Assembly (NCBI GenBank): GCA_963965975.1
Contig: OZ014411.1
Coordinates: 8,495,501 to 8,559,500, forward strand
Reading direction: 5' to 3'
Source of the DNA: Xestospongia bergquistia
Taxonomy: Eukaryota; Porifera; Demospongiae; Haplosclerida; Petrosiidae
Length of the DNA stretch: 64,000 bases
Within the stretch, counting starts at the first letter, position 1, and every line of letters begins with the position of its first letter. The notes under the pieces were generated by a model that had not been told where the DNA came from, made no database searches, and was given only the letters and a program-made list of their open reading frames with translations. Below are positions 1 through 64,000 of the stretch, one piece after another. Made by a program: the position numbers and the translations under genes.

Positions 1-517
1 TAGAAAATGCCTAAGAGATGCGTTGCTTTCGGTTGTGGTAATACTAACAAGGATGGAGTGAGTCTATTTTCATTCCCTAAAGATCCAGTACTCAGTAAAA
101 AATGGACTGAGCAAGTAAAGAGAACCAAGGACAAGTGGTTAGGACCAACCAACTACTCATTTTTGTGTAGTTGCCACTTTACTGAAGATTGTTTCCAGCC
201 TGATGTAGTTGTTGCTGCTAGTCTAGGATTATCTAGAAGAATGAAACTGAAATTTGGTGCTATCCCAACAGTCTTCAAGAGACCAGTTAGCGAATATCAA
301 ACTAAGGAGGCATCACATTTAAAGAAGTCAAAATCAACAAGTAGACATGAACGTTACAAAAGAAGAGAGAATTTGAAGGTATATATATGAGCTATCACTA
401 CTGGATTATAACTGTTTGAATTGATTTAGGTTGGGAATCCTAGTAGATGTACCAGATGAAGAGTCCAATTTGGCTGATGATAAGAGTGAGTCCAGTATGG
501 CTACAGATGAAGAATTA

Positions 518-590
518 ACAAGCCATTAGGTACAGACCGTTATCATTTCGAATACGTCCGCATACCCCAGTATATCATTGTGGGCAGAGG
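518..590 (+). repeat. MULE left terminal inverted repeat
   Basis: Pairs with 3871-3943 with about one mismatch near the middle. The target-site duplication lies at 509-517. Confidence 0.92.
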
Positions 591-705
591 GCACGCCTAT
601 AATAATAAAGACGTGCCTATTATAATTATTCGCTCACGCCTATTATAATTATTCGTATTATAACTATTCGCACCTCCACTGATACTATAATTATTCGCAC
701 CTCCA
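591..705 (+). repeat. MULE subterminal short repeats
   Basis: Several copies of a CCTATTATAATTATTCGC-like unit and of a CACCTCCACTGA unit lie just inside the left TIR. They may be transposase-binding sites, as subterminal repeats often are in DNA transposons; that role is inference. No equivalent was seen inside the right TIR. Confidence 0.6.
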
Positions 706-950
706 CTGAGTCTTGTGCTATATACTGATAACTTTATCTTTGCTGTATTAACTGAATCTTGTGCTACTGATAACTCTATCTTTGCTGTATTACTTTCAAT
801 CTTACTATATTAATTTACTTTTATTGCCCTTAACTGTTCAATAATCAAGTATCAATTATTTCTGTAATATTTTTTCCTTTTAGTTCTTGTATCACTACTT
901 TATTTATTATATTTATACTTTTTTGCATTAAAAAAGTTGTTTTAACAACT

Positions 951-3580
951 ATGTCAACCTCACGTTTTCCATGTTCATATTGTCCAAAATCTTTTTCATT
1001 TAGAAGTGGACTATCTCGTCATATGAAAAAAGACCACACTGAAGAAAAAACTGGAACAAACGATAGTCTTGGTTGCAGCGAATGTGACTCCAGGTCGGTT
1101 TGAATAGACTGTTTTGTGTAATTGACATAATTATTTAGGTTTCCAACAATCTTTGCTTTGATATCACATCTTAAAAGTGAACACAATATGGAAATTAATA
1201 TTGACAAGTTCTGCTTTGATAATTTTGAAGAGTTTAGCACATGGAAAGCAGGGGAAGAGGAGAAATGTAAATCCCATTATGTACAGCACTCATCAAGTCG
1301 AATATATGGAGCTACTAAATATAGGTATCTATACTGCAACAGGTCAGGAAAGGTAAGGGTTCGAGGAAAAGGTGAGCGACAACTTAAGAGCCAAGGCTCA
1401 AGTAAAGTAGGATTATCATGTATTGCATATATGAAGGTAATGGAAGACACAATACAAGGAGCTATTACTGTTGAGTATTGTTCACATCATAACAGTCATT
1501 CCATTAAACTTTCCCACCTTCCTATTCCTCCTGATATTAAACATCATATAGCAGCAAAATTACATGATGGAGTATCAATTGAAAGGATATTAGATGATGT
1601 GAGAGAGACAATGACAAATGGTGAGATTGGACGTGAACAATTACTTTCACGACAAGACATACTCAATATTCAACGACGACTAAATTTAGAGAGTGTGAGA
1701 AAAGATACGAATGATCTCTTAAGCACATGTGCTTGGGTTGAAGAAATGGCAGGAATGTCATACAATCCTGTACTTTTGTTCAAACCTCAAGGCATAGAGC
1801 AGTCAGAAACAATGAATGACCTTGCCAAGGATGACTTTATACTAGCATTACAAACTGAGTTTCAAAGAGATGCAATGATGCAATATGGCAGCAAGGTCAT
1901 TTTAATGGATGCAACACATGGCACCACTCAGTATGACTTTCAACTAATATCCATACTTGTAATAGATGACTTTGGAGAAGGATTACCTGTAGCATGGGCC
2001 ATAAGCAATCGGGAGGATGTCACATTATTGGTACAGTTTTTGAAGGCTGTACATACACGTGTAGGAAATATAGAAACAGCATATTTCATGTCTGATTGTG
2101 CAGAACAATATTATAATGCATGGTCTGGTGTTTTTGGTACCCACAACACCAAAAGATTGCTCTGCATTTGGCATGTTGATCGGGCTTGGAGAACTGCTCT
2201 TAACCAGCACATTCCTAACAGGCAAGAAAGAATAGAAGTATATCACCAGCTTTGAATTTTGTTACAAGAGCGAGAAGAAAGTGAATTCATTGTCAGATTA
2301 CAGCAAATAATGTCCTTTTTGAATGAACGATATGATAACTTTTTTAAATACTTCAACACACACTATGTACCTCATACAAGAACATGGGCTACATGTTATA
2401 GAGTGGGTACAGTCGTTAACACCAACATGTTCACTGAGTCATTCCATCGCCTTTTGAAAGTAGTATACTTAAACAACAAACAAAATCGCCGTGTTGATTG
2501 GCTAATCCATGTTCTTCTTCGAATTGCACGGAATTTAGTTTATGAACAGCTACAAAAGATAGAAAAGGGTAAAACAACACATAGAAAAACAGAGATTCAT
2601 AAAAGACATAAAGCTGCAATGGAGCTAAATCCAACTTTACAACCAACCAATGACAAAACATGGAGAATTCAGTCTTACAATAAAAAAGACACATACTACA
2701 TTCTTAACAAACTATTAGAAAATTGTTCGTGCAAGCTTCATTGCTCAATGTGTCATGCGTGTGTACACATGTATTCATGTACATGTATGGATGCAACCTT
2801 ACATTACACGGTATGTAAGCATATACATTTTCTTCATATGTCAATTAACCAACAAGAGGAAGAGGAGAATATGGAGAACAAAGATGAACTTGAGAATGCT
2901 AACGGTGATTATGAAAAGAAGGATGAACAAGACACAATAGAAAACGAAGACAGAAATGAAGGCGTGGAGTATAATGAAACCGAAATGAATGTGAAAGTAA
3001 CAACAGCTGTGATATTTACAAGTGCACAGTTGATAGCAGTGAGTTTAACACACATGAATATTTCTCTCATGTACTGCAAGCTGATTCATTCACAGACCTC
3101 ACTGCATGTAAGACCAATGTGGAAAACTTGATGCAAAAACTTCTGTCCTTAATACAATCTAACAATGACATTGATGTACTGACAACAGTAAAGGAACATG
3201 TCCAATCAGGTATTTCAGTACTTCAATCGAAACATATTTATTCCGAAAACAAAGAAAATTTCAGGCCTACAATAAATGTCACACCTAATTCTAATCATTC
3301 TAAACAACCTAGATTTTTCTCGACAAAGAAGAAGAAGGAAACAACAAAAAAGTATTGGGCAAAACCAACAATGGATGAACAGGAGAAAGCAAAGTCAAAA
3401 ATGATAAACACAGACATTAAAGTATGTGGTGTATGTTGGCGAGATGAAGACAATACTCATGATGTTCACATATCTTGGATTGAATGTGACTATTGTGGAT
3501 TGTGGGTACATGTTTCTTGTACTAATAACAGCAATATTGAAGATGACAACATATTCACCTGTCAAAATTGTCAATAACAC
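951..3580 (+). pseudogene. MULE transposase: two C2H2 fingers, DDE core, SWIM finger, PHD finger (one stop, one frameshift)
   Basis: The start is ATG at 951. Exon 1 (951-1093) encodes a C2H2 finger. A 45-bp GT-AG intron (1094-1138) interrupts a second C2H2 finger, with phase 2 preserved. The core around 1880-2200 has the MULE pattern: an Asp in LMDATHGTT, a second Asp in FMSDCAEQYY and a downstream CIWHVDRAW block. A SWIM zinc finger (CxC...CxH) lies near 2780-2840 and a Cys4-His-Cys3 PHD finger closes the protein near 3420-3575. Two lesions are visible. An in-frame TGA at 2253-2255 has full coding sequence on both sides. A frame change falls between about 2978 and 3002, after which an intact reading runs to TAA at 3578-3580. 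The transposase would cut and paste the element in the nucleus. It is nearly intact, so recently active copies probably exist elsewhere. Confidence 0.85.
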
Positions 3581-4455
3581 TAATATACATAAATTTACAT
3601 TAATTCATTTGGTTGAAAAATATATACTATAATCAAGTGTTTGACAATTTATAGTAAAATAAACCATACACACAATGATTAAATTACGAAGGCCATAGAC
3701 AAAACTTAGTCACAATAAACCACATGTATTTACCTTACCTAAGTGAAGTGTGTTAGTACAATCAACTAAGAGAAAGCATCACAGTGTTGTCATCTTAGCG
3801 AAGAGAATCGAAAGATAATTTAATACCAGAGAGAAAGATAACTTAATTTAGATCAAAGGTGTGGCCCTCTCCTCTGCCCACAATGATATACTGGAGTATG
3901 CGGACGTATTCGAAATGATAACGGTCTGTACCTAATGGCTTGTGAAGAATTAGCTCAGCTAAGAGTGGGACATTCGAATTTACCTGAAGAGCCTGGATAT
4001 GAATCATGTTCGTTTGTATCAGATCCTCTACCAAGCATGTTTTGAAGTGTATACTTCTACTGATTTTGTTCATATTGTACTTCCATTGCAATAGTACTAT
4101 CAAGTAGTAAAGAAAAGCAAAAAATGATATCGAAAGGTATGTAATTTCAGTTGTGTTAAAGCTGTCATAACATGTTAATGTTAGGCTGTCAGACAACTAT
4201 ACAATGTCAATCTAATGAAACACAAACATTGTCTATGTACCGTCATGTATCTGTACAATGTAACCTTTTAATTGATGATAAGAACAGTACTGAACTCAAT
4301 ACACTTATAAATTCAAAATCAGATGAATCATTATATTATCCATCAACTGAAGAGTAAGTATAATATAAATGCTTGTATGTGAGTAAACTTGTTTTTCTCT
4401 TATAGAAGTTCTGACACTGAAGACAGAGAGATATCAATAGGAGCTAGCACAAAGT

Positions 4456-4981
4456 TCAGGTTAGTGAACACTCACTCATTAATAGCTGATGGTAAAGTTG
4501 CAGATCCATATTCTTGTCAGTATTGGTAATACGCAGTTTGTAATGTGGATGGTCAGTAATACATAGGAGCTCAGGTATCTCAGCTTCTTCCATTTTCTCA
4601 TTCATTTTCATAATTTCTTGTGCAGCAAATCCACTCCTTTGAAGTACCCATGATTACGCAGTGGCTACATGCACACCTATAATCAACATATAATATATAT
4701 TACAAACGTTATTCCTCATTTATGTTCATACCAATTAAAGTTTAAAAGTCTTTCTGAGGACAGTTCCAAGTCTTCACTACTACTACTATTACTGGACGCT
4801 TGGCTATCACTTGGTTCATATAAATAAGGTAAACAATACCAGCAAAAGAATCTTCATCTTCACTATAATCATCCTGCATTGGACTTGAATATTGTTCAGA
4901 TCCACTAGTTTCTTCATTAGCAAGTACATCCATCTCTATAACAGGTGCAAAACAATCGATTTGCATGTGTTCATCGTTCAT
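4456..4981 (-). pseudogene. P2X7-ballast-like ORF of Kolobok-like element 1 (frameshifted)
   Basis: From ATG at 4979-4981 the ORF starts acidic. A one-base frame change then restores a PYLYEP motif, a Ser-rich acidic stretch and a Trp before a probable intron. After the acceptor near 4678 it reads CACSHCVIMGTSKEWICC, another frame break, then MEEAEIPELLCITDHPHY and a stop at 4456-4458. The CxCxxC...CC...CITDHxxF spacing is the zinc-binding signature of the intracellular ballast domain of P2X7 receptors, known also as stand-alone invertebrate proteins. There are no P2X channel segments. At least two frame breaks make it a pseudogene. The same ORF occurs in the same position in element 2. Confidence 0.6.
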
Positions 4982-5287
4982 CTTGTGATGTCATAATGCG
5001 TTTGCTGCTTAAACAGGAAGAAGATGGCTGACTTATGATTGAGCAAGGTTTGACTTCGTTTTATTTCAAAAGAAAGTTCCATTTAAAGAAAAGGAGTAAG
5101 GTTTACATGTTATCATATTATTATTTAACGAATAAACAAGTTTCAAAAATTTCAAAATACGCATTTCAGTTACTCTTTAAAGTATTTAAATTAACAATAA
5201 ATTCAGTAACACATCATCATCATCACAAAATCATCAAGATTTCAGGTGCTATTTATATAAACTAAGTTACACCTGAGGCGATAAAGA

Positions 5288-5340
5288 CTACTGAAGTGTA
5301 CAGTAGTATACTATTAGTATACTACTGTACACTTCAGTAG
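5288..5340. repeat. Perfect 53-bp palindrome
   Basis: Two 26-base arms are exact reverse complements around a single T at 5314. The sequence can form a long hairpin or cruciform. It may be a tiny palindromic MITE; no target duplication was identified. Confidence 0.9.
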
Positions 5341-5416
5341 GCTATTCTTTACTTGCAGCTGTGACAGTATAATATGAAAAATTAATGATGATAAAAAATT
5401 TCCAAATTTATCAAAA

Positions 5417-5611
5417 TTGGCAGCAATACTGGAAATATTACCTGCTACAGTTGAGCAATTATTTACAAGATTGAGAAGCAGGATGGGAGAAGAAACATTA
5501 GAGCATGCAATGAAAATATGTAGTGAAGGACCTGAACATTTAACAGATGAAACACTGGAAGAAATTATCGAAAATTACAAAACAGTCAAGAAAAGAAAAA
5601 TAGCATTGTAA
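5417..5611 (+). pseudogene. hAT-type transposase C-terminal remnant
   Basis: A 64-residue open stretch ends with TAA at 5609-5611 and has no ATG; it starts mid-protein. It contains LRSRMGEETLEHAMKICSEG and a lysine-rich end KKRKIAL. This resembles the C-terminal dimerisation tail of hAT transposases (LRSxM..., ...EGP..., basic tail). The catalytic core and zinc finger are absent. The assignment rests on this pattern alone. Confidence 0.45.
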
Positions 5612-6399
5612 TTAATAATTTATTCTCTTTAGTCATGTTATTCAATAAAGCTAAAAGTGCATTGAAAGTCAACTTCTCCCACCCCCCCTCCCCAAAAAAA
5701 AAATTCTAGATAGAACCCTGCCAATCCATCACAAAGTATCATATCCAACACTTGCTTAAGTGAGTCAAGAATAGTATTAGTCATGCCCACACACTTGTAA
5801 GCCATGAATTCATGGACTATTTCTAAATCAAATTTTCCTAACAAGAAAAGTAACAAGCTAGTGTCTGGCAGCTATGTGTGAAGATCTTGGATAATAGTAA
5901 ACTTAGTAAAGTAGGAAATAAGCTAAGAGTAAGCTTAGAGGCTACACTCTATGTATGGGTTGACAAATGGGACATAAAGTTATTCACTGTGTATGCACTC
6001 AATTTTAACAAATCATTCAGATTTTCTATCTATAATTCAGATCTCCTATTTACAATTTGGACCTCCTGTTTGTAATTTGTAGCTCTTATTTTATAATCCA
6101 TGCCCAGATCTCCTATTTATAATTTAGACCTCCTATATTTCATAATTCAGATCTCTTGTTTATAATTTGGACTGACTATATATAATTCAGACATCCTATT
6201 TATAATTCTGATCTCCCTTTCATAATTTGGACACCATCATAGCACATGGCTTTTGTCCCACCCCATAATACGTTTTCATCGTCGAACGGAAACGACTTAA
6301 TAGATCCGGAAGCCATAAAGCTTAACAATATAGCCCTGCAGTTTACATAGCATTGGATCCTTTGCTCTCAGAAATTTGTTGCATGCACAGTAAGCTTGC
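5612..6399. other. Intergenic, includes degenerate short repeat and a possible - strand remnant
   Basis: About 5638-5856 reads openly on the - strand for 72 codons, including a mixed helical-looking stretch, but no family was recognised. From about 6010 to 6240 there are some nine degenerate copies of a 21-24 bp unit of the form TTATAATTCAGATCTCCTAT. A C8/A11 homopolymer junction lies near 5683-5703. The last 100 bases before the FMO start are more GC-rich and may hold its promoter. Confidence 0.5.
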
Positions 6400-8082
6400 A
6401 TGACTTACCACGATGTGACTGTTTTGGGAGTTGGGTGGTCAGGCGTAGTGGCCGTTAAATACATGAAAGAAGAAGGTCTAACTGTCTTAGGGCTGGAGAG
6501 AAGAGATGACATTGGTGGACTCTGGTATTACTCGGATGATCCTAATGAGAAAACGGTCATGAAGTCAACGCGAACGACATCTTCGTCGACCCTCACCGAA
6601 ATGTCCGACTATCCTATGCCAGAAGAAATTGGGATATTTCCTCACCACTCGAAAATACTAGAATACTTGCGTTCGTATTGTGAGCATTTCGATCTATATC
6701 GTCACATACGTTTTAACACAACTGTAGTAAAGGTAGAGAAGAAAGATGATTTGTGGCATGTCACTGTGTCATCTGGAGAAACCTTTACTAGTAAGTTCCT
6801 GGTTCCTTGTACTGGTGAACCAATAACAGATGATCCCCGTGATTCCATCTTCTCCAGCTTCGAGGGCAAAATTTATCATGCAAAAGAAATAAAGGAACCA
6901 ATAGAAGAGCATCGAAACTGTAAGCTCTTAGTTTTTGGTGGAGGAGAAACTGCAGCTGATATTTGTGCTGAGTGGTACGATCACACAAGTTGCATCTATT
7001 GGAGTGCACCAAGGGGCCAACATTTCTTTCGACGCTACGCTAAAGTTTTGCCTTGGAAAGAACCACAAGCCCTAGACAAAGCATCATCCCAGTTGTTAAC
7101 AACTATTGCTCCTTTTCATTATGGCAAACCAGGCCTCTCCTGGATGTGCAAGTGGACCACAAATGGATCGTTGTTAGCTTACCAGGGCCATGGTATTCCA
7201 GAATGGAGAAACGAATCTGAATTTATGCATCTTTTCATTAACAAAAATGGTCATGTGCTCGATATGATTGACTATGAGCGATTTGTTCCAAAGGGTGCCA
7301 TTGAGTGTTGCAATGGAAAAGAAGTCACCTTTGCTGATGGCTCCAAGCAGGAATTTGATGTTGTCATTGTGTCTACTGGGTATAAGGTAGCCCTTCCATA
7401 CCTTCCAGAGAAATATACCAACAAAACATTTCGTGAGCGATACAAGCATGTCTTTGACAACGACGACCCAACTTTAGCATTTGTTGGATATGTTCGTCCG
7501 GTCGTTGGTTCAATCTCTTCTGTTGCTGAGACCCAAGCACGATGGGTAGCCAAAATCTTTAGTGGCAAAATTGAATTGCTATCAAAAGAGGAAAGACTTA
7601 AAGTAACTGAAGAAGACGCAAAGTATTGGAAGGAATACTTTAAGGCATCCTCACAGCGTCTAGATAGGAATGTTGAGGAGGTTATGTATGTCAACAAAAT
7701 TGCCAAGTTAGCCAAAGTCTATCCCAACTTATGGGATCTCTTCAAAAGCAACAGCTACCATTGGTATGTTGCAATAATTTCTCCATATAACACAGCTCTT
7801 TATCAGCTCAATGATCCCAAACAAAGAGATCAAGCTATTGCTACCTTGGAGAGGCATCGCAAAGGAACAACAGCAACACTACATCTCTTGCTTATTTTAT
7901 TCTTACGTATTATTTGGTTTGATTGGTGGTGTGTTAAACTTGAGTATCTCAAGTACAATATTCAGACCTCCAAACATTGGCCTGCTGTGAGAGATGCAGC
8001 ACCTGTGAAATTTGTGAACTGGGTTTGGTGCTTGCCAAAGGCAGTTGCTTTTGATAACAAGACAACACTGCCTCCATTGTAA
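6400..8082 (+). CDS. Flavin-containing monooxygenase-like protein (intronless, 560 aa)
   Basis: This is predicted to be an FAD/NADPH enzyme that oxygenates soft nucleophiles (N or S atoms) in small molecules. Residues 10-15 form the FAD Rossmann motif GVGWSG, followed by an ERRDDIGGLW stretch typical of the family. F154-E-G...H160 fits the FMO signature FxGxxxH. Residues 180-187 (GGGETAAD) occupy the NADPH-binding position, although the usual GxGxSG is altered to GGGETA. STGY at 325-328 matches the conserved ATGY-type motif. The C-terminal part (about 487-505) is hydrophobic and could anchor the enzyme to the endoplasmic reticulum, as in vertebrate FMOs. The length fits the 530-560 aa usual for animal FMOs. 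The gene is a single uninterrupted exon. The start is the first ATG before the Rossmann strand. Confidence 0.9.
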   Translation: MTYHDVTVLGVGWSGVVAVKYMKEEGLTVLGLERRDDIGGLWYYSDDPNEKTVMKSTRTTSSSTLTEMSDYPMPEEIGIFPHHSKILEYLRSYCEHFDLYRHIRFNTTVVKVEKKDDLWHVTVSSGETFTSKFLVPCTGEPITDDPRDSIFSSFEGKIYHAKEIKEPIEEHRNCKLLVFGGGETAADICAEWYDHTSCIYWSAPRGQHFFRRYAKVLPWKEPQALDKASSQLLTTIAPFHYGKPGLSWMCKWTTNGSLLAYQGHGIPEWRNESEFMHLFINKNGHVLDMIDYERFVPKGAIECCNGKEVTFADGSKQEFDVVIVSTGYKVALPYLPEKYTNKTFRERYKHVFDNDDPTLAFVGYVRPVVGSISSVAETQARWVAKIFSGKIELLSKEERLKVTEEDAKYWKEYFKASSQRLDRNVEEVMYVNKIAKLAKVYPNLWDLFKSNSYHWYVAIISPYNTALYQLNDPKQRDQAIATLERHRKGTTATLHLLLILFLRIIWFDWWCVKLEYLKYNIQTSKHWPAVRDAAPVKFVNWVWCLPKAVAFDNKTTLPPL

Positions 8083-9640
8083 CAGACATTGCAAAATATA
8101 TGTATTAAATATTTTCTAACTTGATCTAATGTGTATTGTTTTGCTAGTTTATTCATGATTAATTAGTGATGTTAAAATAACTGCTTTGTCAATTGCTTTG
8201 ACTTACCTTTGATTATAAATAAAACTTTACAAATCATTAACGAAAGAGTACATCAAGCTATATGTATGCTACAGGCTATATAGTATTGTATGAGTTCTTG
8301 TCCAACTTATATCATTGTCAATAGCCAACCTTCATGTTGGGACTAATTCTATAGATCCATATAAGCATATGTGCTACAGAATTGTCAAAGGATATTGTTG
8401 GAACTTTTATATTAACAGTTGATTACCAAATCAGTCAATTCAGTGTCTACTTCTCTGGTGAACAGGAAGATTCCTCTTCTTGAAGAAGTCTTGCAAAACA
8501 CTTATATCTTGTGCTGAACCTTTTGCATTGAGTAACACAACGCATTCATTTAGGATCAATCAAATCTCTAGAGTTGCCAGTGTAGTGAGAGCAGGCTTAC
8601 CAACAGCTCCTTGAATAAGGAGAATGGTGAAAAAGTGTTGCCATCAATCAATATATTGGTATAACATTATTATACCATAACATTTATAGAATGTATAGAT
8701 CGCATGCATGTACAAAAGCTTTACATTTAACTGTAGGTCAAACCTCAACAGTAGCTTTATTAAGGTATAATTATGAATACAAGTACTTCCCACAACAACT
8801 CCACAACTAGAAGACAGTTAATGATTATTTCTATATTATGTATGATTTTTCATGAGGAACACGCCTTTGTAAATCTCATTTTGAGTGCTTCTAGATAATT
8901 ATATAATCTTGTAGTCTAGTGATTGTTTGTTTTAAACACTAAACTTGCTATGGTAAAAACCCTTTACAAAACATTTGTATAGCAACCGTTGAAGACTTTA
9001 CACGCAAGATGTATTGTTACAGTATAAAGACTAGAATGTCCTCTAACAATATTCAGCAAAACATGCAGTAATAATAATGACCAGCTGATTGAAATAGCAT
9101 CACGTACAGTCGATCATCTCTACTTACAATTCAACACCTGTGGGAAAATAGTGCTTAATGATGTCTGACACCTTTTACTGCTAGCCTATAAATGACGCAA
9201 GAAGCAATACAATTTTTCCTAAAGGAACAAGCCCAATTAAGTGGATCTAAATGACAAGTTTCACATCTTGTTGATGCCATAATTGGAAAATATCTCAAGA
9301 CTCTTATTTAAACTCACATATTGGTTCAATTTCTTATTGTCTGCCTGGTGCTATAGCTACACACTCACTATCGGCACCCTTCCTTTGTAGTGCACCATTT
9401 GCTGCTCTCAACCAAACAAATGAAGATACATGGATTCCACCCTATTGCAGTTGGTGAAACTATAGGAGATTGGTTAGCCGGCTATATGCTGTTCATGAGA
9501 CCTTCCTGATTTATTCAGACACAATGGCCAACTAGGTGTGGGATATGCTCCTTAGTTGCCCTTACTTAAGTAGTTTCAAGACATAATATATAGCTGATAT
9601 GTATAGAGCACACCACACTATACTTTTTAATAGTTTGCAT
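8083..9640. other. Intergenic region, no gene recognised
   Basis: AT-rich, with no long open frame and no recognised repeat. It contains the probable FMO 3' untranslated region (polyadenylation-like AATAAA near 8217). Confidence 0.5.
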
Positions 9641-10258
9641 CTATAGTATAAATTTAGCTAATACTACAGACACAGCCATACCTGACATGACATAAGACAC
9701 TATGACAAATTGTTCAATCATACACTGTCCAATTTTGGAAATAATATAAGATAAAGGTACACACATAATATGCCAAAGGATAATAGAACTTAGTTCATCA
9801 GATGATGCTCCTATCACTTGATCAAGACTAAATTGAACAATGTTAGATTGAAAACAACAAACTCCAATCAATTCAAGTATAAAAGCTATACTAAAGACTA
9901 TTAAAGAAAGAATGTCATACTCTGGCAAGAATATCTTAATAATAATTGTTAAGCCACCAATTATCCAAGACAAAAATGAGAAGTATACACTAGTAATGAT
10001 AGTTTTATATCTACCTGTCTTTACATCAGCAAGTAGACCAAGTAGTGGAAATGAAAGGTATACTAGACACAATCCTATCCCATTAACAATGTACTGACTT
10101 TGATGATGTTCATTATTGCTGTTGTCGGAGACATCAGTTCCACTAATATGTTGCATTGAATTCGTATGGACGGACATCAAGGCATCCCACAGAATGAGAA
10201 GTATCACTGATTTAGAACTAATTCTTTGCTTAGAACAAATTAGAGTAAGTGTCTTCAT
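9641..10258 (-). pseudogene. POT/SLC15-like transporter, 3'-truncated to about 200 codons
   Basis: This is close to the first ~200 residues of the intact carriers at 45504-47042 and 50387-51940. It includes the POT-family loop GLLADVKTGRYKTI between transmembrane segments 2 and 3 and the SLDQVIGASSDEL stretch. Homology stops near 9655 and the frame ends a few codons later (VVLAKFIL, then stop), so only about the N-terminal six-helix bundle of a 12-helix carrier is left. A half carrier is not expected to transport. About 300-400 bp of 5' flank also resembles the flank of the intact copy at 47043 onward, so it arose by DNA duplication rather than retroposition. Confidence 0.8.
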
Positions 10259-11003
10259 CTCCTAATAATTGATGATTTAATAATAATATAACTATTAAAA
10301 TGGAATAACCACATTGTTATTCTAAACAATTTAAAATCACTCTGTTGACATATCTATGGAGTGTGTTGAGCTAGACAACATTGGGATTAATAAGCTATTA
10401 TTATTAATTATTATACTAATTATTATACTACTATTATACTGATTAGATAACAATATCATCATAATTAAAATAGCTTTGGTCATATAGTACACAAGGTGAA
10501 TGGGTGGTAATTTAGGTATTGGAAACAACAGATGCATACTATTAGTTATACCTATAGTACAAACAACAACAGCTATAGTAAACAAAACGTAGTTATTTGA
10601 TTAATGGGATTGATTATAATTTGAGTATTCCAAAAGTATTTATATTAAGCAGCAATGTATCTGCGTTAAGATCATGTATATAATGGTAACACTGCATGCC
10701 TTTGTAAAGATGAGATGACACTCTTCATTCTTTCTGTTTTCCTTGATACTGCATGTATAGTGGGTTTATTGGTGCCGGATTTAATCTGCATATTGACGGA
10801 CAGCAACAAGAATGTTCAATAATAATTGTTGTGTACATGTCATGTCTCCACATGTGATCCTCTGTATAGTACAAATGGAAGAATGTCATTGCTGAAATAT
10901 TTTTGCAAAGCCTCCAAGGGAGTTGCCTTACCTGGTAAAAAGGAGTGTACATCATTAATCATCTAAAGAAGTAAAAAAGGCTAACAAGAGAGTTTAACTG
11001 TGT
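10259..11003. other. 5' flank of the truncated transporter; nothing else recognised
   Basis: Parts (about 10560-10690) resemble the 5' flank of the transporter at 47042, including a shared TAGTAAACAAAAC block and a cysteine-free AT-rich leader. Short ORFs on the - strand here have no recognisable domains. Confidence 0.45.
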
Positions 11004-11117
11004 TTGCAAGATAATCCCAAGGGAAATGCAATTGGAGCATCTAATAGCAGAGGTCAGTACAATGATTATACTGCTGTTCAACGAGAACAAATTGGTAAAA
11101 ATGCAGCAGAAAATGGG
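11004..11117 (+). pseudogene. Fragment of a pogo/Tigger-like transposon ORF (N-terminal part)
   Basis: About 37 codons read RGQYNDYTAVQREQIGKNAA followed by ENG. This resembles the start of HTH-containing invertebrate DNA transposon proteins (a Tyr, then an Arg-x-x-IGKYAAENG-like segment). The remainder is absent and the frame continues into unrelated sequence. A piece further along the same protein type is at 37050-37170. Identification is from pattern memory and is tentative. Confidence 0.35.
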
Positions 11118-11700
11118 CAAATCAATCTTTCCTTTTCTAACATGTTTATTTTAATTGAGTTTCAGGCTTGTATTTTCCTTTGTTACAGCAACTACATATC
11201 TTATTCTCCTCAATTATACATTGTAACTCTTTGCCAAGTACGGGTGTCCAAAGTGACCTCGTACACAACTAGCTATCTCGTGAGAATCAGTCACTATATA
11301 ATTTGAGTTTGAATTCACATTATTTTACGTGGCCACATCACAATACTGCCCACAATAATGCCACCCACTCTTCATTAACTTGGTGTTTTTTTGAAACTGT
11401 CGATTTAAAATTATGCCAATTTTTAATTTTGTTCATTTTGATACCAAACCATCAAATATTTTGGCCATCAATAAAGACCTCTATACACTAGCTACAAAAA
11501 TAGGAGATCCTTAATTAAGAAATATTTTTAAACAGAAGTTTATGGTTTTATACAAGATATTCACCGTTCAAAGTCTTATCTCAAGTATTTTAACAATAAA
11601 AGTAAAGATTCATGACAGGAATAAAATTGGAAACATCGTCCTAAGATTATTTTGATAGTACTGCTGTTACTGTAAGGGACTGAATTATTGCTAACTTTGA
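11118..11700. other. Intergenic, no gene recognised
   Basis: AT-rich; the short open frames (11118-11491) show no domain. Confidence 0.4.
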
Positions 11701-11917
11701 AGACTGCATGAGTTGGCAGAAGCTATGGAACTGCTCAACGACGTTTTCTCAAATAGGTCAGTCATCAAAGCGCACGCGGTAAATTCCAAAATAAAATGGC
11801 TGCCCTTCATAGCTCCATGCTTCTGCTTATCGGCTTTCTCTATTTTCATGAGTTAACAATCCCACCTTTCATTAACTCAATCCTCTACCTTCCTATTATC
11901 TGTTATTTGGCCAAAAT

Positions 11918-12223
11918 ATGTTATATCTTCCCGTCTTCCACGTCACCATAGACATGACAATTGTTCTAGCAAAATATTCTCACCTCTCTGTCTCTGTTAG
12001 AAGTAACTCTCTATTCTTCCTACTTCTCTTACTCAGTGGGGATGTCGAGACTAACCCAGGGTCTCGTAACGATGAAGCAAAATATGTTTATCTAGTGACC
12101 AGTGACCAGTCGTTTGGCCACTTTACCGGAAGTCAATATAGATTGTGTTCACAAAAGAATCACAGGCAAAATTCTCTATTATCTGCTAACGTCTTTACAT
12201 GTGCTGTTAGTAGAGCGAGATAG
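11918..12223 (+). pseudogene. 5' fragment of a non-LTR retrotransposon ORF with a 2A-like motif
   Basis: The 101-codon ORF begins MLYLPVF, has a leucine-rich run and then SGDVETNPGS at 12035-12064. A hydrophobic run followed by D-V/I-E-x-N-P-G-P is the 2A ribosome-skipping signature. It is known at the N terminus of some CR1/L2-type retrotransposon ORFs in sponges, sea urchins and other invertebrates. Here the last Pro is Ser. Nothing resembling endonuclease or reverse transcriptase follows, and the frame ends at 12223. The more GC-rich block from about 11740 is probably the element's 5' leader. Confidence 0.65.
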
Positions 12224-12639
12224 AGAAAGCTGCATACCTGAACTACACCATGTTTTCGTTTTGGCTGACTTATGCGAATCCAAATAGAATTATTTTATCT
12301 CAAGTGGTAGCCCATCATTGTAGCCTTAGCAATACAATTTATTAGCCTGACTTTCTTTATAATGTTACAGCTGTAAAAAAAATACACAATGTAGCAGATG
12401 TATAACATGTATGTTTCTTTTGCAGTAGTATTGTAACTGTCCAGCACTTTACTTAAAAGTTACAACTACTTTAACATAACTAGATAATAATGGGTAGAAT
12501 TTCTAATAAATCACAATACAATAAAATTGAAGAAAGGACTATATATGAATGCATGACAGAAGTATATATGATTGTAAAGGATATATATGTACACTATACA
12601 GTATGAATGAGGTGATAAATAATATGTATTATGTATTAT

Positions 12640-13060
12640 GGATATATACACTTAAATGACAGACTCAATGTCAAGAAAGGTGAAAATTAATCCTGGACGA
12701 AACTGTGGATCTTGTGACCAGCTACCAGTACAATGCTCATCTGGAGTGATAGCATACGAGAGAACTTTCTTGCTCTTGGGGATATTGGTGTAAATAACTG
12801 TATAGATTGGAATTGTAAGAAGGACATTTAAAATGGTATTAATAAATTAATGCATCATATTAGCCGTGCTGCAAAAAAGAAAATGTTTCTACCAAAAAGA
12901 TATGTACAATTCCTACATGTTCTTGTTTGTCTAACATTGCAACATCAAATATTTGTACAGCTATTGAAGTAGCTACTATGATAGGCTGATAACCTTGATG
13001 TGACTCAGGCAGTGATACTTTGTAGGTCACACTACAGATATGTCCATCACTTATTACATA
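12640..13060 (-). other. Possible exon pair of an unidentified gene on the - strand
   Basis: Two stretches read openly with protein-like composition on the - strand. The first, about 13050-12905, includes VTYKVSLPESHQGYQPIIVA. The second, about 12810-12655, includes SYAITPDEHCTGSWSQDPQF and ends in a stop near 12656. A splice connecting them was not resolved. No family was recognised. This may be a gene relic. Confidence 0.25.
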
Positions 13061-13124
13061 GTATTAATTACATGTATGTAAGTATTAAGTCCATGAAGTG
13101 CTATAATATACATGATGACATAGC

Positions 13125-13790
13125 TTGAATGCCCAGTCCCTAAAACAAACATTATCAAATATAGAACATTTTCAAGTTCACTATAGTAGCGATTTAACCT
13201 TTACACCAGACCATAGAATATGTAAAAGTAGCTATAACACTTACTCTATTATCTTGAAGAGTTTTCAATCTTCAATCTCCAGCTCAGATGAGGAGATTCA
13301 ACACCTTCTCTCAAATAATGGACTTCTACTACTTGAAGGTGAAGAGTATGGATATCATTTAAAGGTTTCTTTACAAGACTCAAATGATCATGATGACATT
13401 ATGCAGAAACACTATAACGTTTATACCAATGTACGACGCATAACATGGGATCAAATATGCTTTGAAGATCTATTACCACAACCAATCAAAACTTTAGAAT
13501 ATCACTGGGTTAGATCTATTAATTTTAGGTCCATGACTACTGTAATCAATCCTGTTGTCATATAATCACCCTTCTATCTGTACATTTATTTGGATGGACT
13601 AGATATGTTGTAAATTTGTCTGTAGACTGGGACTCACCTGAAAATACTTAAGCAGTGAAGGAGAGAGTAGCCTTCTTGATACATGAATTTGGATGCAAGA
13701 CTGGATGTGTGACAACCAGATATCAATGTGTGAAGTCAGGACATTGCTGTGGACCAGGATCCTCATTCACGAAAAAAATACATTTTAAAA
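13125..13790 (+). pseudogene. Relic of a transposon-type protein with Cys-rich tail
   Basis: An open frame of 146 codons (13125-13565) contains HRICKSSYNTYSIIL. A second piece near 13655-13770, in another frame, reads HEFGCKTGCVTTRYQC and then a CCGPG run. The spacing of CxxxC...C...CCGP resembles the Cys-rich tail of uncharacterised invertebrate transposon proteins. The two pieces are not joined in frame. No function is assigned. Confidence 0.35.
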
Positions 13791-13873
13791 AATAACAGAA
13801 TGATGAAAGTACCTATTGAAGGTAAAAGAGCAGTTAAACATCTCTATAGTTCAGAGATAACAGAATTGTCAAA

Positions 13874-14244
13874 TTGCTGTCATTTTGGCAAAAATGTCAC
13901 TTTCACTTCGCAATAGGATTTGCACAGTGGTCAAACGACTGCTCCCTTTCCTGCTCCTCGCCCAATTCTCCCTTCATATTCTCAATTATCAATTCCTTCA
14001 TTCATAATGTCATCAATATCTATGGATCCACAGATCCATTCTCCTCTTTCTACTGCTCCAACTACTGTATCTCATCTTCATCCCCTGCTCCTCTCTAACC
14101 TTCAGCTACCATCTATTGCTCAACCTTCCTCTCTTTTCAATCTTCTACAATTACTACTTCCTTTTCCTTTTCCGACTCTCTGCTTTGCTTCCTCATCCGT
14201 TTTAGATAAAATTAATGCTAAACTTGGAAGGAAGTAGACAATAT
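13874..14244 (+). other. Pyrimidine-rich stretch with a Pro/Ser-rich open frame
   Basis: 13920-14237 is open for 105 codons, rich in Pro, Ser, Leu, and ends with KINAKLGRK. The composition follows from a CT-rich strand. It may be the end of a transposon ORF, but no family was recognised. It abuts the TTAA where the next element is inserted. Confidence 0.25.
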
Positions 14245-14248
14245 TTAA

Positions 14249-14468
14249 AGGGAGGGTATCATGAAAAATCACTATATTTTTTTTTAATTTAAAAAGAATC
14301 CTTTGGTGATATATAGCTCAGCATATTTTTTTCAGATTTTTTCTGGCTACCATTAGCTAGAAAAAAATAGTTGTTTCCAGCTATTTTTCAATAAGCTACA
14401 GACGTTTCCTGTTGAGGTTGAAATTGGGTGGGGCCGTTATGTGATGTCATCAAAGGGAGAGATTTCTG
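14249..14468 (+). repeat. Kolobok element 2 left TIR (about 220 bp)
   Basis: Reverse complement of about 15846-16062. Landmarks shared by both are the AGGGAGGGTATC end, the TGGCTACCATTAGCTAGAAA block, the CAACCTCAACAGGAA block and the GATGACATCACATAACGGCC block. Confidence 0.88.
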
Positions 14469-14515
14469 CTAATCCATGCGCATCTATACAAGTATAGACC
14501 TTTTACACAGCAAGG

Positions 14516-15151
14516 TGTGAACATGCTTTGCTGACAAACACCTCTCTATGCAAGGATTTGACGCGTTTGTCTCCAGAATACCAGACATCATCTTTAGAGG
14601 CCTACCACAGTGTGGTTATCCACTTTGCACCAAAGTCAAATGCCTTTTCTTATCCAGGGATGCATTGCAGGTGTGTATTAATTTGTGAATTAAGGTTTCT
14701 TTTGCTTACTACAAGTTGTTTTTGTAAGAATAATTGTTATTGCCTCCCATTATACAATTTTGCAGGTTGGAGTTGGCATCACTACACTTTAATGAAAACT
14801 CTAATCGTGATCAGGCAGTAACCAAACAGGGCAAGGAACAGTTTGACATTGTGTTTCCCAAATACAAGAAAGGGGGGTACATTGTTCGCAAAGTGACTGT
14901 AGACCAAACATATGGTAAGACATGCTAACTAAATACCAATAGTCTTTGTTCCTGTGTTAATTGTTCACTATAATTCCACTGCAAGATATGTTAACAATGT
15001 ATTTAGAAAGACATTTGAACTCAGTATAGATGGCAGTAGAGGGGATGCAAGTGTACATGATGAGGAGCTAGCACCATTAAGTAGTCAATACACAAGGCCA
15101 GACAAGGACACTGCCATTTCAAGTCATAAGAGTACCTTTAGATTGTCATAA
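14516..15151 (+). pseudogene. Kolobok transposase, C-terminal exons only
   Basis: Exon a (about 14516-14670) reads LSPEYQTSSLEAYHSVVIHF, then a FAPKxxAFSYPGM segment, and ends at a GT donor. Exon b (14766-14914) continues in frame with LELASLHFNENSNRDQA, then FPKYKKGGYIVRKV, and a GTAAGA donor. A third open piece (about 14991-15151) ends YTRPDKDTAISSHKSTFR and a stop. This S-P-x-YQTS-x-LEAYHS ... LHFNEN ... KKGGYIV order matches the C-terminal region of Kolobok-type transposases of cnidarians, sponges and fishes. The catalytic Asp residues and THAP finger would lie in the deleted upstream part, so this copy cannot act on its own. The splice into the third piece is not clean. Confidence 0.7.
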
Positions 15152-15182
15152 TAATAACTATTGTATGCATAACAAACAAACT

Positions 15183-15834
15183 TCACAAATGTGGATATTT
15201 GAAACCTGTGTAGTTACTAAAATCAGATGGAAAAGTGTTCCTAATCTTTACTGCACAACTTACTCTTACTCTTTTCCCGAGCCATCCCCAGCACCAACTG
15301 GTTAGCTGGCTGTATGCCATATAGCAGTAATGTCTGCAGGAAATAAGAATGCAACATGAAGCGATGTATAATAATATTATGTGTAGCACCCATACATTTA
15401 AGCACACAGATTGAAACCCTTCATGGTCTGTGATACAATGTATCTCATTGCTACTCTCTTTCATCTTGTCTTTTACAATGTCTATTTCACAGCAACACAC
15501 ACATTCACGACCTGTTGCCATCACTTCACATTGTCCACATTGACACCTACAAAAAGGCAGAACAGTACTATAAATAGGTCTGTATTGTCAAGCCTGGAGA
15601 ATTTACTTTCATATTCCACTGGAGAGTGGGATGGAAGTATTCACCACTTGCAATCGGCTCAAAACTGTATGGTTCTATGATTTCTGAGCCTGTATCTTCA
15701 TGACTGCTCTCTATAGGATCTGGATTTTCTCCCTCAAAACTGGAAAAGGAGCAAGACAGTCTTATTTCACTAGCTGCATAGCTGTCAGCATCATTGGTGC
15801 CAGAAGAACTGGTCGAGTTGTCGCTTTCTTCCAT
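15183..15834 (-). pseudogene. P2X7-ballast-like ORF carried by Kolobok element 2
   Basis: It starts at ATG 15832-15834, just inside the right TIR. The N-terminal part is acidic/Ser-rich and holds EPYSFEPIAS. A +1 frame change then gives SPVEYESKFSRLDNTD. After about 15540 the ORF reads CQCGQCEVMATGRECVCCCE, then HCITDHEGFQSVCLNVWVL, a possible short intron, then WCWGWLGKRVRV, SCAVKIRNTF and YTGFKYPHL before the stop at 15183-15185. The order CxCxxC, CC, CITDH, CLNVW, W-G-LGK, C..xIR..FP, Y.GF is that of the P2X7 C-terminal zinc-binding ballast domain, here complete and without channel segments. The frame change makes this copy a probable pseudogene. The role in the transposon is unknown; DNA or target binding is one guess. 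Confidence 0.72.
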
Positions 15835-15845
15835 TGCAACGCTTT

Positions 15846-16062
15846 ATTTCTCTCCCTTTGATGACATCACATAACGGCCCCACCCGATTTCAACCTCAAC
15901 AGGAAGTGCTTTTACATCCTGGAAAAATAGCTGGAAACAACTATTTTTTTCTAGCTAATGGTAGCCAGAAAAAATCTGGAAAAAATATTCTGAGCTATAT
16001 ACCACCTAATGATTATTTTTAAGTAAACAAAAAAAATAGTGATTTTTCATGATACCCTCCCT
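15846..16062 (-). repeat. Kolobok element 2 right TIR
   Basis: Partner of 14249-14468. A run of T/A and a few substitutions distinguish the two arms. Confidence 0.88.
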
Positions 16063-16163
16063 TTAAGACCACCTTTCACCGTGAAGCGTGATAGGGTGGG
16101 GGAAACACACGTCTACGCCTCCGCCCTATCCGTTTGTACCCGTAATCTTACGTATTGTCTCTA

Positions 16164-18955
16164 ATGGCTACAAGTGGAAGTCTTGTTGATAGAAACACAG
16201 GTTAGCTTTCATTGTAAACTCTATCTCATTTCTACATAGTGCTATTCAGCTAGTTAAGTCAAAGAGAGAATCACATCTGGGCATATTAGGTTGATCGAAG
16301 TTACCATCATTAGATTTAGGTTACTTATTGTTAACACTAGTTGTTATAGATATATTGCATTCATTGGGATATGACTGTATTTATAGATATAGTCATCTAA
16401 TAACTTGAAATAAGCACGTGGATAATTGGTAGATACATCTTGAGACACTACTTATTCTTGTTTCTCACATTCCTCGTTTTTCTTTGGTAAATGGTAGATC
16501 AGGTAGCATGCAACTGCCATTCCCCACAGGCTTGAAATCATTTTGTACTTTTGCTCAACTTTTTTGGTCCAGATGTCACGACTATAATATGTACATGCAA
16601 TATGCCTTCTAATCAAATTTGCAAAGTAATTGACAAGATTTACTAGGAATGTTATGTCTTCCCAGTGTAATTTGTACCTATAATAAAATGTAGAGTATTA
16701 TCTCTCCTTATTGTTAATTGTGTAACAAATATCTTATATTTACTTATGCAGATGATGATATCCCACTTCTGAAAGACAATTACGATGATGATGAACCTAT
16801 TTCAGGCAATGAGATCAAATGTGATGTAGAAAAGTTAGATAAATCTAAAATGTTGTTTCGAGGATATTGTATTGTTATTGATAACATCAGCCAACCTATA
16901 CCAACTGATAAAGCCTCCAATCCAGGAAAAGACAATGGCAGACAGAGTATTCCTATGGATCCAATAAGTAATCCAAACAAGCAGAATGTCGAAAATATAT
17001 TTGGTGATCTTTTTGGCTTTCATGTTCAGTATTATACTCAATTGACAGTGAGCGCAATTAAACGATTGTTAAATTTTGTGAGTCAAGTTGATCACTCAAA
17101 GTTTACTGGTCTGATAATTGTTACACTTTGTCGAGGATATGGTGATGCTATCTACTGTGCTGAGTTTGAAAAAACGAAAGAAAAGATTAGCTTAAATGAA
17201 ATTACCCAATACTTTTCTGATGAAAATTGCCCAGATCTCATGGGTAAACCGGTCATCTTACTTCATGATATTTGGCAACAACCTCCTCCTCGTGATAGTA
17301 GAGGTAATACAGGAGAAAGGGCAGTCAATGTTTCTATCATCTCATGTATATACCGTATTGTATGCCATTGTCCTGAAGCCTTACAGAGTGAAAATGGTAT
17401 CAGCTTCTTTCTCAAATTGCTGCGTCAGGAGGCAGAACTCAAAAACGTGTTACTTAAAGATATGCTTGAACGTACTATGTTGAATGTAATGGCAGAACGT
17501 GTTTTGGTAAGGTATGATGGTGATATGAAGTATCCTTTGTGGCCATTACAAGAAATGACACTGAGGTAAGAAGGTATAACTTGTCTAACACAGACAACAC
17601 ATTTACATTATACTTATAAGAAGTCATTGTCGATAATACAGATGCCTTTTCTACTTGCTATTTTATGACCTATTTGCCTTAACCCTGTGTTTAAGTAATC
17701 ATGGCAACCTTTGTCACTGTATGGAATGTTTTTTTATGTTACATACTGTCATCCTACGTGTATATCAGATGTTGTCATTATTGGTCATACTCTAATTGTC
17801 TTTACTTAATCAATGTACTATTAAAGGCATTTTGGACAGTTTATGACTTTTCTGCTAAAGGTTGAGAGTGCTTGTCTAAGTGTTCATTATTTATATACAA
17901 GTTATACATGACATCAGATCATGGTTGAATCCTAAGAACATTTTATATGGATATCTGTATCTGACTTTCCTGAATAGGTAACACTTGTTTTTTTTCAAAA
18001 CATTTTCAGACTTGCAATGCCTTCTCAATGATGCAAACCATTTCTCTCTAGCTCATTCCTAATAACATTAAATTAGTAGTCATTCTCCATGTGAACAGAG
18101 TATTATCATAGTATAATTATATTGCTCGACATATTTTTTTTCTATAGTGAACAAGCACTTCGTCTAGGTGCTGAACTCCAAATGGCTCTTGATGTATGGC
18201 TACCAATGCGGCGCAATGTGATTGAAGAGCTTGAAACAAAAAAAGAAAGAATTGTGGAAGTGTGTCGAAAAGTACGCATATCACGTATTGCCGGAGGAGC
18301 TGCTGGAGTTACTGGGGGGATTATGAGTGTAGCTGGTTTTGCCTTAATACCATTTACTTTTGGTGGCTCACTTCTTTTAACAGGAATAGGAGCTGGCATT
18401 GCTGTTGCTGGTGGAGTCACTGCCATTGGTGCAACAATTGCAGATCTAGTCATCAACAAGAAAGAGCTTCGTGAAGCAAATGATCTTTTGACACTAGATC
18501 GACAACTTTGTCAAGTTATGAATAGCTTGAGGGAAAATATTAGAAATATAGCTGAAAGGATAGCAAGTGAGGACCCACGTGTTAACGTAGAGCAGGTTAT
18601 TGTGGGTATTTTGAGAGGTGGACAGAATGCTGTACGAGTGGGTATGGCTGGCATCAAAGCTGGGATAACTGTGGCTCAGCTGGCTGAAATGGGTGGAATA
18701 GCTGCCTTAGAGGGCTCTGTATTTGCACTTCGACTTACAAGTGTAGCTGCTAGAGGTATTGCTGTTGTTGGTGGTTTGGTGTCAGCATTAATAATACCAT
18801 TGGATATTTATGAGATTGTGTCTAATTCTATTAAACTAAGTAAACAAAGTCCAACTGCTGCTTCAAAATGGCTACAGGAACAAATAGATTTTCTAAAGTT
18901 GCAAGAAGAAGAAATAAAAAAGACTCAAGAAGAAAAAAAATCTCAAGAAGAATAA
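16164..18955 (+). CDS. Gene A: inactive caspase-fold protein fused to an ApoL-like domain (552 aa)
   Basis: Three exons keep frame: 16164-16200, 16752-17565 and 18148-18955 (GT-AG, phases 1 and 2). Residues 13-38 form an acidic cassette (DDDIPLLKDN...). Residues about 49-200 match the caspase p20 subunit: RGYCIVIDN strand, FGFHVQYYTQLTV, a DHS helix end, and CPDLMGKP. Residues about 206-283 match p10. Where caspases have SHG, this has CRG (Arg140), and where they have QAC(R/Q)G, it has HDIWQ (Ile186), so both catalytic residues are gone. The third exon resembles apolipoprotein L: an amphipathic lead, a Gly/Ala-rich hydrophobic hairpin at about 331-385 and a lysine/glutamate-rich end. ApoL-type hairpins insert into membranes. 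It probably acts as a scaffold or regulator in cell death or immunity; this is inference. The Kolobok element ends about 100 bp upstream. Confidence 0.8.
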
Positions 18956-19630
18956 AAGGAACAGAAGCCATTTTTTAAAATTATGCTGAGAATACTTGTA
19001 TATGTTTTTAATCCAATGGGAATTTCCCTATAATTTACTGCTTAAAAGAATACTGTATTGTATGTCTCTGTAGTCCCAGCAAAAATTGCAATATTTCAAT
19101 GTTAAATTAATAATAACTCTAAACCTTGGAACCTTAATGTATTAATTTTATATTTGGAACATAAATTTTGTTATACTTCTTGTGATTTTTTAAAATCCTC
19201 CTGGAAGTTATTGAGTTGTTTGAACCTAAACAGAGAGTAAATGTTAAGCTATCAGTGATGGTGAAATTCTCAAGTCACAGCTGGAGCACTGAAAACATCT
19301 GCCTGTCCCACTCTTGACCTTCTGACTGAATAATGGCAATGAGTAGGCACATTCCTTGCTTCAGGGAAGATAAGGCATTAATATTAAGACAAGCTTAAGG
19401 TCAACAGCACTAACTATGGCATACTTAATTATTTATATACTTATAATAATTAGCCCTCTTAGAAACAAAATCTATCTAGACGAGTAATTGAATAGTTTAC
19501 ATGTACTGGTCAATCTTGGTGACTAAGAAACTGTGTATATCTTATTGACTATTCTTATATTGTACAAGGTATATATCAATTACTGTTATGACCCTCTGTA
19601 TATGACATGAATCAGTATAGTATTAACGTA
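18956..19630. other. 3' flank of gene A, no gene
   Basis: AT-rich, nothing recognised; leads directly into the TATC microsatellite. Confidence 0.5.
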
Positions 19631-23160
<3,530 letters not shown>

Positions 23161-23184
23161 TTTGTGGTTGGCCGCTCCTCCTTT

Positions 23185-23334
23185 CACGTGACTTTAGCTG
23201 TAATTAGCATTCCGTCTGCTGGCACGTGAGACAAGTATAACTACAAAGATCGTCACCTTGTTTTCCGTTAAAAAGTTGTCACGTGTGTGTTCACGGTATG
23301 TATGAACGACGGGAGTCTTGTAGACAATATATAA
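23185..23334 (+). promoter_or_regulatory. Probable promoter of the first aerolysin-like gene: three CACGTG boxes and a TATA box
   Basis: CACGTG palindromes occur at 23185-23190, 23223-23228 and 23280-23285, and TATATAA at 23328-23334, 48 bp before the ATG at 23382. The segment is visibly more GC/CpG-rich than its surroundings. CACGTG is the canonical E-box for bHLH factors (MITF/USF/MYC type). Binding is inference. Confidence 0.55.
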
Positions 23335-23381
23335 TACGCGTTGACGTCCTTGTTTAGTATGTTACGTCGAACGATATTAAA

Positions 23382-24137
23382 ATGGCCTTAATTTACACTG
23401 AAAAACCTCAGTGGTTAGTGAATGCTGTAGAAGCTCGAAATAGACACTTAATAGGAGTAAGAAAAGAAGATCTTGACGACTTCAAGAAAAAAATTGTAGT
23501 TACACTGCTTAACATTGAACCGTTCACAAAAATTGGTCGAAACATAGTCGATATCAATGCTAAAGAATTTTACAATAATTCTGATAAAGAAGATAAGTAC
23601 GTCATTAGGACGGAAAAAACCAGCAGTATGACTACAGCCAAAAATTATGAACTCATGCTAGGAAAAAGCAAAAAATTTGGAGGAGACTTTGGCATAGGGA
23701 TCACCTCAAGCTTTTTCAATATTGGCGCCGGTGTCTCTGCTTCTAGAGAAAAATACGAAGAAAATAAAACAGGAGTCAGGACTTCAGAGTCTCTATCTCA
23801 CGAATATGGTGTAGTACTAGATACAGCAATTATTCCTCCTCATTCAAAAGTTCATGTTGAAATTTGGACTTACGCTGTTACTTACAGTGCCAGGGTCAGG
23901 GTGAAGTTTTCTGCTCCAAAATCTACTTTTTTGAATGTAAAAGTGAAGGCAAGATGTTGTTGTGGAAATAATCCCCTTCTTAAGATAACAGCTTCTGAAT
24001 ACTTACGGCAACTAGATTCAAACCACTCTGTTACACCAATTATAGAAGAAGAAGGTTGGGTTTACATTGAGATAGATACTGAAGTACAATATATTGGAGA
24101 AGCAACAGAGATGAAGAAAACTGTAAACAAACTTTGA
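23382..24137 (+). CDS. Aerolysin-like candidate pore-forming protein 1 (intronless, 251 aa)
   Basis: Residues 1-60 begin EKPQWL and include GRNIVDINAKE. The centre (about 70-190) is dominated by alternating polar/hydrophobic strands: a Ser/Thr-rich TEKTSSMTTAK segment, a glycine-rich FFNIGAGVSAS loop, charged/Ser residues, then PPHSKVHVEI leading to two long strands. This arrangement of strand, amphipathic insertion-loop-like segment, and PPH/N-x-K-V strand is that of the aerolysin/ETX-MTX2 beta-pore fold. A CCC cluster lies near residue 193. No signal peptide is apparent, so it may act in the cytosol or be released on lysis. It shares its whole length with the - strand gene at 26135-26947. 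No homologue was checked; a role as immune effector or venom-like protein is inference. Confidence 0.5.
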   Translation: MALIYTEKPQWLVNAVEARNRHLIGVRKEDLDDFKKKIVVTLLNIEPFTKIGRNIVDINAKEFYNNSDKEDKYVIRTEKTSSMTTAKNYELMLGKSKKFGGDFGIGITSSFFNIGAGVSASREKYEENKTGVRTSESLSHEYGVVLDTAIIPPHSKVHVEIWTYAVTYSARVRVKFSAPKSTFLNVKVKARCCCGNNPLLKITASEYLRQLDSNHSVTPIIEEEGWVYIEIDTEVQYIGEATEMKKTVNKL

Positions 24138-26134
24138 TTTATTATTAAAATAACACAATTATGATTAATTGACAACAATATATTGTTTATATCATGATAG
24201 TTGATGTATTGTTATTACTTTATTATGAATTTATTTGCAGATTTAATTGTGACATAACTTGATACAGTGCATTAGTAGGTGAGTATTTGTTTCACTAAAC
24301 TGAAGTATCTCAATCATAGTATTTAGTACCTCACACATAATATAATATGCTTGCTACACAACATGGAACAGAAACAATTGAAGAAACATTTATTTAAAAA
24401 TCTGCAACTTTACATCATAGAAAATAGATGCTGCATGTTTTATTTTTGTACACATTACATTAATAAATTCCAAAAATGCTAGTTGTCACATATAATTATG
24501 TACTTTAAATTTATAATATGGAGTATAAAACAAACTGAGTGTTGTAAATGTTTGCTTGTCTTGTGAAAACAGTCAGTAATGAAGAGTGACAGTCAGTAAT
24601 GAAGAGTAACTTCTTTATTATTGTAATTACATTGTGTATTTGTATACTTTAATCACATAAAACATGGCAAAAACTATAACCCTTACTATTTGTTCATGAT
24701 GGTGACTGACTAAGTTTGGACTTATAGTTACATAGCACTATAGCACTTTGACTACCTGCACAGAATGATAAATTAATATTTACATTTAATTAACACTAGA
24801 TACAGAACTTGCAGTAACTATCTTAATATTGCCTACTTGGATAACATATTATGTAAGAAGTTGTTTTCTTAGTATGAAATGCATGTTAATTGGATACTTA
24901 AATAGTTTAAAGTTATAATTTCAAGCTACGGTATATCGTGTTTAATTTTAATATATATATTTTATTTCTGAGAATTGCTTTTGTTTTGAAGGCTTTACAA
25001 TTTACGAAAGCTAACCATAAGGTTATCATACGACCTTATGGTTAGCTTGCAATTTGCACAAGCTAACCATAAGGTGTATCATAGACTAAGACACACCATA
25101 ACATGAAGCCTGGCCTATGGAATCCTTATGCTTTATTTCTGAGAATTGTTGTTACTTCAAAGGTTTTACAATTTGCACAAGCTAACCATAAGGTTGTATC
25201 ATAGACTAAGACACACCATAACCTGAAGCCTAGCCTATCAATTCCTAGAATAGTTTTTTTATGCTTTAGTAGTCACAGCCTACAGGGCTTGTCAGCTTGT
25301 TTAGATTATCAGTAGAGTTGTTGTCACGAACAAAAGTAAACCCCACTGTCATTAGTGTTGTTATGCTAATTATGCAAATTATTCCATGAAAAGGCATCTA
25401 AAAATACTGATAATATAATGTGAAGTATTTGTCCCATATAAAATTGAAGCTTTAACAAATCTCATTTCATAAAAAGTGTTATTGTATTATTATTTTTATT
25501 CATTTCAGTATCAACTATGGTAAATGATAAAATATTTTAAATTCATTAGGTTTGGATAATTATATTGATATCTTACATTTACAACCAGTACTCAATGCTC
25601 AAGTGCCAGAAATGTTCATTTACATCACATGCTCATTTTAGTAGCATATATAATTATAACAGAGCAAGATCAATTATATGAGTATATACAGAGTAAATGA
25701 ACATTTATATAATAATCAGATCAAATCACAATTATGTATTATAAATTTATAATTCTAAAAATAACTTTTTACAGATAATATTTTGTATTGTAACTTTAAA
25801 AAGAGAGTTGGTGGACACAATGGTTATAGACATGGAAAAATCTTAGAAATTGTTTGAGCCATGCTAATTATAAACGTATACAGTCTACATTGTGTACTCT
25901 TTTCATATTAACCAGTTCTTTACATATATGCAAAATATATAAGCATTCTTTTTCCACATGCAAATCACACCTTATATACATGTAGGTATAACCATTCCAT
26001 GACATTTTATTACATGGTAATATTAACTTAATATATAGTACTATAGAATCAAACAGATATAGATCTAAATTAAATCACAAAATATTAAATCAAGAAAGTT
26101 TATTCATCCATTACTATGATGCACGTACTCAATG
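24138..26134. other. Intergenic between the two aerolysin-like genes
   Basis: No gene was recognised. The repeat cluster at 24961-25250 is listed separately. A 21-bp duplication GACAGTCAGTAATGAAGAGT is at about 24567-24608. Confidence 0.5.
24961..25250. repeat. Interspersed repeat cluster with hairpin (GCTAACCATAAGGT)
   Basis: Two diverged direct copies begin TTTATTTCTGAGAATTG (24961 and 25129), each followed by a GCTAACCATAAGGT box. A third partial copy (25051) shares the CATAGACTAAGACACACCAT block with the second. A 16-bp inverted pair (25008-25023 with 25033-25048) makes a hairpin. Confidence 0.75.
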
Positions 26135-26947
26135 CTACATGTCTATAATGTCATCTATAATATCTTTTTTAATCTCAGTTGTCTCTCCAATATACTGCAC
26201 ACCTGCTATTATCATAATGTGTACCCAACCATCATGATCATCAGGCTCAACATAAGGATCATCCTGTAGTTGCTGCAAGGCTTGTTTGGCTGTAATAAAA
26301 ATAGTACTTGCACATAATTCTCCGAAACAAGATCCAACACAGCCAACTCTACGAACACGAACAGAAATAATGTTAGATGACCGTGTTGACATTCTAATTG
26401 TCACCTTGGATTCATAAGTTACTGCATATGTTACTATTCTAACATGTAACTTTGTATGGGGAGGAGCTTTTACTTCACCATCAATGCCATACTCTTGAGA
26501 GAGAGAACGCTCATTTGACTCTCCTACTTCTTGTTCATTAGTTTTTGTTCTAGATGCACTTCCTTTAGCAGAAACGCCTACACCAATATTGAAAAAATTT
26601 GGTTGAAGGCTAAGACCACCTTCGCCACCAAATGTAGTACTTGTCCCCAGTTTTAAATTGTAATTTTTAGACGTTGTTGTGCTGTTTTTCTTTTGCGTTT
26701 TGATTGTAAATTTATCGTCCTCTTGACCTCTGATATTATAAAGTTCTTTGGTGTCAATGTCCACTATACTGCGACCTTTCTCTTTGGGTTCTCCCATTTC
26801 TATTAGCTGATAAATTATGCTATCATAAAATTTTGAAATACTCTCATTTCGTGCTCCAATCAAGTGGTAGCTAGGAAAATAACGCCTCACTGCTGCTTCA
26901 AGCCACGAAGGTTTTTCACTGTAGGCCATTTTTGAATAAAGAGACAA
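26135..26947 (-). CDS. Aerolysin-like candidate pore-forming protein 2 (intronless, 270 aa)
   Basis: This is a paralogue of the gene at 23382 over its full length. Shared landmarks are EKPSWL near the N terminus, GRSIVDIDTKE, a Ser/Thr-rich strand, a glycine-rich FFNIGVGVSA segment, PPHTKLHVRI, a double-strand ending and a C-terminal VQYIGE(A/T)TE. It therefore has the same aerolysin-like beta-pore candidate fold. The frame opens with MSLYSK before MAYSEKPSW; the paralogue starts at the equivalent of the second Met, so translation may begin at 26929. No signal peptide is evident. It faces away from gene B, whose ATG is 217 bp away. The long N-terminal tract of about 60 residues differs most between paralogues. 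Confidence 0.5.
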   Translation of the reverse strand: MSLYSKMAYSEKPSWLEAAVRRYFPSYHLIGARNESISKFYDSIIYQLIEMGEPKEKGRSIVDIDTKELYNIRGQEDDKFTIKTQKKNSTTTSKNYNLKLGTSTTFGGEGGLSLQPNFFNIGVGVSAKGSASRTKTNEQEVGESNERSLSQEYGIDGEVKAPPHTKLHVRIVTYAVTYESKVTIRMSTRSSNIISVRVRRVGCVGSCFGELCASTIFITAKQALQQLQDDPYVEPDDHDGWVHIMIIAGVQYIGETTEIKKDIIDDIIDM

Positions 26948-27164
26948 ATTTTAAATCGAATTGTTTCGAACGCTCTTGTAAGAAAATAGCATATGCTTCT
27001 TATATACTCAGGCGATCACGGAAGTCCACAAGACTACCACGCCAAGTCATGTGCGACAAAAGCTAGGTTCTGACAGGATTTCCGTTATATTAAAAATTAA
27101 CTCTACTTAAAATTAGGAGGGACTGGGAATGTTCACCGACCCTGCCTACTTGTTGACTAGCGAG
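26948..27164. promoter_or_regulatory. Short shared intergenic region between aerolysin-like gene 2 and gene B
   Basis: The two starts are divergent and 217 bp apart, with no other gene between, so the two promoters must be in or overlap this interval. No TATA box was obvious on the gene B side. A bidirectional promoter with co-expression is inference. Confidence 0.5.
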
Positions 27165-30100
27165 ATGGCTCAGCAAACTGTTGATATCAAAACAGGTTAG
27201 CTATATACTAGTTATGATATAGGTATAATATAAATTGTGGTACATACCAAAGACCTGTATACATAAGCAATTTTAGCCCCTCTGGGAATCTAATCCAGAT
27301 GCAGGGTATCATACTACTAGTATTATTACTAACATAATTGATCCGCTCATGTTTTGTTATGTACAGGTAATGATATTCCATATGTAAAGGAAAGCAAAGA
27401 CAATAATGAAGATGAAACTTTGTCTGTAAAAGAGCTCAAATGTGAGCAATTATTCATCAGTAATTTATTAAGCAGGGGAATGAGAGTTAGTTAATCTGCC
27501 ATCTTTAATATATTAAGGACATGACAGTGATTATCTCTCACTGCCCTCAATGTGTATGAAGGTTAATGTACTTAGTTTATGCATGTGTGTGTGTGTGCTT
27601 GATTCATAACCCTAGTTACTTTGAGATGATTACACACAGATAGTCTGTGTGTAATCATCTCAAAGTAACTAGGGTTATGAATCTCATGTTCTTATGCTTT
27701 GAAGTATATGTATGTGTAATACATGTGGATATATTAGTATGTTTGCAGAACTTACCAATATTAAGTTGACACATTTATATATGCCTTACGTTACAGTAAA
27801 ATACTAGAGCTTAGTACAACATACATATTATAATGTACTCCATACAGTATTATACATTGCAACATACATATTGTAATGTACTCCATACAGTACTATACAA
27901 TACCATATAGTGCAGGACTGAAACATATGAGTTTATGCCTTTTGAGTTTCCAACTTTTCACAACTATTAAACACATTACTATGAGACTGATGTTATACCA
28001 CTCACTACTAATCATTATTATTATTAATATTTGATATTATAAACACTATATGAAAACAGTACTAATGTCAGTACTATGGCATAGTATGATACAGATAAGG
28101 TAATGCATATTACTATCATAGTACATGGTAACTATTAACAAAGTAATGAATGTTAACTTAATATTGGCAGATACTCAAATATCACTACTTTTGTTAATGT
28201 TGTGTTTCATTGTATATAGGTGGTGACAACATGCCACTTGTTGACAAAAACAATGGCAATGATGAAGATGACCCTGTTTCTGTAGTAAAAGTAATCAAAA
28301 GTAAGGATTGATATAATTAATTATAAAAAATGGCATTTAATTGTTGATATAAATCTATAGCTAACACACTTAGACACAGCTATCCAAACAAACTCAGGAG
28401 TTTGTTAGTATAAATGATAGCAGTTGTAGTAGTTATAATAATTATTAACCTCAAAATTATCTCATTTTGGATTGTGTACAGGTAGTGATGTTCCACTTGT
28501 AAAAGAAAACCAAGATACTAATGAAGACGATACTATATCTGTAGAAGAGATCAGTAGTAAGAATTGTTATTAATATTTTAAATTTTAAAAATGTGGCATT
28601 AATTTATTGATTTTATGTTGTGTATTATAATAATCAAAACTGGAAAGACCAAGAGATGCTTTGTTAATCACACCTAAACAATCAAATATTAAAGTAGTCA
28701 GCTACTAAAGTAGCACCAATACATCTATATCAAACATATCAATTTAACATAACAATTTAGCATTTTTAAATTGTATATATACAAACAATAGCCAAGAATT
28801 CAGAAAAGTTTCTATCATTTGAAATGAAAGAGTTCTAATAATGTAAGGGTTCAAGATTTTCTGTTTGATATACTCGATCATTGAGTTTAGCACTCATATA
28901 ATTAGTGTACTAATTTTTCTATATATTTATCTATAAAGAGTATATGTATCTATCATATTTACCAAGGGTGGACAAATGATCCTGATTCCATATCTTTTAT
29001 AAAAATCTACATGCAAGCTATATTATTAGTTCTTTATGCTGACAGACTTTGTTCTTCCTTTTCTCTTCCATCTATGCAAGCACAATACAATATTGAATTG
29101 TGTGGAGTTTTCACAATAGTTTTAGACAACAGACAGAAAAACATTTTAATTCTACTCAGGACAGGCTACACAGCTTTACCATAACTCAGAATTATTGTCA
29201 CGTGGTAGTCTCTTACAAATTGTAACCATTCATTCAGCTGTACTGATATTATGAACTATGTAAACACTGTGTTTGCTTATTGATACTTGTATAGCTTCTA
29301 TGAAGTTGTAGTTTGTTCCTATAGTGACAATATAACTTAACCAAGTTATTAGCAATATATCACATATCATTTAATACCACTGACTGTATACTGTGATCAA
29401 CACTTTATAGCAATATGGAATATTATTCTAAACAATAGCCAAAAAGTAATCGAAACAAATTTGCTGAAAACATTTTAAAAATGAAAGTCAATGTAGGAAT
29501 GACTGCCCAAAATGTACAGAAAGAAGACAGGCATAGTACATTATACACACAAATCCACACAGAATACCAACATAAGCAGCCTACTATATGTCTTCTTACC
29601 TTATATTTAGTTATTATGCTACTTATGTAGGGATTTTGTATTGATTTGTGTGTACAGTGTATTATGTCTATCTCTACTCTTTTGACAGTGTCATCTCTAC
29701 TTTCACTCTCATTATTACTGATATATGTGTGTGTAGTGTTATAAACATCATTTAATGATTATTCAGAGTCTACATGTGTTATATAAAACCTCCAACAAGA
29801 GAATTAGTAATTAAAAAATAATTGCTTGAGGGTATATCTTTCTCAAAGTCCTGAGTTGGTAGGTTTATATAATACACATAGATTGATGAACCATGGTATA
29901 TCTGATATAACTTATCATGTGATTCATACTAACTACCCACTATCCTTTGTAATGTAACATGTGAAGTCCAGAAATAGACTTTGCTTCTCAATTTGGCAGG
30001 CTCATAACACTAATGGGTCTGCCAACAATAACAGAACCTATAAAAATTGTCATTAGGTCCAAATAAAACTACCACTATACGATTTATGAAGAAACTATGG

Positions 30101-33100
30101 TATGTTTGCACTGACTGACTTTGTACCTTAAGCAACATAAATAACTTTGTTATTATATGAGATAATGATATGGGACTTTCACTGATGTATATTGTACATG
30201 GTGAAGTGGGTGTTGTGTAAGAAAATTAGTTTCATTACATGTAGGGAGATATTGAAGTAACAAAACTCAATACAATGTCAATGACATACCTTACAACTAC
30301 CTAATATATCCTTAAAATATCATACCTTGGAGCTAGCTATTACTGCATTGATATTGTAGCTGGTCAAGCACTGTTTATCCTTTATGTCTTTTTAATTCTT
30401 TTATATTATCCTATTTAAATTACAATTCATATTGTTATCTTCAATCAATATGGATTAGATTATATATATCTTATTACACATTCCATCATATTACACTTGT
30501 CTTATTAATGAAGTACAAAGTCAGTACAATCACACTGTATCCATTTAGGCTTTATAGGAATGAGCCTTTGTGTTGTGTAGCACATGTACCCCTTATTAAA
30601 ACAGTCAAAACTCCATATAATAAAATAATAATAAACAATTTGATTTATATATACCGAGCATTTAACCTCTATGTTTAATTGCAGGACATTATTATAAGTT
30701 GTTAGAGGAATTGTAGTATCCCTTTAGTTTGACATGTAGTAACAAAATTTGTGTTTGTTAATTGTAGGTGATGAGAATCCATTTATTGATCAAGACCAAG
30801 ACAGTACTGAAAATGAAGTTGTATCACTAGAAGAGATCAATAGTAAGGAATCATTATTAATAATTTATTTCATTGTGAAATGTGGTTGTAAACAGTTGTC
30901 CATATATTTCTGTCAATAGTGACTACGTTATCTGCATAGCTATGTATGAGTAATTTTATTAACAATATTTCCATGTTTTTTGTATGCAGGTGATAATATT
31001 CTAATTGTAAAAGAACACAATGACAGTGATCAAGATGAGCCTGTATCGGTCATAAAAGTCAAATGTAAGGAAGAAATTATTGCATATGTGTAACTAAGTT
31101 AAAGTGTGTCTTAATTTAATAACTTGAACCTGGATGTGTTATAAACATAAAAATACTCAATTCTTTGTGGTTTAAGAATAAAATTAATTCTCTACAATTA
31201 TAATGAAACTTCTCTTTGGAAATTCATAAGAAAAGTGGGCACTTCTATCTTGTAACAGTATCTCATTGTCATGAAATACAGTAGCATTTTTGTACAAAAT
31301 ATCCTTGTCCACTTCTATATACTGTTATCTGCATTGAGACCACTTTTGTGACCTATAATGTTAAAACATACCCATAACTTCTAATGACATTACCACACCC
31401 ATAACAAATGAAGCCATTCAAAATTAACCATTTTTTAATGTGGTTTATTTGTTATGAGATTAAATCTCACTTATGAAGACTAACTATATGGCAAATGTGG
31501 ATCAGATAGTTTATCATTCTTGTTATTGGCAGCAAGGTTTGAGTATTTACATTTATAAAGCATGTGCATTAAATTTAGAACTAGCATATTGGTTTGTTGG
31601 TTGCTCTAAATATGTACCTAGTAATAAGGGTACCTCTTTAATTAGAGTACTCTCAATGTAGTGTAATTAAGGAGCCTCCACTCTACCACTTAACTACACC
31701 TGTAACTCTTTAGAAGCAAGTTAATTGAAATGTTTTTAGTTTTTTTATTATAAGGAATTACTATTATTATTATTAAGATTTATTATTATTTATTTATTAT
31801 TATATTAGTAACATATTGTCTGAAAACCCTACCTTGTTTCTCTACTTTTGGCTTGCTATCTTTATTTATGCTTCATTTTGTTAAAAATTATCATTATAAT
31901 AATATTAATTTCATTTGTTGTTTTGTTATGTATGATAATACAGGTGATGATGATGTTCCACTTGTGAAGGAAAATGATGACAATGAAAATAAGGAAAAGG
32001 ACGTCCAATGTGAAGAAAAAAGGACAAAAGATTTAAAGACTTTGTTTCGAGGATATTGTCTTGTTATCGATAATATCAGCAAACCTAACACAGAAGACAA
32101 AACCAAGAATCCAAGTGAAGCTAAGCCTAATAATGAACAGAGTGCAGAGATGACAGCTTTAAACAAGCAGAATATTGAGCATATATTTGGCAAAATTTTT
32201 GGCTTTCATGTTCAGTATTATACTCAATTGACCGTGAGTGCAATTAAAAAATTGCTTTTCCTTATGAGTCAAATTGATCATTCAAAATTTATGAGCCTAG
32301 TGATTATAATGTTGTGTCGAGGATGTGATGATGCTGTCTACTGTGCAAATTTTGACAAAACGAAGGAAAAGATCGAGTTAAATGAAATAGCTAGCTACTT
32401 TTCTGATGACAGTTGTCCAAGTCTCATGGATAAGCCAGTGATTCTACTTCACGATATTTGGCAACAGCAGGCTTCCACTTTGGAACTTCAAGATATTTGG
32501 CAACAAGCTTCCTCTTGGGGCAGCGCATTGTTTGGTGGTGATGTAAAGAATAACAGCAATGATCTCCCTACCATCTCAAATTTATATCGCGTCGTGTGTC
32601 ATAGTCCTGAAGTTTTCCAAAAAGATGGTGTGAGTTTGTTTATCAAATTGCTGTGTCAGGAGGTGGAGGTAGGACCTGATGTGTCTTTTAATGATGTTCT
32701 CAATCATACCATATCGGTACTAAAATTGGAAGAACGTGTAACAGTGAAAACAATGAAATATTATGGTGATATGGATTATTGTTTCTATCCATTACCACCA
32801 CTCACTCTAAGGTAATTTTAAGTCTTACTTTCTGTAATAGTCAACAACTTATAGTTATGTTTAGACAACACAAAATAAATTGCCTCAGTGCCTCTTTATT
32901 GTACAAGATATTTTTGTTGCCCTTCCCATACTCAGAAGTTAAAAGTAGCTTGTTTTTTCTTCATATGCCATCCACTGTTTCAGCTCATATGCTATGCACA
33001 TGTATATGACCATTTTTGTCTGCTTTTGTATGATACTATCAAAAGCAACAATTAAAATGATACATTAATTCACATTGACGGCCAATTCAGTAATCTATGA

Positions 33101-36100
33101 ATTTTATTTGGCTAACTGTGGGCGTGACTGATGATTACTTAAACATATAAAACTACCTTATTCTTCTGCTAATAGCAATTGACTATTGAATTTATTGTTT
33201 AGTTACATAGCCAAGCTCTTTTTTCATTATTAATATGCTTAACATTACAATAGTGATATTAATTTGCCTGATTACTAATGTTGAGCTTTACTGATAGTGC
33301 TTTAAGGGTTATAAATATCACATTACTTGTTGCAACTCTCTAATCAATGTTTTAGCTTTAGAAGTGCGTTTGTATTGGGTTATTTACAGTGTGTGAAACA
33401 CGGAATGAATTATAATTTGTAACATTATATTATATAATATAATTACAATTGAATGCATGGCACTATATAATTATGTTCTGTATCTGTTGGAGACTATGGC
33501 TCACCAAATATAGGAAAATAGAGCATAATGTTATAACTAAGCAATGTCAAATTATTGAGAAATAAAAAAAAATAACGACATCACATTATTAGAAACAAAC
33601 ATAATATCTACTTTGTAACTGAGTAAACTTGTTATAAGAAACAACTGTAGCATAAAGTTATAAAAAAGAGAATGTAATAACATCACAAACATTACCAGTG
33701 TATGTCATTGAATTGAAAATGTGATGTTTCTGTGTTCAGTTTATTCCTCATAAATGCTCTAAGAACTTCATTGAATTACATTGTATGTGTTTTTGTGTCC
33801 ATTTGACATACCATTAGACTGAAATTACATACCATCAGACGGAAATTGCTGTAACTCCATGTCTACCCTAGAATGTAGTCTACTTGGCATCTGTTGAATG
33901 TATTAAGTAATTTCTAACTAGACAAACTGGTAGCTTCTTTTGTTATTAATTAACAAATGTAACATTGAATAATAAATTATATAAATAGATCACCACGTTT
34001 ATATCATTTAGTATGAGAAAGATCAATATTAATGTGTATGTGTATTTGTACTATGTGTATCTGTATTTGTACTATCTAAAGTTTCTATGGGCACATGTGA
34101 TTGTACTTAAAGGGAAGATAAGTCTATAAAGGTTCGAACCAAGCTAATAGTGATAAAAAGTAATGTGACATGCCCACTTTATGTTATATAACTTCAATTT
34201 CGCTTACAACATCTCTTATAGCTAGACATTATGATTGCTTTTTATAACGTGATGTTGTAATGTTTGCTTAACTATAATTTGACGTATCGTTCAATTCTCA
34301 TAATGTAGCATTATTATGTTTCATTTCTCAATAATGTGACATTAATTTGCTTATTGTATGATGTTATGTTCTTTTTCTTTTTGTTACAATTGGCATGTCA
34401 TCCAAAACTACCTGTAGATTGGGAAGTTTCGTTGTTAAAAAAATTTGAACATTGGATGATGTACGAAAATAAATTACACGAACATTATTACACATTGAAA
34501 TAAATAGGGTTAATAAATTTCATACACACCTCTTATGTTCGAAATTTTTTAACACTTTTACATGAAACTTTTGTAACGTGAAAGTTTCTCGATCTACGGT
34601 ATTAACTTTGTATCATGTTGGTAACAAACTTACCAATTAAATCACTTCATTTCAGGTTTATAAGCATTATACCAATCTTGATAAATAATCTATGAGACTT
34701 TGTAAACATTTCTGAACATTTATAAACCATTAACCTCTTTGGATTACATATTGCATAATATAGAAATCAGATATACACTTCAGTATAGTTTTTATTGACT
34801 TATATTATTTGGTGCTTGGTTTGATAAATTCAGTAGAGACCTTTATCTAGGTATATAACCTATACTTAACTAATGAATAATAATTACATGTCACATTAAT
34901 AATGTGTTATTGAATTGGAAGGCATTTTTCCTTGTAATACAATGCATTAATAGCCAGTATTATTGGAACATTTCAATGTTGGTGAGGGGTGAGGCTGAAA
35001 CTAACATTCATATTAAATATGACAACTATGGTATTTCTCTATTGATTATGTATAGATTTATAAGCATTCATAACCTCACTTTTATTGACACTATAGTATA
35101 GATAATAGAATCATTGTTAATATAATCAGGGTTGGATTCAATTTTGTAGTCTTTCAAAGCATTATTTTATTCAAAGAGCTTTCTTATAGTCTTTTGTATT
35201 TTTTGAATTTGAAAACTCTTAATGAATCATTATCTTTTTATGGGTGTATACACTTAATAATGAAATAAATGAAAGGGTGAAGCTCATAAAGCAGCAGGCT
35301 TAAAAGACGGGCTGAGCCTATCGCTTCTAAAATTGGTGGGGATAGGGCCCCATAGCCCAAATGATTCATACACCTATGTTTGTAAAGTATATACTTAATA
35401 ACATATTTATTTATATAGAGAGGAAGCCTTTCGTCTAAGTGGAGAGCTCCAAATGGCTCTAGATGTGTGGTTACCAATGCGACGAAATGTGATTGAAGAA
35501 CTTGAAGCAAAAAAGGAGAAGATTATAGATGTTTGTAGAAATGTACGCATATCACGTATTGCTGGAGGTGCAGCTGGAGTCACTGGGGGTATAATGACTT
35601 TAGCTGGTTTTGCTTTAATACCTTTTACTTTTGGTAGCTCACTTGCTTTGACAGGTATAGGAACTAGCATTGCTGTCGCTGGTGGAGTCACTACTGTTGG
35701 TGCAACAATTGCAGATCTAGTCATCTCCAAGAAAGAGCTTCGTGAAGCAAATGATCTTTTGACACTAGATCGACAACTTTGTCAAGTTATGAATAGCTTG
35801 AGGGAAAGTATGCAAAAAATAGCCAAAAAAATTGCTGACAAAACTTCAAGGGTTCAGTTTTCTGAAGTTAAAGGATTAGCAGCAGTTGAAGGCTCCATGG
35901 TTGCAGTTCGACTAATGACAGGGATTGCTGTTAAAGGTATTGCTACTGTTGGTTTGTCAGCTGTTATAATACCTCTTGATATATATGAAATTGTGTCTAA
36001 TTATGCAAAACTCAATCAAAATAGTCCAACCGCAGCTTCGGAATGGCTACAAGAACAGATTGATTTTCTTAAATCTCAAGAAGAAGAAATGAAGAAAAGT

Positions 36101-36151
36101 CAAGAAACAGAACATCACATGGAAGAGAAGGCAATGTTTGATTTGTGCTGA
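27165..36151 (+). CDS. Gene B: inactive caspase-fold + ApoL-like protein with a six-cassette acidic N terminus (670 aa)
   Basis: Eight exons join in one frame: 27165-27195, 27367-27441, 28220-28300, 28482-28556, 30768-30842, 30990-31064, 31944-32811, 35419-36151; every junction is GT-AG and the total divides by three. Exons 2-6 are acidic repeats of 25-27 residues; a sixth copy starts exon 7. Residues about 173 onward are a caspase p20/p10 fold with CRG at 262-264 in place of SHG and HDIWQ in place of QACxG, exactly as in gene A, so it is also catalytically dead. HDIWQQ is followed by a duplicate QDIWQQ. The last exon is ApoL-like with the same Gly/Ala-rich hydrophobic hairpin, but about 28 residues shorter than gene A after the hairpin. 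Long introns (28557-30767, 32812-35418) hold repeats only. Likely cytosolic to membrane, immune or cell-death scaffold (inference). Confidence 0.78.
27601..27683. repeat. Perfect 83-bp palindrome in gene B intron 2
   Basis: 40-base arms (27601-27640 and 27644-27683) are exact reverse complements around TAG. Probably a hairpin-forming MITE or a recent snap-back duplication. Confidence 0.92.
28557..30767 (+). other. Large intron of gene B, no further exon seen
   Basis: AT-rich; no additional cassette-like 75-bp segment was found by eye between the donor and acceptor. A decayed copy could have been missed. Confidence 0.4.
32812..35418 (+). other. Large intron of gene B between the caspase-fold and ApoL-like exons
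   Basis: AT-rich, with the MITE-like element at 34410-34601. The equivalent gene A intron (17566-18147) is only 582 bp, so this one has grown about 2 kb. Confidence 0.6.
34410..34601. mobile_element. MITE-like element with TA flanks
   Basis: Outer imperfect inverted repeats read CCTGTAGATTGGGAAGTTTC at the left and the complement of CCGTAGATCGAGAAACTTTC at the right. An inner nearly perfect 19-bp pair lies at 34434-34452 and 34535-34553. TA flanks both ends, as expected for Tc1/mariner-type elements. No coding capacity. Confidence 0.6.
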
Positions 36152-36945
36152 CATTAAAGAAACCAAAAATAACAATTTTAAAAAAACATAATTGTATCCT
36201 TTTTTTTATTTCGGTTCATATACAAAGGTTTTTAAAAATTGTAATTAATCTTATATTCCATGCTATTTGAAAAATTGTCCCATTTCTTTCATATTTTTTT
36301 AAATAAATTTTTTATAGAACCTATTTTATGAAGTATTTGTTAACTATACTACATCGTAGTATTATGCATTAGGTTAGAGATGTTGTTACTGCATTTCACA
36401 TTTTGCATGTTATTGTGAAAGGATGGTCAAGACATCATACAAAATTATATTGTACCCATACAAATTATAAGAAAATAAAGTGAAGGTTAATGGAAAGGAC
36501 ATAAAAAGTCGATTTATAAATGTCCTGAACGTATATATCACATTACTCTTTCAATAGTCAGTTTTCATTTGTAAGTGTACATTACATTATACATAAAGAT
36601 TTTATACATTTCTGCATTATTATTGGAGATTGCTTTAACTTACTAGTAATATATACACATTTCATGATATTATAGCAGCTATCATCCTGTTTTCTAAACA
36701 TTTCTGAACTTACTAAAAATGAATTGTTAAAATTCTAGCTTTAAAAATTGAAATTGAGTCTGTTTCTCATCATTATATATTGTAATACAATCATTAATAG
36801 ATACTATAGGATAATGGTCACCGACATTAACTCCACAACCTAAAGGGAAGGATCACTAAAATTACTGATATTTAAAAGAAGGTAAGAGATGATAAAATAA
36901 TTAAGTTTCAGAGACTGTAGTTACAACAGTTTATCACAAAAATGA

Positions 36946-36990
36946 TTACATGATTTACTCCAGGCACATAGCCTGGAGTAAATCATGTAA
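36946..36990. repeat. Perfect 20-bp inverted repeat, loop ACATA
   Basis: Arms 36946-36965 and 36971-36990 are exact complements. Confidence 0.9.
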
Positions 36991-37049
36991 GATATGTTAA
37001 CTATATTACAAACAGGTAATGAATCCTTAGTATTCAATGTTATGATAGC

Positions 37050-37230
37050 ATCTGTCTTTAATAGCAAACGGGAGAGCAGCGTTACCAGTATCCCAACTAA
37101 GTGCATGGGCAGACCTTTGGCACTTGGAGACTATGACCAGGAAGTTCAAAAGTACACCAAGGCCTTGGTAGTTGCTGTTGCTCAAAGTATTAAACACAAA
37201 TACCATGGTCACTACAAAAGGCTAAAGTAA
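37050..37230 (+). pseudogene. Fragment of a pogo/Tigger-like transposon protein
   Basis: The frame reads VTSIPTKCMGRPLALGDYDQ, then EVQKYTKAL. The G-R-P-L-x-LG-x-x-D-x-x-V-Q-x-Y core resembles the segment just upstream of the DDE domain in invertebrate pogo-like transposon proteins. It then diverges and ends with no catalytic domain. Confidence 0.4.
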
Positions 37231-37907
37231 AATAGCAAAACTTTTCTCCGGAGCCCAAAATCACAAAATCGCATTACTTACTAACACGCAAAACATACCA
37301 AAAGCATGGTAGTACTCTATCTTTGAGCAGTAAAACAACTTGAAAAGTATTTAAAAACTTTGCACAATTTATGAAATTTAAAGAGTAGGTGTTAGCAAGA
37401 ATTTCTATTGCTTAATAGCCATATATAACATGAGTAGGGAAACTGTTACCAATTCAAATATGATTAATAAACATTTATCATGTGCATGTCAATTCATTTT
37501 AGCCATGTCCTGGTAAGGTGTCATCTATGACTACTAATCAGTTAAACATGCTTTGTTGAAGTGTAATCTAGCATTTAGAAACCATATGCATTTATATTGT
37601 TAACATAAGGTACAGTTAATATAGTTATTGTGTGGTGCATACAATAGTGACATATATTACCCAAGATGCAGTGCTATTAATCACACATTGTATGTATCTG
37701 TAGATATTTTAATTATTAGGAAAGGTCATGTACCTCTTACACAAAACAAGATGTTAGTTAGTAAGACACATTTACTATAGCTAACTTGATGAGTGAGTAT
37801 AATGTAATATAGCGTATGTTAGTATATTTAGATTATTGATTTACAATAAAGGCTTAATTAATTACCATACCAAGTTGAAAACAATGATACAGGCAAAGAC
37901 AAAATCT

Positions 37908-37980
37908 GTGTTTTGATTCCTAACGTACTATCCAGATTGACTGTTTAGTCGATCTTATATTATGTTAGGAATGTAAACAC
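37908..37980. repeat. Small palindromic repeat family, copy 1
   Basis: 17-bp inverted arms (37908-37924, 37964-37980) flank a core containing GACTGTTTAGTC. Related copies are at about 43435-43514 and 52463-52553. Confidence 0.65.
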
Positions 37981-38340
37981 CATATGATATGATTGTTACA
38001 TTTGACTGGATTCCTTCATATGTTAGTTACAAGGTCTATTGCATTTGTAAAAGTTCTACTTTTAAGGTTTTTTGGTTAAGAAACAATCATATTAATGGCA
38101 AATGAATGAACAGTATAAAGTACAAAAAAACAATTAAGTAACAGGCACACAATGGGCTGATTGCCAAATCATGTAGAATCTTTTTCAGATTACATAGTCA
38201 ATAGTTGACACCAAGTAGCTCCATCAAGTTATAGTATGCTTTTTTCTCATCTAATACACTACATAATGTAGATTCTTCTTTTGATCTGCCATAAGGGTAC
38301 CTAGATTTAAAGCAACTCATTACAACTAAGCAAATAAATA

Positions 38341-38463
38341 CTATTTCTGATTACGCTGCTGTATCACTGATTTTGTTGTCTTCTTAATATTAGCATCCTC
38401 TGATACAGCACCAACTTCATTAGCAGTGGATAGAATAAAACAATATTGATCTGGCGATGTGAA
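38341..38463 (-). pseudogene. Orphan terminal exon on the - strand (41 codons)
   Basis: After a strong acceptor (pyrimidine-rich ...TTTTAG) the frame reads FTSPDQYCFILSTANEVGAV, then Ser/Glu and a KKTTKSVIQQRNQK end with TAG at 38341-38343. Length (123 bp) and composition look like a genuine terminal exon. No matching upstream exon was found; the next ORF upstream (39113-42772) has its own stop. Family not recognised. Confidence 0.35.
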
Positions 38464-39112
38464 CTAAAACAAAAACATCAAATGTGTGGGTTTTCTGTCC
38501 ATAAATTCAGAGACAAACATTCATCCAGGTATATAGCTATCTATACCATTTTACACTTTGTTCTCTTCTGCCAGCGAGCTGGTACTTTTTAATTGATTCA
38601 TTGCTCTAGTCACTATTAAGCTATAAATCTATTACCATTTTTGATGTAAATCATTGCCTCTCTTTTAACCTTTAACAGCATTTTAATTTTCACTTGTCAC
38701 TTCTTGTTAATTAGTGCTATAAGTGTTTTTAATTATTTGCAGTGTTATGTAAATAACAAGTGTTAGTTCAACACATACAATAATAGTATAGTATTTATAA
38801 ACAATTTATTATTTTAACTATTCACATATGAAAAAGACAACATATAATTACATATACACTAACCAATTAGGTCAAAGATATTTATAATCTAAAATCTATT
38901 GTTTGGTTTCAACATGTAATTAACAAAATCTGATATATTTTATGCAACAATAATGTAAACAAAAAATGAACTGTTCTACAACATAGCAACATGAATATAG
39001 TTAAAATGCAGCATATTTCTTGATCTAAGTCTCAATACCACAATGGTATTAAATATTTACTTGATAAAAATCACTACGTACTGATTGTTTAAACAAAAGA
39101 AAATGAAATGTG

Positions 39113-42100
39113 TCAATCTGAAAAATCCTCAAGCAGAGGTTCCCTATAATCTTTATTCCATTTCTCTGTATCATTATCCAAAACACCATTGACATCATCT
39201 AAATGTCTTTGTCCTATGTGTGTAAATTTAAGCCTCAAATTCTTCATAATCTTTATTAAAGAATTCCACATCTTCATAAACATTCTAAACTTCTTCATAT
39301 ATTCCAAGATGTGATATCCAATCAACAACAACAATACTAAAAGTAACAATGACATGAAGACACTAGCATATGGTGCTGATTTTGATATCTTCCCTCGTAG
39401 CTGAAAGTAAAGAGCTATAAATTCCATCAACACTAAATTAACCAATATAAATCCCTCTACAATATTTACTAAACGACCTCGAAAAGGCTTGCAGTAAATT
39501 TGTACAAATGTGAATGGAGCCAGTAGTATAATGTGAAGACATAGTAGAAGAGAAGGATCCTTACCTCGTAATAAAGCATAGCTGATATAAGCACACACCA
39601 ATAGCCACAGACGAGCACCAAACCACCATCCCCAACCTTCTCTGTAGCGTCCTTGATAGGCATCAAGAAAATTACGACGACGTCTAATGCATCTAACTCT
39701 TAGAGCCAGTGAACCACAAGTTGTCCATAGAAGAAAAGGAATTAAGTAAATTAGAGTTATTCCAAAGGCTACACTGAACAGAATGATATGTCCAGTGTCT
39801 TTCCAATACTTAACATTGCCATCAATGTACCATACTGTATAGTCACCTTGTGGTGTTTGGACGGATACTGGTGTTAAGATATCTATAACTGTGAGTAACA
39901 ACTTAGCAAATGACATGTAAAATAAAGTAGCAAGAACTTGTACAGAAGAGTAAGAAGTTAAGTTTGAAATTCGAGTAGAAAATCTGCTCAATAGAACAAG
40001 AACTACTACAATTAGCCACAAGTAGACAGGAAAAACAAACTGAAGAGCTGTTTTGTATAGAGCTGTCATTCCTTTAAAGAAACATACTCTAAATCCCAAA
40101 TTAAGATTAAGTAAGGAGAAGATTATGTTTAAGACATGTCCATACATGTTACTTTCTGTGAGCGAATCTCTAAGACTAACTTCTGTCATATTAGCAAAGA
40201 AGACTATTCCTCCAAAAACCTTACTGGAAATGGTGATACTAAGACAAAACAAGATTAAAATGGCTACTATTCCTACAACTGCAAATCCAATAATAAGCAA
40301 CAAAAAGAAGTTTGAGTGACAATAGTCACAGTCATCAGATCCTAAAACAATGCTGTAACCCTCGACACAATTTCCACAGAGTGTTCCTGTCCTGTTTGGA
40401 TGACATATGTAATCTTCTTGTGTCATATCAATATCTGTGAGATCATTATTACAATATCCTGTAGGACAAACAGAAGCAAAACCATAGCTGTGATTTTGAA
40501 TATATCCAAGCCACTTTCCACTTGAAATTGTTATACTTGTTGTATCAATGTTACAATTGTTGGCTATTTTTTGCTTAGTAATAAAAGGGTCACATGTACA
40601 AATTCCATGAGAAATAGAGAAACCAACAGGACAAGGCATCATTAAGACAAGAAGGGTCATTTCAATTGATCCCTCAAGAACAGCAAAGTGCAAATTTTGT
40701 AAACTTTTTTGACGTAGATGTAGGCCACTAAACAGTCTAAAGCTTACATTTGTGCATGTACCATCATCTAATATTTGCTCTTTCTTACTAAGAATCCATT
40801 CTACTCTCTTTCTTTCTATGATGTCAAAATACATGAACAACTTTGCTATTGTTGGTCTTCCTTGGAAGTCCATTGCTTTGATTGAAAGTTCAATTGACTT
40901 TCCAGGATAAGTATTAATTTTGTATTCAGTATTATTGATCATAACTTGATCTGTTCTTGGATCACACAGTTGTAAACCAGTAGGTGGTGATGATATTTTA
41001 GTCAAATATTTATGTAGAGGAAACATGTATTCCAATTTGCAATGTTGTAGTCCATCAGAATATATGAGGTAGATGCTGCCTTTTATATGAACTACAGGAA
41101 AGTTAATTGTTATGTCGTGTGTAGCATTTGGTTGAAATTTTAGTGGGCAGTCAGTGTAGACACTGTATGGTTGTCCAAGTGCTGTTATTGCTCCTGCTGG
41201 TGGAAAATTATTTTCACCATGAAATTCTATTTGGGCAGGTGCCTGGAATGTAACATGGGATAGTGATTCAAGATGAATATAGGAACTAATTTTAGCCATA
41301 ATATGTAAAAACTGCAATTTTCCTTGTATAAATAGACTACTATTCACTGCAACTAGTATTGATTGATGATGATTACAATAGAAAATATTACCTTTAATGT
41401 GTTGCTTTAGAGAAATTGAGTTAATATGGTGGAACTCAAATATTGATCCAGTAATAACATCATAAACTTTCTGTCTATGATTTCTTGAATACATATCTGA
41501 GAGTACCACAGAAATATTGTAATTATCATCAATTAATGGAAGATGTTTAATAGCTACAATATACAGTGAAGATCCGCCAAATTTTGCTTTATTATAGAGC
41601 CATAATGTTTCATTAAAATATATTGTTGCAACAATATGAGAAACCCAAGATACTTGAATGAACACAGCACCTCCATAATAACTACTTGTATTGTTATAAA
41701 AAATTATTTGATTGAAAGTTATTGTCAAGCTAGTTTCAATTGTTGAAATACTACGAGTGATAACATATATTGCAACACCACCACCTCTAGCTCTGTACGA
41801 ACCATTAACTGAGTTATTATAAAAGTTGACTATTGATGTAGTAGTGTTAAATATTATAGTTGGAGATATTGTATTGAGGTATAATACCAAACACCCACCA
41901 GCTATATCACCACTATTACTAATAACACTATTAGACTCTAATACAACATGTCCATTTTTATATGAAGATCCACTGAATATGATAGTCAGTCCTCCAGCAC
42001 CAAATACTGCTACTTGCTGTGCACCAAACTCAAGAATGTCAATTGGATTTTCTCCCCACAAATATTGATTGACATTCCTTTTTATTGTTGATCTCTTAAT

Positions 42101-42772
42101 TAAAAGGGATTGATCACTCTGCAGTTCATCAGACTCATCAATAAACAGAAAGAGTAATCCACTGCCAGAACAAAATGGTCTAACCAATTTGAGTTGTTGT
42201 GATGTACAAACAATAGAATCAGTTACTGTCATATTATAGAAAAGAGTCTCTCCATACACATCAATAGCAAGTATACCATATCCATAATATCCTCCATCAA
42301 TAGATACGTTAGATACATGTAGTTCAGTACAATGATAAAATAGCAATACAGCAGACAGTCCTATTGGAAAATAAAGCCATGTGTTATTGAAAGTGATATC
42401 TGTGTTTAATATGCCACCACATTGATGGATATGAAGGTTGTACAGGTATAGTCCAGATATGTTTATAAAACCAATCCCTCTAGTAGGAACAATGTTATTG
42501 TGGCAGATAATGTCAGCAACTTTGACTGAGCTATTGCTGGTAATTGATACGTTGGTGATATTTTTAACCAGACAGAAAGGTCCAGAAACAAGGTAGTGAG
42601 GTACATCAGGTGAGAGAACGAGGATTGTATCTGAGTTAAGGAGTAAAGAACCATTGCCACACAAATAATACTGAAGAGTATTAGAATCAGATTCATTTCC
42701 ATGAACATTTACGACATGCTGTCCTGATACAATAGCTGCTGTAAGAAATAACGTGTATATTAACACATCCAT
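39113..42772 (-). CDS. Large membrane protein: secreted beta-helix-like ectodomain, Cys-rich neck, multi-pass C terminus (1219 aa, intronless)
   Basis: The first ~17 residues are a signal peptide (MDVLIYTLFLTAAIVSG). Residues about 20-500 are Asn/Ser/Thr-rich with many N-glycosylation sequons and short repeated strand turns, suggesting a parallel beta-helix. A Cys-rich neck near 720-815 includes CPVGF, CTCDPF, CPTGYC and CGNCVEGYS, then CDYCHSN. From about 818 to 1160 there are roughly nine hydrophobic segments separated by short charged loops (RRRRNFLDAY at an internal loop). The C-terminal tail is basic, then acidic. The layout suggests a surface receptor or channel-like protein. No catalytic motif was seen. 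This type of single-exon protein is common as an expanded group in sponges (recollection). Three decayed copies of its 5' part lie upstream at 43255-44780. Confidence 0.7.
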   Translation of the reverse strand: MDVLIYTLFLTAAIVSGQHVVNVHGNESDSNTLQYYLCGNGSLLLNSDTILVLSPDVPHYLVSGPFCLVKNITNVSITSNSSVKVADIICHNNIVPTRGIGFINISGLYLYNLHIHQCGGILNTDITFNNTWLYFPIGLSAVLLFYHCTELHVSNVSIDGGYYGYGILAIDVYGETLFYNMTVTDSIVCTSQQLKLVRPFCSGSGLLFLFIDESDELQSDQSLLIKRSTIKRNVNQYLWGENPIDILEFGAQQVAVFGAGGLTIIFSGSSYKNGHVVLESNSVISNSGDIAGGCLVLYLNTISPTIIFNTTTSIVNFYNNSVNGSYRARGGGVAIYVITRSISTIETSLTITFNQIIFYNNTSSYYGGAVFIQVSWVSHIVATIYFNETLWLYNKAKFGGSSLYIVAIKHLPLIDDNYNISVVLSDMYSRNHRQKVYDVITGSIFEFHHINSISLKQHIKGNIFYCNHHQSILVAVNSSLFIQGKLQFLHIMAKISSYIHLESLSHVTFQAPAQIEFHGENNFPPAGAITALGQPYSVYTDCPLKFQPNATHDITINFPVVHIKGSIYLIYSDGLQHCKLEYMFPLHKYLTKISSPPTGLQLCDPRTDQVMINNTEYKINTYPGKSIELSIKAMDFQGRPTIAKLFMYFDIIERKRVEWILSKKEQILDDGTCTNVSFRLFSGLHLRQKSLQNLHFAVLEGSIEMTLLVLMMPCPVGFSISHGICTCDPFITKQKIANNCNIDTTSITISSGKWLGYIQNHSYGFASVCPTGYCNNDLTDIDMTQEDYICHPNRTGTLCGNCVEGYSIVLGSDDCDYCHSNFFLLLIIGFAVVGIVAILILFCLSITISSKVFGGIVFFANMTEVSLRDSLTESNMYGHVLNIIFSLLNLNLGFRVCFFKGMTALYKTALQFVFPVYLWLIVVVLVLLSRFSTRISNLTSYSSVQVLATLFYMSFAKLLLTVIDILTPVSVQTPQGDYTVWYIDGNVKYWKDTGHIILFSVAFGITLIYLIPFLLWTTCGSLALRVRCIRRRRNFLDAYQGRYREGWGWWFGARLWLLVCAYISYALLRGKDPSLLLCLHIILLAPFTFVQIYCKPFRGRLVNIVEGFILVNLVLMEFIALYFQLRGKISKSAPYASVFMSLLLLVLLLLIGYHILEYMKKFRMFMKMWNSLIKIMKNLRLKFTHIGQRHLDDVNGVLDNDTEKWNKDYREPLLEDFSD

Positions 42773-43434
42773 TGTGATAAGAATGAAGATTTAGATGAAA
42801 ACAGTTGCTTTTACACAATGGGTTCGTGCACGGTCAAAGCAATTTGTTATTTTTCAAAAAGCGTGTATACATCTACAATAGCAAAAACATAAGATTAGTG
42901 TTAGCCGGCAGGTACAGTTAAGTAGCCTGCTGGCGGAAGTAGACAAAGGGTAAATTACTACACGCTCAAACATTATAATTATTACTAATATTGAAAAGAC
43001 AAATTCTTGGTGGTGTAATTGGAGAGGAAGGTGGTTCGATATAGTCATTATTTTACTTTTCCTATTTGTTTATTTTGTACTTTAATGACGATGTTAGACC
43101 TTAATAATTTAGGGTTTAGGGAACAGTTTCTATTGTTTTTATCCATCAAAACCTCATTTAGGTATTTGCTATTTGCCTAAAGTGAAAAAAATCATTGTCA
43201 GTGTAGTCTACCTATACACAGTCCGATACTTTCACGTCAATTCTTTCAAAATCTACACAAATCTAAATGTTACACATTGCAGTATATTCTTCTAAGCAAT
43301 TCCCTAGTTTCAATTTTCTATTCTAAAGATAGCGAGATACAAAGGATAAGAAAACAAGGACTCTAATTACATCAGAGACTTCATTAATTACAAAGTAGAA
43401 ACCAGTGGTACAAAGGATGAGAGAATGAAAACAA

Positions 43435-43514
43435 CATCTGTGTTTTTATTACTAACACAGTATAAGAATGACTGTTTAGTCAATATGTATATTAGGAATG
43501 AAAACAGTATATGA
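43435..43514. repeat. Small palindromic repeat family, copy 2
   Basis: Arms around CATCTGTGTTTTTATTACTAAC and its near complement; the core contains GACTGTTTAGTC like copy 1. Confidence 0.6.
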
Positions 43515-43632
43515 TGTTTACTTTCAGTTTGGATCAAATAATAGCTACATAATTAAAGTTGATCTACTTGAGCAGAAATAACAAAAGCAGTAGAACATTA
43601 CTTCATAAGTTAGGAAGTGTTTGTGAGTAAGA

Positions 43633-44381
43633 AGAATTACAATGAATTATTTTTAAAATAAACTTAGGTACCAATAATTATCCATATACATGAGTAGCAG
43701 GTGCATAAATCAACATTGTACATTATATTTTAAACACAGTATTTAAATGAAGGAGTAGAAAACCATTACTATACAAGTAATAAAGAAGTGTTAGAATCAT
43801 TCCAAAAACATGAATGATATTCTGTCTAGAAGAGTGTTAGAATCTGATTCACTGCCATGAATATTTACGACATGCTGAATAGCTACTGTAAGAAATAACA
43901 CATATATGAACATATCCATTATGATAAGGACGAAAATTTAGAAGAAAACAGTTGCTTTTACACAATGGGTCCGTGCACGGTGAAAGCAATTTGTTATTTT
44001 TCAACAAGTGTGTATACAACTACAATAAGAAGTAGCTGGCTGGCGGAAGTAAACAAAGGGTTAATTACTACAGGCCCACGCAATGTAATTACCCTAAACG
44101 CTAGGTGGCTCGAGATAGTTATTATTTTTAGTTTTCATTGTATTTTAAATTATTTTATGCCGATGTTAGACCTTGAGAATTTAGGGCTTAGGGAACAGTT
44201 TCCATTGTTTTTCCATTTTTGCAGAATTACAATGAATTATTTTAAAATAAACTTAGGTACCAATAATTATCCATATACATGTGCATAAATCAACATTGTA
44301 CATTATATTTTAAACACAGTATCTAAATGAAGGAGTAGAAAACCATTACTATACAAGTAATAAGGAAGTGTTAGAATCAAA
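43633..44381 (+). repeat. Direct duplication, about 160 bp copies 590 bp apart
   Basis: 43633-43801 and 44223-44381 share AGAATTACAATGAATTATTT, the ACTTAGGTACCAATAATTAT block and CCATTACTATACAAGTAATA. They lie inside the decayed membrane-protein fragments and mark a segmental duplication. Confidence 0.85.
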
Positions 44382-44789
44382 TATATTTCCACAAACATGA
44401 ATGATATTCTTTCTTGATATAGTAGATGCTGTAACATACATACTATCAAGTTCATTGTCTAGCTTCGTACCCCGGCTTTCGTGAATGCCTGAGTACCAGG
44501 CTAGTTCATTGTCATAAAGGATAAAATATGAGAAGGAAACAACCTGCCAAATACCTTTTTAATTGCAAGAAATCTTGCTCTATCAAAAACTGAACATGAG
44601 ATATTGCAATACTTTCTACTAAACAATTCTTTTTTCAAATGTACTTTACTAAAGACAGTGAGATACAGAAGATGAGAGAATAAGGATTGCATTTGAATGA
44701 GATAAATTAGATTATGTTTTGTTGAAGAGCATTTCAACATATCCATCAAATCTTTCCTGCTTATTATCCACGAGAAAGCCATTATAAAG

Positions 44790-45503
44790 ACAAGGAAAGT
44801 ATATTCAAAGTAGATACATCCACAATAAACTGATAAATAAAGATATTTTTATATCCACATTTATATCTTAAAACCAAATTACAAGTGTTATAAGCAAACT
44901 GTTGGATATGGTCATTATTATAATTATGAATCAATAAAACACAATATCTCTTACCTCATAACCCAGCAACTCTAGTGAAACAACATATTGTGCTACAATA
45001 TGTTGAATTAGATTAATTCTTATACTTAGAAGAGAATGGAATGGATACTTAAGAGTACAACAAGAACATCATGCATACTCTGGACAAGATCCATACATTA
45101 CCACCTCAATGTACATAATCATGTAGAGACAATAAACAAGAACAGACACATATCAGTTAGTGGAAAAATGAGCCAAACCATTTAGACAAGGGACTGCACG
45201 GATTTATCTTGACTTCAAGTAATGGCATTAATTATTTAGAAATAAACCAACATTAGCACTAAATATGTAAAAAGAAACAATTGACCTTTTCCTTTTAATC
45301 TATTGTCCAGAAGGACAAGGAATACATACAATTACAAATAAATCAAAAGGAAAGATTAATACATAGATATTATATACAGTACCTAAAGTATTCAATTAGA
45401 CATGAGATAAATTAATTATTGTTATCTACTAGTCAAACAATTAACAATTATACTGAAACTGTCAATGTTAGCTACAAAATAGCTCCAGTTCTACAATTTA
45501 ATG
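44790..45503. other. Intergenic, no gene recognised
   Basis: AT-rich sequence between the pseudogene fragments and the transporter; nothing identified. Confidence 0.5.
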
Positions 45504-47042
45504 TTAGTCTGTTGATTCAAGTAATGATCCCATTTCTCTTCTGTATTGATCTTCTTGATCCAAATATCTTTCATAATGTTCCTCAGTTATCCAATTTATG
45601 TTAATTTCATTCTCCCTGACTCGAAACTTGTAACGTTTGGCCAGTATCAGAAACATAATAAGTATTATGAGAATAATGATGCTCTTTAATATATAATAGT
45701 AAAGATTCTGACAGTGTATTTCTCCCTGGCAACTGAATGGATATTTTACACTAAAACTAATAAGAAAACCAACTCCAAATGCTGCATTCCATAGTCCAAC
45801 CAAAAACCCTCTCATCTCATGTGGACACTGAGCTATTGCGAATTCTAATGATGTTGAAAGAATAAAGGCATAAGCAATCCCATATAAAATTTGGGGAACA
45901 ATGAATGATTTGTATGAAATGGTATGTAAATTAAAACTTTCTTGACAAGCCAACATAACAATATGGTATAATATAGTTAATAAAGCAAAAACAAGTCCTA
46001 GACCAATTCTCTTGAGCATACTAGGAATGAATTTATAGAAACATGGATATATCAACAACTGATAGAGAAGAATAAGAACTGCAGCTACTAATAAATATAA
46101 TAAATTATTGCTGACAAAACATAAAAAAACCTTTGATGTTTCGTATTGAATAGAAGAAGTATTCACTACATACTCAGTTGTACAACAAAGACCCACTATA
46201 GAGATTAATAAGGGAATTAACCTTAAAACAGTTTTAACATTTTCTACCTGCTCCACTGAGAAAGGTCCACCATATTTTTGTTTACCTAAGTCTAAACGTG
46301 AAGGATAATCTTTCTCACAGTAGGTTAAAGCACTACGATTTCTTGGATATTTGTTTTTTCTGGCATAATTTAATACTTGACCAATAAGCTTGACTGGATT
46401 GACAATGTGTGGAGCAGTATCAAGCCAATGTTTAAAGAGATAGTTAGTTATTAATTCTACAGACACAGCCATACCCGACATGACATAAGACACTATAACA
46501 AATTGTTCAATCATACACTGTCCAATTTTGGAAATAATATAAGATAAAGGTACACACATAATATGCCAAAGGATAATAGTACTTAGTTCATCAGATGATG
46601 CTCCTATCACTTGATCAAGACTAAATTGAACAATATTAGATTGAAAACAGCAAACTCCAATCAATTCAAGTATAAAAGCTATACTAAAGACTATTAAAGA
46701 AAGAATGTCATACTCTGGCAAGAATATCTTAATAATAATTGTTAAGCCACCAATTATCCAAGCCAAAAATGAGAAGTATACACTAGTAATGATAGTTTTA
46801 TATCTACCTGTCTTTACATCAGCAAGTAGACCAAATAGTGGATATGAAAGGTATATCAGACACAATCCTATCCCATAAACAGTGTACTGACTTTGATGAT
46901 GTCCAATATTGCTATTGAGGTAGACTGTTTCAGCAACATATTGCACTAAATTGACATGGATAAGCATCAAGGCATCGCAGAGAATAAGAAGTATCACTGC
47001 TTTAGAACTAATACATTGGATCATTTTCTTAGAACCAATCAA
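45504..47042 (-). CDS. POT/SLC15-like transporter 1 (512 aa, intronless)
   Basis: This is predicted to be a 12-helix major-facilitator protein of the proton-coupled oligopeptide transporter family, importing di- and tripeptides or related solutes across a membrane. FGLLADVKTGRYKTI at about residues 72-86 matches the POT signature loop. Strong hydrophobic segments follow at 90-110, 115-140, 160-190, a central cytoplasmic basic loop (ARKNKYPRNRSALTY) and six more helices. A QCPHEMRGFLVGLWN stretch near 430 occupies the usual conserved helix-loop region. The ExxER motif typical of POT helix 1 is not obvious, so substrate and proton coupling are uncertain. Nearly identical to the next copy. Confidence 0.8.
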   Translation of the reverse strand: MIGSKKMIQCISSKAVILLILCDALMLIHVNLVQYVAETVYLNSNIGHHQSQYTVYGIGLCLIYLSYPLFGLLADVKTGRYKTIITSVYFSFLAWIIGGLTIIIKIFLPEYDILSLIVFSIAFILELIGVCCFQSNIVQFSLDQVIGASSDELSTIILWHIMCVPLSYIISKIGQCMIEQFVIVSYVMSGMAVSVELITNYLFKHWLDTAPHIVNPVKLIGQVLNYARKNKYPRNRSALTYCEKDYPSRLDLGKQKYGGPFSVEQVENVKTVLRLIPLLISIVGLCCTTEYVVNTSSIQYETSKVFLCFVSNNLLYLLVAAVLILLYQLLIYPCFYKFIPSMLKRIGLGLVFALLTILYHIVMLACQESFNLHTISYKSFIVPQILYGIAYAFILSTSLEFAIAQCPHEMRGFLVGLWNAAFGVGFLISFSVKYPFSCQGEIHCQNLYYYILKSIIILIILIMFLILAKRYKFRVRENEININWITEEHYERYLDQEDQYRREMGSLLESTD

Positions 47043-47306
47043 TCCAAGTGCGTTTATCTCCTAGAAATAAATTATTAGTAGAAGATGAAAATGAATGTTA
47101 ATTAATATTCTAAACAGCTCTCTAATTGTGAGGTTAAGTACGCACATTAGTCATAATCAACAATTTTTAAAAAATAACTGTTATAAGTTGTAGTAAACAA
47201 AACATTACTGGAGATTGGTTACATTTTGAGAGTTGTACACCTTATTAATAGCACAGCATTTGCATTGAGATGCAAAGTAGATATTTTACTATCTTAATAA
47301 TCTTAG

Positions 47307-47444
47307 TATGTAACCATGTACAGACAAATTTTGTAATTAACACAAAACAGAAACATCTATAAAAAACAATATTAGTTATTGTTATTTTTTATAGATGTTT
47401 CTGTTTTGTGTTAATTGCAAAATCTGTCTGTACATGGTTACATA
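47307..47444. repeat. Near-perfect 138-bp palindrome (hairpin/MITE-like)
   Basis: Arms of about 65 bp (47307-47371 and 47377-47444) differ at only a few positions. It lies immediately before the 20-bp minisatellite. Confidence 0.9.
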
Positions 47445-47448
47445 CAGA

Positions 47449-47724
47449 ATATACCAGTCTATTTAGTTATATACCTGTCTATTTAGTTATATACCAGTCT
47501 ATTTAGTTATATACCAGTCTATTTAGTTATATACCAGTCTATTTAGTTATATACCAGTCTATTTAGTTATATACCTGTCTATTTAGTTATATACCAGTCT
47601 ATTTAGTTATATACCAGTCTATTTAGTTATATACCTGTCTATTTAGTTATATATCAGTCTATTTAGCTATATACTAGTCTATTTAGTTATATGCCTGTCT
47701 ATTTAGTTATATACCAGTCTATTT
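47449..47724 (+). repeat. 20-bp minisatellite, about 13-14 units
   Basis: Unit ATTTAGTTATATACCAGTCT, with a few A/T changes at the central C-C-A/T site. It abuts the palindrome. Confidence 0.95.
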
Positions 47725-49542
47725 TTGATGGATAAATTGAGATATTTACTGATTAACAGACTATACAGTAGTGATGTAATAACAGATTAGGTTGTAGATA
47801 GGCATATATATTAAAAACAAAAAAGGTAAAGCTATAAAACAGAATGAGAAAAAAGGAGACAGTCAAGTAAATAGGGAATCATTATTACTAGGTAGAGTGG
47901 TCAAGTGATGTAGTATCATTTTGGGTACTGGTCAGTGTTGTAAGACTATGAACCACAGTAGCTCCAACTTGATCTCAACAACTGGGGGATTTGATATCAG
48001 TGTCTTGTATAAATTCAATGGATAATGTGGCCTTTCTCTCTAAATATCCAATCAAAATCAATGGATATCTCACATCGTTTGGTTGCATGCATCCCTACAA
48101 ACTTCAACGAAATATATGGATCTATAATGACAGCCCTGCTCCTATATCTTGCTTTGTCTAATAATATAATTAATATTAGTCTTAACGTTACCTATATAAA
48201 CAGTCAATCCCATAATATATTTGTTAGTAATTAGTAATTGGTGGGTGGACAGATGGATGGGAGATGAATAGTAATTGGATGGTTGGTAAATTGTGGATGG
48301 AATCTTACATAAAGAGAATAGAGGAACTGATACAGCAAATTAAATCCTATGATTTATATATGTTGATAAAGTAAAAAATATCTTAAGCATTATTATAACC
48401 TCAAATAAGTTCAAAAATTTTTCTAATATTAAAAGTGATTGTTATAATGTTACAGGTTACTGTGACACTGATGACTCTCCCATATGTACTCATAGTATAG
48501 TTCTCTCCTTTACCAGGAAATTACGTCATACTGAACCAGTGCTAAACTATGAGGCGCTGTTTGTCTCAAAATTGAAAAATTATCATGATATAATAAATAA
48601 GTCATTATTTATCATATTATTGTTGAATTACTTCTTATTTATGGAGCGCCATTTGTGTCAAAATTAAATGCATTCAATGGTACATTTAACATGTTATGAT
48701 TCTGCCAATCACTCCTACCATTTATTTGTATACAGATATGGAAAGGTATAAAGAGGGAAAATTTGAATAGTAATTGCTTGGGCAGCAGGTTGTGCTTATT
48801 TCTTTGGTCTCTTTTGCTTTAACAAAACGACCATTCCACAGAAAATCATCTAAGACTTCATGGTATAGCTGTGGATTATAAACAATCTCCTACATTGATC
48901 CATTTCACACAGAGACCCTTCAGAAAAAGAGTACAGGTAATGTTAACTTGTACTGGCAATAATGACCTTGTCCAGTAGATACTCTATTGGTATTCCTAGC
49001 AACATGTGGCAGCTCCTATGATCCTTTGTTTCATATCCGCCCTCTTTCACAAAATATTTTATGTCTCTGTATATATGGGTAGCTCTAGCTACTCTGGACT
49101 ACAATTATCAAAAAAATATTCTGGTCATAGTTTTTGAGATAGAGCTGCATCTTCTACCACTGCAATTGGCCATGAAGTAGTGGATTTCTTAATAAAAATT
49201 TTGAACAGTTATGAGAGGAGTACTTATCAGCTCTACATTCATATGCCTATCATTCATCATCTCCAAAAACTACATGGCTTGATTTCCAATATATCAAAAT
49301 AATGGCACTAATGTCAAATATTGGCACTAACTTGTCCATACACATACAACCTCATGAATAGACCATCTGGTTTATAAAAATTATCTGTAACTAATATATA
49401 CAATAAGAGTTAATGCTCTCTTCATGCAATTTAGTAATGACCAATAATATTATTGTAATCATGTGAAAATTTCAGAATGAAATATATATAATATATTAAT
49501 GTTAATAGTATTAATGAGAATAACATCACTTAATATAAAATA

Positions 49543-49650
49543 ATGATACATATAGAGGTTAATATAACATGATACATAGAGGTTAATATAACATGATACA
49601 TAGGGGTTAATGTAGATGGGGTTATACACATAGGGGTTAATATAAAAGAA
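49543..49650 (+). repeat. 22-bp short tandem repeat (about 4 units)
   Basis: Units of TGATACATAGAGGTTAATAT form, degenerating toward the 3' end. Confidence 0.75.
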
Positions 49651-49857
49651 TAAAAGTGTGACACTTAACTTGAATGTGTTAAGGGAATATATAATTATGT
49701 AACTGGTATTTATTGCTGTTTGAATAAAAATTGCATACCACCGTTTCTATGGGAAGGATATGGCAGTTAACTAAAAATGTATACCTATCATAACCCCCAA
49801 TTTAAGTTTAATTATTTGCTTATTTAGAAAGTTTAATGTTTGAAAATCTTTAAAATG

Positions 49858-49902
49858 TGTTAAATGAACCTTAATTGTGATATAATTAAGGTTCATTTAA
49901 CA
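49858..49902. repeat. Perfect 19-bp inverted repeat
   Basis: Arms 49858-49876 and 49884-49902 are exact complements. Confidence 0.9.
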
Positions 49903-50386
49903 TATATGCCTCTATCTTCAACTAATAAATTCCCCAGCTTTACCATCATACAACTATTTGATTGCACATGTACAGTCTCATGTAAGATACATACAGTAGA
50001 TATTGTGTGTATAAATTGTCCATCAAGTTATGACTTTTAGGATATTAAATGATGAAATAACCTTATAACATTTGTTATAACCCATCTATGGTGGAGGATA
50101 TGTGGCCTATATATGATCTGGACTTTCATGTTCTTATAAATAACATAAGATTGTATTCTTCTGTATTTTTATTGAAGATATAGTCTTGACTTATACATTC
50201 TGTCATATATAGTTGTAAGAAATTGATTGTATTGCTTGAATACAATATTATGTAAATAATTATATTAGAAGGAAAGGTTAATATATTGGTATAGTACATA
50301 AGAAAGTCAGGTGGACATGACTGAATGAAATATTGAGATATTTTAAAAACACTTAGTGTCAATGCTTCTGGTTCCACATTTTAATA

Positions 50387-51940
50387 CTAATCTGTTGATT
50401 CAACTGATAGTCCCATTTCTCTTCTGTATTGAACTTCTTGATTTAAATATCTTCCATAATGTTCCTCAGTTATCAAATATATATTGATTTCATTGTCTCT
50501 GACTCGAAATTTGTAACGTTTGGCCAGTATCAGGAATATAATAAGTATTATGAGAATAATGACACTCTTTAATACATAATAGTAAAGATTCTGACAGTGT
50601 ATTTCTCCCTGGCAACTAAATGGATATTTTCCACTAAAACTAATAACAAAACCAAGTCCAAATGCTGAGTTCCACAGTCCAACCAAGAACCCTCTCATCT
50701 CATGCGGACACTGAGCTATTGTGAACTCTAATGATGTTGGAAGAATTAACGCATAACCAATCCCATACAAAATTTGGGGAACAACAACTGCTTTGTATGA
50801 AGTGGTATTTAAATTTAAACTATCTCGACAAATCAATATGACAACATAGTATAATGTAGTCAATAAAGCAAAAACAAGTCCTAGACCAATTCTCTTGAGC
50901 ATACTAGGAATGAATTTATAAAAACATGGATATATCAACAACTGATAGAGAAGAATAACACCTACAGCTACTACTAAGTATAATGAATCTTTCAAGACAA
51001 AGCAAGAGAGTAACTGTGATCGTTTGTTTTGAATAGAAACACTATACACTGTTACTTCAATTGCACAGCTAACACCCACTATTGAAATGAATAGGGGAAT
51101 TAGCCTTAAAACAGTTTTAACATCCTCTACCTGCTCCACTGAGAAAGGTCCTCCATATTTCTCTTTACCTAAGTCTAGACGTGAAGGATAGTTTTCCTCC
51201 CAGTAGGTTAAAGCACTACGATTTCTTGGATATTTATTTTTTCTGGCATAATTTAATACTTGACCAATAAGCTTGACTGGATTGACAATGTGTGGAGTAG
51301 TATCAAGCCAATGTTCAAAGAGATAGTTAGTTATTAATACTACAGACACAGCCATACCTGACATGACATAAGACACAATGAAAAAATGTTCAACCATACA
51401 CTGTCCAATTTCTAAAACAAGATAAGATAAAAGCATGCAGATCATATGCCAATAAATAATAGAACTTAGTTCATCAGCTGATGCACCTATCACTTGATCA
51501 AGACTAAATTGAACAATATTAGATTGAAAACAGCAAACTCCAATCAATTCAAGTATAAAAGCTATACTCAAGACTATTAAAGAAAGAATGTCATACTCTG
51601 GCAAGAACGTCTTAATAATAATTGTTAAGCCACCAATTATCCAAGCCAAAAATGATAAGTATACACTAGTAATGATAGTTTTATATCTACCTGTCTTTAC
51701 ATCAGCAAGTAGACCAAATAGTGGATATGAAAGGTATATCAGACACAATCCTATCCCATAAACAATGTACTGACTTTGATGATGTTCGATATTGCTGTTG
51801 AGAGAGACTGTTTCAGCAATATATTGTACAAAATTCATATGGACACGCATCAAGGCTTCCCATAGAATGGTAAGTATCACTGCTTTAGAACTAATACATT
51901 GGATTCTTTGCTTAGACCAAATCAGACTACGTATCTTCAT
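50387..51940 (-). CDS. POT/SLC15-like transporter 2 (517 aa, intronless)
   Basis: This is a tandem paralogue of the gene at 45504-47042 with the same POT loop GLLADVKTGRYKTI, the same central basic loop and the same helical layout. It differs mainly in the middle third (a diverged hydrophobic segment and Cys-rich helix around residues 280-310) and in the extracellular tips. It is predicted to be a proton-coupled peptide or related solute carrier at the cell membrane. The two tandem genes are 3.3 kb apart, and the truncated third copy is 40 kb away. Orientation is the same for all three. Confidence 0.8.
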   Translation of the reverse strand: MKIRSLIWSKQRIQCISSKAVILTILWEALMRVHMNFVQYIAETVSLNSNIEHHQSQYIVYGIGLCLIYLSYPLFGLLADVKTGRYKTIITSVYLSFLAWIIGGLTIIIKTFLPEYDILSLIVLSIAFILELIGVCCFQSNIVQFSLDQVIGASADELSSIIYWHMICMLLSYLVLEIGQCMVEHFFIVSYVMSGMAVSVVLITNYLFEHWLDTTPHIVNPVKLIGQVLNYARKNKYPRNRSALTYWEENYPSRLDLGKEKYGGPFSVEQVEDVKTVLRLIPLFISIVGVSCAIEVTVYSVSIQNKRSQLLSCFVLKDSLYLVVAVGVILLYQLLIYPCFYKFIPSMLKRIGLGLVFALLTTLYYVVILICRDSLNLNTTSYKAVVVPQILYGIGYALILPTSLEFTIAQCPHEMRGFLVGLWNSAFGLGFVISFSGKYPFSCQGEIHCQNLYYYVLKSVIILIILIIFLILAKRYKFRVRDNEINIYLITEEHYGRYLNQEVQYRREMGLSVESTD

Positions 51941-52462
51941 GATAAGTGATTGAATACTTAGTGGAAAGATGAAATTGAATGTAAATTGATATTCTATACA
52001 CTAATTTCAATGGCAATAAACTTAAGTATGCACATTAGTCATGATTACTAGTAACAATAGTTGTTATGTTAGTTAACAAATTCTTAATGACAATGATTAT
52101 AATTTTAGACAAACAGTTATTGGAATTAATTTATAGATGGAAGACTTTACAAATACTAACATTGATGGACAGATTGGACACAATTAAAGGTAATGCATGT
52201 ATGACCAGTTACATGTGTAACATTATTTTTAACCCTATAGGTCATTTGCCCAGTATGTAATTTTATCACAACATCACATTATATCTTAATAGCATCAAGT
52301 CATTATAACTCAAGCTTTTTCACTGACATAATTTTGACACATGGGGTATTTACCACACACGTGAATATTCCATATATCACTGTTAAAATTGAGTGGTTGT
52401 TTTAACCACTATGTTGTTATACGGATTACATGTATATTGCAAATTATATGACGCAAACTGAA

Positions 52463-52553
52463 AGTAAACATCATACTGTTTTCATTCTCAATGTACTATC
52501 TGATAACAATCAATCTGATAATATGTTAGAAATGAAACAGTATGATATTTACT
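52463..52553. repeat. Small palindromic repeat family, copy 3
   Basis: About 45-bp imperfect inverted arms around the GTAAACATCATACTGTTT end; the right flank (GCATCAAATAAT) resembles that of copy 2. Confidence 0.65.
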
Positions 52554-52889
52554 CTTAGATTGCATCAAATAATTTGTATTGTGTAGATCAAAGTGACATG
52601 TTCTAAGAAGTTAGATATTTTCCACTGGCCTATGGGCTTGTGATTTTCTTTTGATTAGGTTTGGATTTGTTTTATTATATATGAGTTTGTTATCAGTCTC
52701 ATATCCTGTTTCACAGTGTATCTTCAGTGTTAATAGGGAGCTGTTAAAAAATAATGTAGAATTTAAAGATGTTCCCAAAGACTATTAAGAAGATGAATGT
52801 AAAGTGCAACCATCAAAATTGCAATGGAACTAAGCAATGTCCTTGCTATGAATCTGCTTGCTTTTTACAACCTCCCACTCACTAGGTGG

Positions 52890-52988
52890 GGGTAACAATG
52901 GGAAGGGGGCGTTTACCAAACACCAAGGCGTGGATTTTGCATCAAGGGGCTAGAAGAACGGAGTAGAATCGTCAACGGATAACAGCAG
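52890..52988 (+). promoter_or_regulatory. Possible untranslated first exon/promoter of the GAREM-like gene
   Basis: A GC-richer block inside AT-rich DNA ends at a strong donor (GCAG/GTACGTAAAA at 52989). No ATG start fits a long frame. The coding exon at 58800 follows an acceptor 3 bp before ATG, so a 5.8-kb first intron is plausible. Inference from composition and splice signals. Confidence 0.3.
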
Positions 52989-53203
52989 GTACGTAAAAGA
53001 CAAATATATAAATCTATGTCTTCGTTGTACATTACTTCTTAAAGCTTATAGCTTAGTGGCCACAACAGTTTGATTCAGTGATTCCCACATGTTGATAATT
53101 ACGCCCTTAATTAACTATTTTGTTCATTATAGATATTGCTAAAAACTGGAACTCTTTTTCCTTGTTAGCTTTGGTGTTTGTACTAGTTACTTTGTATTGT
53201 ACT

Positions 53204-53295
53204 AGTATACCACATATATATACTGAGTGTACTTGGTTAGATTACATTTAGTATACCACATATATATACTGAGTGTACTTGATTAGATTACATTC
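53204..53295 (+). repeat. 46-bp direct tandem duplication
   Basis: Two copies (53204-53249, 53250-53295) differ in about two positions. Confidence 0.9.
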
Positions 53296-53328
53296 AAACC
53301 GCAAAAGTGTGTGTGTATATATGTATGT

Positions 53329-53335
<7 letters not shown>

Positions 53336-53377
<42 letters not shown>
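53336..53377 (+). repeat. (TA)n microsatellite
   Basis: Uninterrupted TA run of about 42 bp. Confidence 0.95.
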
Positions 53378-53380
<3 letters not shown>

Positions 53381-54727
53381 ATCCCTTCTGTCTCTCAGTC
53401 ATTAGATTGCTAAATTTTATCTTGCTTAAGACATATATGCTATCAATGTGTGATGTAGAGCATGTGACTTTTATGTACAGCATTTCAAAAGATTTCTGAG
53501 CCATTGATCCACTAGTGGCCCGTAGGTAGATAGATAGTAGACACATTAGTGCAAGCTGCTCTTTGTAGCTTAAAAACTAGCAGAGATTTAGTTATGATGA
53601 TTTAATACTATGTTCTTAACTATGAATATTAAAAAACTAAGCAGTATGTCAGATTTTTTAACAATAAGCCATGAAACTTGGTATTGATCTTTATCGACAT
53701 TGTAAGTTAGCATTTGTAGGTTGTACAGTGAAAACCATAGTACCTGTACATATACTTGTATATTATGTATTTGGATTTGTTATTATAACTGTGCCACGAA
53801 ACAAACTATAATAAATAACGTCTTTGTTAATAACATGTTACATATGATACTTGTAATAGAGATTATATTTAGCAATGAATGCTGTTTACTTTCACTTCAA
53901 GAAGGGGTGTGACTTACATGTACATTTAATTCTCTTTTAATCCTTCAAAAAACGTGTTATATTATCCGTAATATAGCGTCATTAATACTTGGCATGCCAT
54001 TGGTTCTTGTTCCAATAGTTAATTACCAAATAAAGTTTCCTAATATACAACATGACAATCAATAAATTTCTATAGTTTATAAGTTTAATAGTTTATAGTT
54101 AATGTAGTTGTTTTATAACAATGAATACCACAGACCAATTATTGTTGATATTAATATATTCATAATCAGCAAATCAATACCTGAAAATTTCCAAATTTAT
54201 AACGTTAAAACAATTGGTTAAAATTATGTCCTATGTTTAGACTAATCATACAACTTTCATTATACTATGTAATTAGTATATATATATATATATATAACAA
54301 ACTATATTGTCTTGAACATTTGTCTACAATATTACTAAATTTAGTTGATTAACCATTTGATTATAGCATAGCATTTTTTACTGAAATCCATCAAGTTTAG
54401 ATGTAAGTAGCAGACCATACATCCATGATCTTTGTATTGATACAAAATTGAAGCTTTCTGGTGTAGTTTACAATTTTAGCAGTCAGCATCTTTTGTTAAC
54501 TGTCATTAATAATAACTTTTGTACACCTAATTATTAAATGTATTTAATTGATATTAGACTAAACAATTATAACATGCCATATGAAGTCAGTACGCCATAC
54601 TTTTTCACATGTTTATGTATTTTCTTAATTTCGTTTACTTTATGTTATTTTTTGGTTAATGAAGTCCACTAAAATAAAATAACTTAATGAATTAATATCT
54701 TGGTGCTGGTAAGATATAAATACATGT

Positions 54728-55103
54728 ACTTGTACTAAATAGCTACTCTAGATGTAAATAACAACACTACTACAATGTTTGTATAGAACTTGCATTATCA
54801 GCAAAGGTCGTGTTTACTTTCATGTTTACTTTTATGTCCTTGTACTAAATAACTACTCTAGATGGATGTTTGTAGCATAGACGTTGTATTAGCACTAAAA
54901 GGTCATGTTTACTTTATGCACTTGTACTAAATAACTACTCTAATTGTAAAGGATAGCATTAGTTTATAGAATAGACCTTGCATTAGCAACAAGTGTCATG
55001 CTTGCTTTATGCACTTGTCGTAAATAACTACTGTAGATATAAAGTACAGCATTAGTTTGTAGCATAGACTTTCTATCAGCAACAAATGTCATGTTTGCTT
55101 TTA
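54728..55103 (+). repeat. Four degenerate tandem copies of 83-110 bp
   Basis: Anchors CTTGTACTAAATAACTACTC at about 54728, 54838, 54921 and 55014, each followed by a TTAGCA...TCATGTTTACTTT block. Too diverged for a clean unit length. Confidence 0.8.
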
Positions 55104-56280
55104 TTGTCTCAGTGCATGTCATATTAACAAATGCTATTATGATATTCTCAGAAACTCCCTGTAGTAACCTAATATGTGTAATAAAAATTGTATATATGGT
55201 AGTGAAGACATATAAGTACTATGTCATTGATACTATGACATATAGTGTCTTATGTATACAATTGCCCTGATAATTGATCAAGATAACTACATATACTACT
55301 AAAGAATTTATTTGTAGTGTATTTATTTGACAAATGGAACTAACTATATCAAAACTGTCATTTTTTATGTTAAATTTGAGTTTTAAAGGTTTATATTTAA
55401 TTTAGTATATCCCAAGCTTTAACAGTTTCTTATTTGGCTTTTAAAAATTTTAACAACTTACATGTATAAGTGGTTTCTTTTGCAAACACGATTATTAGTT
55501 TTAGGAATGTATTTATGATGTAATGTTGATGGTTGCTCCTGTATGGCTTATTTAATTATTGCAATGTTGAGTTTGCCTGTCATATAATTTGTGTATTCGT
55601 GGCTTGATAAATTGCAGTGAAAATGCTTAAACAGTACATGTAGATATATTTGCATACAAAGTACACATAGGTTACACACTAATGCTGTGGATCTATGCTA
55701 TTTATTAATCCAAGAAAGCCTTATAAAGACACCAAGTGCTTTGCTTGAGGTATCTATATAAAGCTTCGTTGGATTAATATATAATGTAGATCCCTGGCTA
55801 TGGCATCTACTATTTTAGACTATAGCAACAGAAATTGTCTATAGGAACCAGCAGATACATGTTACTCGAAATAGAGTCAGACATAAGTCATATCCTATAG
55901 CCAAGTCTTTATGTTAAGTCACAATAAACTATGATTACTTATGTCAAATACTTTTAAAAATTATCATAAAAATTTAGATTACAATTACTGAATTAATGTT
56001 ACTTCAGTCTCAGACAGATTTATTAGTAAGCCTTGGAACTAAAACAGATTAATACTTATTCTAGAAAATTCAAACTGACCAATCAGATTTCCCTATTTAC
56101 ATCAGCTATAGTCTAAATGTAGAGTGTGTACACTTCTGTGTCCTGTGTTATTTTAGAGTACTTAGACTAATGTTGTTTGCATTGTTTGAGTGGTTTTTGT
56201 TTGCGTGAAAGTCACGCATCAATTTAATGGTCCCTACATAACATGTAATGCCTGCCTCTGTTTACAAAAGTCTACATATA

Positions 56281-56536
56281 TATTGAACCATTGTTATTAC
56301 ACACCTGTATGGGTTAACTGTTACTAATGTATGGAACACATAGTGCAAGTTGTATTTATTGCTATTGCTAGAATATGCTATAGCAGTCAATATTGTTGCT
56401 GTAATGCATATTGAACCATTGTTATTACACACCTGTATGGGTTAACTGTTACTAATGTATGGAACACATAGTGCAAGTTGTATTTATTGCTATTGCTAGA
56501 ATATGCTATAGCAGTTAGTATTGTTGCTGTAATGCA
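56281..56536 (+). repeat. 128-bp tandem duplication
   Basis: 56281-56408 and 56409-56536 differ in only a few bases, so the duplication is recent. Confidence 0.95.
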
Positions 56537-57609
56537 TTTAAGTCATTACGTCATTAATGCTTATTAAATTAGCCTGTGACAAAGATGAAAAGATATTTGT
56601 GTGGTCGTATATCATTGCGTTTATAAATATTTCTGAGCTCCTTATTTTTAGGAGTACATGTACTTTATAACTAACAGACAACACAATTGAGCTAACCTAT
56701 ATAACTGTGTTACTAACTGTTCATTCTAACTTGTTGCCTTTTGTCCAAGCTCAATACTTTTTGACAAGTTTTAAGGTACTCTTATAAAAAAAAATAACCA
56801 GGAACTGCTCTCTATTATGAAATTTCCAAAAAGACAAAAAAAGTCAATTGTTATAATGTATTGTAATGAACATTAACATTTCAGTCCATTCATATTAGTT
56901 GCTAGTTAACAATAATTTTGTCGTCATAGTTACGTACCAATATTAGAGTATGGAATTAACCAGAGTGATACATATGTAAGTGGTGCCCACACAACAATGT
57001 ACAATATATTAGAAATGATACAAGATTACATACATGTATAGACACGTATGTACTAAAGTGTTTACTATAGCATATAGAGACAAGTACATACATATACATG
57101 TATATACATAAAGTATGTATATGTATATGTGTCGTGTGTATGTACATGTGCTCGGGTTTATGCCCCTTAGCTAATACATGTATCCTTTACAAATTCCCTT
57201 ATTACCAGTTCAATATAATGGATATAGATATATCTAAATCATGACATATATTCTACAAGTATGTAACAAACACACACACACATGCATACACGCAACAAAA
57301 TCTACTGAAAAATCTTGACATAGCAGTCTATAGACCTAATAAGCCATTTGTTCTAATCTGCTAGAAATGATATTACCTTCAAAAAATCCCATGCTGGCAG
57401 GTTAACAATACATATAATGTCTATATACATGTATATATATGTAAGACATATACATTTAGATACATTTCATTAGACTTGTTTTATTCTTTCATCATGCTAT
57501 TTGTGAAGAAGCAACTACTCAAACTCCCTGTGTATCTATTTTAGAGATAAGCCTGCTTGTGGGATTATTATTTATTAATTATAATTATTAATAATTATTA
57601 ATTATAAAG

Positions 57610-57793
57610 AATCCAAACAAGATAGTAGGAATGACAATTGCATCATCTCTACATAATACCACATGGATAGAATACAACAATATCACTAATATTAATTAAG
57701 AGATAAGTGATATAATTGATGTATATTGTTTGTGCCACCTATGCTATTATATAAGAGTGATGCAATTGCTATCCCTACTATCTTGTTTGCATT
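57610..57793. mobile_element. MITE-like element (184 bp, palindromic ends)
   Basis: About 35-bp terminal inverted repeats (AATCCAAACAAGATAGTAGG against the complement of the right end), with the inner sequence also partly self-complementary. No coding capacity; target duplication not identified. Confidence 0.75.
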
Positions 57794-58050
57794 ATTTGTA
57801 TTGGACTGATATTAGTCGTACCTAGATTTACTTCATTTAAAAAATGATAATTATTATGATGATAACAGGAAATAATAATTATTATGACTATAATGATAGC
57901 AAGAAATTAGCTTGGAACTTGATGTTCTTCCATTGTGAATTTTGAACAACATGGAGGTCCTCCAGAGGACAATAAAAAAGTTGTAATGACTCCTGCCACA
58001 TTTCACAATGATCAATAACACAGTACTAATAGATCACAAACTTAGTATAG

Positions 58051-58105
58051 CATAGACCAGCATAGACTAGCATAGACCAGCATAGACCAGCATAGACCAG
58101 CATAG
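58051..58105 (+). repeat. 10-bp short tandem repeat
   Basis: Unit CATAGACCAG repeated about five to six times with one A/C change. Confidence 0.9.
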
Positions 58106-58799
58106 TCAATAAACCCAAACCCTCTTTTAAAAATAAGCAGGAAAATAGTCTGGATATAATTGTAAATCAATTGGTATTATACCTCAAACTCATATACAAA
58201 CTCAAAGTTAATGTACATCATAATTGTAGCTTTCTCTTAAATCATCTAAGAATGGCAATATTGAATATAACAATATTATATTATAATATTAATATTATAA
58301 TATCATTATATTATGATGTGAGAGACAATAATTAAATTACATTTGCTGAAATTACATTTCTAAATTGCAAATTATTTTTTGAGTTACTTTTGTTGAACAA
58401 TTCAATATTTTCACCAACTTCTACTGTGATGCTTAGAAACATTGCTTACCCTATAAATCAGTCCAGTCACAACATGGGTATTATCATAGTGATGAAGACT
58501 GACAAGTATTAAAGTTTTCTGATATGTTTTGGGTGAGATATTTTGTGTTTTTAGCCCATAAATTTTAGATGGACAATATGGGCCATCCCTACATAGGCAC
58601 TCCTACTGTCTAATAGTATAATACAATTATGTACATCTTCACATAGAGATGGAGAAAAAGAAGTACATGTCTATCTATATATGTAGATGTACTTCTGCAT
58701 GTACAATGTTGTGATCAGTAATTTTGATATGACTATCATATATGTACATATTATATGAATATGCTGCAAATGTACATGTATCTTTTTCATTCATAGACA

Positions 58800-61700
58800 A
58801 TGTCCAATGGAAACATACCTCCTCCTCTGCCTCCTCCTCGAGGTTCTCGTGATCACTACACAAAATTACAACAAGAAAGTACAGTCAACATCATAGATGA
58901 GTACGTTACAGTCGGCGACCAACAATACAGTGATGACAATGAATACGATGACTTTGATCCAGGAGTTTTGGCCAACACAAGACCTCCGATGCTCCCTCCC
59001 CCTCCTCCCTCTCCTCTTCATAATGTATCACAACATCTACCATCTAAAGATTCAAAGATGGTACCACCTCCTCTCCCAATCAAACGTCCACCCAAATCAG
59101 ATTTGCATTCCAAGGAGAAGAAAGCATCTCCTACAAAGAGTAGCAAATTTTCCATGTTTAAGTCATTAAATAAGTCACAGTCGATGAATGAAAAAGTGCG
59201 ACCAAAGAGTATGCTTGCTGAGAAATTTAGACGAGGTTCATCTGAAAATGATCAGTCAGAAACAGCTACAGTATCACCTCCTAAAGTGACATCTCCTCGT
59301 ACTTATCGTCCTCCACCTCCTGTTCCATTTGAAGAAACGCCTGTGCCTATTCATCAGCCTTTACCTCCTGCAATGTTACCACCTCTAAGACCTAGTATCC
59401 CTCCACCTCCCTCATCTGTCCCTCCTCCAATCATTGATAACGATAGTGACGATGATGACAATCAGAACTATGAAGATGTTGATTTTTCTCATGATATTGA
59501 GCCACACCCATCAGATGGTATCACATTTCTCCAATTCATCAATAAACATAAAAACCATTTTCCTGCAGCCTTTGAAGTCACACTCGGTTTCTCTGCTCGC
59601 AGTGAAGAAGCTTCAATTTCTGAAGGTGAACGATTCATTGCCAATTTTATTAAACGCACTAAAGTCTACACAATAGAAGATGAAAACAAAGAACACTACA
59701 GTGTTCCTCTAAACACTACTTTCCAGTTTGCTCTTCTCTATGATCCCAACTCAAACAAGAAAGAAGCTATGTCAGGTTTTATTTTTAAAACAGCTGGTGA
59801 TTTAATGATTACTCGTAGTCTTCCAAAAGTGGTACGAGCTCGAAAAGCTTTTCGTGGTGTCAGTCCTGAATCTTCAGTAGTTGTTAATGAATTACTGTTT
59901 GTGAAAGAAGTGGTACAAAAAGAAAGTGATCGACGTTATGTCAAATGTATTCAAGCCCAAACAGGTAAAGAGAAACAACTGCATGAAGAATGTGCTGGTG
60001 AATTTTCTACATTACCTCATGATGTACGTGAATATCTCCCTAATCTTTTAAAGCATTTCCAATTACCTTTAAAAGCTGTTATGTGTTTGGGAATTGACAC
60101 TGAAGAAGATATCCCCTCGCAATTAATTTCGGCTATCGTTACAATATCTAATCCAAGAACAGAGGAGTCAGTAGTTGCCACATCTATCACTAGTGATAGT
60201 GAGAATACTGAAGATATTATTCCTGATAGTAGTGTGATTATTTTAAATGATATTCCATTGACATACGACATCAACCTCGTTCCATTACAAGTCACACCTT
60301 TCGTTGATGAGAAAATGCTAGAACAAACACGGTTCATTTATGAGAACTTTAACCCAGCAAAATCATTTCCTTATATGGCAAATTCTAGCTCTTCTCAACT
60401 AGCACTCATGAAGTCAGTAAGGAAAGAGTCTAATATGGATGGTGTTGAAATTATTGAACCTAAACGTCTCAAGGCAGTCCGACAAGAGAGTGGTAAAATA
60501 GACTCCACTAGTGCAGACAGTCTCGCTGAAGTCACTAAGATAAATGGTCGCATGAGTTCTTTAGAAAGTGGTTTTAATACTTTGGAAAAGAAAGTTGATG
60601 AGCTTTCAAGAAAAGTTAAAGTTGATGCTAAGTCAGACACGGGTACTTCATCACAAGATATTCAGTACCTTAAACAGGAATATGGTAATATTAAAAAGAA
60701 GATAGTACAACTTGAGGCTGCAGTGAAATTATTATCAGATAAGTTTGAAGGTAAAGTGTAAGATGACAGTATAATTTATATTTACTAAATTAGTTCATTA
60801 ACTTAAATGCTAAACAATGCTCCATTAGTCTCGTAATCTTCAAAGTTTACTCTTTTATGCTTATAGCTATTATATTGAAGACAAACTGAATCTATTAAAT
60901 TTAATTGTATTGTTGTTTGTTTGTAATTATAATGTCACAAAAATGTCTTTATTTTTTATTTAAGCAGAGCTTGCTCTGATGACAAAGTCAACTTCTCATC
61001 ATTCGTCTGAATTGACTGGTAATGTCATTGACGAAGACACTGTTTATAGAAATAAGACATATTTGAAAACACTCGGTGTAGAACAGGTCAGTGGACTCAG
61101 TATATTCAAAACACACAGACGCATGTACATAAATATATTAAGAGATTCTCTCTCAAATGTGTTTGTGTTTTGGAAGCTAATTTGCTATGTTGTAATGATA
61201 ACTAATGCATTTTATTTGTATTGTTCAACCTTATATGGTGTGTCTTGACATAAATAACAGCGCTATAAGGTCTTTGGTTTGTGTTGTAGTATGGACGTTA
61301 GTGAGACTACATGTATATGTTTACATTAACTTTGTACTAGGAGTGCATGTGGAAGAGGGAAGGAGCATCAAACTACTGTAACTATGTCTTAGGAGAAGTC
61401 CATTGTCTAGATATGGATAGAAGTGTTATTTTAGTAACACATACTTAAGTACTTAAGCTTAAACCACATAGCCATGTGTTGCTCTTTACATGTAAACTAT
61501 TTTGCTATTCTGTCTTATCAGTAATAATAAGCTATGTAAACAGGATAATGAAGTATCTGAGAGAGTTGTTAATGGGCCATAAGGTCCATGTTCTAAAGTT
61601 AGAAGATTAGAGCTAGCTGATAATGGTACTTTACCAATTATCTTCAATGCTGTGTCCATTTTCATCTCAGAGCCAGTCCTAAGCTTGCCTTTTCTTTGTT

Positions 61701-63026
61701 TCATTTCTGTTAAGTTTCCAGCAATTAATACCAAATGACAAAAATTACACAACCACAAAAGCTAGCAGCCACTTAGCCTATGAAAGCATATACCTTATAT
61801 GGTAATACTAAGGTAAGGCTTCTTATAAATGTATATAGTGGTACAGGTATATAGAGGTTCAACAGTCCTTCCCTCTTCTTCATGTGCTCCTGGTTGTGTG
61901 TTATTAATAATAATAACAGTATTAATTTGTATAAATAACATTTGTATTGGTATCTACAGATACCAATACTTGAAGTATAGGTAAAAATTGGTATAATTAA
62001 TAATTATTATGCACCATACACAAGTGTTATGTGGACTAAAGTATACATTTTGTAGTATCTTCTAGAACATTCTTATCCTCTTTTTGTAGTTAGCTATACG
62101 TAATAGTATTGGCTATAGAGCCACTAATACCAGATGTTACTTATATCTTGAGTATATGGACCTATACCTATACCAATCTAGCATACATACTATATTATTG
62201 AGATCATGTAATATTCTCTATACCATATGGCTTACTTTGGATTAGTTTTTTCTGAGCTGTGTACAGTGAGATTAAATTTTAATTATGCAAAGTAACAATG
62301 CATAATTAAATTATTACGTTAGTAATTTAGCAATCATGAAATAAAATACACAAATTAATTCAGCAATAGGCCTATAAATGATCAATGTGAACTTCATTTC
62401 TCTTATACAAATGCTATTGACTGAGGGGGTGTTATAGTACATATTACATTACAATACAATCACACACTATTACAAAGATGTATTATTTAATATCGAATAT
62501 GAGTTAATTTTGAAAATGTCCAAGTGTTATTGTTAGTCTTAGTTAGTTACTAATATTCTAGACCTTTTACTAAAACACTTTTAGTTTTAGTTATAATAGT
62601 ATTAAAACAACACTAGGTTATGTGGTCCCAATTCTACTGCTTTTCATTGCTATTATCATGAGATACATATACATGTTAATTTACATATCTGTCCATACAC
62701 TTGTAGTACATGATATATACATGTTAATGTACATACCTGTCCATACACGTGTAGTACATGTTATTAATGACTACAGTTTTAATGGCTTTTTATTGCAGGT
62801 TAGTGATGTACTGACAGCAATGAAACTACCACAGTACATTGAAACGTTTGCTGAAGAACAGATTTCTGGAGAACTTCTTCTCGAATTAACTGATGATATG
62901 CTTGAACAAGAACTTTTTGTTACCAGTAAACTGCATCGTATGCGCATCATGAAGCTCATTTATGGAGTGTACTCGGCCCAAGGCTTCCTTAACGGAGAAG
63001 GTCCATATGTGTCATTGATTAAATAA
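58800..63026 (+). CDS. GAREM-like adaptor: proline-rich, CABIT, coiled coil, SAM (765 aa, three coding exons)
   Basis: Coding exons 58800-60750, 60968-61086 and 62799-63026 join in frame (phases 1 and 0, GT-AG). The start is the first ATG, 3 bp after an acceptor. Residues 1-235 are Pro-rich with many PxxP runs, basic clusters and tyrosines in acidic context (DEYVTV, QNYEDV), likely SH3/SH2 partner sites. Residues about 241-500 form a CABIT domain: ITFLQFINKHK, SEGERFIANFIKRTKVYTI and AGDLMITRSLPKVVRA patterns, as in GAREM and THEMIS. Residues about 577-650 predict coiled coil. The last two exons encode a SAM domain (YLKTLGVEQ...LKLPQYIETF...LLLELTDDML). GAREM proteins are cytoplasmic adaptors that couple receptor tyrosine kinases via GRB2 to ERK signalling; that role here is inference. 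The intron at 61087-62798 holds only repeats. Confidence 0.82.
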
Positions 63027-63349
63027 GAAACTCATTTTGGTACAGTTGTCATGTTAATTGTGTAATGTATAGACAAATAATATGGTTTTTTTTATTGAGT
63101 TTGCTTTTAGGTTTTTTTGATGTTTTTATATTGTTTCATTCTGTCAATGTTTCATTGTTTTATATATTATTTTTACAGTATTTTTGTTTTTAAACTTAAA
63201 TATGTTTTTACTTAACTACAATAGAAAATATTAATATTGATAACTCATTAAGGATATGATGTTGTTCATTTCTCATGTGTCTAAACACAAATGTTTTACA
63301 TTGCCCACAATACTGTTGACATAAATTATTGTGTATGCTGACTTTAGTA

Positions 63350-64000
63350 TCCTGTTCCATTTGAAGAAACGCCTGTGTCTATTCATCAGCTTTTACCTCC
63401 TGCAATGTTACCACTTGTAAGATCTAGTATCCCTCCACCTCCCTCAACTGTCCCTCCTCCAATCATTGATAATGATAGTGACAATGATGATGATTATCAG
63501 AAATATGAAGATGTTCAGGATATTGAGCCACACCCATCAGATGGTATCACATTTCTCCAATTCATCAATAAATATAAAAACCATTTTCCTGCAGCCTTTG
63601 AAGTGATACTTGGTTTCTCTGCTCATAGTGAAGAAGCTTCAATTTCTGAAGGTGAACGGTTCATTGCCAATTTCATTAAACGCACTAAAGTCTACACAAT
63701 AGAAGATGAAAACAAAGAACACTACAGTGTTCCTCTAGACACTACTTTCCAGTTTGCTCTCCTCTATGATCCCAACTCAAACAAGAAAGAAGCTATGTCA
63801 GGTTTTATTTTTAAAACAGCTGGTGATTTAATGATTACTCGTAGTCTTCCAAAAGTGGTACGAGCTCGAAAAGCTTTTCGTGGTGTCAGTCCTGAATCTT
63901 CAGTAGTTGTTAATGAATTACTGTTCGTGAAAGAAGTGGTAAAAAAAGAAAGTGATCGACGTTATGTCAAGTGTATTCAAGCTCAAACAGGTAAAGAGAA
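63350..64000 (+). pseudogene. Partial second copy of the GAREM-like first coding exon (continues past window)
   Basis: From 63350 the sequence aligns to 59318 onward at high identity, covering the end of the proline-rich region and the first part of CABIT. The frame stays open to the window end, with small in-frame deletions near the acidic stretch. The matching 5' half of exon 1 is absent; the copy begins abruptly after a T-rich tract and an AG. It may be a truncated duplicate or an exon of a downstream gene. The rest is outside the window. Confidence 0.7.

What the first reader, a model, noticed from the sequence alone, without database searches (positions are those of the whole stretch)
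16164..18955. Caspase fold with both catalytic residues replaced, joined to an ApoL-like membrane domain (gene A)
Seen: the p20/p10 caspase framework is recognisable throughout, but SHG is CRG and QAC(R/Q)G is HDIWQ, so His and Cys are both lost. The next exon gives an ApoL-like glycine/alanine hairpin. Known: ApoL domains insert into membranes and some kill cells or parasites; inactive caspases can act as scaffolds (for example cFLIP). Inference: a membrane-acting, non-proteolytic cell-death or immune switch. A pseudocaspase fused to an ApoL domain is not a combination I know from described families.
Basis: partly seen in the sequence, partly recalled or inferred. Interest (0 to 1): 0.9.

Follow-up and report, generated by a model that had tools for sequence, protein, structure and literature searches.

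The report
Dead caspase fused to membrane domain
A probable sponge gene joins a caspase-shaped domain that has lost its cutting residues to a domain related to membrane-channel proteins, and it belongs to a family in that genome whose members sometimes sit behind a working caspase or a kinase, which suggests a cell-death or immune switch.

Summary

It is not a one-off. In the host genome 22 of 25 ApoL places follow a caspase-like exon; in 22 of 22 the joining intron is phase 2 and both catalytic residues are replaced. Upstream of those 22 lies an intact caspase exon in 6, a split or inactive one in 3, a kinase exon in 3, and nothing found in the flanks held in 10, including A and its paralogue B. 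dN/dS of A against B is 0.44 (caspase exon) and 0.28 (ApoL).

Most likely it is a cell-death or immune effector: the dead caspase receives a signal, the ApoL part acts on membranes. Domains, loss of catalysis and constraint are supported by computation; one mRNA, membrane activity and mechanism are inferred. Nine open-access searches listed no paper on this fusion. Sponge identity was not tested.

The parts
16164..16200 (+). Gene A exon 1 (proposed): ATG, 12 codons plus one base, phase-1 donor
   Evidence: Open spliced frame; similar short first exons by eye at two related arrays. No RNA.
16752..17565 (+). Gene A exon 2: pseudocaspase domain
17132..17134 (+). Arg codon at the catalytic His position (CRG for SHG)
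   Evidence: Alignment with 11 active caspases of the same genome
17273..17275 (+). Trp codon at the catalytic Cys position (DIWQQ for QACRG)
   Evidence: Alignment with 11 active caspases of the same genome
17566..18147 (+). Phase-2 intron joining pseudocaspase and ApoL exons
   Evidence: Same phase in 22 of 22 family members
18148..18955 (+). Gene A exon 3: ApoL domain, with stop
   Evidence: Pfam ApoL E 7.5e-19; two hydrophobic regions
31944..32811 (+). Gene B pseudocaspase exon, paralogue of A, same two replacements
   Evidence: 62% identical over the first 177 residues; R and W at the catalytic positions. First exon not found.
35419..36151 (+). Gene B ApoL exon, with stop
   Evidence: PF05461 E 6.7e-12; 75% identical to A

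Best explanation
Gene A encodes a pseudocaspase-ApoL protein, one of about 22 in this genome. The caspase fold serves as a non-catalytic binding or dimerising module, in the manner of cFLIP-L, and the ApoL part is the membrane-acting effector. The input differs between members: in six arrays an intact caspase exon lies just upstream and may be part of the same protein, in three others a kinase exon. Gene A, with no enzyme found in cis, would be driven in trans. Engaging the pseudocaspase (dimerising with or being cut by an active caspase, or phosphorylation) would free the ApoL part to insert into a membrane and kill the cell or an invader. Supported by computation: the two domains, loss of both catalytic residues, the conserved joining intron, co-inheritance, selective constraint. 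Inferred: one mRNA, pairing with caspases, membrane insertion, cell death or immunity.
For: Domains; fold; both catalytic residues replaced in 22 of 22 ApoL-linked copies; phase-2 intron in 22 of 22; pseudocaspase and ApoL distances correlate over 18 pairs, r 0.873, 0 of 9999 permutations as high; dN/dS 0.44 and 0.28 for A against B; intact caspase exon upstream in 6 and kinase exon in 3 of 22; some human APOLs lyse cells and conduct ions (PMC8358165, abstract and outline).
Against: No RNA, localisation or activity data. The ApoL structure is unresolved. Half of the six human APOLs were not cytolytic. Ten of 22 members have no enzyme found upstream. The caspase-to-pseudocaspase linker beats shuffles in only 2 of 5 arrays tested. 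In the most similar linker pair, differences show no third-position excess.
Confidence: 0.45

Rival explanations
1. Membrane scaffold without killing: the ApoL part tethers the protein to organelle or vesicle membranes and the dead caspase recruits partners for trafficking, lipid handling or signalling.
For: Three of six human APOLs (APOL2, 4, 5) were not cytolytic (PMC8358165, abstract); nothing here measures killing.
Against: The family association with caspase exons (9 of 22) and kinase exons (3 of 22) fits signalling to an effector better, though it does not exclude scaffolding.
Confidence: 0.27
2. Decoy inhibitor: the pseudocaspase forms dead dimers with host caspases and the ApoL part is an anchor, so the protein protects cells.
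For: cFLIP can block or modify caspase-8 (PMC11121540, passages); the fold matches cFLIP-L as well as any caspase.
Against: An anchor alone would not obviously need a whole conserved ApoL domain (dN/dS 0.28); an intact caspase in line with its own inhibitor in six arrays would be odd, though cFLIP sits beside caspase-8.
Confidence: 0.2
3. Two separate transcripts: caspase-like and ApoL exons are neighbours but not joined.
For: No RNA evidence; no full-length fused protein in the public set (one hit, pseudocaspase only; a capped candidate list).
Against: Phase-2 GT..AG junctions in 22 of 22; gene A's pseudocaspase exon ends at a donor, not at a stop of its own; correlated divergence.
Confidence: 0.05
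4. Decaying relic of a caspase gene.
For: Catalysis is lost; three of 22 copies have a broken ApoL frame (C1:1275, C1:2066, C7:257).
Against: A and B are open; dN/dS 0.44 and 0.28; public relatives of A at 95, 86 and 60% identity keep CRG and DIWQQ.
Confidence: 0.03

Closest known systems
cFLIP-L (CFLAR), vertebrate pseudocaspase
   Different: cFLIP carries two N-terminal DEDs (recalled) and no ApoL part. No DED hit lies in the window.
APOL1-6 (vertebrate ApoL proteins)
   Same: ApoL domain over the Pfam cut-off, with two hydrophobic regions.
   Different: APOLs have no caspase domain (recalled); here ApoL follows a pseudocaspase exon in 22 of 25 places.
Gasdermins cut by inflammatory caspases
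   Same: Works-like: a caspase-type input coupled to a membrane-pore output.
   Different: Different pore domain, and here input and output are in one gene. Gasdermin was not found in the host genome, but the control was silent too, so its absence is not shown.
RIPK3-MLKL necroptosis
   Same: Works-like for the kinase-headed relatives: kinase signal to a helical membrane effector (recalled).
   Different: Here a kinase exon precedes a pseudocaspase and ApoL in three genes, one of them damaged.

Membership tests
Caspase (peptidase C14) | p20/p10 caspase fold | tested here: met
Caspase (peptidase C14) | catalytic His and Cys | tested here: not met
   Arg and Trp at the aligned positions
cFLIP | caspase fold with lost catalysis | tested here: met
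cFLIP | two N-terminal death effector domains | tested here: not met
   None of the 13 DED hits in the genome lies in the window; the proposed first exon has 12 codons. If the true 5' end lies elsewhere this could change.
cFLIP | binds a partner caspase | not testable with these tools
   needs protein
ApoL | ApoL profile over the curated cut-off | tested here: met
   68.7 bits against 25.9
ApoL | ApoL fold | tested here: inconclusive
   Model pLDDT 55.8, no confident match
ApoL | membrane insertion and ion conductance | not testable with these tools
   Only hydropathy computed

The most novel reading that the evidence does not exclude
A new kind of animal cell-death or immune executioner: a fixed core of a dead caspase plus an ApoL membrane domain, onto which evolution has plugged different enzyme heads (none, a working caspase, or a kinase) through a phase-1 intron. 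It would be a counterpart, built from other parts, of gasdermin and MLKL, with enzyme, pseudo-protease and membrane effector in one gene.
Probability: 0.35. Interest if true: 0.9.

Novelty: new variant of a known kind. Interest (0 to 1): 0.77.

Why it matters
Pseudocaspases are treated mainly as vertebrate regulators, cFLIP and caspase-12, in the review passages seen (PMC11121540). A large family in a probable sponge, with catalysis lost in all 22 ApoL-linked members seen and coupled to a membrane-channel-type domain, would place regulation by dead caspases near the base of animals. It would also offer a membrane executioner in a phylum where one survey did not predict gasdermin pyroptosis (PMC11508797, passages). 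The swapped caspase and kinase exons make a direct test possible: is the pseudocaspase-ApoL core a shared output for different signals?

Tried and rejected
Rejected or disfavoured: decay (dN/dS below 1, conserved relatives); unjoined exons (22 of 22 phase-2 introns); a singular fusion.

Tried without result: the ApoL alignment against bacterial and archaeal contigs and viral contigs (39 pattern matches each, none confirmed). A full-length fused protein in the public set: one hit, P0001, 314 aa, pseudocaspase only (only the 7999 candidates sharing most words were scored, so a divergent fused protein could be missed). The structure match of the ApoL model was not confident (best E 0.31). A weak sequence match of the ApoL exon to bacterial helical pore-forming components (E 0.004) is not relied on. 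Gasdermin: no match, control silent too. Death, CARD and DED hits: none in the window; the Death list is partial, 150 of 983 candidates scored. First exon of gene B not found.

Cautions on counts: genome searches give lower bounds (tool's own statement). The 11 active caspases compared are those I held, out of 99 caspase places; most of the rest were not examined, so how often catalysis is lost in caspases without ApoL is not known. Catalytic positions: 18 pseudocaspase exons aligned, 16 of them scored column by column (two near-identical copies left out), 4 more read from their motifs. The table prints 'H:yes' for three pseudocaspase exons (C1:2059565, C1:2066486, C1:4193078) because SHG occurs elsewhere in them; the aligned residue is Glu in all three. 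The tree holds 16 genome pseudocaspases, 5 of the 26 public ones and 11 active caspases. Paper searches list 12-15 rows each of up to 3,508 papers (13 of 13) and cover open-access text only; domain databases that may list this architecture were not available.

Full report

THE LOST RESIDUES. Against 11 caspases of the same genome that keep His and Cys, gene A has Arg and Trp. Gene B, a paralogue 15 kb downstream (exons 31944-32811 and 35419-36151), has the same replacements.

A FAMILY, NOT A SINGLE GENE. The genome holds 25 ApoL places. In 22 a caspase-like exon lies upstream on the same strand within 3 kb. In 22 of 22 the intron between them interrupts the codon after its second base (18, one acceptor of these seen only; four). 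In 22 of 22 both catalytic residues are replaced: His by Glu, Lys, Arg, Asn or Ile; Cys by Thr, Ile, Leu, Met, Gln or Trp. In three of the 22 the ApoL frame is broken (C1:1275, C1:2066, C7:257). The three exceptions are two ApoL genes on C4 with their own ATG (7.7 and 1.4 kb upstream held) and a broken ApoL on C8 beside a kinase frame. The 26 public proteins found with the pseudocaspase profile all lack both residues. One of them, P0002, is gene B itself, and some are over 99% identical to host copies, so they are not 26 species. Relatives of A at 95, 86 and 60% identity keep CRG and DIWQQ.

CO-INHERITANCE AND CONSTRAINT. In a tree of 32 rows one branch (99/99) separates 21 pseudocaspases from 11 active caspases; A, B, P0014 and P0019 form one group (99/99). 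Over 18 pairs, pseudocaspase and ApoL distances correlate (r 0.873; 0 of 9999 permutations as high). dN/dS for A against B is 0.44 in the caspase exon (dS 0.77) and 0.28 in ApoL (dS 0.56); five other pseudocaspase pairs give 0.25-0.57 and two active caspase pairs 0.40 and 0.44. P0021 and P0044, 73% and 80% identical to the C7 pair, are listed with one contig length, 246,565, so the pair seems kept in a second species (inferred from equal lengths).

WHAT LIES UPSTREAM OF THE CORE. Of the 22: an intact caspase exon in 6 (C1:1183763, 1191839, 2043026, 2049995, 2061411, 2074984; the third and fourth are near-copies); one split over two overlapping frames in 2 (C1:2053776-2054659, C1:2068240-2069222); one that has itself lost both residues in 1 (C1:4190751); a kinase exon in 3 (C6:2509837, Pfam Pkinase E 1.8e-32; C7:356218; C7:255826-256491 in two frames); nothing found in 10 (A, B and eight with about 4 to 7 kb of upstream flank held). 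The kinase exons at C7:356218 and C6:2509837 run into the pseudocaspase by a phase-1 intron. Pseudocaspase exons of the caspase arrays also have phase-1 acceptors (read by eye), as gene A has. Whether caspase and pseudocaspase form one protein is likely but not shown. An open linker with matching phases can join them, but it beats dinucleotide shuffles only at C1:2074984 (428 bases, 0 of 500) and C1:1191839 (134 bases, 8 of 500), not at the other three tested (75, 175 and 103 of 500). The linkers at C1:1183763 and C1:1191839 are equally long and open in one frame, but their 31 differences show no third-position excess (13, 10, 8).

THE ApoL PART. Two hydrophobic regions (exon residues 51-102 and 196-225) overlap the low-confidence stretches of the model (43-93 and 165-212; mean pLDDT 55.8), and the fold search was uninformative. 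The assignment rests on the Pfam profile. In human proteins APOL1, 3 and 6 lysed cells, APOL2, 4 and 5 did not, and APOL1-5 inserted into bilayers and conducted ions (PMC8358165, abstract and outline).

HOW IT PROBABLY WORKS. The caspase fold is kept under constraint while catalysis is gone in the 22 linked copies, so it most likely works by binding. The precedent is cFLIP-L, which forms a catalytically productive heterodimer with caspase-8 (PMC11121540, passages). The constant partner is a membrane-type domain; the variable partner upstream is an enzyme. The simplest reading is an output module, pseudocaspase-ApoL, fed by different signals, with gene A receiving its signal in trans. This step is inference.

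NOVELTY. Nine searches of open-access full text listed no paper on a caspase-ApoL fusion. Passages of four papers were read: in three the word ApoL does not occur (PMC8195603, PMC12909245, PMC11508797); the fourth, PMC11121540, was not searched for it. Subscription papers and domain databases were not searched. Pseudocaspases and ApoL proteins are each known, so I call it a new variant of a known kind and keep the bolder reading in the novel case.

Noticed in passing
P0042, matching window 18148-18955: A protein annotated in the snail Gigantopelta aegis (34-kb contig) is 100% identical to gene A's ApoL exon over 175 of its 187 residues; this looks like foreign DNA in that snail record.
   Followed up: partly
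window 23358-24137 (+) and 26135-26950 (-): Two related frames between genes A and B; the second matches ETX_MTX2 (aerolysin-type) weakly, E 4.4e-4, below the curated cut-off. Possibly another membrane-pore protein pair next to A and B.
   Followed up: partly
window about 19635-21070 (+): About 1.4 kb of (TCTA)n tetranucleotide repeat just after gene A.
   Followed up: no
window 15186-15587 (-): Weak match to the P2X7 intracellular domain, E 0.0012, below cut-off, just upstream of gene A on the other strand.
   Followed up: no
window 1131-2255 (+): MULE-type transposase frame, Pfam E 7.1e-10.
   Followed up: no
G000 C11:6283511-6473670 and C12:5395500-5543382: Dense caspase-domain clusters: 20 and 14 of the 99 caspase places in the genome; not examined for catalysis.
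   Followed up: no
G000 C1:2053776-2054659 and C1:2068240-2069222: Caspase exons of two arrays are split over two overlapping frames, so these copies may be damaged or misassembled.
   Followed up: partly
G000 C8:2862042-2863480 (-): A kinase frame lies directly beside a broken ApoL with no pseudocaspase found between them.
   Followed up: partly
G000 C1:1184627-1186120 (L006, L045): The gap between caspase and pseudocaspase exons seems to hold a degraded extra pseudocaspase copy, seen by eye; it would mean tandem turnover.
   Followed up: no
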